Shown here in pieces: positions 1 through 41,590 of a stretch of DNA of 41,590 nucleotides. Each line of letters opens with the position of its first letter. Positions within the stretch are counted from its first letter, which is position 1. The DNA comes from Calothrix membranacea FACHB-236. GTDB lineage: Bacteria; Cyanobacteriota; Cyanobacteriia; Cyanobacteriales; Nostocaceae. A program made the translations under genes and the position numbers. The DNA lies in assembly GCF_014696315.1 (NCBI RefSeq), contig NZ_JACJPX010000073.1, positions 1-41,590 of the forward strand. The letters are read 5' to 3'. The notes below the pieces were generated by a model. The model searched no databases, had not been told where the DNA came from, and saw only the letters and a list, made by a program, of their open reading frames with translations.

Positions 1-623
1 CCGCCGAATACACCAGCCACACCTAACATGTGGAAGGGGTGCATGAGGATGTTGTGCTCAGCTTGGAACACGATCATGAAGTTGAAGGTACCAGAGATAC
101 CCAAAGGCATACCATCGGAGAAGGAACCTTGACCAATGGGGTAGATCAAGAATACTGCGGTAGCTGCTGCAACAGGTGCAGAGAATGCTAGGCAGATCCA
201 AGGACGCATACCCAAGCGGTAAGACAATTCCCACTCACGACCTAGGTAGCAGAATACACCTAGTAAGAAGTGGAAAATTACCAATTGGTAAGGGCCGCCG
301 TTGTACAACCACTCATCAAGAGAAGCTGCTTCCCAAATGGGGTAGAAGTGTAAACCAATAGCGTTAGAAGAAGGAACAACTGCACCAGAGATGATGTTGT
401 TGCCGTAAATTAAGGAACCTGCAACAGGTTCACGGATACCATCGATGTCTACTGGAGGCGCAGCGATGAAGGCGATTACGAAGCAAGCTGTAGCAGCTAG
501 TAGGGTTGGGATCATGAGGACACCGAACCAACCGATGTATAAACGGTTATTGGTGCTGGTGATCCACTCGCAGAAGCGATCCCATACGTTAGCGCTTTGG
601 CGCTGTTGTAAGGTTGCTGTCAT
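1..623 (-). CDS. psbA: Photosystem II reaction centre protein D1 (3'-truncated by window edge)
   Basis: D1 binds the primary electron-transfer cofactors of photosystem II and part of the Mn4CaO5 cluster in the thylakoid membrane. The reading frame starts [10 protein letters not shown] at 623 and runs off the window after residue 207, so about 150 C-terminal residues are missing. Visible family landmarks are Tyr161 (the redox-active YZ) in FLIYPIGQG, Asp170, Glu189-His190, and His198, the axial ligand of P680 chlorophyll, in HPFHMLG. Counting from Met1 gives Glu at residue 130 ([12 protein letters not shown]). In this family Glu130 marks the high-light (D1:2 type) isoform and Gln130 the low-light form. 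Cyanobacteria carry several psbA copies, so this is one member of a family. Identity is certain; the isoform call rests on that one residue plus family knowledge. Confidence 0.98.
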
Positions 624-684
624 TGTTTTATGAATGCGATTAGTGATTTATGAATCAGACAAGTTTGTTTTTGTCTGTAACCTT

Positions 685-714
685 ACTTTACACTCATTTA
701 CAAAAGTTAATCAA
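685..714 (-). promoter_or_regulatory. Possible psbA promoter
   Basis: On the minus strand TTGATT (709-714) and TAAAGT (685-690) are separated by 18 bp and lie about 60 bp before the psbA start codon. They resemble -35 and -10 hexamers, each with two or more mismatches to consensus. No transcription start is known; this is pattern reading only. Confidence 0.3.
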
Positions 715-906
715 GTACTAATTGTTTTGGAAAACTAATGAATCTAATGAGTTTTACTTATATTAAAGTTGTAATTATTACTAATTAACTAATTAGTGAT
801 TAAAGGTGCAAGCCTAAACCATAAACTTTAAAGTCTTGATTCAAATTAATAGCCATGAGCCAGAAAATTTATGTTATGCCTCTTTTAAAAAAGAATGCGG
901 CAGATT

Positions 907-933
907 GTAGGGGCACGGCAGTGCCGTGACCTC
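907..933 (+). repeat. REP palindrome with GTAG foot
   Basis: It starts GTAGGGG and has a near-perfect stem CACGGC/GCCGTG around AGT. It belongs to the family also found at 13671, 14686, 14835, 15214, 15590 and 30462. Confidence 0.8.
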
Positions 934-1271
934 TTAATATTATTGATGTGCCGCAAACATTATTTGATTTGGTATTACTGTTAGTCAATTAATTGAGGGG
1001 TAGAACCCCCAATACAAAAAACTTAACTATGCATTGTTCTCCCGCCCTGCAATAAATTGCGGGCTAATAGCGAAAGTGCGTTTTAACGCACTGAAAATAT
1101 TGGAGATATTAAATTGATGAGTCAAACCCCCACCTGATTCGCAAACAGTCGTCATGAACTGCGTATACCATCCAGCACGCATAAAAATCTCTATTCCCAG
1201 TCAACAGTCATCTGTAAACCGTCAACACTGTTTACAAGTCATAGAGTTTTTGCATCTTGCTGTTAATTGAT

Positions 1272-2789
1272 TCACCTTAAACAACGAATTGCCTCTAACA
1301 AGCCTCTGGCTTTATTGAGTGTCTCTTCATATTCTTTTTCTGGTTCGGAATCAGCCACCAAACCAGCACCAGCTTGTACAGTAACCTGATGGTTATTGAC
1401 TACCATTGTGCGAATTGCGATCGCACTATTCAATTGTCCTTCAAAATCGTAATAACCATAAACACCAGAGTAAACACCGCGACGGCTGGGTTCTAATTCG
1501 TGAATAATTTCCATTGCGCGAATTTTGGGTGCGCCGCTAACTGTACCTGCTGGGAAGCAAGCTTTAAGTAGATCCCATGCGGTTTTATCGTCTGCTAACT
1601 GACCCACAACATTACTAACAATGTGCATGACATGGGAGTAGCGTTCCACCACCATTAATTCATCAACTCTTACGCTACCACTTTGGCAAACACGTCCTAA
1701 ATCATTTCGCCCTAAATCTACCAGCATCACATGTTCGGCAATTTCTTTAGGGTCTTGCAGCAAATCTTCAGCATAGGCTGCATCTTCTTTGGTGGTTTTA
1801 CCCCTAGGGCGTGTTCCTGCAATCGGACGGACTGTGGCGATAATATCACCATCGCGATCGCGTTCTGCCTTCACCATGACTTCGGGGCTGGAACCGATTA
1901 TTTGCCAATCCTGAAAGTTAAAATACGCCATGTAAGGCGAGGGATTAATTTGCCGTAGGGAACGATAAAGGGCAAAAGGATCGCCTGTGTATTCTGTTGA
2001 TAATCGCTGAGAAATAACTACTTGAAAAATATCTCCCGCTTTGATGTATTGTTTAGCCTTTTCCACACTGGCGCAGAAGTCTTTACGCGTAAAGTTGCTC
2101 GTATATTCTTCTATGGAAGAAACTTTACCTCTACTAGCTGGAGGTGTCCATTCAAAGATAGTTTTCTCTGGTGACAACGGTAAAGACAACTTACTGACCA
2201 TTTGGGAGACGCGATCGCTTGCTTGTTGATAAGCTGCCTGTAAATCCACATTTGGATCGCGTAAATCAGCATAAGCGATCGCCCAAATTTTCCGCTTGAC
2301 TTGGTCAAAAATTAACAGGTGATCTACCTGCATCCACAATCCATCCGGAATATTTCTTTCATCCTGGGGATAAATTGGCACACGGGGTTCTATCCAGTTA
2401 ATTAATTCATAACCCCAAAAGCCAAACAATCCACCTATTCCTGGTGGCAGTTGTGGTAATTTAACTGGTTTATAAGGTTCTAAACAATTGGCTAAAGCAG
2501 TAAAAGGGTCACCAGCAAACGCTACTTGTGAACCATCACGGTGTGTTTGGGTTGTATTATTACCCCTAGCTTCTAATATCCACAGTGGATCGCAACCCAA
2601 CAAACTATAACGTCCTAATTTTTCCCCACCTTCCACAGATTCCAACAAAAAGCTGTAGGGTTGACCAGCACAGACCTTGTACCAAGCTGATACTGGCGTG
2701 TCAAGATCTGCCACCCATTCCTGATACACCGGAACGAAGTTACCTTGTAAAGCTAATTGAGAAAAATCAGAAAAATCGGGAAAAATCAT
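1272..2789 (-). CDS. trpE: Anthranilate synthase component I
   Basis: TrpE converts chorismate to anthranilate, using ammonia from the TrpG glutaminase, in the first step of tryptophan synthesis. The protein is 505 residues, normal for the family, when started at the ATG at 2787-2789 (MIFPDFSDF). An in-frame ORF extends 22 codons further upstream, but that stretch is translated heptamer repeat (YPNPQSLIPN) and is not gene-like. Motifs in order are: the N-terminal feedback-site element LLESVEGGEKLGRYS; the chorismate-binding domain with YIKAGDIFQVV and IAGTRPRGKT; PKEIAEHVMLVDLGRND; CFPAGTVSGAPK; and the C-terminal QAGAGLVADSEPEKEYEET. No trpG is adjacent. It is transcribed away from psaD, whose stop lies about 180 bp upstream across an inverted heptamer array. 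Confidence 0.95.
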   Translation of the reverse strand: MIFPDFSDFSQLALQGNFVPVYQEWVADLDTPVSAWYKVCAGQPYSFLLESVEGGEKLGRYSLLGCDPLWILEARGNNTTQTHRDGSQVAFAGDPFTALANCLEPYKPVKLPQLPPGIGGLFGFWGYELINWIEPRVPIYPQDERNIPDGLWMQVDHLLIFDQVKRKIWAIAYADLRDPNVDLQAAYQQASDRVSQMVSKLSLPLSPEKTIFEWTPPASRGKVSSIEEYTSNFTRKDFCASVEKAKQYIKAGDIFQVVISQRLSTEYTGDPFALYRSLRQINPSPYMAYFNFQDWQIIGSSPEVMVKAERDRDGDIIATVRPIAGTRPRGKTTKEDAAYAEDLLQDPKEIAEHVMLVDLGRNDLGRVCQSGSVRVDELMVVERYSHVMHIVSNVVGQLADDKTAWDLLKACFPAGTVSGAPKIRAMEIIHELEPSRRGVYSGVYGYYDFEGQLNSAIAIRTMVVNNHQVTVQAGAGLVADSEPEKEYEETLNKARGLLEAIRCLR

Positions 2790-2810
2790 AAACACAGTAA
2801 GGGTTTGGTG

Positions 2811-2968
2811 ATTGGGTATTAGGGATTGGGGATTGGGGTATAGAGCATAGGGCATAGGGTATCAGGTATTGAGATTGGATCAAAGTTTTTCTTATCTCCA
2901 TTCCCTATTACCTAGCCCCTAATCCCTAATCACTAAATTCCCAATCCCCAGCCCCTAGTACCTAGTAC
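2811..2968. repeat. Inverted heptamer (STRR-type) array between psaD and trpE
   Basis: On the plus strand a G-rich arm of heptads (GGGATTG, GGGTATT, GGGCATA types, 2811-2877) is followed by a C-rich arm (CCCTAAT, CCCCAGC, CCTAGTA types, 2901-2968). The arms are roughly complementary and could fold. This is the short tandemly repeated repetitive sequence type known from heterocystous cyanobacteria. The position, just after the psaD stop on the minus strand, would suit a terminator. It intrudes into the region just upstream of trpE. Confidence 0.75.
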
Positions 2969-3388
2969 CTATGCATCATAGGTATATTTGCCACTAAACT
3001 TGAGCGCTGATGGATTGGGATTTTCACCAATTCTGCGTGGTACAAAACGTACTTTTTCACGGCCTGCATTCACCTTTTCAGGGAATACGCCATCAGCTGG
3101 GTGAATCAAAGAAGTTTCTCCGCTGGGCAAAATCCGGTAAATTTTGTAGTCTGTGATTTTAAATTTCCGGAGTTGACCACCCAAAGCGATGCCATATTCT
3201 TTCCGAGCCAAGTACAGCAGGTTTTGACCTTGCTGCATAGTGGCTGCACCACCTGTAGGCAGTTCAAAAACTTGCTGCTTGGGGCTAGTCCAGGTGATAG
3301 CGTACTTTTCTTCCACTTCTGCTTTTGTGAGTAGGCCGCCAGTGTTGCCAGCAAAGAGTGGAGTTTTTCCAGAAAGTGTTTCTGCCAT
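2969..3388 (-). CDS. psaD: Photosystem I subunit II (PsaD)
   Basis: PsaD is the stromal/cytoplasmic-face subunit of photosystem I that docks ferredoxin and holds PsaC in place. The product is 139 residues starting [10 protein letters not shown]; an in-frame ATG five codons upstream (MRDYF) is rejected because orthologues begin MAE. Conserved features seen are the [13 protein letters not shown]-terminus, KEYAITW-like [31 protein letters not shown]-like [14 protein letters not shown], the basic [18 protein letters not shown], and a C-terminus ending KYTYDA. There is no hydrophobic segment, as expected for a peripheral protein. It stands alone, with heptamer arrays on both sides, between the sensor kinase and trpE. 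Confidence 0.97.
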
Positions 3389-3476
3389 AAAGTAGTCTCT
3401 CAACGTTTTTAGGGCATCCTAACACCGCCAACCGGATCATATTGCGATCGCGTTATAGACTGTAACAGTTTTTAAT

Positions 3477-3615
3477 TGGGAATGGGGCATTGGGCATTGG
3501 GCATTGGGCATTGGTAATGGGTAATGGGTAATGGGTAATTGGTGTTTGTCATTAATTATTTCTCCCCTGCTCCCTGCCCCCTGCCCCAATCCCCAGTCCC
3601 CAATCCCCAGTCCCC
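3477..3615. repeat. Inverted heptamer array with G-quadruplex potential
   Basis: GGGCATT is repeated four times, then GGGTAAT three times (about 3483-3540), followed by a C-rich arm of CCCCAGT/CCCCAAT heptads (about 3561-3615). At least six GGG tracts are separated by four-base spacers, which fits the G3+N1-7 quadruplex pattern on the plus strand. It lies immediately after the stop of the histidine kinase gene on the minus strand and upstream of psaD. Confidence 0.8.
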
Positions 3616-5622
3616 TCATCTCCCCTTCCTCGTCCGCTTCTGCTCTGGGATAGCCTGAACGATGGGGATGGTAAAGCGAAATTGACTGCCTTGGTCTTTG
3701 CCTTTGGATTCTGCCCAAATTTCACCGCCCCAGCCATTGACAATTAGACGACAAATTGCTAACCCAAGACCAGTACCACCGGCGCTGCGTCGTAGTGCGC
3801 CTTCTTCTTGATAAAATCTGTCAAAAACTATTTCTAGACGGTTTGGTTCAATGCCTCTGCCTGTATCAGCCACGGTGACCTCAACCATCTTTTGGTCGTT
3901 GCAAGTAGCACTAATGCTGATTTCTCCTTGTGAAGGAGTAAATTTATAAGCGTTATCTACCAGTTTCGCCATTACCTCCACTAGCCAATCACCATCAGCT
4001 TTCACTAAAGGTAGGTTTTGGGGTATATCAGTGGAGATTGAAGGGAATTTTTCGGTGGTTGAGCGTATCCTCATGCGACTGAGGGCTAAATCGACACACT
4101 CTTGTACAGTTAATGATTCTGGGTGCCATTCTATACGACCACTTTCTAGATTAGAAAGTGTTAAGAAATCTTGCACTAACTTCCGCATCCGTTCAGAATC
4201 AGACAGCGCAGTACTCAGCATTACCTGCTGCAAATCTTGGGGCATATCTGGTTCGCTGGCGAGGCTTTCTAAGCAAACTTGAATGGTGGATAGAGGGGTG
4301 CGGAGTTCGTGCCCAGTGATGGCTATTAGGTTGCTGCGGGTGCGATCTAGGGCTTCTAACTGCTGATTCAGGACTTCGAGGTTAGCGTAGGCTTCCGCTT
4401 GAATTAGCGCTGCTCCTACTTGGGTAGCGATCGCTTTTACTAAATCCAATTCTGCTGGTTGGCATTCATGAACTGGCATAGTGCAATAGTGTAACTCTAC
4501 GATGCCTAGTAATCGCCCTTGATAAAATACTGGTTCCATCAACCAAGAACGAATAGCAAACTTTCTGGCGATCGCAGACAACATGGTGGAGCTATTCACC
4601 CAAGGTTCGGTTAAGGTATCGCTCACACACACACCCTCACCCCGTTGAATAATTTCCCGAAATAGAGGATTTTTATCTAACTCCCAGGTTTGCCCCTTCA
4701 CAGATGTCACCCCAGGGGTTAAAAATTCATGTTCAATGATGGCTTTGGCTTCTGTAGCTTGCACGCGGTAAATCAAACAGCGACCAGCCCCCATGTGCTG
4801 CCCTAATTCTTGTGCAGCTATTTGCAGGACTTCATGGGGATCGAGCGATCGCCGAATTGCAGTACTAATTGAGTTAATTAAGCGTTCTTTGCGTGCTTGA
4901 GCTGTAATCGAACGATAGGCTTTATGTAATTTGTACTGACTAGCTTGGAGATAAGTGACTAAGCGTTGCACAAAAGGGTCAGTATCTATATCACAAGCAT
5001 ATTCGCTGGTCTGTACTACTCCTGAGTTAATTCTCGGTTTCCCTATACCAAACCGCTGGCGTGCTTCCTCTACTTTCTCAAGCAAATCTGGTCTGTAAAT
5101 TAAAATCCTGTCTAATAGCAGTTGGGCTGCTTTCAAGCTGACTCCCCTTTCTGATGTCCAAACTCCTTCAAACCTACGTGCTGTATCCATATCCAGATTA
5201 GGTACTAGATCGGGAAGCTGCTTATGTTTGGCAATGGAGCCTAAGCTTTCTCGGCACACTAGGCAGGTAGCATAATTATCTGCAATTACTACTAAATGCC
5301 ATTCTTGGCTTAAAGCATCATCTGGTTCAAAAGCTATTTTTTCATAGTATTCCGAGCTATTAGTAAAATCAGTTTCTGGTGCAGATAGCACGTATACATG
5401 ACTACTTCGCTCGGAGAGCCTTTGGTATCGATGAGCTTCTTGGCGGTAGAACCGCTCACGTTGGAAGCTAGCAATTACCAAAGGCTCGACTAAAGTCGCC
5501 GCCAAAACCTGGTCTTCCATCGCATGGGAGAGCGCCGTTAGTGAAGCCTTGAAATATAGCTGGGGCCGCAGGTAGGGGAGGAACTGTAGCAGATCACTCA
5601 GCACGGAAGTCGAAATGCTCAT
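3616..5622 (-). CDS. DICT-GAF sensor histidine kinase
   Basis: Predicted cytoplasmic two-component sensor of 668 residues without membrane segments. Residues about 20-190 match the DICT sensory domain (N-terminal LPYLRPQLYFKAS, then SHVYVLSAPETDF, and a Cys pair in CLVCRES). A GAF domain follows (about 245-410; ends AIATQVGAALIQAEAY), then a coiled linker. The HisKA H-box is GHELRTPLS with His438, followed by the ATPase domain with N-box NAYKF, G1 box DTGRGIEP, F-box FDRFYQEEG and G2 box GGTGLGLAI. No response regulator is encoded nearby, so it probably works with a remote partner. The signal is unknown. Its position directly upstream of psaD on the same strand (about 230 bp, separated by repeats) may be incidental. 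Domain calls are firm for GAF and kinase, good for DICT. Confidence 0.88.
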   Translation of the reverse strand: MSISTSVLSDLLQFLPYLRPQLYFKASLTALSHAMEDQVLAATLVEPLVIASFQRERFYRQEAHRYQRLSERSSHVYVLSAPETDFTNSSEYYEKIAFEPDDALSQEWHLVVIADNYATCLVCRESLGSIAKHKQLPDLVPNLDMDTARRFEGVWTSERGVSLKAAQLLLDRILIYRPDLLEKVEEARQRFGIGKPRINSGVVQTSEYACDIDTDPFVQRLVTYLQASQYKLHKAYRSITAQARKERLINSISTAIRRSLDPHEVLQIAAQELGQHMGAGRCLIYRVQATEAKAIIEHEFLTPGVTSVKGQTWELDKNPLFREIIQRGEGVCVSDTLTEPWVNSSTMLSAIARKFAIRSWLMEPVFYQGRLLGIVELHYCTMPVHECQPAELDLVKAIATQVGAALIQAEAYANLEVLNQQLEALDRTRSNLIAITGHELRTPLSTIQVCLESLASEPDMPQDLQQVMLSTALSDSERMRKLVQDFLTLSNLESGRIEWHPESLTVQECVDLALSRMRIRSTTEKFPSISTDIPQNLPLVKADGDWLVEVMAKLVDNAYKFTPSQGEISISATCNDQKMVEVTVADTGRGIEPNRLEIVFDRFYQEEGALRRSAGGTGLGLAICRLIVNGWGGEIWAESKGKDQGSQFRFTIPIVQAIPEQKRTRKGR

Positions 5623-6422
5623 GAATATCGTTAAGGAAGCCCAATCTGGGAAAGATCCACGTCACAGCTGCATTGTACAAATTACAATGAACTCTAAAAT
5701 CGAGTTAACAGTTGCAATATGTAAAGAATCGTAAAAAATGAAGTTTAGCAGCAGATGCAGTACTTTGCTGCTAGTTAAGAGGAAAAATTATAGCTTAATT
5801 GACAAATAGCCCCCAAAATGCTATACAGTCTTTGTTCGCACCATAGCGTGTGGCCTGCGTAGCAGTTATCTAGCCGTTCGTCACAATTGCTTTGTTCGTC
5901 GTTTACGTCTTCTTTATCCATTTGCTGGCGTTATCATGTTTAAAAATAATAGGCTATTAAGCCCAATATACATTCTCGACCAGATCCACTATCAGTCAGC
6001 AACTAAGTTTTAGAGAAAAAGTTACCCTTAGATACAAAATTAGACTCTGACAATCTCTGCAATGCCAGGATACTGGTGATGAATTTAGAAATTCACCTAT
6101 CAGATTACCAATTTCGGTAACAGATGTTCCTATTTGATTTGTACACAAAACTCAGTACGCTGTTATTTCTTATTTGGTGTTAAGCTAATGCGCGTCTAAA
6201 TTGGATAACTACTTATGGTGATTGTTGACTGTCAACGGTCAACAGCCTAATCAAGCGGAGCCGGAGACGCTCCACCTCCGGTCAATGTGCAAGTTAAATG
6301 TGGAACAGCTTACCTGTTTCCCTTCGGGTATTGTGGGAGTTCTTCTTGGGAGTATAGCAGTTGTTCGTAGAGTTTACCTGATGTACTGCTTCGGCTGTTC
6401 TCTGTTTTCTAACTTTGACACA
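5623..6422. other. Gene-poor region with repeat fragments
   Basis: I see no credible gene. Short dispersed-repeat pieces are present: AGCGTGTGGCCTGCGTAGCAG (5844-5864), a GTTGACTGTCAACGG element (6225-6240), and GCGGAGCCGGAGACGCTCC (6255-6273). A 67-codon open frame at 6222-6425 runs through these repeats and has no gene-like composition. Confidence 0.5.
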
Positions 6423-6459
6423 TAAAAAATTGGAAGCTATTCAAGTTTGAAGCTTCCAA
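6423..6459 (-). terminator. Intrinsic terminator, minus strand
   Basis: On the minus strand the perfect arms TTGGAAGCT and AGCTTCCAA (6451-6459 and 6430-6438) enclose a 12-nt loop and are followed directly by six T residues. This is a textbook Rho-independent signal. It ends whatever minus-strand unit crosses 6478-6854, where only short peptide frames are found. Confidence 0.8.
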
Positions 6460-6477
6460 AATTCTCTGTATAAATTG

Positions 6478-6599
6478 CTAATTTCTAAAACAGCCATAAT
6501 CCTGTTTGGGAGGACGAGGATTACGATAGTCGTTTATAGAAGCGTAAGAGTTATGAGTTCCACCAGCCTTGACTATAATTTAACTGTCGCTTTTTCCAT
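6478..6599 (-). pseudogene. Short peptide gene, apparently frameshifted
   Basis: An ATG (6597-6599) preceded by a good Shine-Dalgarno AGGAG opens MEKATVKL and stops. The frame that continues (IVKAGGTHNSYASIN, then DYRNPRPPKQDYGCFRN, stop at 6478) reads like real peptide and ends just before the intrinsic terminator at 6423-6459. GTTAAA and GTCAAG lie 11 nt apart at the break, which suggests a small imperfect duplication that shifted the frame. Removing it would give a peptide of about 36 residues. Alternatives are programmed frameshifting, a sequencing error, or chance. I do not recognise the family; the TVKAGGT segment is reminiscent of STVAAGGS in the next ORF. Confidence 0.4.
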
Positions 6600-6713
6600 T
6601 TCTACTCCTGTTAATAGTATTAGATGTGAGCTTTTTGGGCTAAAGTCACATTTACCACAGTCAAGGAAGTTTTCTCTATCGCCTCCACCATCTCTAAACT
6701 AGGTGGAAACAAT

Positions 6714-6854
6714 TTAAATTTGGCATGGAAATAATTCACCATTACCAATTTTATTAGTTCCAACTTCCTGAGAAAAAGAACCACCAGCAGCAACAGTTGA
6801 ATCGTCTATTTTGGTCTTGGATTGATCTACTCTATAAGATGTTGACTGCTTCAC
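6714..6854 (-). CDS. Small hypothetical peptide, 46 residues
   Basis: GTG-start frame (6852-6854) encoding a polar 46-residue peptide that contains SYRVDQSKTKIDDSTVAAGG and ends LFPCQI. It stands upstream of the frameshifted peptide and shares its strand and a T-V-x-A-G-G motif. An out-of-frame ATG at 6874-6876 opens MKDINSIGEAVNIL and stops, so the true start is uncertain, and no clear ribosome site is visible. The shared strand, the shared motif and the downstream terminator are the only support. Function unknown; a secreted or modified peptide precursor is conceivable but not shown. Confidence 0.35.
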   Translation of the reverse strand: MKQSTSYRVDQSKTKIDDSTVAAGGSFSQEVGTNKIGNGELFPCQI

Positions 6855-6876
6855 CAATCGAGTTGATGTCTTTCAT

Positions 6877-7685
6877 GTTTGGAACTGATAGTTAATTTCG
6901 TTCCTAAGCATGAAATTGGCTAGTCAATCACTTCTGTTTCAGTTGGCATCTATAATTTATAAAATTTTCTTTTGTAATATTTGCCAATTTGGCAGATTGT
7001 ATCAATAATGTTGTGATTATTTTTAAAAAACTTAACTATAATACACTTTCGCGGAGTAACTCCTCAGCAATTAATGCAAATATGTTGCATTTTATATTGC
7101 TTTTTCAAGGCTCTATACGGTTTGATTATATTTCTCTATCAGTTAAGATTGTGAGTCACACTACTAACACAATCAAACACATAAGACTCATATTTAATTT
7201 TTGAAAAAAACTCATTATACCTTTATTAATTCTTCCTTGTTCTCTATTTCCTACATCCTATTCTGTTTCTAGACAAACGATTTCAGCAATCAAACTAGGT
7301 TGCTAGATATATCGCAAGTTTCGCCGGAAAAAACAGTCACTTCAAAAATAAAGGGTAGTCCCCCTAAAGGAGGAGGACTATATAAGGTAGGAGTTTTAGA
7401 GGTCGCAATCACAAAGCGAATCTGTTGGCTGGATTTTTACAAGCAGTCTATTTAAAGACAAACACCATTACAAAGCTGCCGTGCTAGAGATGATTAATCT
7501 GCATGGCAATCAGATAGCTACTCAATTACTGGGAATCTGTAGTTAATTTATGGATATATTAATTAATCAACAGAATTTTCCAGAAGTATCTTGAGTACTT
7601 TCTGGCTTGAATTGATATTTGATTGACGTTATCGAACTTACTTTGTCAGCCACCTATCCTAACTAGCACCACAAATTTCTACTTT
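6877..7685. other. AT-rich gene-poor region downstream of the hetP-like gene
   Basis: No supported gene. It contains a hairpin at 7356-7380 (left arm TAGTCCCCCT, right arm AGGAGGACTA, one mismatch). An open plus-strand stretch of about 50 codons (7406-7546) has a helix-turn-helix-like end (HGNQIATQLLGIC) that could be a transposase remnant, but it has no start codon and is too short to call. Confidence 0.45.
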
Positions 7686-8024
7686 CTACTTCCCAACAAC
7701 CTCAAGATAAGGAAATTCCTTAATTTTGCTTAAGCTAGTGGGTGAAGCATTAGTATCAGACCTTTTTCCGGCAGATTGTTTGACAATGTTAATAGTGGGA
7801 TTTTGCTGGTTGTTAGACCGGCTCATGAGGGAGTTTTCTTTGAGCAATCGATTGTAAGTCCGATAAGGGATGTAATGTAAAGGATTGTAACCAGCAAAAC
7901 GTAACATTAATACACAGGCCCAGGAATACTTTCCAGAAAGAATCGCTTCCACGACCTGATCAAATTGCTCAGGAGGAATAGAGTTCTTTAACTTGCTACT
8001 AATGTCAGAAATATCGTGGTTCAT
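7686..8024 (-). CDS. HetP-family heterocyst differentiation protein
   Basis: The 112-residue product carries the HetP family core at residues about 17-63: [20 protein letters not shown], then [20 protein letters not shown] and NRLLKEN. Outside the core the protein is polar and variable, ending [12 protein letters not shown]. In Anabaena, HetP and its homologues control commitment to heterocyst formation and act downstream of the master regulator HetR. HetP itself lies next to the exporter gene hetC. Here no hetC is adjacent and the gene stands alone in gene-poor DNA, so a paralogue is as likely as HetP proper and I give no symbol. Start ATG 8022-8024, with no strong Shine-Dalgarno. Family assignment is firm. 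Confidence 0.85.
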
Positions 8025-8237
8025 AGTGTTAGTTGTCTTAATTTAAGTAAACCAGTCTGGTTCTGCGGTTGTTGGGATTTAAATTGAAGTTAACAAACTG
8101 CTCTAGCCTATTTACATTTGCTGAATTAGCTTCAAGAACAGAAATCAGCAATAAGGTATTAGCGGCTATTGAGGGAGAACACTACCCTCTTAACAGATAC
8201 AAACAGAAATAACAAAAGTTCTGAGTAAATTTTGCTA

Positions 8238-8474
8238 TTACTGAAGACCGAAGCTACTTACTTGAGACCGCTGGCTCCATTCTTGACATTTAATGTAGCG
8301 ATCGCTGGTAGATGTTTCTGGTACAGTCGCTCTAGCTATAGTGAGCGCACTGTCATAAATTGATATTTTCTCAGGAGCTGGATCGTAGTAGGGATGTAAA
8401 TAATCAACTTTCATCCGATAACTACTCCTTTGATTTGAGGTTTCCACTGCATTTAACTTGATGATTCTTTCCAT
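8238..8474 (-). CDS. Small hypothetical protein upstream of the hetP-like gene
   Basis: A 78-residue frame begins MERIIKLNAVE after a modest AGG Shine-Dalgarno and contains VDYLHPYYDPAPEKISIYDS. There is no hydrophobic segment and no motif I recognise. Its end is rich in Ser/Gln (WSQRSQVSSFGLQ). It lies about 210 bp upstream of the hetP-like gene on the same strand, so co-transcription is possible. It could be a real small gene or a chance frame. Confidence 0.4.
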   Translation of the reverse strand: MERIIKLNAVETSNQRSSYRMKVDYLHPYYDPAPEKISIYDSALTIARATVPETSTSDRYIKCQEWSQRSQVSSFGLQ

Positions 8475-9599
8475 GAGCTGACCTGTTTCGGCAATTTGAC
8501 GGATTTGTCGTAATTATTCATATCCTCTGCCAACTTCTACAGCCTTTACTTGCTGGTAATAGGTACTGAAGAACTGAACTCTGCCGTTGGTTATTTTTCG
8601 GCTATAGCTCTTGCTGAGTAGTTAACGTCTGGTAAAAATTTACCTTTTGTTATGTTCAGACGAATGGCAGAAAAAAGTCTCGGTTTGGCTCTTGGTAGAT
8701 GCAGTTTCGTCCTCTTGAAATTTCCCAACTCCTAATTCAATCACTTGTCCCTGATAATATTTATGTATTATATATTGCTACAAAATTAGGAGCAACTCAG
8801 TAAAACTGCATAAGTTTTAGGGTGGGAACTAAAAGTTCTATTTTCTTGAACTTCAAGAACAACATTTCTATTTATACTATTTTTTTGCCTTAATGTCATC
8901 TCCCAAATTGACGGCTTTATAAGTTAAATTTAGTGATTTTTATATGATATTTACTTATGTGTTATGTAACTTAGCATTTTGCCACCTTTTTTCTAAATAC
9001 TGAGGGGTAATACCCCTCATTTAATATACAGCCAAGAATTTTATCTGCTTAAAATTACTAAGAATTTTTACTATTAACTATGTTGTTTAACAGCCAAGTA
9101 ACAAAGATTATAGACATGATTAAAAAAAGATAAAGAAGTCATAATTATTGAAAAACTTTTTTAGAATTGATCTGACTTATATCCTTATTGATATTGTCGT
9201 GAATACTTGCCATGTAAGCTTTACAAGCGTTTTGTATCTAAGTAATAGAAGTATGTTTCTTAGTGATATTGCATCAAGATAAACCATAGTTTTAAGAAGG
9301 CAATATACAATTTTTTTTGTAATGTGCTATGATATATAAACCTTATCTACCAGTGTTAAATAACTCTGGCAATTTTACTACCGAGTTATATATAAACCAA
9401 TAATAATGTATCAGAATTAGCCTATACTTCGCCATCAAAAATAGCATTATAGAGGAATATTATCTACAGCAGATGATAGCGATTGTTATAAATAGACTGG
9501 CTGTAGAATCAATATCTAACTGATGTAGTTAAGTATGGTTACATGAGGAAATGTAATTATTACTAGTAGTGATCATTACCGTTGATTACTATTAAGTAT
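8475..9599. other. AT-rich intergenic region with one hairpin
   Basis: No open frame of interest on either strand and no RNA gene that I can recognise. The only distinct structure is the TGAGGGGT/ACCCCTCA hairpin at 9001-9019. The remainder is low-GC sequence, probably including the upstream regulatory DNA of the small ORF and the hetP-like gene. Confidence 0.5.
9001..9019. terminator. Hairpin TGAGGGGT-AAT-ACCCCTCA
   Basis: Perfect 8-bp stem with a 3-nt loop, followed by TTTAAT on the plus strand. The arms match those of the palindrome at 24748-24773 and partly those at 994-1010, so it belongs to a small repeat family. A terminator role is only a guess, because no gene ends nearby. Confidence 0.45.
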
Positions 9600-10145
9600 T
9601 CATGAGTTTAGTTTTTCACAAGGATACCTCGGTCTAATACCAAAATACAGGTAGATGCGGCGAACCTGAGAAAGCCAAAGAGATATGATGAGGCTGGTAA
9701 GCATCTGGCTGATATGAGCGATGCAGTCATAGCAATCAATGCAATCAATTAAGCGATAGCCTTTGTTAATGAAGGCTTTTACAAATTTCGCGATTAAGCT
9801 TTTACTTGTGAGTGCTGAGTCTGTCTTCATCGGATACGCTAGCGCGTGGCTTAGTTTCTGGCGAGTGTCCGAGAGGATTGCTTGCTTTTTTGTGAGCGAA
9901 ACCTTCAGAATCAAGGTAGAAGCAACAGCTTCAACTTCTCGCTGAGTACTATTAGCGGTATCGGGTTGTTTAGTTCTAACTGAGTAAAAAGACCAGTTAT
10001 TAGTCTCCAGTCTCTTACCCCCAGTCTCTAATTTTTTGAGAACTAACCTGAAAAAATTGAGGCTAAACGCTTGTGGAGTGGGAGACAGCTGGTTACTTTC
10101 AAATTGCTGATCTCCCTGAACTCTAAATGATAAATAGGAGCTCAT
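9600..10145 (-). CDS. Doubtful ORF, 181 residues
   Basis: Open frame with ATG at 10143-10145. It shows no family signature, mixed composition, and a Cys/Ile segment (DCIDCYDCIAHI) that comes from a short imperfect DNA repeat of GCAATCAAT type. Part of the frame (about residues 90-110) runs through dispersed-repeat-like sequence. It may be spurious or a decayed gene. Confidence 0.22.
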   Translation of the reverse strand: MSSYLSFRVQGDQQFESNQLSPTPQAFSLNFFRLVLKKLETGGKRLETNNWSFYSVRTKQPDTANSTQREVEAVASTLILKVSLTKKQAILSDTRQKLSHALAYPMKTDSALTSKSLIAKFVKAFINKGYRLIDCIDCYDCIAHISQMLTSLIISLWLSQVRRIYLYFGIRPRYPCEKLNS

Positions 10146-10392
10146 GGCTAAATTTGGGCTTTTTAACGTAAAATTTATAACTTTAAATAGACAAGTACTT
10201 CCAGTACAAAAAAGACATGAATTTTTTCACTGTATGGATTGTGTCATTCCAACAGCCTCTGGAAAACGCAATTATTTGTGTTATGAATCACCAATTGCAG
10301 AGCTATCATTTTTCAGCGGCTTTTCCTTAGTGAAAGTTTCAAAAAATACCTTGTATAGTAATCCCTGTAAGAGTTGTGAAATTACTCATTAA
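10144..10392 (+). CDS. Doubtful ORF, 82 residues
   Basis: Frame beginning MAKFGLFNVK with AGGAG only three bases before the ATG, which is closer than usual. Five Cys are present, including a CKSC near the end, but no family is recognised. It starts divergently and overlaps the first bases of the neighbouring doubtful ORF. Probably chance. Confidence 0.2.
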   Translation: MAKFGLFNVKFITLNRQVLPVQKRHEFFHCMDCVIPTASGKRNYLCYESPIAELSFFSGFSLVKVSKNTLYSNPCKSCEITH

Positions 10393-11013
10393 AATTTGGA
10401 ACAGGGAATAGGACAGATTTACAAATGATTTATGGCTACTAGATATTTTTCAGTAAGTCTAAATCAATGGCTAATGTTCTCTTAAATTAGACTTTGGCTA
10501 TGATCACCAATATATAGTTTCTACTTTATCAAAATTTTACTTACTTTTTAATCAAAACCATTGATTTAACTACCCTTTTATTGTATATAAGACTACGTAG
10601 AAAGAATGTAAAAAATTTATTGTACTTTATATGTAGAGATTTTTTACAACAAGCAGTTTAATTCATGGTAGTTTTTGCTACAAAAAATATTTAATAATAG
10701 ATTTATTTTTAGGTAAAAAATGTTAACCGTGAACATAAATTTTTTGAGATTAGTATCCTGAATAACTTAGGTTGACAAGCTAGGATCTTGTTAAGGCAAG
10801 ATTCCTGAGTTCTAAAAAGGTTACATCCTTGTTAGTATTACTTACTCTTTTCTACTGCTTTAAGAAACACCCGGAAAATAAAACAACAGATAAAAATACT
10901 TACGAAATCAGCTACAAGTAAAGTAGATTTCAAAACGCAAATAATAAAACGTATATTTTTTTCTGTATGTATATTTGATTGCAAAATTTAAATTAGTTAA
11001 TCAAAAATAAATA
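10393..11013. other. AT-rich intergenic region, nothing recognised
   Basis: No supported gene, RNA or long repeat was seen. The sequence is strongly A/T-rich and lies beyond the 3' end of the GH116 gene, before the heptamer array. Confidence 0.5.
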
Positions 11014-11127
11014 ATGGGCATGGGGCATGGGGCATGGGACATTGGGCATTGGGGATGAGGAAGCAGGGAGAAATTACTCATTACTCATTACTCATTACCC
11101 ATTACCCATTACCCAATGCCCCATGCC
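11014..11127. repeat. Inverted heptamer array after the GH116 gene
   Basis: A G-rich arm (GGGGCAT three times, GGGCATT, GGGGATG; 11014-11060) is followed by a complementary arm (ATTACTC three times, ATTACCC three times, ATGCCCC; 11074-11127). It abuts the stop codon of the GH116 gene and has the same architecture as the arrays at 2811, 3477 and 21287. Confidence 0.8.
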
Positions 11128-13569
11128 CTAGTACACTAAGTAAATTGCCCAGATAGCCATTGCGCGTAGGTAGGTGCTGGCGCGGAAGGTACCAGATGCG
11201 GTGATGGCTTCGGGTGTGCGGAATTGTAGGCCGTTATCGTAAATTTGCTGGACTACGGCTTGTGTTAAGCGCAATGCTTCATCTTTCATTCCCATCTGTA
11301 CGAGGAAAGCTGCTAGTCCAAAGTTGATACCTGTCCAAACTTCTAGGGGGTGGGTGGCTTTGGGGTTTTCTGGGGAACCATCAGGTAAAACGCCGTTTGC
11401 AGCACCGAATTGACCATTCTGGAATTTGAGGAAGCAAGCATCATAGACAGTTTGAAGTGCAGATAAGGCGCGATCGCTCGCTACAATATCCGGTAACTGC
11501 AACAACCTGGCATAAAATTGCCCACATAGCTGATCCGCCATCACTACTTCCGAACCACTCTCGCTATCCAGGCGGTAATATTGCCCATTCCAGAGTTTTT
11601 CTTCGTAGATGGGACGAGATTGGTTTAACCAAGCTTCATAGATAGATTTTTGCGCTGCTAACTCCTCTGTGTTCTCCGCGCCTCTGCGGTTCGTTAATAA
11701 GATATCGCTAATGGCGATCGCAGCTTCTAACGCCGCTAACCATAAACCCCCGCAATATGCACTTACACCTTGCAGTCGCCAATCATCAAAAGTTTGATCT
11801 GGCGCACCGGAGTTCTCGGGAATTCCATCGCCATCTAAATCAAAAGTCTTCAGGTAGTCGAGAGTTTGCACAATTGCATTCCAACAATCTGCGAGAAACT
11901 GCACATCATCAGCGCCCGTGAGCAGAAAATCTCGGTATACTTGCAACACGAAATCGCTGCCTAAATCTTTCCATAAATTGCAGTCTTGGTAACAGGTGTA
12001 GTTAGTTTTCTCCCAGACATGTTCGTTAGGTGCGCCTAAATCGTGGGGTGTTGCATCTGCAATTTTGCGAGCTGCAGTTGTCGTGTCTGCGCCAATTGTA
12101 TAGTAATAGCCAATTACACGTTGGCGATCATCACTGTGGGGAATCGCCCTTGCAAAAGCCCGCATTACCGACTTTTCCAGTTCAGGGAATAATATTAATA
12201 GGGCGAAAGAACCATACAACCGCACATCTAAACTTTCATACCAGCGATAATCTAGGCACTCCAGCACCGCAAATTGACCGATAGGATCGCGTTCTGAAGC
12301 TGCACTCCAGAGAGTTCCGCCACTAGTGAGGTCATAAAGCTCATTAAATAGAGCCATTTTAAACCAAGCTGGTAAATCTTCCCGGTCAAGGATGGGTTGT
12401 TGCCAATCTTGAATCTGCGATCGCCAATTTTGGTATTCTCTTAAAGCAACAGATGCGATCGCCCAAGCATTTTGACCATCTCTACCAAAAAAATCTGTAT
12501 ATCTGCGGTAATAGTTAATTCCTGCAGCAAATTCTGTTACCGGAAAATCCCAAGTTAAGACAAAGGGAAGTTCTAGAGATTCTCCTGGTTGCAGAGTAAA
12601 ACGCAGTGCGATCGCCGCCCCTACCTGTGTATTATCTGCTGCTGGCGTATCATCAACATAATTAGACAAAGAACCATCTACTGCAAAGCTTTGCCACAAC
12701 TCATCACCTGTACCGCCTGGATTCCAGCGCGTATGATAAAACACTTCTACCTGGGGATGCTTCACAGTTGCAATACACCAGCTACCATCCCCTTCTTGCA
12801 CAGCTGCATTACCAGCAACCCGGGATAAAAAACAACCAAAGTGCTGCTCATTTTCCACTAATTGATTGTAATTACCTTGACTTTCTCCCAAACGTGGCTG
12901 ATATTCATAAACTGGGCTACCATCATCCCGAATTTTCACTTCCGGCGACTTCAAAGCATTAGTAAACCAGCCCACCATATTTTGCCAGGTGAGCATAATG
13001 CTGAGAGTAATAGGTGCATTCGTGGGATTATGGGCTTTCCAAAGGAATATCGCCACCGGGTAACTAGTTTCCTTGTAGTTATTTGCCCAAATGGGGGAAA
13101 ACTGCTCACAACTTAGCTGTGCTTGCAAGACATTTTCATAGACAAACCAACTACGGGGATACAGCGCATGATAATTCCCCGTATTAAAATTCTCCCCTGC
13201 TTCCCTGCTCCTCTGCTCCTCTGCTTCTTTCGCTGGATACCAGCGCCAAGCAGCTAAACTATTATCTTCTGGCGGCTTGGTGCATAAAGCATAAGCTTGG
13301 GAAGATGAGCCATCAGACTCAAACACACTAAATTGACAGGCGGGGATATTCTGAAAAGTATGCTCTCCCCCGTCAATATGCCATAAATTAAAGTCTCCCC
13401 GAGAAGAACGACCAATACAACCAGCACCAAAGCCACCTAAAGGCATACCATGCCAAGGGCCATCATCAATATTGCTAGCGTAGCGGACAGTGTAGGGCTT
13501 ATCCCAACCAAGACCAATGGGACGATTCCAAGTGAAAGAGGAAATTACGGAAGAGAGCAGGTTTGTCAT
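11128..13569 (-). CDS. GH116 family glucosidase (GBA2-like)
   Basis: An 813-residue protein of glycoside hydrolase family 116, which includes human bile-acid/non-lysosomal glucosylceramidase GBA2 and bacterial beta-glucosidases. The N-terminal beta-sandwich domain (about 30-345) contains GMPLGGFGAGCIGRSSRGDF and NLWHIDGGEHTFQN. The alpha/alpha catalytic domain follows. WYESLDVRLYGS places a conserved Glu at 445 as likely nucleophile, and PDQTFDDW places Asp591 as likely acid/base; the spacing is close to that of characterised members. No signal peptide is visible, so it is probably cytoplasmic. A short Glu-rich stretch near residues 115-122 (EAEEQRSREAG) and one near 625-632 (TNRRGAENTEE) look like insertions from dispersed repeats. 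The natural substrate is unknown. It is a single gene with a heptamer array at its 3' end. Confidence 0.9.
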   Translation of the reverse strand: MTNLLSSVISSFTWNRPIGLGWDKPYTVRYASNIDDGPWHGMPLGGFGAGCIGRSSRGDFNLWHIDGGEHTFQNIPACQFSVFESDGSSSQAYALCTKPPEDNSLAAWRWYPAKEAEEQRSREAGENFNTGNYHALYPRSWFVYENVLQAQLSCEQFSPIWANNYKETSYPVAIFLWKAHNPTNAPITLSIMLTWQNMVGWFTNALKSPEVKIRDDGSPVYEYQPRLGESQGNYNQLVENEQHFGCFLSRVAGNAAVQEGDGSWCIATVKHPQVEVFYHTRWNPGGTGDELWQSFAVDGSLSNYVDDTPAADNTQVGAAIALRFTLQPGESLELPFVLTWDFPVTEFAAGINYYRRYTDFFGRDGQNAWAIASVALREYQNWRSQIQDWQQPILDREDLPAWFKMALFNELYDLTSGGTLWSAASERDPIGQFAVLECLDYRWYESLDVRLYGSFALLILFPELEKSVMRAFARAIPHSDDRQRVIGYYYTIGADTTTAARKIADATPHDLGAPNEHVWEKTNYTCYQDCNLWKDLGSDFVLQVYRDFLLTGADDVQFLADCWNAIVQTLDYLKTFDLDGDGIPENSGAPDQTFDDWRLQGVSAYCGGLWLAALEAAIAISDILLTNRRGAENTEELAAQKSIYEAWLNQSRPIYEEKLWNGQYYRLDSESGSEVVMADQLCGQFYARLLQLPDIVASDRALSALQTVYDACFLKFQNGQFGAANGVLPDGSPENPKATHPLEVWTGINFGLAAFLVQMGMKDEALRLTQAVVQQIYDNGLQFRTPEAITASGTFRASTYLRAMAIWAIYLVY

Positions 13570-13670
13570 CGCCTGATTATACAGCGTGCGGTTACGCTAA
13601 TGAAGACTAGCGCGATGTGCAATTTTTCTCAAGTCGTTTGTCGGAGTCTAAGAAATAAATTATCCACCAG

Positions 13671-13733
13671 GTAGGGGTACGGCACCGATCACATCTCTGC
13701 TTTAGCGAAAGTCTGTGGAAGCCGTGCCCTTAC
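13671..13733 (+). repeat. Interrupted REP palindrome
   Basis: The outer parts match the REP family (GTAGGGGTACGGCACC at 13671-13686; GAAGCCGTGCCCTTAC at 13718-13733). The centre is replaced by about 31 bp (GATCACATC ... GTCTGTG). This looks like one dispersed repeat nested inside another. It lies in the 358-bp space between the GH116 gene and the next gene; nothing else in that space is recognisable except the partial REP at 13849. Confidence 0.6.
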
Positions 13734-13848
13734 AATTGGGATATTTTTTATTTAAAAGGCCTTAAATGCGATTGAAATTCTGATTGTATCTGTGGGCAAT
13801 CTAAAATTACAGCTATTTTCCGGGAAATAGACCAAATTTGCCTACAGC

Positions 13849-13865
13849 GCACAGCAATGCTGTGC
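13849..13865 (+). repeat. Partial REP hairpin
   Basis: GCACAGCAATGCTGTGC is a perfect hairpin identical to the core of the REP at 30462. The flanks are degenerate (CTACAGC before, CGTGACAGC after), so it is probably a decayed copy upstream of the hypothetical gene at 13928. Confidence 0.55.
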
Positions 13866-13927
13866 CGTGACAGCGTGGTTCAAAGAGGTGAAAACTGCTG
13901 TACGAAACATACCGGAGACTAATTTCT

Positions 13928-14401
13928 ATGTCCACAAGCCCAATTAGTGCCACACTCAAGCAATCAGATAGAGATGAGGTGTTGCAAGCAATTACCACCA
14001 TTAAAGACAAGCTACCATTTTTGATTGATTTAACCAACGAGGAGCGCAAAGCTTTACCCAAGATGGGAGATAAAAGCCGCGCCTTTGTCACTAAAGCATT
14101 AGAAGTAGCCACACAGAATCCAGATTTCTTACCGCGATCGTTTGACCTGGATGAAATGCGGAAAGACGTACAATTATTTGAAGCGTTGTATCCCCTATTG
14201 CTATCACTGTCACAATTACATGAATTGGTAGATGATACATCTCTAGCCGTGGGTAGCGAAGCCTATGCAGCCGCCTTACAAGTGTATAACTACGCCAAAG
14301 CCAGTGGACAAGGGGGTGGATTAGAGACAGTAGTTGACGAAATGGGGCAACGATTCGCCCGCAAATCTCGGAAACCCAAGCCTGAAACAGCAGCATTGTA
14401 G
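13928..14401 (+). CDS. Conserved hypothetical protein linked to a 21-bp repeat array
   Basis: A 157-residue, largely helical soluble protein. The frame is gene-like: MSTSPISATLKQSDRDEVL, then LPFLIDLTNEERKALPKMGD, KSRAFVTKALEVA, NPDFLPRSFDLDEM, LYPLLLSLSQL, GSEAYAAALQVYNYAK and a basic tail ending RKSRKPKPETAAL. No catalytic motif or membrane segment is seen. From memory, similar proteins occur in cyanobacteria and Bacteroidetes without an assigned function. The stop codon is followed within about 10 bp by the first 21-bp array, a close association worth testing in other genomes. Start ATG 13928 without a strong Shine-Dalgarno (GGAGACTAATTTCT upstream). Real gene, function unknown. Confidence 0.75.
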   Translation: MSTSPISATLKQSDRDEVLQAITTIKDKLPFLIDLTNEERKALPKMGDKSRAFVTKALEVATQNPDFLPRSFDLDEMRKDVQLFEALYPLLLSLSQLHELVDDTSLAVGSEAYAAALQVYNYAKASGQGGGLETVVDEMGQRFARKSRKPKPETAAL

Positions 14402-14406
14402 AAAAT

Positions 14407-14637
14407 AACTCGGAAGTTGTACTTCAGAACTCGGATGTTGGAGTAAATTACTCGGCGTTCCGAGTTCTGAACACGAAGCTTCGAGATTAGAACAGCAACT
14501 TCCGAGATCCAAAGACGAATGGTGGACAAAAAAAGGCGAATGTTTTCCCTTTGAACTCGAAATTTCATGCATTGAACAGCAACTTCCGAGATCCAAAGAC
14601 GAATGATGGAGAAAAAAAGGCGAATATTCCCCTTCAA
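14407..14637 (+). repeat. 21-bp-phased repeat array I
   Basis: About eleven degenerate units, most of 21 bp, beginning AACTCGG or AACACGA. The last two blocks form a higher-order repeat of exactly 84 bp (14470-14553 and 14554-14637; 84 = 4 x 21). Each block holds a unit with CCGAGATCCAAAG followed by ACGAATGRTGGA and a run of A. Unit type and orientation match array II at 19433. No spacer-repeat alternation is present, so it is not CRISPR. Confidence 0.8.
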
Positions 14638-14685
14638 ATCCTCACTTGATCAACAAGAAATATAAAACCCACACAAATATATTAC

Positions 14686-14713
14686 GTAGGGGCAAGGCAA
14701 TGCCTTGCCCTCC
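14686..14713 (+). repeat. REP palindrome with GTAG foot
   Basis: GTAGGGG followed by stem CAAGGC/GCCTTG around AAT and ending CCCTCC. It forms an inverted pair with the copy at 14835-14862, just upstream of the REP transposase gene. Confidence 0.85.
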
Positions 14714-14834
14714 AATAAATATGCATCTCCGCTAATAATTTATTTGTATTTTCCCATATAAAAATTAGTGTCATTTTAATATCAATAACATTGCAAAAAA
14801 TAATATTATTTATCGTTGAGATGCCAAATGGGTT

Positions 14835-14862
14835 GGAGGGCAAGGCATTGCCTTGCCCCTAC
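14835..14862 (-). repeat. REP palindrome, inverted copy
   Basis: Reads GTAGGGG on the minus strand, with the same CAAGGC stem as the copy at 14686. The two copies are about 120 bp apart in opposite orientation, the arrangement of REP doublets (BIME-like units). Confidence 0.85.
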
Positions 14863-14937
14863 ATTATTTATATGGGTAAAGGTTAGAATTAGACATTGAA
14901 ATAAACAATTATTGATAATAAATTCATAGATAAATTA

Positions 14938-15534
14938 ATGCCTTATGATCCACAAAAACATCATCGCCGTTCTATTCGCTTGAAAGGGTACAATTACACC
15001 CAACCTAGTGCATATTTCATCACCATTTGCACCAAAGCGCGGCAATGTTTATTTGGTAATGTGGTTAATGGCGAAATGCAATTAAATTATTTAGGATATA
15101 TTGCCTTTAACTACTGGCAAACAATACCCGAACATTTTCCCCACATTGAATTAGATGCCTTTGTAGTCATGCCTAACCATCTACACGGCATCTTAATCAT
15201 CACCGAAAACCCTGTAGGGGCAAGGCAATGCCTTGCCCTCAACCAACATCCCAACCACAAAACAGAAAAATCCTGTAAACCTGTACGTGGTTCTATATCT
15301 ACAGTAATTGGTAGTTATAAAAGCGTTGTTAGCAAAAGCATAAATATAATTTGGCAAACCCACGGGCAATCAATTTGGCAACGCAATTTTTACGAACACA
15401 TTGGTAGAGCAGAAAAATCGGTAGATAACATTCGAGAATACATTGCCAATAATCCCCAGCGTTGGGATGATGACCCAGAAAACCCGCGACATAATTCTGA
15501 TATTCAAGATTACCTTTTCGATATACCTTTTTAA
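14938..15534 (+). CDS. REP-associated tyrosine transposase (RAYT, IS200/Y1 superfamily)
   Basis: A 198-residue Y1 HUH nuclease. Seen: N-terminal RRSIRLKGYNYTQPSAYFIT; the metal-binding HUH motif in VVMPNHLHGILI (His81, His83); the catalytic Tyr127 in IGSYKSVVSKSIN; and the conserved C-terminal WQRNFYEHIGRAEKSVDNIR followed by EYIANNPQRW. RAYT enzymes cut single-stranded REP hairpins and recognise the tetranucleotide GTAG at the hairpin foot. Every REP in this window has that foot, and three full copies lie within about 650 bp of this gene. A REP copy also sits inside the gene in frame (residues 93-101, VGARQCLAL), between the HUH motif and the Tyr helix. Length is normal and no stop is introduced, so the enzyme may still be active. 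Confidence 0.92.
   Translation: MPYDPQKHHRRSIRLKGYNYTQPSAYFITICTKARQCLFGNVVNGEMQLNYLGYIAFNYWQTIPEHFPHIELDAFVVMPNHLHGILIITENPVGARQCLALNQHPNHKTEKSCKPVRGSISTVIGSYKSVVSKSINIIWQTHGQSIWQRNFYEHIGRAEKSVDNIREYIANNPQRWDDDPENPRHNSDIQDYLFDIPF
15214..15240 (+). repeat. REP palindrome inside the RAYT coding sequence
   Basis: A full 27-bp REP (GTAGGGG start, stem CAAGGC/GCCTTG, CCCTC end) read in frame as nine codons for VGARQCLAL. Its core is identical to the copy at 14686. 27 is a multiple of three, and the frame is kept. Confidence 0.9.
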
Positions 15535-15589
15535 TTAAAAATTCTGTGTGATGTCATCAATATCAATTCACTTTGAGATGCAAAAAATT

Positions 15590-15616
15590 GTAGGGGCACG
15601 GCATTGCCGTGCCCTC
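15590..15616 (+). repeat. REP palindrome between convergent genes
   Basis: GTAGGGG, stem CACGGC/GCCGTG around ATT, CCCTC end. It lies between the RAYT stop (15534) and the TCO1 gene stop (15643), which converge, so its hairpin could serve as a bidirectional terminator. Confidence 0.85.
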
Positions 15617-15642
15617 ATAATAAATATATATAACGCGCCAAA

Positions 15643-15978
15643 TTATGGCTTTTTCTGCGCCAAATTATACTTAACTTCGATTTCAAAATTACTTTCCGCC
15701 GAACCCTCAGTTAAAAACGGAATCCCTGTTTTCCCACCCAACTTGATCCCAAATTTAACAGTCACCTCTTCTGCATCAGGTATATTCTTAAAAGCCCCGA
15801 CAGCTAACTTGGCATAATTACGAATCTTGCTTTGAAACTCTTGAATTTTGACTGTAGGTAAAATATCACGGTATCCTGGTTGTTCATCTTCTGGAACCTC
15901 AGCAGCTTCCTTAGATTCCACATAGATTTCGTACTCTTGATCATCATCTTTGATAATCAGCCTTTGCACTTCTGACAT
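15643..15978 (-). CDS. Trypsin-co-occurring domain 1 (TCO1) protein
   Basis: A 111-residue single-domain protein whose C-terminal half matches the TCO1 (Trypco1) pattern: AKLAVGAFKNIPDAEEVTVK, then FGIKLGGKTGIPFL and a closing strand pair SNFEIEVKYNLA. The N-terminal half is acidic (LIIKDDDQEYEIYVES). TCO1 proteins recur beside trypsin-like proteases, caspases and STAND NTPases in bacterial conflict systems. They are thought to be signal-sensing or effector-linking modules, but their biochemistry is not established. Here the gene is divergent from the caspase-STAND-kinase gene, with 69 bp between start codons (15978 and 16048), so a shared control region is likely. Start ATG 15976-15978. Confidence 0.8.
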   Translation of the reverse strand: MSEVQRLIIKDDDQEYEIYVESKEAAEVPEDEQPGYRDILPTVKIQEFQSKIRNYAKLAVGAFKNIPDAEEVTVKFGIKLGGKTGIPFLTEGSAESNFEIEVKYNLAQKKP

Positions 15979-16047
15979 TTGGTAGCCTCAGTTAGTTTTT
16001 TGATTGTTATTCTAGTACTATTACGTAAAAATGAACGCCACAGAGAT

Positions 16048-18852
16048 ATGGCTCGATATGCCCTGGTAATTGGCATTGCCAAGTATGACAACTTCACTAA
16101 CCTACCAAAAGCCGTCAACGATGCCGAACAAATCGCACAGCTATTAAAAGAACACGGTCGCTTTGATGTGCAGCCGTTACCTGGTAAATTAATCGAGAGT
16201 GAAAATCGCTGGCAAGTCACTGCTGAGAAAAAATTAATTGGCAAAGAACTCGGTCAAACGCTGAGGCTGTTTTTACTGGAGAAAGCCAAGGGTAGCGAAG
16301 CGCTGATTTATTTTGCAGGACATGGATTTGAAGCACCCAGCCTCACAGGTGAACCGAAAGGGTATTTAGCTACTTCAGATTGTCATAAAGACGGGCAAAA
16401 TGCGATCGCCTTTGATGACTTCAACAGCTTAATTGCGAAATCTCAACTCAGCAGCCTGGTGGTATTGTTAGATTGCTGTTACGCTGGCTCATTACTAGAA
16501 AGAAGCTTCATCAGATCCAGTTTTCCAGTCTTCAACAGCAAACAAGATTACTGCTTAATTACAGCCTCCCGTGCATTTGAAAGAGCTAGGGAAGATGCGG
16601 AAGGTGGGATTTTCACCAAAGCAGTCATCAAAGGATTGTCTCAAGATAAAGCTGATGATACTACAGGGGAAGTCAATGCCAACGACTTGATGAGCTTCGT
16701 ATCGCGGGAACTCAAGGGAAGCGGACAAGAAGCAATTTACATGGGTGGTGGGAGGTCGATTTCCTTAGTTTTTTATTCACCGCAGAATCCGGTAGCAGCT
16801 GGGGTAGTAAGTGAAGAATGTCCTTATCGAGGATTACAAGCTTTTGACAAAGAACACTCCAAGTTCTTTTTTGGTCGCCAGAAAGTAGTTAACTTAATTC
16901 AACAAAAACTCGAGCAAGCTAACTTTATTCCCATCATTGGTGCATCAGGGAGTGGTAAATCTTCCGTAGTGCTGGCAGGTTTAATTCCAGTGTTAGAAAA
17001 TAATGGCTGGCGAGTATTAGAGATGACACCAGATGTCGAGCCGTTAGCTGAGTTGAGAGGAGTATTTAAACCATTTTTCCCTAACACCAGAGAACTTTAC
17101 GATTTGATTCGCAAGCACCCAGAAGGTTTACGTCAGCTAGTTTTACGCCTTCCTGATTCTGAGCGTTTCTTATTGCTGGTAGATCAATTTGAAGAAGTTT
17201 TTACCCTTTGTCCCAAAGAAGAGGAAAGAAACAGATTTATTCAGCTATTAACACAAGGTCACGAAGGGCGGTTGGTAATTATCACGACGATGCGAGCAGA
17301 TTTTCTCGAACCTTGTTTGAATTATGAATCGCTGACGCAATTAATTCAAGAACAGGCAATTTATATGCCGCCATTGTTAGGAGGAGAATTAGAAGAAGCG
17401 ATCGCATCCCCAGCAAACTTACAAGGCTATCAGTTAGAGAGAGGTTTACTCGGAACTATTCAGCAAGATGTTATAGGTCAAGAAAAAGGCTGCTTACCTC
17501 TGTTACAGTTTGCGCTGACTGAACTTTGGGAACAGCGCGATCAACAAGCATATCAGTTGACAGTTGTTAAGTATAAAGAACTGGGTGGAGTAACTGGGGC
17601 GCTAAATCGTCATGCAGAAAATCTGTATCAAGGTTTCACTCCACAGCAGCAAGATTGGGTGAAGCGGATTTTTTTAAAGTTGGTGCGTACTGGGTCACAA
17701 GCTAAAGATACTCGACAATGGCAAGCTAAAACAAAATTGTTGAGCATTGCTGGTGACAATCCAGATGAGCAGCAAGTAATAAATGATGTTTTAGAAAAGC
17801 TGATTCAAGGGCGCTTGTTAGTACTTGACTGCGAACCAACAGGAGAAATTTGGGTTGATTTAGCTCACGAAGCCTTGATGGAAGCTTGGGAAAGGTTTGC
17901 TAAGTGGCGTAAAACAGGACGGGAACTCAGAAGATTAATTGATAGGGTAGAAGATGCCTTTCGCGAGTGGCAAGAGCAACCAGATGATGGAAATTTAATG
18001 ATGGGTAGATTGCTGGCTCAAGTGCAACATAAATGGCAAGAACTAGAACCCGAACTGGACACCACAGTTAAAGACTTTTATCAGCACAGTGTTGTATTTG
18101 AACAAAAACAACGCCAGCAATATGAAGCTGCTAATAATGCAAAAAGTATATTTTTGGCTAGTGTATCTCATGAACTTCGTGCCCCTCTCAACGGTATGAT
18201 CGGATTTTTACAGCTGATTTTAGCGGGTATGGTAGAAGATCCTGATGAACAAAAGCAGTTTCTCTTGGAAACACACCATTTATCGATACATTTACTCGAG
18301 ATTATCAACGACATTTTGGACATTGCTAAAATCGAACCAGGGAAAATGACTCTCGCTCCAGAGAGATTTGATATTGAAACGCTGATCAATAATATTGTTC
18401 TCTGGATTAAGCCAGCAATAGAAAAAAACAACAATATTTTAGAAGTAGATTGTCATCAGTATCTTGGCACAATGTATGCAGATGAAAATAGAATCAAACA
18501 AGTGCTTTTAAATCTGTTAAGTAATGCAGCAAAGTTTACGACAAACGGAAAGGTAACGCTGATTGTTAAAAGTGAAGAACAGTCAGTACAAGATACGTTG
18601 AAACATACTGCCGTTGACATGATAATTTTCACAGTTATAGATACAGGCATTGGTATATCTGATAATCTACAAGAAAATTTATTTCAACCCTTTACAACAG
18701 AAGATACATCCAAAAAATATGGTGGGATTGGATTAGGGTTGGCCATTAGCCATCGACTTTGCCAAATGATGGGTGGTGATATTTTTGTCAAAAGTAAGCT
18801 GGGAGAAGGTTCTACTTTTACAGTTCGTCTACCGCGCAATATAAATACATAA
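16048..18852 (+). CDS. Caspase-like protease / STAND NTPase / histidine kinase fusion
   Basis: A 934-residue multidomain protein starting MARYALVIGIAKYD, the usual beginning of bacterial caspase domains. A longer frame to a TTG at 15979 would add 23 residues and overlap the divergent control region; I reject it. Domain 1 (1-245) is a caspase-like peptidase (C14) with His92 in YFAGHGFEA and Cys144 in LLDCCYAGS. Domain 2 (about 257-640) is a STAND-type NTPase of the group with CPYRGLQAF and FFFGRQ before the P-loop GASGSGKSS (298-306) and the Walker B FLLLVDQFEE. Domain 3 (about 695-934) is a complete histidine kinase: H-box SHELRAPLN with His708, N-box NLLSNAAKF, G1 DTGIGIS, G2 GGIGLGLAI. No receiver domain, membrane helix or WD/TPR repeat array follows. 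Caspase-STAND proteins usually end in repeat sensors; a kinase end is unusual. Likely role: stress- or invader-triggered proteolytic signalling (inference). Confidence 0.9.
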   Translation: MARYALVIGIAKYDNFTNLPKAVNDAEQIAQLLKEHGRFDVQPLPGKLIESENRWQVTAEKKLIGKELGQTLRLFLLEKAKGSEALIYFAGHGFEAPSLTGEPKGYLATSDCHKDGQNAIAFDDFNSLIAKSQLSSLVVLLDCCYAGSLLERSFIRSSFPVFNSKQDYCLITASRAFERAREDAEGGIFTKAVIKGLSQDKADDTTGEVNANDLMSFVSRELKGSGQEAIYMGGGRSISLVFYSPQNPVAAGVVSEECPYRGLQAFDKEHSKFFFGRQKVVNLIQQKLEQANFIPIIGASGSGKSSVVLAGLIPVLENNGWRVLEMTPDVEPLAELRGVFKPFFPNTRELYDLIRKHPEGLRQLVLRLPDSERFLLLVDQFEEVFTLCPKEEERNRFIQLLTQGHEGRLVIITTMRADFLEPCLNYESLTQLIQEQAIYMPPLLGGELEEAIASPANLQGYQLERGLLGTIQQDVIGQEKGCLPLLQFALTELWEQRDQQAYQLTVVKYKELGGVTGALNRHAENLYQGFTPQQQDWVKRIFLKLVRTGSQAKDTRQWQAKTKLLSIAGDNPDEQQVINDVLEKLIQGRLLVLDCEPTGEIWVDLAHEALMEAWERFAKWRKTGRELRRLIDRVEDAFREWQEQPDDGNLMMGRLLAQVQHKWQELEPELDTTVKDFYQHSVVFEQKQRQQYEAANNAKSIFLASVSHELRAPLNGMIGFLQLILAGMVEDPDEQKQFLLETHHLSIHLLEIINDILDIAKIEPGKMTLAPERFDIETLINNIVLWIKPAIEKNNNILEVDCHQYLGTMYADENRIKQVLLNLLSNAAKFTTNGKVTLIVKSEEQSVQDTLKHTAVDMIIFTVIDTGIGISDNLQENLFQPFTTEDTSKKYGGIGLGLAISHRLCQMMGGDIFVKSKLGEGSTFTVRLPRNINT

Positions 18853-18912
18853 GCTAATGTAAAGTGCGATCGCCACTCTTGTTCTAGACTGAAACTACGT
18901 TTTAAAGACTAG

Positions 18913-19161
18913 ATGATGACACAAATCACATTTAAGGTTGAAGCATTTTGGGACTCAGATGCACAAGTCTGGTTTGCAACTAGTGATGATGTGCCTGGAT
19001 TAGTAACAGAAGCTTCTACGATTGAGGTTCTGACGCAAAAGCTGCGAGAAATAATTCCCGAACTGATCGTTCTCAACAAAATCGTTCCTCAAGACTATGT
19101 AGGTTCTATCACCTTTGAATTAACCAGTCATCGTCAAGAGTTGATAGAGGTAGCTTCATAG
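18913..19161 (+). CDS. HicB-like antitoxin (DUF1902 type)
   Basis: An 82-residue protein with the partial RNase-H-like HicB fold seen as FKVEAFWDSDAQVWFATSDD followed by VPGLVTEASTIEVLTQKL and IVLNKIVP. The pattern of a beta hairpin with W-x-A-x-S-D-D-V-P-G-L is typical of HicB-family antitoxins. Two ATGs occur in tandem (18913, 18916). The stop codon directly abuts the ATG of the HicA gene, so translation is probably coupled. The antitoxin-first order is the reverse of E. coli hicAB but common for this subtype. It lies about 60 bp downstream of the caspase fusion gene on the same strand. Confidence 0.85.
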   Translation: MMTQITFKVEAFWDSDAQVWFATSDDVPGLVTEASTIEVLTQKLREIIPELIVLNKIVPQDYVGSITFELTSHRQELIEVAS

Positions 19162-19359
19162 ATGGGTGCGTCGTTTACTCCTGAGTTGAAAAAGATTCTT
19201 TTGGAAGCTGGATGCTACTTTGAACGTCAAGGCAAAGGCGACCATGAAATTTGGTACAGTCCTATTACAGATCGTCGGTTTGTTGTAGACGGAACTATCA
19301 AGTCACGCCACACCGCCAACGGAGTTTTGAAGCAAGCGGGATTATCCAAAGCCTTTTAA
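19162..19359 (+). CDS. HicA-family mRNA interferase toxin
   Basis: A 65-residue double-stranded-RNA-binding-like toxin. The signature is LLEAGCYFERQGKGDHEIWY, with the presumed catalytic His in GDHEIW, then VVDGTIKSRHTANGVLKQAG. HicA cleaves mRNA when released from HicB. All expected elements are present and the length is normal, so it appears intact. It sits between its antitoxin gene and array II of the 21-bp repeats. Confidence 0.88.
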   Translation: MGASFTPELKKILLEAGCYFERQGKGDHEIWYSPITDRRFVVDGTIKSRHTANGVLKQAGLSKAF

Positions 19360-19432
19360 TCGGGTAGCAAGTGTAAACTCAGGAGTTCACAACAGGAAAA
19401 ATCAACCTGCGATCGGCAAGTTTGAAGCTTAG

Positions 19433-19750
19433 AACTCAAAACTTCGGGATCTGAACATGAAACTTCGAGCTTTTAACTTCAGTTTCCGCCATCAGAACTT
19501 GGAACTTCATGTTCCGAACTCGGGATTTCATGCTTAGAACTTGAAAGTTCATGTTCTGAACTCGAAATTTGGTGTTCAGAACTCAAAACTTCATGTTCCG
19601 AACTCGAACCTTCCTGCTCAGAACTGCAACAACCGAGATCCAAAGCTGAATAATGGTGAGTAAAGTGCGTAGGCGTAAACTTTCAGAGATATTGCTTATT
19701 CTTTGAACACGGAACTTCAACTTCAGAACTGCAACATCCCACATCCAAAG
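19433..19750 (+). repeat. 21-bp-phased repeat array II
   Basis: Nine consecutive units of exactly 21 bp start at 19433, 19454, 19475, 19496, 19517, 19538, 19559, 19580 and 19601. The consensus begins AACTCGAAAC and ends TTCATGTTCAG. Unit junctions often form the dyad GTTC-N-GAAC. A 24-bp terminal unit with CCGAGATCCAAAG follows (19622-19645). The unit plus terminal element recurs at 19706-19750, 105 bp (5 x 21) after 19601. Orientation and terminal element match array I. It ends 15 bp from the aminotransferase stop codon. Confidence 0.88.
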
Positions 19751-19765
19751 GAAACTGCACGCCTA

Positions 19766-20935
19766 TTAATTCCCTAGAATTGTTTGCAAACCTTGAACTA
19801 ATCTCTCCATTCCTGCTTTTACCGTCTCTTGTTGCAGCGCACCGTAAGCTACACGCAGATAGCATCCGTCTTCCATCCCAAAGGTTGTACCAGGAATCAC
19901 TGCTACTTGATGTTCCTGTATGAGTCTTTTGACTAACTCAAAAGCATTCATTTGGGTATGAACTTTCAAGAAGAAATAAAAAGCACCATCCGCAGGGGTA
20001 ATGGTACACAAGCCTTGTAGATGATTGAGCGATTCCAAAACTACTTCCCTGACTTGGGAAATTGCACCAATATTCTCCCTTAAATACTCTTCTTTGGCTT
20101 GCAATGCTCCTAAAGCCGCATACTGAGAAATTACTGGCGCACAAATCAAGATAGTATCTTGGACTTTTTTGACAGGAACCAGCAGATGTTGGGGAATCAC
20201 CATATAACCGATGCGCCAACTAGCAAAACCGTAGGCTTTGGAAAGGCTATACAAGGAAATGGTGTAATCGCTACTATTGGCAAAGGTAGCCGGAGAAATA
20301 TGTTTTACACCGTTATAGGTAAAGTATTCGTATGCCTCATCGCTAATGTGATAAATTCCGCGATCGCCACATAATTGATTAACTTGCCGCAATGCTGCTG
20401 CTGAATACACTACCCCTGTAGGATTATTGGGGGAAATGGTAACCACTGCCCGGGTTTTAGGTGTAATTGCTTGGGCGATCGCATCTGGACGCAGTTGGTA
20501 ATTTTCATCGGTATCTACTAACACCGGACGACAACCCGCCATTGCGATCGCCATTTCATGGTTGAAATAGTAAGGTTTATTGAGAATAATCTCATCCCCC
20601 GGGCTAGTAATCGCTAGAATAGCGTTTATAAACCCCATGTTGCTGCCAGCGGTGACAACTATGCAGTTATTTTGATTAATTTCTATACCATTAAAGGCTT
20701 GTAATTTTGCTGCTAAGGCTGCCAGTAATGGCGGAATTCCCTCAACTGCTTTGTATAAATTATTCGTTGGTTCAGCCAGGAATTTGGCTAAAAACTCTTG
20801 TGCTTCCGGTGGTGGATTGTAGGAAACCACACCTTGTCCTAAAGAAATAGTTCCCGGCGAATTTGTAATCAATTCCCCAACAACAGGAATGATTGGCGTT
20901 TGCACCGCCTGCATACGAGATGTTAGGGATTCCAT
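19766..20935 (-). CDS. PLP-dependent aminotransferase, class I/II
   Basis: A 389-residue fold-type I aminotransferase. Seen: SLGQGVVSYNPPPEA near the N-terminus; NNLYKAVEGIPPL; SPNNPTG (168-174) with the substrate-carboxylate Asn; SDEAYEY (Asp199 pairs with the PLP pyridine nitrogen; Tyr202); the Schiff-base Lys233 in SLSKAYGFASWRIGY; and a late Arg in CYLRVAYG. The substrate cannot be told from sequence; aspartate-, aromatic- or methionine-type activity are all possible. The start ATG (20935) lies 9 bp after the stop of the CcmK-like gene on the same strand, so the two probably form an operon. Confidence 0.88.
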   Translation of the reverse strand: MESLTSRMQAVQTPIIPVVGELITNSPGTISLGQGVVSYNPPPEAQEFLAKFLAEPTNNLYKAVEGIPPLLAALAAKLQAFNGIEINQNNCIVVTAGSNMGFINAILAITSPGDEIILNKPYYFNHEMAIAMAGCRPVLVDTDENYQLRPDAIAQAITPKTRAVVTISPNNPTGVVYSAAALRQVNQLCGDRGIYHISDEAYEYFTYNGVKHISPATFANSSDYTISLYSLSKAYGFASWRIGYMVIPQHLLVPVKKVQDTILICAPVISQYAALGALQAKEEYLRENIGAISQVREVVLESLNHLQGLCTITPADGAFYFFLKVHTQMNAFELVKRLIQEHQVAVIPGTTFGMEDGCYLRVAYGALQQETVKAGMERLVQGLQTILGN

Positions 20936-20944
20936 ATCAAGTTA

Positions 20945-21283
20945 TTAAGCTGAAAGGGGCGGAGGAAAGCGGATATCGGCATGAAATTGCTCAACATTAG
21001 CGCTGCGATGAATCGGTAACACATATTCTAAATTTTCATGGGGACGGGGAATTATGTGATGAGAAAGCACCTCACCACCATTAACTCGCCCTACCGCTTC
21101 TAATCCTGCACCTACTGCAACAGTTACCTCGCCCACTTCCCCGCGAATCAGCACCGTAATCCGCCCCAAATCCGTATTTTCATACCCTACCAGCGTGATC
21201 CGCGCCGCCTTACACATCGCATCCCCAGCTTCCACCGCTGCGGGTACACCATAAACTTCAATCATGCCGATTGCTAGTGTCAT
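20945..21283 (-). CDS. ccmK: Carboxysome shell protein, CcmK-type BMC hexamer
   Basis: A 112-residue single BMC domain protein: [69 protein letters not shown]. It matches CcmK proteins that tile the beta-carboxysome shell, closest by eye to the CcmK3 type, but it stands without ccmK4 or the ccmKLMNO cluster. The pore loop that is normally K-I-G-S-G before R-V-T-V is N-T-D-L-G here (residues 36-40), which replaces the basic pore residue and adds an Asp. This suggests a different pore selectivity. Minor isolated paralogues (CcmK5/6 types) are known in cyanobacteria; I cannot choose between them without alignment. First gene of a probable operon with the aminotransferase. Confidence 0.9.
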
Positions 21284-21286
21284 AGG

Positions 21287-21398
21287 TTAGGGAATGAGGA
21301 TTGGGGACTAGGGATTGGGGACTGGGGACTGGGTAATGGTAATTTCTTCCTCGTCTCCCTCATCCCCCTCATCTTCCTCATCTCCCTCATCTCCTCCA
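21287..21398. repeat. Inverted heptamer array after the P450 gene
   Basis: A G-rich arm (GGGGACT, GGGATTG types, 21287-21340) is followed by a C-rich arm of CCCTCAT/CCTCATC heptads (21347-21398). It fills the space between the P450 stop and the CcmK start on the minus strand, so it sits in both a 3' end and a promoter region. Confidence 0.75.
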
Positions 21399-22781
21399 TC
21401 AAGTACTTGCCAGACTCAGCTGCGACTCTTGACGCACACGCTTACCTGTAATCATCATTTTGACACCATTCGCAGGCGCAAGGGTAAGACCCCGGCGTTT
21501 GGGTTGTTCGGGTTGATTATCAACTAGCGCCAGTTCATAGTTTGAGAGGATTTTCGCTAGTACTAACTTCATTTCAAACTGAGCCAAAGCTTCACCAATA
21601 CAGCGACGGGAACCGCCACCAAAGGGTATGAATTCATAAGGCGAAAATTGCTGTTCTAGAAAGCGTTCTGGCCTAAACTGCTTCGGATTTGGATATAAAT
21701 CTTCACGCTGATGCACTAAATACATACAGCCAACTACTGCTGTTTCTGGTTCTAGCTGATATCCCAATAATTCCACAGGTTCCTGCACTGTCCTAGCAAA
21801 GGTCAACATTGCCACTGGATAAATCCGCAAAGTTTCATTACAAACTGCTGTGAGATAAGGTAGCCGGAAGATACTCATGGGATCAGGATTCTCTCCCAAA
21901 GTACCGAGTTCTTGGAGTAATTTTTCGCGGACTTGGGGATGGTAATGAGTCCAATATAATGCCCAAGCCATTGCTGTGGCTGTGGTTTCATGTCCAGCAA
22001 ATAGCAGAGTCATTAATTCATCCCGTAACTCTTGATCTGTCATGGGCTGACCTTCTTCATCGTGAGCCGACATTAGCAATGAGAGAATATCGGTACGATT
22101 TGGATCGGGTTGCGATCGCCTTTCTGCAATTTCTGCGTAGAGCAATTGATCTATTTTCTCGCGATCGCGTACAAATTTACCCCAAGGACTCCAAGCGCCT
22201 AAATCTTGTTGGAGGAAGGGAAAAAATAGGAAGCTTGAAGATAAAGGCGAGCGAAATAAATCTGACATCAACGCTGTCAAATGCTTGAGTTGTTGGCAGC
22301 GTTCTCCCTCATGCACTCCAAATACAGCTTCTAAAATAACTTGCAAGGATACCTCCTGCATCGCCTGACGAGCCAAGAAAGTTTGGTTTTTGGGTAACTG
22401 ACTCAACACTTTTTCAGTGATGTTAGAGATGATTTCACCGTAGGAACGCATTCTATCACCATGAAAGGAGGGCATGACTATCTGTCGCCGCCGCCTGTGG
22501 CGATCGCTATCCAGCATAATCATGGAAGAGTCACCCACTAAAGGTTCTAGTATCTTGTTTTTATCGCTAGGAGCAACAAACTTCTTGCGATCATTTACTA
22601 AAATTTCTTGAATAGCTTGGGGATGGTTCACAAATACCCAAGGGTCTTGAGAACTGATAAGAACAGTTGTAAAAATATCAGGATATTGCTGAGATGCTGT
22701 TTCCATATATCCAATAGGATCAGCAACCCACTTTAGTTTTTGAAGAAATGGCGGTGTTTTCAGACGATTGGGTAGTTGCAT
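21399..22781 (-). CDS. Cytochrome P450, CYP110-like
   Basis: A 460-residue soluble P450. Landmarks: oxygen-activation I-helix AGHETTA; K-helix ExxR in NETLRIYP; PERF-type FRPERFLE; and the haem loop FGGGSRRCIGE with Cys394 as thiolate ligand. The N-terminus (MQLPNRLKTPPFLQKLKWVA) lacks a membrane anchor. The overall pattern fits the CYP110 family found in filamentous cyanobacteria, whose members oxidise fatty acids or terpenoids; the substrate here is unknown. No terpene synthase or ferredoxin gene is adjacent. It is upstream of ccmK on the same strand but separated by a heptamer array. Confidence 0.9.
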   Translation of the reverse strand: MQLPNRLKTPPFLQKLKWVADPIGYMETASQQYPDIFTTVLISSQDPWVFVNHPQAIQEILVNDRKKFVAPSDKNKILEPLVGDSSMIMLDSDRHRRRRQIVMPSFHGDRMRSYGEIISNITEKVLSQLPKNQTFLARQAMQEVSLQVILEAVFGVHEGERCQQLKHLTALMSDLFRSPLSSSFLFFPFLQQDLGAWSPWGKFVRDREKIDQLLYAEIAERRSQPDPNRTDILSLLMSAHDEEGQPMTDQELRDELMTLLFAGHETTATAMAWALYWTHYHPQVREKLLQELGTLGENPDPMSIFRLPYLTAVCNETLRIYPVAMLTFARTVQEPVELLGYQLEPETAVVGCMYLVHQREDLYPNPKQFRPERFLEQQFSPYEFIPFGGGSRRCIGEALAQFEMKLVLAKILSNYELALVDNQPEQPKRRGLTLAPANGVKMMITGKRVRQESQLSLAST

Positions 22782-23031
22782 ATAAAATCACTTGAATTCA
22801 TGCCTGTGCTAAATATGCAGTTTAACTTTTTCTTCGTCCCTGTGAGCTAATAATTACTAAAACCTAATTTTTTCTTGGTAATTTATGATTAAATTCCAAT
22901 AATTATTAATAAGCTAAAACCTATCTTTAGCAATCCTATTTCAGTTGTGAAAAATATCATTTTTGGCTGTTGACTGACAACGGTTAAGAGCCAACAACTC
23001 AGATGTAATACTAATACTGATTAGATTTTTA

Positions 23032-23601
23032 CTAGGAATCAATACGCTTTTGAGTCAAAATATATCTATAAATAGTTGCGATATTGCGCGCATCGTCAAT
23101 ACCACGGTGGTGCGTACCTTTCAGTTCCATTCCTAAATGTTCGAGAGCCTGCGCCATGCCAAATCTTTTAGATACACCAAGATATTTGGAAAATTCCTCT
23201 TTAATATTTATATGTTCTGAACCAAAAGGATAAGGAACATGATGATATTTACAGTCTTGAATAAACTGACTTTTATCGTAATTTCCCCAAGAACAAAAAA
23301 TATTATTAGCAAATGAACTCATCCATTCTTTTAAATTGGCGATCGCCTCGGTAAATTTAGGCGCTGTCTCAATATCTTGTTGCTGAATACTAGTTAAATT
23401 TGTGCAGAAAGGTGTTAATTGTGGATTTCTTACAGGTTGGATAAACTGTTGAAACTCCGAATCAATTTCCCAAGTATTGCCATTGAGTATCACCGCACCA
23501 ATTTCAATGATCTCCATTTCTTGACGCGGAACAGTCCCGCGATCGCAGCAAGTAGCTTCTAAATCGATGATCAGATAATAGCGATGATTTTGATTGTTCA
23601 T
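23032..23601 (-). CDS. DEDDh 3'-5' exonuclease (ERI-1-like)
   Basis: A 189-residue exonuclease domain with all five DEDDh positions visible: Asp and Glu in IIDLEATCCD, the second Asp in CSWGNYDKSQF, and HRGIDDARNIA with the His five residues before the final Asp. The spacing and C-terminal HRGIDDA are those of ERI-1/3'hExo-type RNases rather than DnaQ proofreading subunits. In bacteria the role of this type is mostly unassigned; structured RNA trimming is plausible. Downstream (22963-22994) is a hairpin with arms TTGGCT/AGCCAA nesting GTTG/CAAC; no other feature lies between it and the P450 start. Confidence 0.88.
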   Translation of the reverse strand: MNNQNHRYYLIIDLEATCCDRGTVPRQEMEIIEIGAVILNGNTWEIDSEFQQFIQPVRNPQLTPFCTNLTSIQQQDIETAPKFTEAIANLKEWMSSFANNIFCSWGNYDKSQFIQDCKYHHVPYPFGSEHINIKEEFSKYLGVSKRFGMAQALEHLGMELKGTHHRGIDDARNIATIYRYILTQKRIDS

Positions 23602-23729
23602 TTTAATAAGTAAAAATATTTAATTTGATTTTTTGACCAATTGGCAATATGGTTTTGTGTACAGCCTGATAATACATATACTACATAATGTATTGTATGA
23701 AATCAGGACTCTGCAAGCAACACGAGCAA

Positions 23730-24194
23730 TTAAGTTGACGGAAAAGGTTTCAGCCAGCCAAGTTGTATAGCAGTATCGAGTGCGATCGCAGCGATCGCAA
23801 ACCACAATATACTCTCAAGAGCTAGGACAAGATGAGGTAAGAGAGAAACTGTAATATTCCCACCGACTTCTATTTGAGTTAATCCTCTGACTAAGCCAAA
23901 GGCAAACACACCACCTGTTTTTAGGTGAGGATTGTCATCTTTACGGATGATATAGCGGTAAGTGACACCAAATAACCAGCCAGAGAAGCAAGCGATCGCA
24001 CCACTCAACAAAAAATGTAAAGTTAATGGCTCAATTAAGAGCGTTGCAAATAGGGAAAAATACTTTGCCAGCACTAAAGTATTCACAAGACTAGTGAAAA
24101 TAAAAGCGAAACCCAGGGATAAACCACCAATTATCCCAGCTTTCACAGATTCTAGGCGTTCCGCCATCAGTTGAGCATCTAAAATTCTGTTCAC
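23730..24194 (-). CDS. Cyanobacterial integral membrane protein of unknown function
   Basis: A 154-residue protein with about four hydrophobic segments: around AGIIGGLSLGFAFIFTSLV, LLIEPLTLHFLLSGAIACF, GGVFAFGLVRGLTQ, and ILWFAIAAIALDTAIQLG. A cytoplasmic-looking basic loop YRYIIRKDDNPHLKTG separates the second and third. The longest frame starts at a GTG (24192-24194); the ATG ten codons in (24165-24167, MAERLESVKAG) is an equally good start. No catalytic motif. It is upstream of the exonuclease on the same strand, about 130 bp apart. Confidence 0.65.
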   Translation of the reverse strand: MNRILDAQLMAERLESVKAGIIGGLSLGFAFIFTSLVNTLVLAKYFSLFATLLIEPLTLHFLLSGAIACFSGWLFGVTYRYIIRKDDNPHLKTGGVFAFGLVRGLTQIEVGGNITVSLLPHLVLALESILWFAIAAIALDTAIQLGWLKPFPST

Positions 24195-24340
24195 AATTGT
24201 CCAACGCTTCCTCGCAAGTCAACCAATAATACCAATTCGCAATTCGCAATTCGCAATTAAGAAAGCCAGATTTCCCAAGGCTTTAGGAGGAAAGCATCTG
24301 GTGCTGAATTTTGGTGAATTGGTATAAGAGTTTCAAACTT

Positions 24341-24390
24341 CTTCCCCAATCCCCAATCCCTAATCCCCATTCCCCATTACCCCTTTCCCA
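24341..24390. repeat. C-rich heptamer array upstream of petN
   Basis: CCCCAAT/CCCTAAT/CCCCATT heptads, single arm only. The 244-bp space it lies in also holds a triple AATTCGCA repeat (24234-24259). A TATGAT about 45 bp before the petN ATG could be a -10 element. Confidence 0.65.
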
Positions 24391-24438
24391 GTATGATTAA
24401 TAGAAGAACCGTTTTGTAATTATTCTAAAAGTGGGACT

Positions 24439-24528
24439 ATGGCGATTTTGACATTGGGATGGGTATCACTGTTGGTCGTATTCACTTGGTCAATTGCAAT
24501 GGTAGTTTGGGGCCGTAACGGACTATAG
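24439..24528 (+). CDS. petN: Cytochrome b6f complex subunit 8 (PetN)
   Basis: A 29-residue single-helix protein: [14 protein letters not shown], then [15 protein letters not shown]. This is the full length and near-invariant sequence of PetN, a small subunit needed for assembly of the cytochrome b6f dimer in thylakoids. Too short for ordinary gene callers. A second small membrane-protein gene follows after 7 bp. Confidence 0.95.
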
Positions 24529-24535
24529 AAGCATC

Positions 24536-24697
24536 GTGGAAAGTCCATTCCTGAGTATTTTGGCATTAGTTGCTGTAGTGCTGCTAGTCGCAGTCACAGG
24601 AGGCGTTGGTTATTTAACTCTGGCAGATTGGCGCGATCGCCGTCTTCGAGAAAATGAAAAACGCGAAACCAAACGCAATACTCCCAAGCGGAAGTGA
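24536..24697 (+). CDS. Small single-helix membrane protein downstream of petN
   Basis: GTG-start frame of 53 residues: VESPFLSILALVAVV leads into a hydrophobic helix (LLVAVTGGVGYLTLA), then a highly charged basic tail (DWRDRRLRENEKRETKRNTP, ending KRK). One N-terminal helix with a positively charged C-terminus suggests a thylakoid or plasma-membrane protein with its tail in the cytoplasm. The seven-base gap to petN and the shared strand suggest co-transcription. Function unknown. The coherent helix-plus-tail design makes chance unlikely. Confidence 0.65.
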   Translation: MESPFLSILALVAVVLLVAVTGGVGYLTLADWRDRRLRENEKRETKRNTPKRK

Positions 24698-24747
24698 TTT
24701 CTGCTTGGCATACTACAGCCCAATTTTCTAGAGTCAAAAATTTTTTC

Positions 24748-24773
24748 TGAGGGGTAGCGATCGCTACCCCTCA
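24748..24773. terminator. 26-bp perfect palindrome centred on a HIP1 site
   Basis: TGAGGGGTA, GCGATCGC and TACCCCTCA follow each other as one perfect palindrome, 50 bp after the small membrane-protein gene. There is no T-tract on the plus strand, so termination is uncertain. The arms match the hairpin at 9001-9019. Confidence 0.5.
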
Positions 24774-24972
24774 CTTGTATGAATATATACATTATTCATA
24801 CTAACTTAAACGAATTTTAGTCATTATACCTATGTCTAAAGATAGATATGTATAAGTTGTATGTTATTTCACGTATGCCTTGAGATACAAAACTTAAAAT
24901 ATTTGTTATCTTAACGGTATTTATGGGCATCTTAAATATAGAAGACTCTAAGTATTTAAAGCCCTATTTGGC

Positions 24973-27900
24973 ATGGAAAACTCCTTTTCGCTACAATCTT
25001 CAAACCCAAATACTGAGCAAGAAGCATATCAGCCAGATCAGAGATATTCCCTCTATCAAGGCGATCAACATAGAGCCTTGTCTAAAGTAATTGCACGTAT
25101 CCGCGAATCTTTGGATATAGAAACCATATTTAAAACTACGGTCAAAGAAGTACGCCAGCTGCTTAATAGTGACAGGGTAGGAGTTTTCCGTTTTTACCCT
25201 AATTTGGGATGGGAAGGAGAATTTATCTATGAAGATGTGGCTGCAGAATGGAGTTCAGCGCTAAAAGCTAAACTGCGCGATCAATGTTTTGCTACGGAAT
25301 TTGCTGGGTTATATCAGCAAGGGCGAATTAATGTCATACCTGATATTTATCAAGCTAATATTAGTGATTGTCATATCAAGCTTTTAGAAAGATTCCAAGT
25401 TCGTGCTAATATTGCTGTCCCCCTAATGAAAGGTAAAGATTTATGGGGGTTGCTATGTATTCATCAGTGTAGTGAACCTAGGCAATGGCAAGCATCAGAA
25501 GTTGAATTTGCCCAACTCATTGCTGAACATTTAGGAGTTGCATTACTACAGGCAGATTATCTCGAACAAGTAAAAATACAATCAACACAATTAGCACAAG
25601 CAACAGCCAGAGCCAAAGTAGCGGAATGGCAAAAAACCATAGCCATAACTGTAGAAAAAATTCGTCAGTTTCTCGATTTAAAAAGCATTTTCCATGCTAG
25701 TACTGATGAACTCAGAAAATTGCTGAATGCCGATCGAGTTGCTATTTACCGTTTCAATCCAGATTGGAGTGGTGAATTTGTATTTGAATCAGTAGCAGAA
25801 GGTTGGACTTCTCTAATTGATGAACAATCGCAGCGTCCGGAATTAGGTGACAATGTCAGTGAATGTAGTGTTAAGGATTTAGCGGAAGTTCCTTTAGTAG
25901 ATACTTACTTACAAGATACAGAAGGTGGACGTTTTACTAGAGGCGAAGTTTACCGCATTTGTAATGATATTTATAAAGCGAATTTTAGTGAATGCTACAT
26001 TAGAGTCTTAGAAAGCTATCAAGCCAAAGCTTATGTAATTATTGCCATTTACCACGGACAAAAACTTTGGGGTTTGCTAGCTGTTTATCAAAACGATAGC
26101 AGTCGTGATTGGCAAGAAGATGAAGTTTATTTACTGACTCAAGTTGGTACTCAACTAGGTGTTGCTTTACAGCAAGCAGAATTTTTACAACAATCACAAA
26201 ATCAAGCAGCTGAACTCACGAAAGCTGCGGAAAGACAAAGGGCGCTGGCGAATACCGTCGAGAAAATTCGGCAATCATTGGATATTGACACCATATTTAA
26301 AACTACAACTCAAGAAGTACGAGGATTATTACAAGTAGAACGAGTATCAATTTATCGCTTTAATCCTGACTGGAGTGGTGAATTTGTGGCAGATTCTATT
26401 GTTGATGGCTGGACAAGAGTAATACAGCCACAATCTACAACAGAACAAGTACTTTTGCCAGGAACACCAGCAGGTAAATATGCGCGTCACGAAATATTTG
26501 TACCTATTTCTCAAGGTGAAAAACTTTGGGGTTTATTAGTAGCTTATCAAAACTCCCAAGCACGTTATTGGCAAAATGAAGAAATCAATTTGTTAGCACA
26601 AGTGGGCGTGCAATTAGGAGTAGCAATACAGCAAGCAGAAACCTTGAAGCAGGTACAGCTACAAGCGCAGCAATTGGCTCAAGCAGCGGAAAGAGAACGG
26701 AAAGCTACCGAAAGAGAGAAAGCTTTAGCTGCAACTGTTAAGAAAATGCGCCAATCTCTTAACCTTGATACCATCTTTGCCACCACTACTCAAGAAGTGC
26801 AAAGACTATTAGAACTTGACAGAGCAACAATTTATCGCTTTAAAGAAGACCATAATGTTGAGTTTGTAGCTGAGTCATTAGCAAATAGTGAAACAGTTAA
26901 TCGGCAAGTTGTACCTTTAATTATTAGAGATTACTTCCAACAAATTCAAGGCAGAGATTACCATAATAATAAAATTCTGGCTATTAAAGATATTTATAAT
27001 ACGGAAAATCATACTAATCATATTTCTTTACTACATCCTATAGTAGCTAGAGCATATATGATTGTGCCAATTTTCCAAGGCGAAGAAATTTGGGGCTTAC
27101 TGGCAGTATATCAAAATAGTAAATCTCGCGATTGGCAAGAAGATGAAGTTGATTTACTAGTGCATATTGCCAATCAATTAGGTGTAGGAATTCAGCAAGC
27201 AGAATTACTAGAACAAACTCAGCGCCAAAAAGAAGAACTGACACAAACACTAACAGAGTTACAACGCACTCAAACTCAGTTAATTCAAAGTGAAAAAATG
27301 GCTGGGTTAGGACAAGTAGTTGCTGGTGTAGCCCACGAAATTAATAACCCAATTAATTTTATTTATGGCAATATTTCCCATGTCACTGAATACACGGAAG
27401 ATTTGCTAAAACTGCTGCGAATTTATCAAAAAAATTATCCTAATCCGAAAGCAGAAGTTAAACAGCAAACTGCAGAACTAGATGTAGAATTTATTGCTCA
27501 AGACTTACCTAAGATTCTTAAATCTATGAATTTTGGTGCAGAACGCATCAGCGAATTAGTCCTTTCATTACGTACTTTTTCACGCTTGGATGAAGCAGAT
27601 ATGAAACCTGTGAATATCCATGAAGGTATTGACAGTACATTAATGATTTTACAACATCGTCTAAAACTGCAGGCTGATGGGAGTGCTATTGAAGTAGTGA
27701 AGAAATACTCTCCATTACCTCCAATTGAGTGCTATGCAGCCGACATGAATCAAGTATTTATGAATATTCTTAGCAATGCAATTGATGCACTAGAAAATGC
27801 GGTAAAAGTGAAAAAAACCATTGAACATCCTCAACTTTACATTTATACAGAACTGGTAGATGAAAATTCCATCCAGATTCGGATTGTTGACAATGGTTGT

Positions 27901-28101
27901 GGCGTTCCAGAAAATATGCGATCGCGAATTTTTGATCCGTTCTTTACTACCAAGGAACCAGGTAAGGGTACAGGCTTAGGATTATACATTAGCTATCAGA
28001 TTGTTGTAGAAAAACACGGCGGTCAAATTCAGTGCTTTTCCCAACCTGATAAAGGTTCTGAGTTCTTAATCAAAATTCCGATTAAACGGGCAGTCAGCTA
28101 A
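24973..28101 (+). CDS. Four-GAF sensor histidine kinase with cyanobacteriochrome-like motifs
   Basis: A 1042-residue soluble sensor with four GAF domains joined by helical linkers, then a kinase. GAF1 (about 46-195) has [20 protein letters not shown] with Cys133-His134 at the position of the bilin-binding Cys of cyanobacteriochromes. GAF2 (about 226-405) has [20 protein letters not shown] with Cys341-Tyr342. GAF3 (about 420-555) is shortened and lacks this region. GAF4 (about 580-760) keeps the frame but has Asn in place of Cys ([14 protein letters not shown]). The kinase has H-box [13 protein letters not shown] with His788, N-box [11 protein letters not shown]1 DNGCGVPE and G2 GTGLGLYIS. Linkers repeat [12 protein letters not shown]-like text, showing tandem duplication. 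No response regulator is nearby. Bilin binding is an inference from the motifs. Confidence 0.88.
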
Positions 28102-28157
28102 AATAAAGCTTGTCTGTAATGCGATGCTACTTCCAAATAGTGACTGCTTTATTTTTT
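28100..28157 (+). terminator. Possible intrinsic terminator after the GAF kinase
   Basis: The perfect 10-bp arms AAAATAAAGC (28100-28109) and GCTTTATTTT (28146-28155) enclose a 36-nt loop and run into a T-tract. The stem is AT-rich and the loop long, so strength is uncertain. It would separate the kinase gene from the next gene. Confidence 0.45.
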
Positions 28158-28170
28158 GGACTAGCCTGCA

Positions 28171-28713
28171 ATGTATATGTCAGAAGCAAATAACAAGTTA
28201 ATTATCTTGCAAATGTACCATTCCTTCGATCAAGGCGATTTTGAGACATTGCAGGATTTGCTAGCATCAGATTTTGTGGCTTATATACCAGGTGTTACTG
28301 AACCGCTAAATCGTGAAGCATTTATGCATTCTGTACTGATGAATTTTCATTCTGCCTTTCCCGATGGCACTCATAGATTTGAAGATGTCATTTGTGAAGC
28401 GGATAAAGTGGTTACACGCGGCACTTTTAGCGGTACTCATCGGGGAGAATTACAAGGAATTCCGCCTACAGGCAAGCAAATCACCATTCCATTCTTCCAT
28501 ATCGATCGCCTCGTAGATGCTAAACTCGTAGAACACTGGGGTCAAAGTGATTTGCTAGGCTTGATGCAACAAGTGGGAATCATCCCAATACCAGGGCCAG
28601 GTTTAATTCTGCGAAAATTTTATTGGGCAGTAAGCGGAGCTATGCCGAAGGCTTATCGCTTCAATTACTCGTACATCCAAGCTCTAAGTATCTTAATGAA
28701 AAAGTATCATTAA
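28171..28713 (+). CDS. SnoaL-like (NTF2-fold) ester cyclase family protein
   Basis: A 180-residue protein whose first 140 residues match the SnoaL-like polyketide cyclase family: LQMYHSFDQGDFETLQDLLA, FVAYIPGVTEPLNREAF, HRFEDVICEADKVVTRGTFS, GTHRGELQGIPPTGKQITIP, FFHIDRLVDAKLVEHWGQSD. Such proteins have a cone-shaped pocket and varied, often unknown, functions. The C-terminal extension (about 150-180) includes SGAMPKAYRFN, which is encoded by a dispersed repeat (28634-28659). The first ATG (28171) is followed by another at 28177. dusB starts 22 bp after the stop, so the two may be co-transcribed. Confidence 0.75.
   Translation: MYMSEANNKLIILQMYHSFDQGDFETLQDLLASDFVAYIPGVTEPLNREAFMHSVLMNFHSAFPDGTHRFEDVICEADKVVTRGTFSGTHRGELQGIPPTGKQITIPFFHIDRLVDAKLVEHWGQSDLLGLMQQVGIIPIPGPGLILRKFYWAVSGAMPKAYRFNYSYIQALSILMKKYH
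28634..28659 (+). repeat. Dispersed repeat read as protein in the SnoaL-like gene
   Basis: GCGGAGCTATGCCGAAGG followed by CTTATCGC resembles the short GCGGAGC...GAAGGC...CGC repeat that, from general knowledge, is scattered in Nostoc-type genomes. It adds SGAMPKAYR in frame outside the conserved fold. Confidence 0.5.
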
Positions 28714-28735
28714 TATTGCATTTTGAATTATTTGT

Positions 28736-29794
28736 ATGGTTACTCTATCTCCTAGCCTCAAAGCTAGACTCTCTCAACCCCTAAAAATCGGTGCTTTGGC
28801 AGTCAACAGCCGGGTTTTACAGTCGCCTTTATCTGGTGTCACGGATATGGTATTTCGTCGTCTGGTACGTCGCTATGCACCAGATTCGATGATGTACACC
28901 GAAATGGTGAACGCTACGGGGTTGCACTATGTGAAAGAGTTACCGAAAATTATGGAGGTAGATCCCAATGAACGACCAATTAGTATCCAGCTATTTGATT
29001 GTCGCCCAGATTTTTTAGCAGAAGCAGCAGTTAAAGCGGTAGAGGAAGGCGCTGATACTGTTGATATTAATATGGGATGTCCTGTAAATAAAATTACTAA
29101 AAATGGCGGTGGTTCTTCGCTATTAAGACAGCCAGAAGTAGCAGAGGCAATAGTTAGAGAGGTAGTCAAGGCTGTTGATGTACCTGTAACAGTCAAAACC
29201 CGTATTGGCTGGAATGATAAGGAAATTACCATTCTCGATTTTGCTAAGCGCATGGAAGACGCAGGCGCACAAATGATCACCGTGCATGGACGTACCCGCG
29301 CCCAAGGCTACAATGGCAATGCGCGCTGGGAATGGATTGCGCGTGTGAAGGAAATCCTATCTATTCCAGTGATTGGTAATGGCGATATCTTCTCAGTAGA
29401 AGCGGCGATGAAATGCTTAGAGCAAACTGGTGCTGATGGGGTGATGTGTTCCCGTGGGACTTTAGGTTATCCGTTTTTGGTGGGAGAAGTTGATTACTTC
29501 TTGAAAACTGGAGAACTGTTACCGCCGCCTACACCGATTCAGCGCTTGGAATGTGCTAGAGAACATTTACAAGCTTTATGGGAATATAAAGGCAATCGCG
29601 GTGTGCGTCAAGCCCGCAAGCACATGACTTGGTACGCTAAAGGCTTTGTCGGTGCTGCTGATTTGCGCGGACAGCTAAGTGCTGTAGAAACTGTCAATCA
29701 AGGTTTAGATTTGATTGATCGCGCAATTGAACAACTAACTAAGGGTTATGAACCAGAATTAGATGCAGAATCTAATTTTGCTTTTGTTTCATAA
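28736..29794 (+). CDS. dusB: tRNA-dihydrouridine synthase, DusB/Nifr3 type
   Basis: A 352-residue FMN TIM-barrel enzyme that reduces uridine to dihydrouridine in tRNA D-loops using NAD(P)H. Seen: N-terminal LQSPLSGVTDMVFRRLVRRY (flavin loop); PISIQLFDCRPDFL; the catalytic-loop motif DINMGCPVNKITKNGGGSSL with Cys115 as proton donor; VTVKTRIGW; TVHGRTRAQGYNGNARW; IPVIGNGDIF; and the C-terminal helical RNA-binding region with HMTWYAKG. Length and motifs are standard. It follows the SnoaL-like gene by 22 bp. Confidence 0.92.
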   Translation: MVTLSPSLKARLSQPLKIGALAVNSRVLQSPLSGVTDMVFRRLVRRYAPDSMMYTEMVNATGLHYVKELPKIMEVDPNERPISIQLFDCRPDFLAEAAVKAVEEGADTVDINMGCPVNKITKNGGGSSLLRQPEVAEAIVREVVKAVDVPVTVKTRIGWNDKEITILDFAKRMEDAGAQMITVHGRTRAQGYNGNARWEWIARVKEILSIPVIGNGDIFSVEAAMKCLEQTGADGVMCSRGTLGYPFLVGEVDYFLKTGELLPPPTPIQRLECAREHLQALWEYKGNRGVRQARKHMTWYAKGFVGAADLRGQLSAVETVNQGLDLIDRAIEQLTKGYEPELDAESNFAFVS

Positions 29795-29897
29795 GTTGTG
29801 ACGCAGTTGAATTGGAGATTGCGCGCTTAGGTTGTCAAGATTCTCTTGCAGAAACAACGCACAAATTTAGTCAGGAGAAACAAGATTACAATCTTCT

Positions 29898-30398
29898 ATG
29901 CTTGAGTTCAAACCGATCAACTTAGAGCGGGATCAAGATTTATGCGTTCGGTTCAGAGCAGACTCTTTCATTTGCAGTTTTGGTTCAGCCGCTCGGTTTT
30001 ATAAAGAGGATGGAAGCGGATCTGAGCAATATTTGCGGTGGCTGAGACAGCGTATGACAGAAATTCCGAACAGTTGTGTACATGTTTGGAAACAAGAGCA
30101 AATTATTGGGCAAATTGAGATGATGCGTTGTCGAAACGATTCAAGCGTTGGCTACGTCAATTTGTTTTACCTGACTCCAGAGTTTCGAGGTTTGGGTTTT
30201 GGTCAGCAGTTAGATGAACACGCAGCTGATTTTTTCCAGCGTCTGGGTTGTCACTCAGCCCGCTTGAACGTCAGTCCTACGAATCGAGTGGCAATGAGAT
30301 TTTATCTCAAGCACGGATGGGTTGATTTGGGGCAACGGGAAGATGATCCTGAAGTTCACTATTTTGAAAAGAAATATGGAGTTAACTTACTGAACTGA
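29898..30398 (+). CDS. GNAT family N-acetyltransferase
   Basis: A 166-residue GCN5-related acetyltransferase. Motif A, which binds acetyl-CoA pyrophosphate, is seen as FYLTPEFRGLGFGQQLDEHA (R-G-x-G-F/G pattern), preceded by the strand IGQIEMMRC and followed by LNVSPTNRVAMRFYLKHGW and the closing HYFEKKY. It begins FKPINLERDQDLCVRFRADS. Substrate unknown. No partner gene; about 100 bp downstream of dusB on the same strand. Confidence 0.85.
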   Translation: MLEFKPINLERDQDLCVRFRADSFICSFGSAARFYKEDGSGSEQYLRWLRQRMTEIPNSCVHVWKQEQIIGQIEMMRCRNDSSVGYVNLFYLTPEFRGLGFGQQLDEHAADFFQRLGCHSARLNVSPTNRVAMRFYLKHGWVDLGQREDDPEVHYFEKKYGVNLLN

Positions 30399-30461
30399 CA
30401 CGCCTAAAATTAGGTATTAGATTTGATTCCAAGACGAATTTTAAATTGGTATGACAAAGGG

Positions 30462-30489
30462 GTAGGGGCACAGCAATGCTGTGCCCTCC
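30462..30489 (+). repeat. REP palindrome between convergent genes
   Basis: GTAGGGG with stem CACAGC/GCTGTG around AAT and CCCTCC end. It lies between the GNAT stop (30398) and the PEP-CTERM gene stop (30523), which converge; a shared terminator role is possible. The stem differs from other copies by paired changes. Confidence 0.85.
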
Positions 30490-30522
30490 GAATGATTGAT
30501 AGGTTGTAAATATTGTTTGAAT

Positions 30523-31482
30523 TTAAATTGGCTTAACTTGATGGCGTTTACTCAAAGACAAACCTAACAGCGTAGCAATTAATCCTAATCCAGCCAAAGG
30601 TGTTGGTTCAGGAACACGTTTTGGCTGAGATGGAGTAGTTGGAGGTGTATATAAATTGCCATTAAATAAGTAATTATGAGATTCTCCATTTCCGGTTAAG
30701 GAACCTACAACTACGTTACCGTTAACTTGACCATTATTAAAGTTGAAATTAGCTAAAGGTGCTAGAATACTACCTTCAATGCCAATTCCACTAGCAGTTA
30801 AGTTGGTGGCTTCATAGAAGTTGTAAATCACCTTTTGCTTATCTGTACCAATGATATTAAAGCCGAAGTTTTGCATCGAAACATTCTTACCACTGATATT
30901 TACAACAACAGTGGAATTTGCATCAGCTTTAATTTCAAAATAGTTGGTTTTTGAAACATCTGCACCTGAAAGATTAAACACATTAAAAGCACTACCGCTA
31001 GCAGCCAGGTTAATAGCGCCCCAAGATTGCACTGTGGTTTTACCAGTGGGAGTCAAGCTTGCCAATGATTGCGAGAGCGATCGCAGTTCTGCTGCTGCGG
31101 TATTAAAATCTATGGGATTGCCTTTGCTGAGGGTACCATTGGGGAAGCCAACATTATTAGCAACCTTGGCAACGCCTCCATAAACAGCATTACCGTGGTA
31201 AACTTGACCGTTACTTAAAGTCAAGTTTTGCCCAGCTACTACTACATTTCCGCTATTATTAGCCAGTTTACTTCCCAATCCACCCACAAAATTGATATTA
31301 CCGCCAGCAGCTAGCTTACCTTCAATATCTGTATATTGCTGAGTTACATTTCCTAAAGAAAATACGTTGTAACTAGAGGCGATTCCTAATCCGGCTGCAT
31401 TTGCTTTTTGTGAGATACCCACAGATAGAGTTACAAGCATCGGTGCTGCTATCCCAGCACATAAATAGCTTTTGAATTTCAT
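30523..31482 (-). CDS. Choice-of-anchor A / PEP-CTERM exported protein
   Basis: A 319-residue exported protein. The N-terminal signal peptide is LCAGIAAPMLVTLSVGISQK followed by a likely cleavage after ANAA. The body matches the choice-of-anchor A domain: YNVFSLGNVTQQYTDIEGKL, AAGGNINFVGG, GNVVVAGQNLTLSNGQVYHG, then GIEGSILAPLANFNFNNG and QVNGNVVVGSL. The C-terminal sorting signal is VPEPTPLAGLGLIATLLGLS followed by a basic tail, the PEP-CTERM pattern processed by exosortase. Such proteins are surface or extracellular-matrix components; the function here is unknown. It is a single gene with 258 bp of featureless upstream DNA. Confidence 0.9.
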   Translation of the reverse strand: MKFKSYLCAGIAAPMLVTLSVGISQKANAAGLGIASSYNVFSLGNVTQQYTDIEGKLAAGGNINFVGGLGSKLANNSGNVVVAGQNLTLSNGQVYHGNAVYGGVAKVANNVGFPNGTLSKGNPIDFNTAAAELRSLSQSLASLTPTGKTTVQSWGAINLAASGSAFNVFNLSGADVSKTNYFEIKADANSTVVVNISGKNVSMQNFGFNIIGTDKQKVIYNFYEATNLTASGIGIEGSILAPLANFNFNNGQVNGNVVVGSLTGNGESHNYLFNGNLYTPPTTPSQPKRVPEPTPLAGLGLIATLLGLSLSKRHQVKPI

Positions 31483-31740
31483 AATCTGATTGTCTAGCCA
31501 ATTTATTGATGTTCATAATCATCCTATGAGACAAACAATATCCGACATTCTTTGTTAGGAGAAATTTATTGCATTTTTTATGTGTGTTGGATTTAGATGT
31601 TATTCTTTTGAAGTTTTTAATTTGCCTGTAAGCTTACTGTTGACTCGATGAACTAAGTTTTTAAAATAAAATTTTCCGTAATTACCGATTGATTGAGTCA
31701 CGCAATATTTTTATGGTTTACTAAAAAATACTGTAATTTT

Positions 31741-33204
31741 CTATTTGATAACTTTGAGATTAGATAGGCTTGAATCTTCGCAACCAGTGATAAATCCGCC
31801 TGTTGCTTGGATTTGTTGCAGGTATTCAATGGCAGATTGAGTAATGAATTCTCCCGGCATTAATACGGGTATGCCTGGGGGATAGGGACAGATAATTTCA
31901 GCACAGATGCGATCGCAGCTTTCTTGCAGAGGTAAAGTTTCTGTAGAGCTAAAAAAAGCCTCACGGGGAGAAATTTGCACAGAATTGCCCAGCTTAAAAA
32001 TATCATCCCATAAAATTAACGTCTTTTTTTCTGGCTGTGCTGGGTGCATCTGAGACAGAGTAGTAAAACTCTCAACTAATTTTTCAATATGAGCTTGGGT
32101 GTTGCCGTGACTAATAATAAAGGTGAGATGTTGTAATGAAGCGAATTCTGGCGTTACACCCAGCTTTTCATCTAAAATTTCCTCAGCCTCAAAGCCAGTG
32201 AACCCTAAACGGGAAACAGTGACGGTGAGGCGGGTTTGATCCAATGCAGCAAAGCCTGGTGATTTGTTTTGCGGCATCTCTAAAACTGATAAACCCGGAA
32301 TTTGGCTAATTCTAGTTCTAGCTGCATTTGCAAGCTGCAAAGTATGAGACAGCAGTTGTTTACCAGATAATGCCATTTGCTGACGTGCGGCATCAAGGGA
32401 GGCTAAAAGTACATAGCTGGGGCTAGTAGATTGAACTAATTGCAAAGCTTTACTGATGCGATCGCTATCTATGCGATTGCCTTGAATGTGCAGCATGGAA
32501 GCTTGGGTCATCGCTCCCAGGGTTTTATGGATGGATTGGACAGTTAAATCTCCACCTGCGGCTAAAGCTGGGGTAGGTAATTGGGGATGAAAGGTAAAAT
32601 GTGCGCCGTGGGCTTCATCAACGAGTAAAGGGATATTGTATTGCTGGGTAATTTGGGCGATCGCTTCTACATCCCCACAAACGCCATAATATGTTGGGTA
32701 GACAATCATTACTGCTTTGGCATCAGGATGCTTTTGCAGCGAAGATTTCACCGCATTGGGTGTAATACTGTGGGCAATATCTAAAATTGGGTCATATTCT
32801 GGATTGAGGAAAATAGGGATAGCACCCGAGAGAATTAAACCCGCGATCGCAGAGGAATGTACATTACGCGGCAAAATAATTTTATCGCCAGGACTACAGG
32901 TAGCAAGAATTGCTGCTCCAATCCCACAGGTGGAACCATTGACCAGAAACCATGTTTGGGATGCACCAAAGGCTTGCGCCGCTAGTTGTTGCGCCTGTTG
33001 AATTGTGTCTTGGGGTGCAAAAAGATTATCTAAATTGGCTAATTCTGTTAAATCTGCGCGAAATATAGCTTTACCCAGCAAATCTGCTAAGGATGCTGCT
33101 ATTCCCTCGCCCTGTTTATGTCCTGGTGTGTAAAAGGGAGCATGAGGACGTGATGCCCAGATTTTTACAGCATCTAATAATGGTGTTTGGTTTTGATTCA
33201 GCAT
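31741..33204 (-). CDS. Orn/Lys/Arg decarboxylase family protein (fold-type I PLP)
   Basis: A 487-residue protein starting at the ATG 33202-33204 (MLNQNQTPLL); a TTG start nine codons upstream is less likely. Family motifs: HAPFYTPGHKQGEG; DLTELANLDNLFAP; FLVNGSTCGIGAAIL; VDEAHGAH (Asp196, PLP nitrogen contact); and the Schiff-base Lys227 in SIHKTLGAMTQASMLH. It has the short architecture without the N-terminal wing domain of E. coli inducible enzymes, like the YaaO/SpeA-type proteins of Gram-positives and cyanobacteria. Arginine or lysine decarboxylation for polyamine synthesis is the likely reaction, but the substrate is not determined by what I can see. chlP lies upstream on the same strand; the chlP stop is about 120 bp away. 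Confidence 0.88.
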   Translation of the reverse strand: MLNQNQTPLLDAVKIWASRPHAPFYTPGHKQGEGIAASLADLLGKAIFRADLTELANLDNLFAPQDTIQQAQQLAAQAFGASQTWFLVNGSTCGIGAAILATCSPGDKIILPRNVHSSAIAGLILSGAIPIFLNPEYDPILDIAHSITPNAVKSSLQKHPDAKAVMIVYPTYYGVCGDVEAIAQITQQYNIPLLVDEAHGAHFTFHPQLPTPALAAGGDLTVQSIHKTLGAMTQASMLHIQGNRIDSDRISKALQLVQSTSPSYVLLASLDAARQQMALSGKQLLSHTLQLANAARTRISQIPGLSVLEMPQNKSPGFAALDQTRLTVTVSRLGFTGFEAEEILDEKLGVTPEFASLQHLTFIISHGNTQAHIEKLVESFTTLSQMHPAQPEKKTLILWDDIFKLGNSVQISPREAFFSSTETLPLQESCDRICAEIICPYPPGIPVLMPGEFITQSAIEYLQQIQATGGFITGCEDSSLSNLKVIK

Positions 33205-33324
33205 AAAAATTACAGAGGAGTCAAGGAGCAAATCAATTCAGAATTTCCAGTAAAACTGCAAAATCTGAATTTTCTGCCCCTCATCTCCTCTGCTATGAGC
33301 CAAGAGTATAATTACGTGCAACTA

Positions 33325-34545
33325 TTAAGGAGCTAAGGCGTTACCACGCAACAGACTACCAAGGGTTTTGGCAGTAATTTTCAGTTGAGTGATGGGGTTG
33401 GCGGGGACAACAGTCTTATACAGATAGCTGTCAAATGTGAGCTTTTGCACATCTAGGTCACCACACATTTCTACAAACGCCTCGCGGGTAGCATCGGAGC
33501 GATAAAATACGGTTTGCAGAATGTCTAACACCTTGTAGGTGAGTCCGTATTTTTTATCCCAGCGCTTCAGGTAAATCTTGAGATCTCTTTCTGTGGGGAT
33601 GGACTGACCATTGTTGGATACTTCCACAATAGTTTCTGCACACATCCGTCCAGACTTAGCAGCAAAGTAAATACCTTCGCCAGAAGATTTGGTAACGTAG
33701 CCAGCCGCATCTCCTACCAGAGCTATTCTACCCACCACACGACGAGGGCGGGGGTGTTCTGGGATGGGGTGTGCTTCCACCTTGATGATTTTACCGCCTG
33801 CCAACTTCTCAATCGCCCGAGCGCGAATACCTGCTTGTAACTGTTTAATGCTGGCTTTATGTACCTGCATTGTGCCAGTACCAACAGCTACGTGGTCATA
33901 TTTGGGGAAAACCCAAGCATAGAAGTCAGTAGAAACGTCATTGCCAACATACATTTCGGCAAGGTCGTTATAGTAAGCCATTTTGTCTTCGGGGAGACGA
34001 ATGCGCTCTTGGAAAGCGATCGCATAATTGTAATCCCCTGCATCCATTTCTTTAGCAATGCGGGAATTAGCCCCATCTGCCCCAATGACTAAATCCACTT
34101 TCAAGGTTTTGGCTATACCTTGTGCGCCGCCTTCTGTATGGTCAACGTAATGGATGGTATAAGGGTCAGTATTGTTGGTGGGTATATCAAGTTTATGAAC
34201 GGTGGCATTTATTAAAATTGCACCGAGTTTAGCTGCACGATTTCGTAAGAAACTGTCCAGCACTTCCCGGCGGCACATTCCTATATATTCATCTTCATTT
34301 ACCAGATTGATATCAACCTCACGATTTGAGGGTGATATCATTTTCATCTTCCGCACTCGGCGATCAATAATCTCTGGTGGTAGGTCAAATTCACCCACCA
34401 TACACAGGGGAATAGCACCCCCGCATGGCTTAGCATTGTCTAGCTTCCGCTCAATGAGGTAGGTTTCAATTCCAGCTTTTGCCAGTGTTTCAGCGGCAGA
34501 TGAACCAGCTGGGCCTGAACCAACAACAGCAACCCGTAGTGTCAA
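33325..34545 (-). CDS. chlP: Geranylgeranyl diphosphate / geranylgeranyl-chlorophyll reductase
   Basis: ChlP reduces the geranylgeranyl chain to phytyl for chlorophyll a and tocopherol. Motifs: FAD-binding LRVAVVGSGPAGSSAAETLA; ERKLDNAKPCGGAIPLCMV; RRVRKMKMISPSNREVDIN; DEYIGMCRREVLDSFLR; VIGADGANSRIAKEM; and the GD motif GRIALVGDAAGYVTKSSGEG. I place the start at a TTG (34543-34545) because GGGAGA stands six bases before it and the resulting 406-residue protein begins (M)TLRVAVVG as orthologues do. The frame is open to an ATG at 34581 (MLSVNVKIGRKP), a non-conserved extension without ribosome site. Divergent from the YidD-like gene. Confidence 0.93.
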   Translation of the reverse strand: MTLRVAVVGSGPAGSSAAETLAKAGIETYLIERKLDNAKPCGGAIPLCMVGEFDLPPEIIDRRVRKMKMISPSNREVDINLVNEDEYIGMCRREVLDSFLRNRAAKLGAILINATVHKLDIPTNNTDPYTIHYVDHTEGGAQGIAKTLKVDLVIGADGANSRIAKEMDAGDYNYAIAFQERIRLPEDKMAYYNDLAEMYVGNDVSTDFYAWVFPKYDHVAVGTGTMQVHKASIKQLQAGIRARAIEKLAGGKIIKVEAHPIPEHPRPRRVVGRIALVGDAAGYVTKSSGEGIYFAAKSGRMCAETIVEVSNNGQSIPTERDLKIYLKRWDKKYGLTYKVLDILQTVFYRSDATREAFVEMCGDLDVQKLTFDSYLYKTVVPANPITQLKITAKTLGSLLRGNALAP

Positions 34546-34677
34546 AGGTTTTCTCCCAATCTTGACATTTACCGAAAGCATCCTACCACGGACGTTTGGC
34601 TCATTTCTCGCTCTTGCTTCTGGTTTTGAAGTAAATGCAATATTCCTTAATATTTCGATACGAAGTCACCAGTAAGC

Positions 34678-34726
34678 ATGAAGGATGAAGTATGAAGTAT
34701 GAAATTAATCTTTTATACTTCATCCT
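34678..34726 (+). promoter_or_regulatory. Heptamer-derived hairpin in the leader of the YidD-like gene
   Basis: ATGAAGG/ATGAAGT heptads give the arm AGGATGAAGTAT (34682-34693), perfectly complementary to ATACTTCATCCT (34715-34726). The 12-bp stem ends six bases before the ATG at 34733 and would mask the ribosome-binding region if transcribed. A regulatory role is inferred; it may simply be a repeat. Confidence 0.4.
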
Positions 34727-34732
34727 GAAGCT

Positions 34733-35254
34733 ATGGAAATTTCTCCGCTAGATTTGCTGGGACGAAAACTCAGTGTGGTAGCAATTACTGGATATCAAAA
34801 GCACATTTCTCCCCGGAAAGGATTTGTTTGCGCTCATCGAGTATTATACGGTGGTGAATCTTGTTCGCAATACATTAAGCGTGTAATTGCCGAAGATGGA
34901 TTTAGAGTATTACCTGCCAAGTCTCGTCAGCGATTTCAAGCTTGTAAGGAAGCCAACCGCATTTTAAGGTCACAAGCTGAGGAATCCGAACCAATAGAAG
35001 AAGGGGAAGAACAAGAGCAGAAATTACCAAAAGCAGTACCAGGTAGAAAAATTCAACCATCTTCCTCAACTAACAATACCTGTGGAGACACTACTGATTG
35101 TGCTAACTTTGCCGATGTTAGCTGCGACTGTGCTGAACTTCTGAGTATGACTCCTGATTGTAGTTCCGTCGATTGCAGCGCCCCAGATTGTAGTGCGGCT
35201 GATTGTAGTTCCTTGGATTGTGGTTTCTTAGATTGTGGCAGTTGTGGTAGTTAA
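34733..35254 (+). CDS. YidD-like protein with cysteine-repeat tail
   Basis: A 173-residue protein. Residues about 10-75 match the YidD (membrane protein insertion efficiency factor) pattern: VVAITGYQKHISPRKGFVCA, then GGESCSQYIKRVIAEDG and FQACKEANRILR. YidD helps the YidC insertase place proteins in membranes. A charged linker (EESEPIEEGEEQEQK) is followed by a tail with 11 Cys. Six of them recur every five residues in the form DCSxx (DCSSV, DCSAP, DCSAA, DCSSL, DCGFL, DCGSC), encoded by a 15-bp DNA repeat. The canonical short YidD is about 80 residues, so the tail is an addition; metal binding or disulfide networking is possible. Divergent from chlP. Confidence 0.7.
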   Translation: MEISPLDLLGRKLSVVAITGYQKHISPRKGFVCAHRVLYGGESCSQYIKRVIAEDGFRVLPAKSRQRFQACKEANRILRSQAEESEPIEEGEEQEQKLPKAVPGRKIQPSSSTNNTCGDTTDCANFADVSCDCAELLSMTPDCSSVDCSAPDCSAADCSSLDCGFLDCGSCGS

Positions 35255-35360
35255 AATCTTTGCCATGTAATCTAGCCCACAACCCATGCACTATGGTATA
35301 TATAAAAAGCACGGTAATCCTAGCAATTAGCCGTAGATCAGTTGCAGAGGTAAAGCAGCA

Positions 35361-36377
35361 GTGGGCATATTAGTTGAGAATGTATCCAAAAACTTTGGAA
35401 GTTTCAAAGCTATCGAGCAAGTAAATTTAGAGGTAAAGACGGGTTCTCTGGTTGCCTTGCTGGGGCCATCCGGTTCTGGTAAATCTACGCTGCTCAGGCT
35501 AATTGCCGGGTTGGAATTACCAGATACTGGCAAAATTTTTCTAACTGGGAAAGATGCCACTTACCAAAGTGTACAAGACCGGAATATTGGATTTGTATTT
35601 CAGCACTATGCCTTATTTAAGCATAGGACTGTACGGGAAAATATTTCTTTTGGCTTAGAAATTCGCAAAGTCCCACCCAAGAAAATTCAGGGGCGGGTAG
35701 AACAATTATTAGAACTAGTACAACTGACTGGGTTAGGTGATCGCTATCCATCACAACTTTCTGGTGGTCAAAGACAAAGGGTAGCATTAGCGAGAGCCTT
35801 AGCCGTAGAACCAGAGGTATTACTGCTAGATGAACCCTTTGGCGCACTTGATGCGAAAGTTCGTAAAGATTTACGGGCATGGTTACGCCGCCTCCATGAT
35901 GAAGTCCATGTTACCACTGTTTTCGTTACCCATGACCAAGAAGAGGCAATGGAAGTCTCAGACGAAATCGTGGTCATGAATAAAGGGCGTGTGGAACAAG
36001 TAGGCACCCCCGCAGAAATTTACGATCATCCAGCTAGTGCCTTTGTCATGAGTTTTATTGGCCCAGTTAATGTCTTGCCTAGCTCTTCGAGTATTTTTCA
36101 ACAACAAAGGTTTGAAGCCCCAAATCCCGAAGTCTTTTTGCGCCCGCAAGATGTCATTGTTGAGAGAGTCGCCAACGGCTCTACAACACCTGCAACAGTT
36201 AGCCGAGTCATCCATTTAGGTTGGGAAATTCAAGTGGAATTGAATTTAGATGAAGGGCAAGTAGTGATGGCGCATTTAACACGCGATCGCTTTAAAGAAT
36301 TAGAGTTAGAACCAGAACAAAGGGTATATGTGAAGCCAAAAGATGCCAAATCATTCCCCTTGTATTATTCAATTTGA
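35361..36377 (+). CDS. cysA: Sulfate/thiosulfate ABC transporter ATP-binding protein
   Basis: A 338-residue ABC ATPase. Walker [11 protein letters not shown]-loop [11 protein letters not shown], signature [15 protein letters not shown], Walker [12 protein letters not shown] and H-loop FVTHDQEEA are all present. The C-terminal regulatory (TOBE-like) domain, about 235-338, contains RPQDVIVE and [18 protein letters not shown]. The N-terminus [17 protein letters not shown] and the presence of GPVNVLP fit CysA. Start is GTG (35361-35363) with GAGG ten bases upstream. The permease genes cysT/cysW and a binding protein are absent, so this copy is separated from its operon and its substrate call rests on family resemblance alone. 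Confidence 0.85.
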
Positions 36378-36407
36378 AGCAATTCACTTAATTTAATATA
36401 GTTCGCT

Positions 36408-36457
36408 GGGGAAAGGGAAAGGGGGAAAGTTGAAATTAACCCCTTATCCCTTTCCCC
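36408..36457. terminator. Hairpin downstream of cysA
   Basis: Perfect 11-bp arms GGGGAAAGGGA (36408-36418) and TCCCTTTCCCC (36447-36457), 30 bp after the cysA stop. No T-tract follows. It resembles the inverted GGG-repeat arrays elsewhere in the window. Confidence 0.5.
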
Positions 36458-36947
36458 ACAATATTTTGAGGGCATAGTCAGGGTAAGATTTCTAACTAGA
36501 ATTTGATTTAGACAAACATCTCAAGGTTATTGCTTACTCTGTGCATGGACTTCCAGAAATTAAATTATCCAATTTCCAGAGCAAATACATCATCGTATTT
36601 TTCTCCCCTGCTTCCTCTGCTCCCTCTGCTTAGACAGCGATAGGATATTTTTTATTTGGAAGTCCCTAAGAGTAGCTCCTTCCCTGTGTTTTTGTGCCAT
36701 TCTATCCCTTTACCCTTTCCCCTTGACCCCTTCACCCGTATTTCTTATTGCCTGAGAAACATTGTGGATATTAATACGCTGTATATTAGTTTTTGATGAC
36801 TGCTGTGTGTTGATGGGAGCAAACAGCTATCAGCTTCCAGTTAATGGTTAATAGTTCCAACTATTGGCTGTTGAGTCTGGACTGTTGGGCGCTGAATGCT
36901 CTTGGCTTAAATTTTTATTTCAGTTTGATGGAAAGAGGTAGAAAATC
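36458..36947. other. Intergenic region with a possible miniature element
   Basis: No gene. A 9-bp inverted repeat (GGACTTCCA at 36547-36555 and TGGAAGTCC at 36657-36665) brackets about 100 bp, and its right side GATATTTTTTATTTGGAAG resembles GGGATATTTTTTATTT at 13738-13753, so a small non-autonomous element is possible. C-rich short repeats and a GGCTGTTGAGTCTGGACTG repeat fragment follow before psbU. Confidence 0.4.
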
Positions 36948-37373
36948 GTGAAAGGATTGGTGCGTTTATTAACAGTGTTTAGTTTGTTGCTTGGTTGCTG
37001 GGGATGGCTGGGAACAACTCAAATAGCCCAAGCTGCCACTTTTAATAGTCTGACTCTTCCCCAAGTCCCAATTCTAGCAGTTGGGCAGAATAAGGCAGAC
37101 GCTAAACTAGCAACGGAATTTGGTAAAAAAATTGATTTGAACAATACCAACGTCCGCGCTTTTCAACAATATCCAGGGTTGTATCCTACTCTAGCTAAGA
37201 AAATCATCAAAAACGCTCCTTACCAAAAGGTAGAGGATGTCTTGGATCTACCAGGATTGAGCGATCGCCAAAAACAAACTCTGCAAGCTAATTTAGATAA
37301 ATTTACAGTCACAGAACTAGAACCTGCCTTCAATGAAGGCGACGATCGCTTTAACAACGGCATCTATAGATAA
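36948..37373 (+). CDS. psbU: Photosystem II 12 kDa extrinsic protein (PsbU)
   Basis: A 141-residue lumenal PSII subunit that stabilises the oxygen-evolving complex. The signal peptide ([16 protein letters not shown] ... AQAA) is followed by a mature protein with [40 protein letters not shown] and [19 protein letters not shown], a helix-hairpin-helix fold as known for PsbU, ending FNNGIYR. Start is GTG (36948-36950) with a good AGAGGT eight bases upstream; no ATG fits. A strong terminator lies 68 bp after the stop. Single-gene unit. Confidence 0.96.
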
Positions 37374-37440
37374 CTGTATTTGCAGTTAACCTTAGAGAAT
37401 CACAGCCTACTCCTGCTCTCAGAGTATGGCATTTAAACTC

Positions 37441-37505
37441 GGAGATGGACAGAGACAAGCAGACTTTGTCTTGGTGTCTCTGTCCATCTCCTCTTCTCAC
37501 TCTTT
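37441..37505 (+). terminator. Strong hairpin terminator after psbU
   Basis: The perfect 17-bp arms GGAGATGGACAGAGACA (37441-37457) and its complement (37475-37491) enclose a loop that contains a nested AGAC/GTCT pair. A pyrimidine-rich TCTTCTCACTCTTT follows. It is the most stable simple hairpin in the window. Confidence 0.65.
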
Positions 37506-37611
37506 CCACCCCAAAATCTCGACTTAAAAAATAAGGATACAAGCCCCCTGATTTATCCGTGGGGTGTTCAATTTTGAATTTTGAATTTTGAATTCCCCGA
37601 AGGGGTTAACC

Positions 37612-39312
37612 TTGCCTCCAACAGATATTCCTAGCCAATTTGATGTTTTAGTAGTTGGTGCGGGTGCCGCAGGGCTTTATACGGCACTTTGTCTCCCACA
37701 ATCTTTGCGAGTCGGATTAATTACTAAAGAAACAGTTTCTCTATCAGCCAGTGATTGGGCCCAAGGTGGCATTGCAGCTGCGATCGCCTCGGAAGATTCT
37801 CCGACTTTACATATTGAAGATACAATCAGGGCTGGGGCTGGCTTATGTGACAAAGCTGCCGTAGAATTTTTAGCCGAACACGCCCCTAGCTGCATTCAAT
37901 CTCTCGTCGATTTGGGCGTAGCTTTTGACCGTCATGGTAATGCTTTAGCTTTAACTTTAGAAGCTGCCCATTCTCGTAACCGTGTGCTTCATGCTGCCGA
38001 TACTACAGGCAGAGAAGTTACTACTACACTCACAGCCCAAGTACTACGACGACCCAATATTTTAGTCATCCAGCAAGCTTTAGCTTTGAGTTTGTGGATG
38101 ACACCAGCAGGCGATGTCTCCGACGGGCTACGCCAACGCACTCAAGGCATTAGCTTGTTTTATCAAGGCAAAATTCAATGGATTCAAGCACGTGCAGTAG
38201 TACTGGCAACAGGTGGTGGTGGGCAGGTATTTGCCCAAACTACTAACCCAGCTGTCAGTACAGGTGATGGAGTTGCGATCGCCTACCGTGCTGGGGCAAT
38301 TCTCCGCGACTTAGAATTTATCCAATTTCACCCCACAGCCTTAACAAAACCAGGTGCCGATCGTTTTCTCATTAGCGAAGCTGTACGCGGTGAAGGGGCA
38401 CACCTCGTCGATAATGAAGGGCGACGTTTTGCCTTTGACTATCACCCCGCAGGTGAACTAGCACCACGTGATGTTGTTAGCAGAGCAATTTTCAGCCATT
38501 TACAACGTACCGCTGCCGATCCCGCCACAGCAAATGTCTGGTTAGATATGCGCCCCATTCCCCCAGACAAAATTCGTCATCGCTTCCCTAACATCATCAA
38601 AGTCTGTCAACATTGGGGCATAGATGTCTTTACAGAACCCATACCTGTTGCCCCTGCGGCTCATTATTGGATGGGTGGAATTGTCACAGATTTGATGAAT
38701 CGCACCAATATTTCTGGTTTGTACGCTGTAGGCGAAACTGCTAGCACTGGAGTACATGGGGCAAACCGCTTGGCAAGTAACTCTTTGCTAGAATGCATAG
38801 TTTTTGGTGCACAGATGGCTAATCTTGATTTGGCAGATGTAGAGTTGCAATCAGAGATACCCATGCTGCCATTGCGAGAATTTCAGCCTGATGAAGGCGA
38901 ATGGCAAAGACAGCAAGCACATATAGCAGCACTGCGACAGAAGTTACCACGTCTAGTTTGGCAAAGCGCTGGTATATGCCGTTCACAATCAGCATTAGAA
39001 GCGGCAATCACCACAATTGAATCTTGGCAACAAGAATTTGCTAGTTTGCCTTTAAGTCAATTTCTGCTATCTTTAACAGCTACAGAACCAGCCCATTTGC
39101 AACTAGCAGATGTAGAAAGGCAACTACGGCTGTGGGCAGAAACTCGTAATTTATTAGATATAGCTGACTTAATTCTTAAAAGTGCAGTGTTTAGAACCGA
39201 AAGCCGGGGTGGACACTACCGCTTAGATTATCCAGAACCAGACTTTGATTGGCAAGCTCACACACTTGTCCAAAAAAACCATTGGTGGAAATATCCGGTT
39301 TTAAACTCGTAG
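37612..39312 (+). CDS. nadB: L-aspartate oxidase
   Basis: NadB oxidises L-aspartate to iminoaspartate, the first step of NAD synthesis. The product is 566 residues from a TTG (37612-37614) with AGGGG six bases upstream. The frame is open to a TTG at 37588, inside an ATTTTGA heptamer repeat, which I reject. Motifs: FAD site FDVLVVGAGAAGLYTALCLP; SDWAQGGIAAAI; LTLEAAHSRNRVLHAADTTG; FIQFHPTAL; EAVRGEGAHLVDNEGRRFA; PVAPAAHYWMGGI; and YAVGETASTGVHGANRLASN followed by LLECIVFG. The C-terminal helical domain is complete. Residues about 168-176 (GDVSDGLRQR region) come from a dispersed DNA repeat inserted in frame between conserved strands (38111-38140). Confidence 0.93.
   Translation: MPPTDIPSQFDVLVVGAGAAGLYTALCLPQSLRVGLITKETVSLSASDWAQGGIAAAIASEDSPTLHIEDTIRAGAGLCDKAAVEFLAEHAPSCIQSLVDLGVAFDRHGNALALTLEAAHSRNRVLHAADTTGREVTTTLTAQVLRRPNILVIQQALALSLWMTPAGDVSDGLRQRTQGISLFYQGKIQWIQARAVVLATGGGGQVFAQTTNPAVSTGDGVAIAYRAGAILRDLEFIQFHPTALTKPGADRFLISEAVRGEGAHLVDNEGRRFAFDYHPAGELAPRDVVSRAIFSHLQRTAADPATANVWLDMRPIPPDKIRHRFPNIIKVCQHWGIDVFTEPIPVAPAAHYWMGGIVTDLMNRTNISGLYAVGETASTGVHGANRLASNSLLECIVFGAQMANLDLADVELQSEIPMLPLREFQPDEGEWQRQQAHIAALRQKLPRLVWQSAGICRSQSALEAAITTIESWQQEFASLPLSQFLLSLTATEPAHLQLADVERQLRLWAETRNLLDIADLILKSAVFRTESRGGHYRLDYPEPDFDWQAHTLVQKNHWWKYPVLNS
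38111..38140 (+). repeat. Dispersed repeat inserted in frame in nadB
   Basis: GCGATGTCTCCGACGGGC followed by TACGCCAACGC resembles a short repeat that, from general knowledge, is scattered through Nostoc-type genomes. Here it encodes GDVSDGLRQR between the strand ending LWMTPA and TQGISLFYQG. Confidence 0.6.
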
Positions 39313-39355
39313 CAACAATACTTTATTAATCTAATGAGCCATGATTTTGAGTTTA

Positions 39356-39625
39356 TTAGCGAGTCCCGCTACCATGCTCACTGTCAGGCCCACCATAGTT
39401 AGGAGGAATATAAATCTCTTTAATTTCCTGGGAATTAGTCTGAGTGCTAGTTAACCCTTCACTACCATTCGTATGGAAGTGATTGACATTTAAACTATTT
39501 AGGGCTGTAGTAGTATCAATATTCTTAAAAATTACCAAGTAACCACTGATCAACAAGATGGCAATGCTTGTAATTCTTAGATGAAGGCTAATAAGTCTCG
39601 GTAAACTTTCGGTGTAGGATTTCAT
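39356..39625 (-). CDS. Small anchored protein with C-terminal PPNYGGPDSEHGSGTR
   Basis: An 89-residue protein: a short basic N-terminus (MKSYTESLPRLISLHLR), one hydrophobic helix (ITSIAILLISGYLVIF), a polar linker, and the C-terminal motif PPNYGGPDSEHGSGTR. The organisation suggests an exported, N-terminally anchored or processed peptide. From memory, similar PPNYGGP...GSGTR ends occur in other cyanobacterial small proteins of unknown function. HGSGTR resembles the RGSGR/HGSGR signal of PatS/PatX peptides, but with an inserted Thr. Convergent with nadB (43 bp apart). Confidence 0.65.
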   Translation of the reverse strand: MKSYTESLPRLISLHLRITSIAILLISGYLVIFKNIDTTTALNSLNVNHFHTNGSEGLTSTQTNSQEIKEIYIPPNYGGPDSEHGSGTR

Positions 39626-40587
39626 AGATTTTCTTAATCTTAGTTTCAGTAGATATACGCATTAGGGTAAATAATATTAAATTTTGATTAAACTTTTTTA
39701 AAAGGTAATGACTTGTTGTTAAACAGTAAATTCTAGTACAAAGATGCAGTGGTTATTAGGAAGTAGAAACAAGGGCATAAAGCTTGTAAATTCAAAGTTT
39801 TAGACTTTTTTACCTGGATCTGGATTTTGGATTTGCTGTACTACTAGCTAGTAAGCTGCTCTAGGGATTTTCTGCATGAAATAACCTTGACATTCAATAA
39901 ATACTAATTAGTTGTGTTTATAACATCGGTCTAAAGTAAGAGATTGCCAGGGGCAACTTAAGCACGTACTTTTACTAAATCTTAAATACTTAATACAATC
40001 TTAATATTGAAGTATGTAATTACTATGTTAACTGGAACACAAATCAGAAAAATATTGTGAATAATCTCCAAGCTCTGCAATGTTAAGAAATGTATATGTC
40101 AGTGTTAATCACTAAGCTTAAAGCACAAAATACTTATTTTCTACTCATGGCTTCAATTGGCAAGCTATAATCATAGTCAAAACTACTGATTAAAATTTAT
40201 ACTTAATTAAACATAAATACTGAGCCGTCTAGGGAGATAAGCTAATCGTCATTTAAATTGCATCATTGTTTTTGCTGGTAAAAGCTGCAAACCCTCTCCC
40301 TTGCTCCCTGCCCTCCTACGGCCTCAATGTGCATATTAAATGCTTAACAGCTTATAATTAACCCGCTTTAATCACTCTAGCTAGATAAAAATCCAAAACC
40401 CTTATTTTTTCTGACTTTTATGAATTCAGGCGTGGGTTGGGTTGAGGATCACGGGCAAACGCTTGTTTGTATTAAGTATTTAGAATAACTGTAAAAAATT
40501 GCTGCAAATTCAGCTTGTTTTCTTGAATTTTGTGGGCAAATATTCAGATCATATTTCAATAATCAACAAGTTTCAGGAGCGAATCAG
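39626..40587. other. Long AT-rich region upstream of psaK
   Basis: No supported gene on either strand. It presumably includes the promoters of psaK (plus) and of the small anchored protein (minus). I see no convincing -35/-10 pair, a few C-rich bases (40294-40318), and no hairpin of note. Confidence 0.5.
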
Positions 40588-40854
40588 TTGCTTACTTCGA
40601 CCTTACTTGCCGCTACCACTGTGCCCACCACTCTACAATGGAGTCCTACCATTGGGATTATCATGATTCTGGCGAATATTTTTGCCATTGCCTTTGGTAA
40701 ATCAAGCATCAAATATCAGAATGCAGGGCCAGCTCTACCTTCACCCAATTTATTTGGTGGCTTTGGTTTGCCTGCACTATTAGCAACTACTGCCTTTGGC
40801 CATATTTTAGGCACTGGTATTATTTTAGGCCTACATAATCTTGGAAGATTTTAG
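40588..40854 (+). CDS. psaK: Photosystem I subunit PsaK
   Basis: An 88-residue PSI membrane subunit with two helices, around SPTIGIIMILANIFAIAFGK and LPALLATTAFGHILGTGIIL, joined by a basic loop (SSIKYQNAGPALPSPNLFGG), and ending GLHNLGRF. PsaK sits at the edge of photosystem I and binds antenna chlorophyll. Start is TTG (40588-40590) with a strong AGGAG eight bases before it; the first residues then read MLTSTLLAA as in orthologues. A clean intrinsic terminator follows. Single-gene unit. Confidence 0.95.
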   Translation: MLTSTLLAATTVPTTLQWSPTIGIIMILANIFAIAFGKSSIKYQNAGPALPSPNLFGGFGLPALLATTAFGHILGTGIILGLHNLGRF

Positions 40855-40893
40855 GCTGGGATATATCTGATAACTCTTTTGTCTCCAATCATG

Positions 40894-40925
40894 AGCCAGA
40901 GAAATAAATCTCTGGCTTTTCTTTG
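40894..40925 (+). terminator. Intrinsic terminator of psaK
   Basis: Perfect arms AGCCAGAG (40894-40901) and CTCTGGCT (40910-40917) with an 8-nt loop, followed by TTTCTTTG. It lies 40 bp after the psaK stop. Confidence 0.8.
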
Positions 40926-41022
40926 TTCATTACCAAGTTGCAAAAAATCGTCATAACTACTTTTTTCAAGTAGTTTTTTAGTATTTATTAATACTAATTT
41001 TTTGATTCTAACTTACCAGATA

Positions 41023-41388
41023 CTAGACAGGCATTGGAGCCAAACCATGCAACTGACGTACAGCATTAATACAGATTGGACAATCACAGCCAAACAATTT
41101 TATGGCTTCATCACTTTCTGCATCCGTGAATTCCAATTCCGCGGGCTGATTTGCTGATTGTACTTGCGCTACTTTCACCTCTGAGTTAGCAGGAGTAGCA
41201 GAAGTATTGCTTAGCTGGATGCATACCTGTTTTGCTGTTGCTGAGTGGGGCGAACGTACACAAGATAGATGAGTACCCACTGGAGTAACTGTTTGTCCGT
41301 GAGCTGGCTTAGTCATCATAACCATAGACAGCATAGACATAAACAGCGCTGGGGTGGAAAGTAAAGATAGGACAAATTTTTTGTTCAT
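41023..41388 (-). CDS. Exported small protein with CDCPIC motif
   Basis: A 121-residue protein with a clear signal peptide (MNKKFVLSLLSTPALFMSML ... PAHGQ, cleavage probably after AHG). The mature part has two early Cys (LSCVRS, KQVCIQL) and a conserved-looking C-terminal block EAIKLFGCDCPICINAVRQL ending HGLAPMPV, with three Cys in seven residues. This could bind a metal or form disulfides in the periplasm or lumen. I do not recognise a named family. Start ATG 41386-41388. The window ends 200 bp upstream with nothing else seen. Confidence 0.65.
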   Translation of the reverse strand: MNKKFVLSLLSTPALFMSMLSMVMMTKPAHGQTVTPVGTHLSCVRSPHSATAKQVCIQLSNTSATPANSEVKVAQVQSANQPAELEFTDAESDEAIKLFGCDCPICINAVRQLHGLAPMPV

Positions 41389-41590
41389 TGATTTCCCAAC
41401 ATTGGTAATGAAAGATGTACTTTATCTTTTCACACAGGTGGTGAACGATCAGTCTATCTTATACAGATTCTTGGGAAATGGCTCGATAGTTATTAGACAT
41501 CTCCGATAACTATCAAAGCCTTGCTGTGACTAGCTTTTAGGCTGCAAATGCAAGCATTGCCAATCAGCTAGTCTATACGAAAAAATAAGG

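Follow-up and report, generated by a model that had tools for sequence, protein, structure and literature searches.

Exchange of C-terminal tails in a Trypco1 and caspase-nSTAND1 gene pair, with a histidine kinase form in Calothrix membranacea

Gene Pair and Domain Organisation

The window, a stretch of 41,590 nucleotides of contig NZ_JACJPX010000073.1 from Calothrix membranacea FACHB-236, contains two divergent genes with a shared upstream region. One encodes a Trypco1 protein, and the other a fusion of a caspase, an nSTAND1 NTPase, and a histidine kinase, whose open reading frame starts with ATG at 16048 and ends at 18852.

15643..15978, minus strand: Trypco1 gene, 111 aa, the divergent partner (PF19493, E 6.6e-17)
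15979..16047, no strand: shared upstream region, 69 bp, between the two start codons in the sequence
16048..18852, plus strand: ORF of the caspase-nSTAND1-histidine kinase fusion, 934 aa
16054..16719, plus strand: caspase domain (Peptidase_C14), residues 3-224 (Pfam E 9.9e-18), with the dyad His92 and Cys144 kept
16822..17982, plus strand: nSTAND1 NTPase, residues 259-645 (Pfam E 5.9e-112), with Walker A at 298-306 and DQFEE
16988, no strand: recombination boundary at residue 314, just after Walker A, where blastn homology to the same-genus genomes G133, G122, and G141 stops

Domains were called with Pfam, and all four domains of the fusion (Peptidase_C14, nSTAND1, HisKA, and HATPase_c) scored above the cut-off; HisKA covers residues 698-765 of the 934 (E 3.7e-16). 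The single caspase-STAND-histidine kinase polypeptide proposed in a sequence-only reading of this DNA is thus confirmed, and His92, Cys144, the P-loop at 298-306, DQFEE, and the kinase boxes are all found where that reading had put them. The fusion has the His/Cys dyad, Walker A, and Walker B of nSTAND1 caspases, and its kinase has the H, N, G1, F, and G2 boxes. No receiver domain was detected by Pfam within the fusion, and none was recognised by eye in its neighbours; orphan histidine kinases are common. Likewise, no defence genes were recognised by eye beside the pair in the ORF list of the window, and the sole PADLOC match of the fusion was a generic one, "caspase" (E 2.1e-13).

The same fusion, in one open frame, was found in 9 of the 192 sampled genomes of the family, including that of the window, and one of these genomes is in 7 contigs. 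A frameshift or assembly artefact, which had been named as a risk, is therefore ruled out.

Partnership with Trypco1

The divergent TCO1 gene of the sequence-only reading was correctly placed at 69 bp, and it scores 62.4 against PF19493 (cut-off 24.6 bits). Both the spacing and parts of the sequence of the intergenic region are conserved among 22 aligned loci. A Trypco1 homologue lies in the same divergent position at 47 of 53 loci of relatives, window included, and adjoins all nine kinase fusions, in agreement with the expectation that TCO1 would be conserved beside the fusion. Since the 8.8-Mb genome of the window has just two Trypco1 genes, this is not a chance neighbourhood. Trypco1 is not the partner of every caspase-nSTAND1 protein, because the two other strong ones of the window's genome, both on contig C81, are without it, and it is missing at 5 of 19 loci of a wider search (four loci are counted in both surveys). 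The trypsin-tailed loci L178 and L179 are also without Trypco1.

Among 25 close loci, the divergence of Trypco1 tracks that of the caspase (r 0.86) and not that of nSTAND (r 0.28), and the caspase correlates with the two nSTAND halves at only r 0.20 and 0.07, though they are contiguous. Over all 47 loci the contrast is weak (r 0.85 for the caspase versus 0.80 and 0.71 for the nSTAND halves), and the co-variation of Trypco1 and caspase may come from linkage alone. A Trypco1 profile search of PDB gave no match up to E 1, and the structure model of Trypco1 is poor (pLDDT 48.6).

Tail Exchange among Relatives

The larger feature, absent from the sequence-only reading, is a constant core with an exchanged C-terminus, and several of these swappable tails are copies of signalling genes of the same genome. 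Tails among the relatives are WD40-type (34), kinase (9), trypsin (2), phosphatase (1), cyclase (1), and phycobilisome-like (1). The core tree requires at least 14 changes of tail type and at least 7 switches between presence and absence of the kinase, while the caspase dyad is near-invariant (His at 53 of 53 loci, Cys at 52). Descent from one ancestral kinase fusion is insufficient to explain the kinase tails, which occur at scattered places in the core tree and belong to two kinase classes. In blastn comparisons, G133 and G122 resume homology to the window beyond the fusion gene, and the G141 contig ends inside it.

The phosphatase tail matches a 468-aa gene of its own genome at 89% identity over 454 residues, and the cyclase tail is 88% identical over 304 residues to a stand-alone gene, again of the same genome, with the match extending a few residues beyond the stop of that host gene. 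The host gene that marks a copied module is thus still present for these two. It was not found for the phycobilisome-like tail, whose best identity of 26% to anything found speaks against a recent capture. The trypsin tail is 60% identical to its nearest relative found and has no sign of recent copying. Catalytic residues are altered in three of these tails: three of four metal-binding Asp are Asn in the phosphatase, the triad Asp is Asn in the trypsin, and the base-recognition Asp is Asn in the cyclase, which keeps its two metal-binding Asp. Omega between fused and host copies, an average over both branches, is 0.12 for the phosphatase and 0.23 for the cyclase, and both are still constrained.

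Origin and State of the Kinase Tail

The kinase tail of the window was compared with the families HK1 and HK2, both present as separate genes in the same genome.

18061..18228, plus strand: continuous helix, residues 672-727, from the STAND tail through His708 (AlphaFold2 model, pLDDT ~70-86 there)
18139..18357, plus strand: phosphotransfer hairpin (DHp), ~residues 698-770, of HK2 origin (trees, identities), with a gap at 18156-18303 relative to the nearest orthologue
18169..18171, plus strand: phospho-accepting His708 (CAT)
18181..18183, plus strand: Ala712 at H+4 of the H box HELRAP, a position where all 8 other fusions and the six compared sequences of HK1, HK2, and HK3 have Thr
18481..18837, plus strand: HATPase_c catalytic domain, residues 812-930 (Pfam E 6e-28), of HK1 origin (trees, identities)

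Judging from trees and identities, the kinase is a chimera, with a catalytic domain from the HK1 family and a phosphotransfer hairpin from the HK2 family. Neither this mixed origin nor the Ala at H+4 had been noted in the sequence-only reading. The catalytic domain is nested among HK1 orthologues in the tree and is 65% identical to HK1, a family found in 55 of 60 genomes; its capture is old. The trees indicate that the hairpin was swapped in two sister genes from two donors, the second hairpin tree having lower support.

In full-length searches, the HK1 match starts at about residue 684-688 of the fusion, and residue 686 pairs with HK1 residue 326, just past the HAMP domain of HK1 (268-319). 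The STAND part therefore replaces the input domain of the donor. The spacing between motif and His is 53 residues in eight of the nine kinase fusions and 60 in the other, one heptad apart, whereas spacings of 68, 70, 71, and 86 to a landmark were observed in the WD40 group (values from 18 of the 24 members tried). The fixed spacing and the continuous helix fit outward signalling to the kinase no worse than signalling from the tail to STAND.

The phospho-accepting His is kept in seven of the nine fusions, including the window, and replaced with Tyr in L132 and L135, one of which also has His for an N-box Asn; about 6-7 of the nine look intact. The window retains His708 together with the N, G1, F, and G2 boxes, so an active kinase is quite possible there. 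The phosphorelay output suggested earlier is not supported as a general rule, given the two Tyr fusions and the altered phosphatase, cyclase, and trypsin tails, although the window and six other fusions keep His. Loss of catalytic residues among homologues, which had been counted in advance as a point against the proposal, is seen in part of the kinases but does not apply to the caspase. DivL is a pseudokinase of Caulobacter, with Tyr for His in a histidine-kinase fold; the two Tyr fusions resemble it in this respect, while the window kinase keeps its His. A fold search with the whole-protein model gave histidine kinases or their complexes among the 50 matches listed, DivL (4q20) included; all being kinase-type, they are uninformative on the caspase-STAND part.

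Comparison with Known Systems

The proposal that the system is undescribed is right only in part. HisKA and HATPase_c are each rare, in 4 of 473 cyanobacterial orthocaspases counted in PMC8283722, and this count was the only mention of a kinase-tailed form found in the literature passages covered; Trypco1 and variable domains after a caspase are known from parts of PMC7159879. Cyanobacterial caspase-NACHT/STAND-WD40 orthocaspases, as described in passages of PMC2853523, PMC3501461, and PMC8283722, share the N-terminal caspase and P-loop NTPase core, and WD40 is their commonest tail; unlike in the window, a kinase tail is rare there, and these passages make no mention of a Trypco1 partner.

The EACC1-caspase system, according to parts of Kaur et al. 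2020 (PMC7159879), also has two genes and a constant caspase with up to 50 alternative C-terminal domains, and nSTAND1 is said in a passage of PMC8195603 to occur in some of these systems. The present pair does not belong to it: in place of the membrane protein EACC1 (the 5' gene, with one conserved transmembrane helix), it has a divergently oriented Trypco1 gene, encoded on the other strand, and nSTAND1 belongs to its constant core. The Trypco1-trypsin VMAP ternary systems (parts of PMC7159879) have the Trypco1 family in common with the pair, but the protease here is a caspase instead of trypsin, and no vWA, MoxR, or VMAP genes were recognised by eye in the ORF list of the window, where part of the neighbours was also profile-scanned. 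In PMC7159879, the caspase is paired with an alpha/beta-hydrolase, and no histidine kinase is found there among the vWA-associated effectors.

Interpretation

We give an even chance to the explanation that the pair is a two-gene STAND (NLR-like) switch with a sensor-side tail, which is read rather than being the main output. The constant part would be Trypco1, the caspase effector, and nSTAND1 as the oligomerising switch; the variable part would be a C-terminal sensor-side module exchanged by recombination, in the window a histidine kinase built from two families that the genome also has as separate genes. This module may be changed by a bound response regulator, a nucleotide, or a phage or stress protein attacking the original enzyme. 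The change would pass through the phase-locked helix to the STAND domain, which would oligomerise and unleash the caspase, which Trypco1 may regulate; the outcome that we infer is phage defence or cell death. Tails copied from signalling enzymes, in some cases with changed catalytic residues, suggest a cell-death sensor, which may carry baits derived from its own genome. In parts of PMC7159879, the sensor end of APAF-1-type STAND proteins is the C-terminal end.

That the tail is instead the output is unlikely: STAND oligomerisation would unite the kinase parts, leading to autophosphorylation and signalling to a response regulator, and cleavage by the caspase may release the kinase, as has been proposed for caspase proteins whose C-terminal effectors vary. 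The position of STAND in place of the donor's input domain, the heptad-related spacing as against the WD40 values, and the intact window boxes agree with it, a new hairpin would direct the kinase to a different regulator, and for Kaur et al. the C-terminal domains that vary among EACC1-caspase proteins are effectors (parts of PMC7159879); it is weakened by the two Tyr fusions, one with the additional N-box change, by the lack of a recognised receiver domain in or beside the fusion, and by the altered catalytic residues of the other enzyme tails. The Tyr fusions and the DivL fold match would suit a DivL-like sensor, whose kinase part would bind a phosphorylated response regulator and inform STAND of the state of the pathway, without any pathogen. 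This alternative is quite improbable; it agrees with the exchange, in two sister genes and from two donors, of the hairpin, where regulators dock (passages of PMC2991266), but leaves the phosphatase, cyclase, and trypsin tails unexplained.

Neutral domain shuffling at a recombination-prone locus, with the tails as decaying passengers, is highly improbable. The phosphatase copy has an excess of G-to-A changes (36 versus 14 A-to-G), and its Asp-to-Asn losses may therefore be drift; the fused branches of phosphatase and cyclase are less constrained than the originals, and between the window and G003 the change ratio reaches 0.39 in the catalytic part and 0.76 in linker 646-698, against 0.13 in the caspase and 0.16 in nSTAND. 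These ratios are nevertheless below 1, all nine kinase fusions have open frames, the linker length is fixed, and the boxes of the window are intact.

A more specific version of the sensor-side switch is possible, if doubtful: a bacterial equivalent of the integrated decoys of plant NLRs. The Trypco1-caspase-STAND receptor would repeatedly capture regulators of its own genome (a conserved histidine kinase, a GAF-PP2C phosphatase of HltA architecture, a nucleotide cyclase, and perhaps a trypsin-like protease), tend to lose their catalysis, and bait phage or stress factors attacking the originals, the kinase bait being varied by swapping the regulator-docking hairpin between paralogues. In plant NLR integrated decoys, a STAND receptor carries a copy of a host protein, often altered in function, at a variable position; the window system differs in being bacterial and in having a caspase effector, and its recognition of an attacker is hypothetical.

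Should the tail be a bait, the captured genes would point to the host pathways that attackers target in multicellular cyanobacteria, and integrated decoys would not be confined to plants. Should it be an output, the fusion would be a rare case of a STAND switch joined directly to two-component signalling, with a ready linker rule of 53 or 60 residues. On either reading, the replacement of the docking hairpin, drawn from two donors in two sister genes, is a natural version of laboratory kinase re-wiring.

The fusion gene and its neighbourhood

The caspase, nSTAND1 and kinase domains are encoded by a single ORF, and a Trypco1 gene (Pfam) lies divergently 69 bp upstream of it.

16048-18852, +, fusion ORF of 934 residues with Peptidase_C14, nSTAND1, HisKA and HATPase_c, all above the Pfam cut-off
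15643-15978, -, Trypco1 gene

The motifs that the sequence-only reading had assigned to the 934-residue protein were confirmed at their positions by a motif check. PADLOC, applied to the fusion, returned only a generic "caspase" match, and no defence genes were recognized by eye beside the pair. The 8.8-Mb assembly contains 21 caspase-domain places and two Trypco1 genes; three of its caspase proteins match nSTAND1 strongly. Other features of the window and its genome are listed here.

14938-15534, +, IS200-like (Y1) transposase-related gene adjoining the pair, slightly below the Pfam cut-off; ORFs with the same start occupy the equivalent place in loci L025 and L030
18913-19161, +, DUF1902 gene (82 aa) directly 3' of the fusion; a matching stretch also lies downstream in locus L138
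24973-28101, +, kinase of 1042 aa encoded 6 kb downstream; its Pfam matches include four GAF domains and no receiver domain
L227:6108-6476 (contig C119), the genome's one further Trypco1 gene, close to genes for PCP_red and SWIM zinc-finger proteins; none of the three genes scanned there was recognized as a trypsin or caspase
L228 and L229 (contig C81), a pair of large genes for caspase-nSTAND1-WD40 proteins, oppositely oriented and separated by about 11 kb, with one additional caspase-domain gene apiece in the interval

A constant core with exchanged tails

A search of 192 family genomes, including the window's own, gave matches with E ≤ 1e-100 at 52 places in 43 genomes; nine genomes have the whole-length single-frame fusion. 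The 52 fetched places, with the window among them, and L026 from Nostoc sp. KVJ20 constitute a set of 53 loci; one relative, L025 of Nostoc carneum NIES-2107, is plasmid-borne. A divergent Trypco1 homolog is directly upstream in 47 of the 53 (kinase fusions 9/9, WD40 cluster 31/34, others 7/10). In a search of 386 genomes from the phylum, with only two candidates scored per genome, 71 genomes had matches that passed E ≤ 1e-60. Many of these matches cover nothing beyond the kinase or the nSTAND region, and just two genomes, the window's own and G116, yielded the kinase fusion at full length. Trypco1 was alongside on the opposite strand at 14 of the 19 caspase-nSTAND1 loci inspected from this search, several in other families and four already counted among the 53.

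Tail classes were assigned beyond residue 690. Nine of the 53 proteins have a kinase, and 34 form one similarity cluster, the WD40 group, in which Pfam confirmed WD40 in both members scanned. Two near-identical proteins carry a trypsin-like tail; a PP2C phosphatase, a nucleotide cyclase and a phycobilisome-like domain occur once each, and the extension is unrecognized, short or absent in five, including one fragment.

L145:7302-8147, caspase-nSTAND1 protein whose C-terminal domain is phycobilisome-like (PF00502, E 2.4e-7)

The core tree (52 rows, L168 omitted; quick method, several long branches flagged) requires at least 14 changes of tail type and at least seven gains or losses of a kinase; the larger kinase class alone requires at least five, by starred branches. 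The same locus in genomes of the same genus, G003, G133 and G122, has flanks about 84-97% identical to the window, and G141, whose contig ends inside the gene, has flanks 73-92% identical. Homology is lost at 16988, just past Walker A, in G133, which has a different kinase, and in G122 and G141, both of the WD40 cluster; it resumes beyond the gene in G133 and G122.

Across 25 close loci, Trypco1 identity tracks that of the caspase (r 0.86; partial correlation 0.85 with nSTAND controlled for; reached in 0 of 2000 permutations), whereas its correlation with nSTAND is 0.28. The caspase itself correlates with the two halves of nSTAND at only 0.20 and 0.07, despite their contiguity. The contrast is weak over all 47 Trypco1 loci (caspase 0.85, nSTAND halves 0.80 and 0.71). 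These values fit a caspase and Trypco1 that behave as a unit among close relatives, and linkage may contribute.

Enzyme tails copied from the host genome

In L026, the phosphatase tail matches a 468-aa gene of the same genome at 89% identity along almost all of its length, and the window's genome has an 86% ortholog of that gene. Three of the four aspartates that we take from PP2C motifs to be metal-binding are replaced by Asn, with IGN, GN and TN where GGD, GD and TD stood. Under chance placement of the 52 changes, such a loss has p 0.005; nine of 31 Asp changed overall, seven to Asn, and allowing for that bias p is about 0.04 by our own arithmetic. This tail has likely lost catalysis, judging from its residues. 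It resembles HltA, a GAF-PP2C phosphatase reported to be ubiquitous in cyanobacteria (PMC9430166), the likeness being one of architecture and length.

L155:9921-11090, caspase-nSTAND1-cyclase; the cyclase matches PADLOC Pycsar cyclase models (E 4.7e-21)

The cyclase tail and a stand-alone cyclase from the same genome share 88% identity over 304 residues, and the window's genome has a 75% relative. Its presumed base-recognition Asp is Asn, while both presumed metal-binding Asp are retained. In the trypsin tail of L178, Asn occupies the position of what we take to be the triad Asp in three stand-alone relatives, with His and Ser unchanged. The closest relative found, in G122, shares 60% identity with it; the match in G088 is partial (40%), and the window's genome gave none. 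Omega between fused and host copies is 0.12 for the phosphatase and 0.23 for the cyclase, against 0.04 and 0.10 between hosts, and three-point arithmetic puts the fused branches at about 0.18 and 0.4. By these ratios the fused branches are constrained, yet less so than the originals.

The mosaic kinase of the window

The window and its nearest ortholog, in G003, share 95.5% identity in the caspase, 93.8% in nSTAND and 86.2% in the catalytic domain, against 46.3% in the phosphotransfer hairpin. The catalytic domain resembles HK1 (65%), a HAMP-HisKA kinase present in 55 of 60 genomes, and for the hairpin the likeness is to HK2, a kinase of GAF-HisKA type (74% to the copy in the same genome). In G003 the hairpin is similar to that of yet another kinase, L200, encoded in the window's genome (80-95% mid-hairpin). 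Used as a DNA query, the window hairpin found matches in 118 of 184 genomes, its own counted; the best matches in other genomes are 80-81% over about 199 bp, a few covering only some 65 bp, and all 11 further loci inspected are kinases with that hairpin.

In trees of 78 kinases, labelled after midpoint rooting, the window hairpin falls inside HK2 (98) and that of G003 with L200 (73) and L196 (91); the catalytic domains of the two are sisters (100) among HK1 (78). A second hairpin tree (42 rows, quick method) likewise groups the window's hairpin with HK2, at an unstarred support of 90. Constraining the two hairpins to group costs 43.4 log units (p 0.033); when the window hairpin is instead joined to HK1 and the rest of the fusions in that class, the cost is 49.3 (p 0.030). 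By eye, both ends of the exchanged stretch lie in conserved motifs, FLAN.SHELRTPLN and NDILD.SKIEAGKM, the pattern that recombination between paralogs would leave. By sequence, the kinase is a mosaic of an HK1-like catalytic domain and an HK2-like hairpin; the literature search found no published account of natural hairpin exchange. When L135 is compared with L136, the caspase and nSTAND show synonymous change of 0.47-0.49 and the kinase part 0.14-0.19, so the kinase exchange is younger than the core.

The positions H+7, H+11 and H+12, which we take to be those re-aiming EnvZ (numbered from His243), are N, G, F in the window, HK2 and HK3, and N, G, L in HK1. With so small a difference, the rest of the hairpin must matter if the aim changed. 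It is on the hairpin that response regulators mainly dock (PMC2991266).

Tyr replaces the phospho-accepting His in L132 and L135 (TAT for CAT), and L135 has His for Asn in the N box. HisKA phosphatase activity needs Thr at H+4, where the window has Ala, so its kinase may lack this activity. The boxes of the remaining six of nine fusions are intact by eye.

Between the final nSTAND motif (LLxQVxxxW) and the phospho-accepting position lie 53 residues in eight of nine fusions and 60, one heptad longer, in the ninth; the landmark distance in the WD40 group is 68, 70, 71 or 86 (24 of 34 rows tried, 18 measured). A structure model of the window protein (mean pLDDT 67, pTM 0.34, 45 sequences; caspase part poor) predicts a single helix, 672-727, running through His708. 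Heptad-dependent linkers are reported for the LOV kinase YF1 (PMC6798134). The constant spacing speaks for mechanical coupling and gives no direction of signalling; it is weaker as independent evidence since the junction shares descent. The linker evolves fast between the window and G003 (ratio 0.76).

Function of the tails

HATPase_c and HisKA are listed for 4 of 473 orthocaspases in Table 1 of PMC8283722. Passages of PMC7159879 describe EACC1 systems, in which a constant caspase is combined with as many as 50 C-terminal domains and has a small partner, and trace the name Trypco1 to trypsin neighbours; nSTAND1 is said to be present at times in the EACC1 systems (PMC8195603). Trypco1 with caspase-like domains is mentioned near DGR loci (PMC10907252), and passages of PMC7517822, PMC9415839 and PMC7889975 do not concern the fusion. 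No published account of a Trypco1-caspase-nSTAND1 pair with exchanged tails was found in the literature search.

The main rival for the role of the tail is output, with the kinase signalling to a response regulator, and the largely intact kinase of the window is in its favour; the second is a DivL-like reader of a regulator. We favour the tail as the sensor-side module of a STAND protein, because the caspase is conserved, the tail is variable and at the sensor end, and some tail enzymes are own-genome copies with changed active sites, these points being taken in combination. Plant receptors carry integrated decoys, and by analogy the copied enzyme tails would serve as baits, as the own-genome copies suggest. 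A role of the Trypco1-caspase-nSTAND1 pair in defence is putative.
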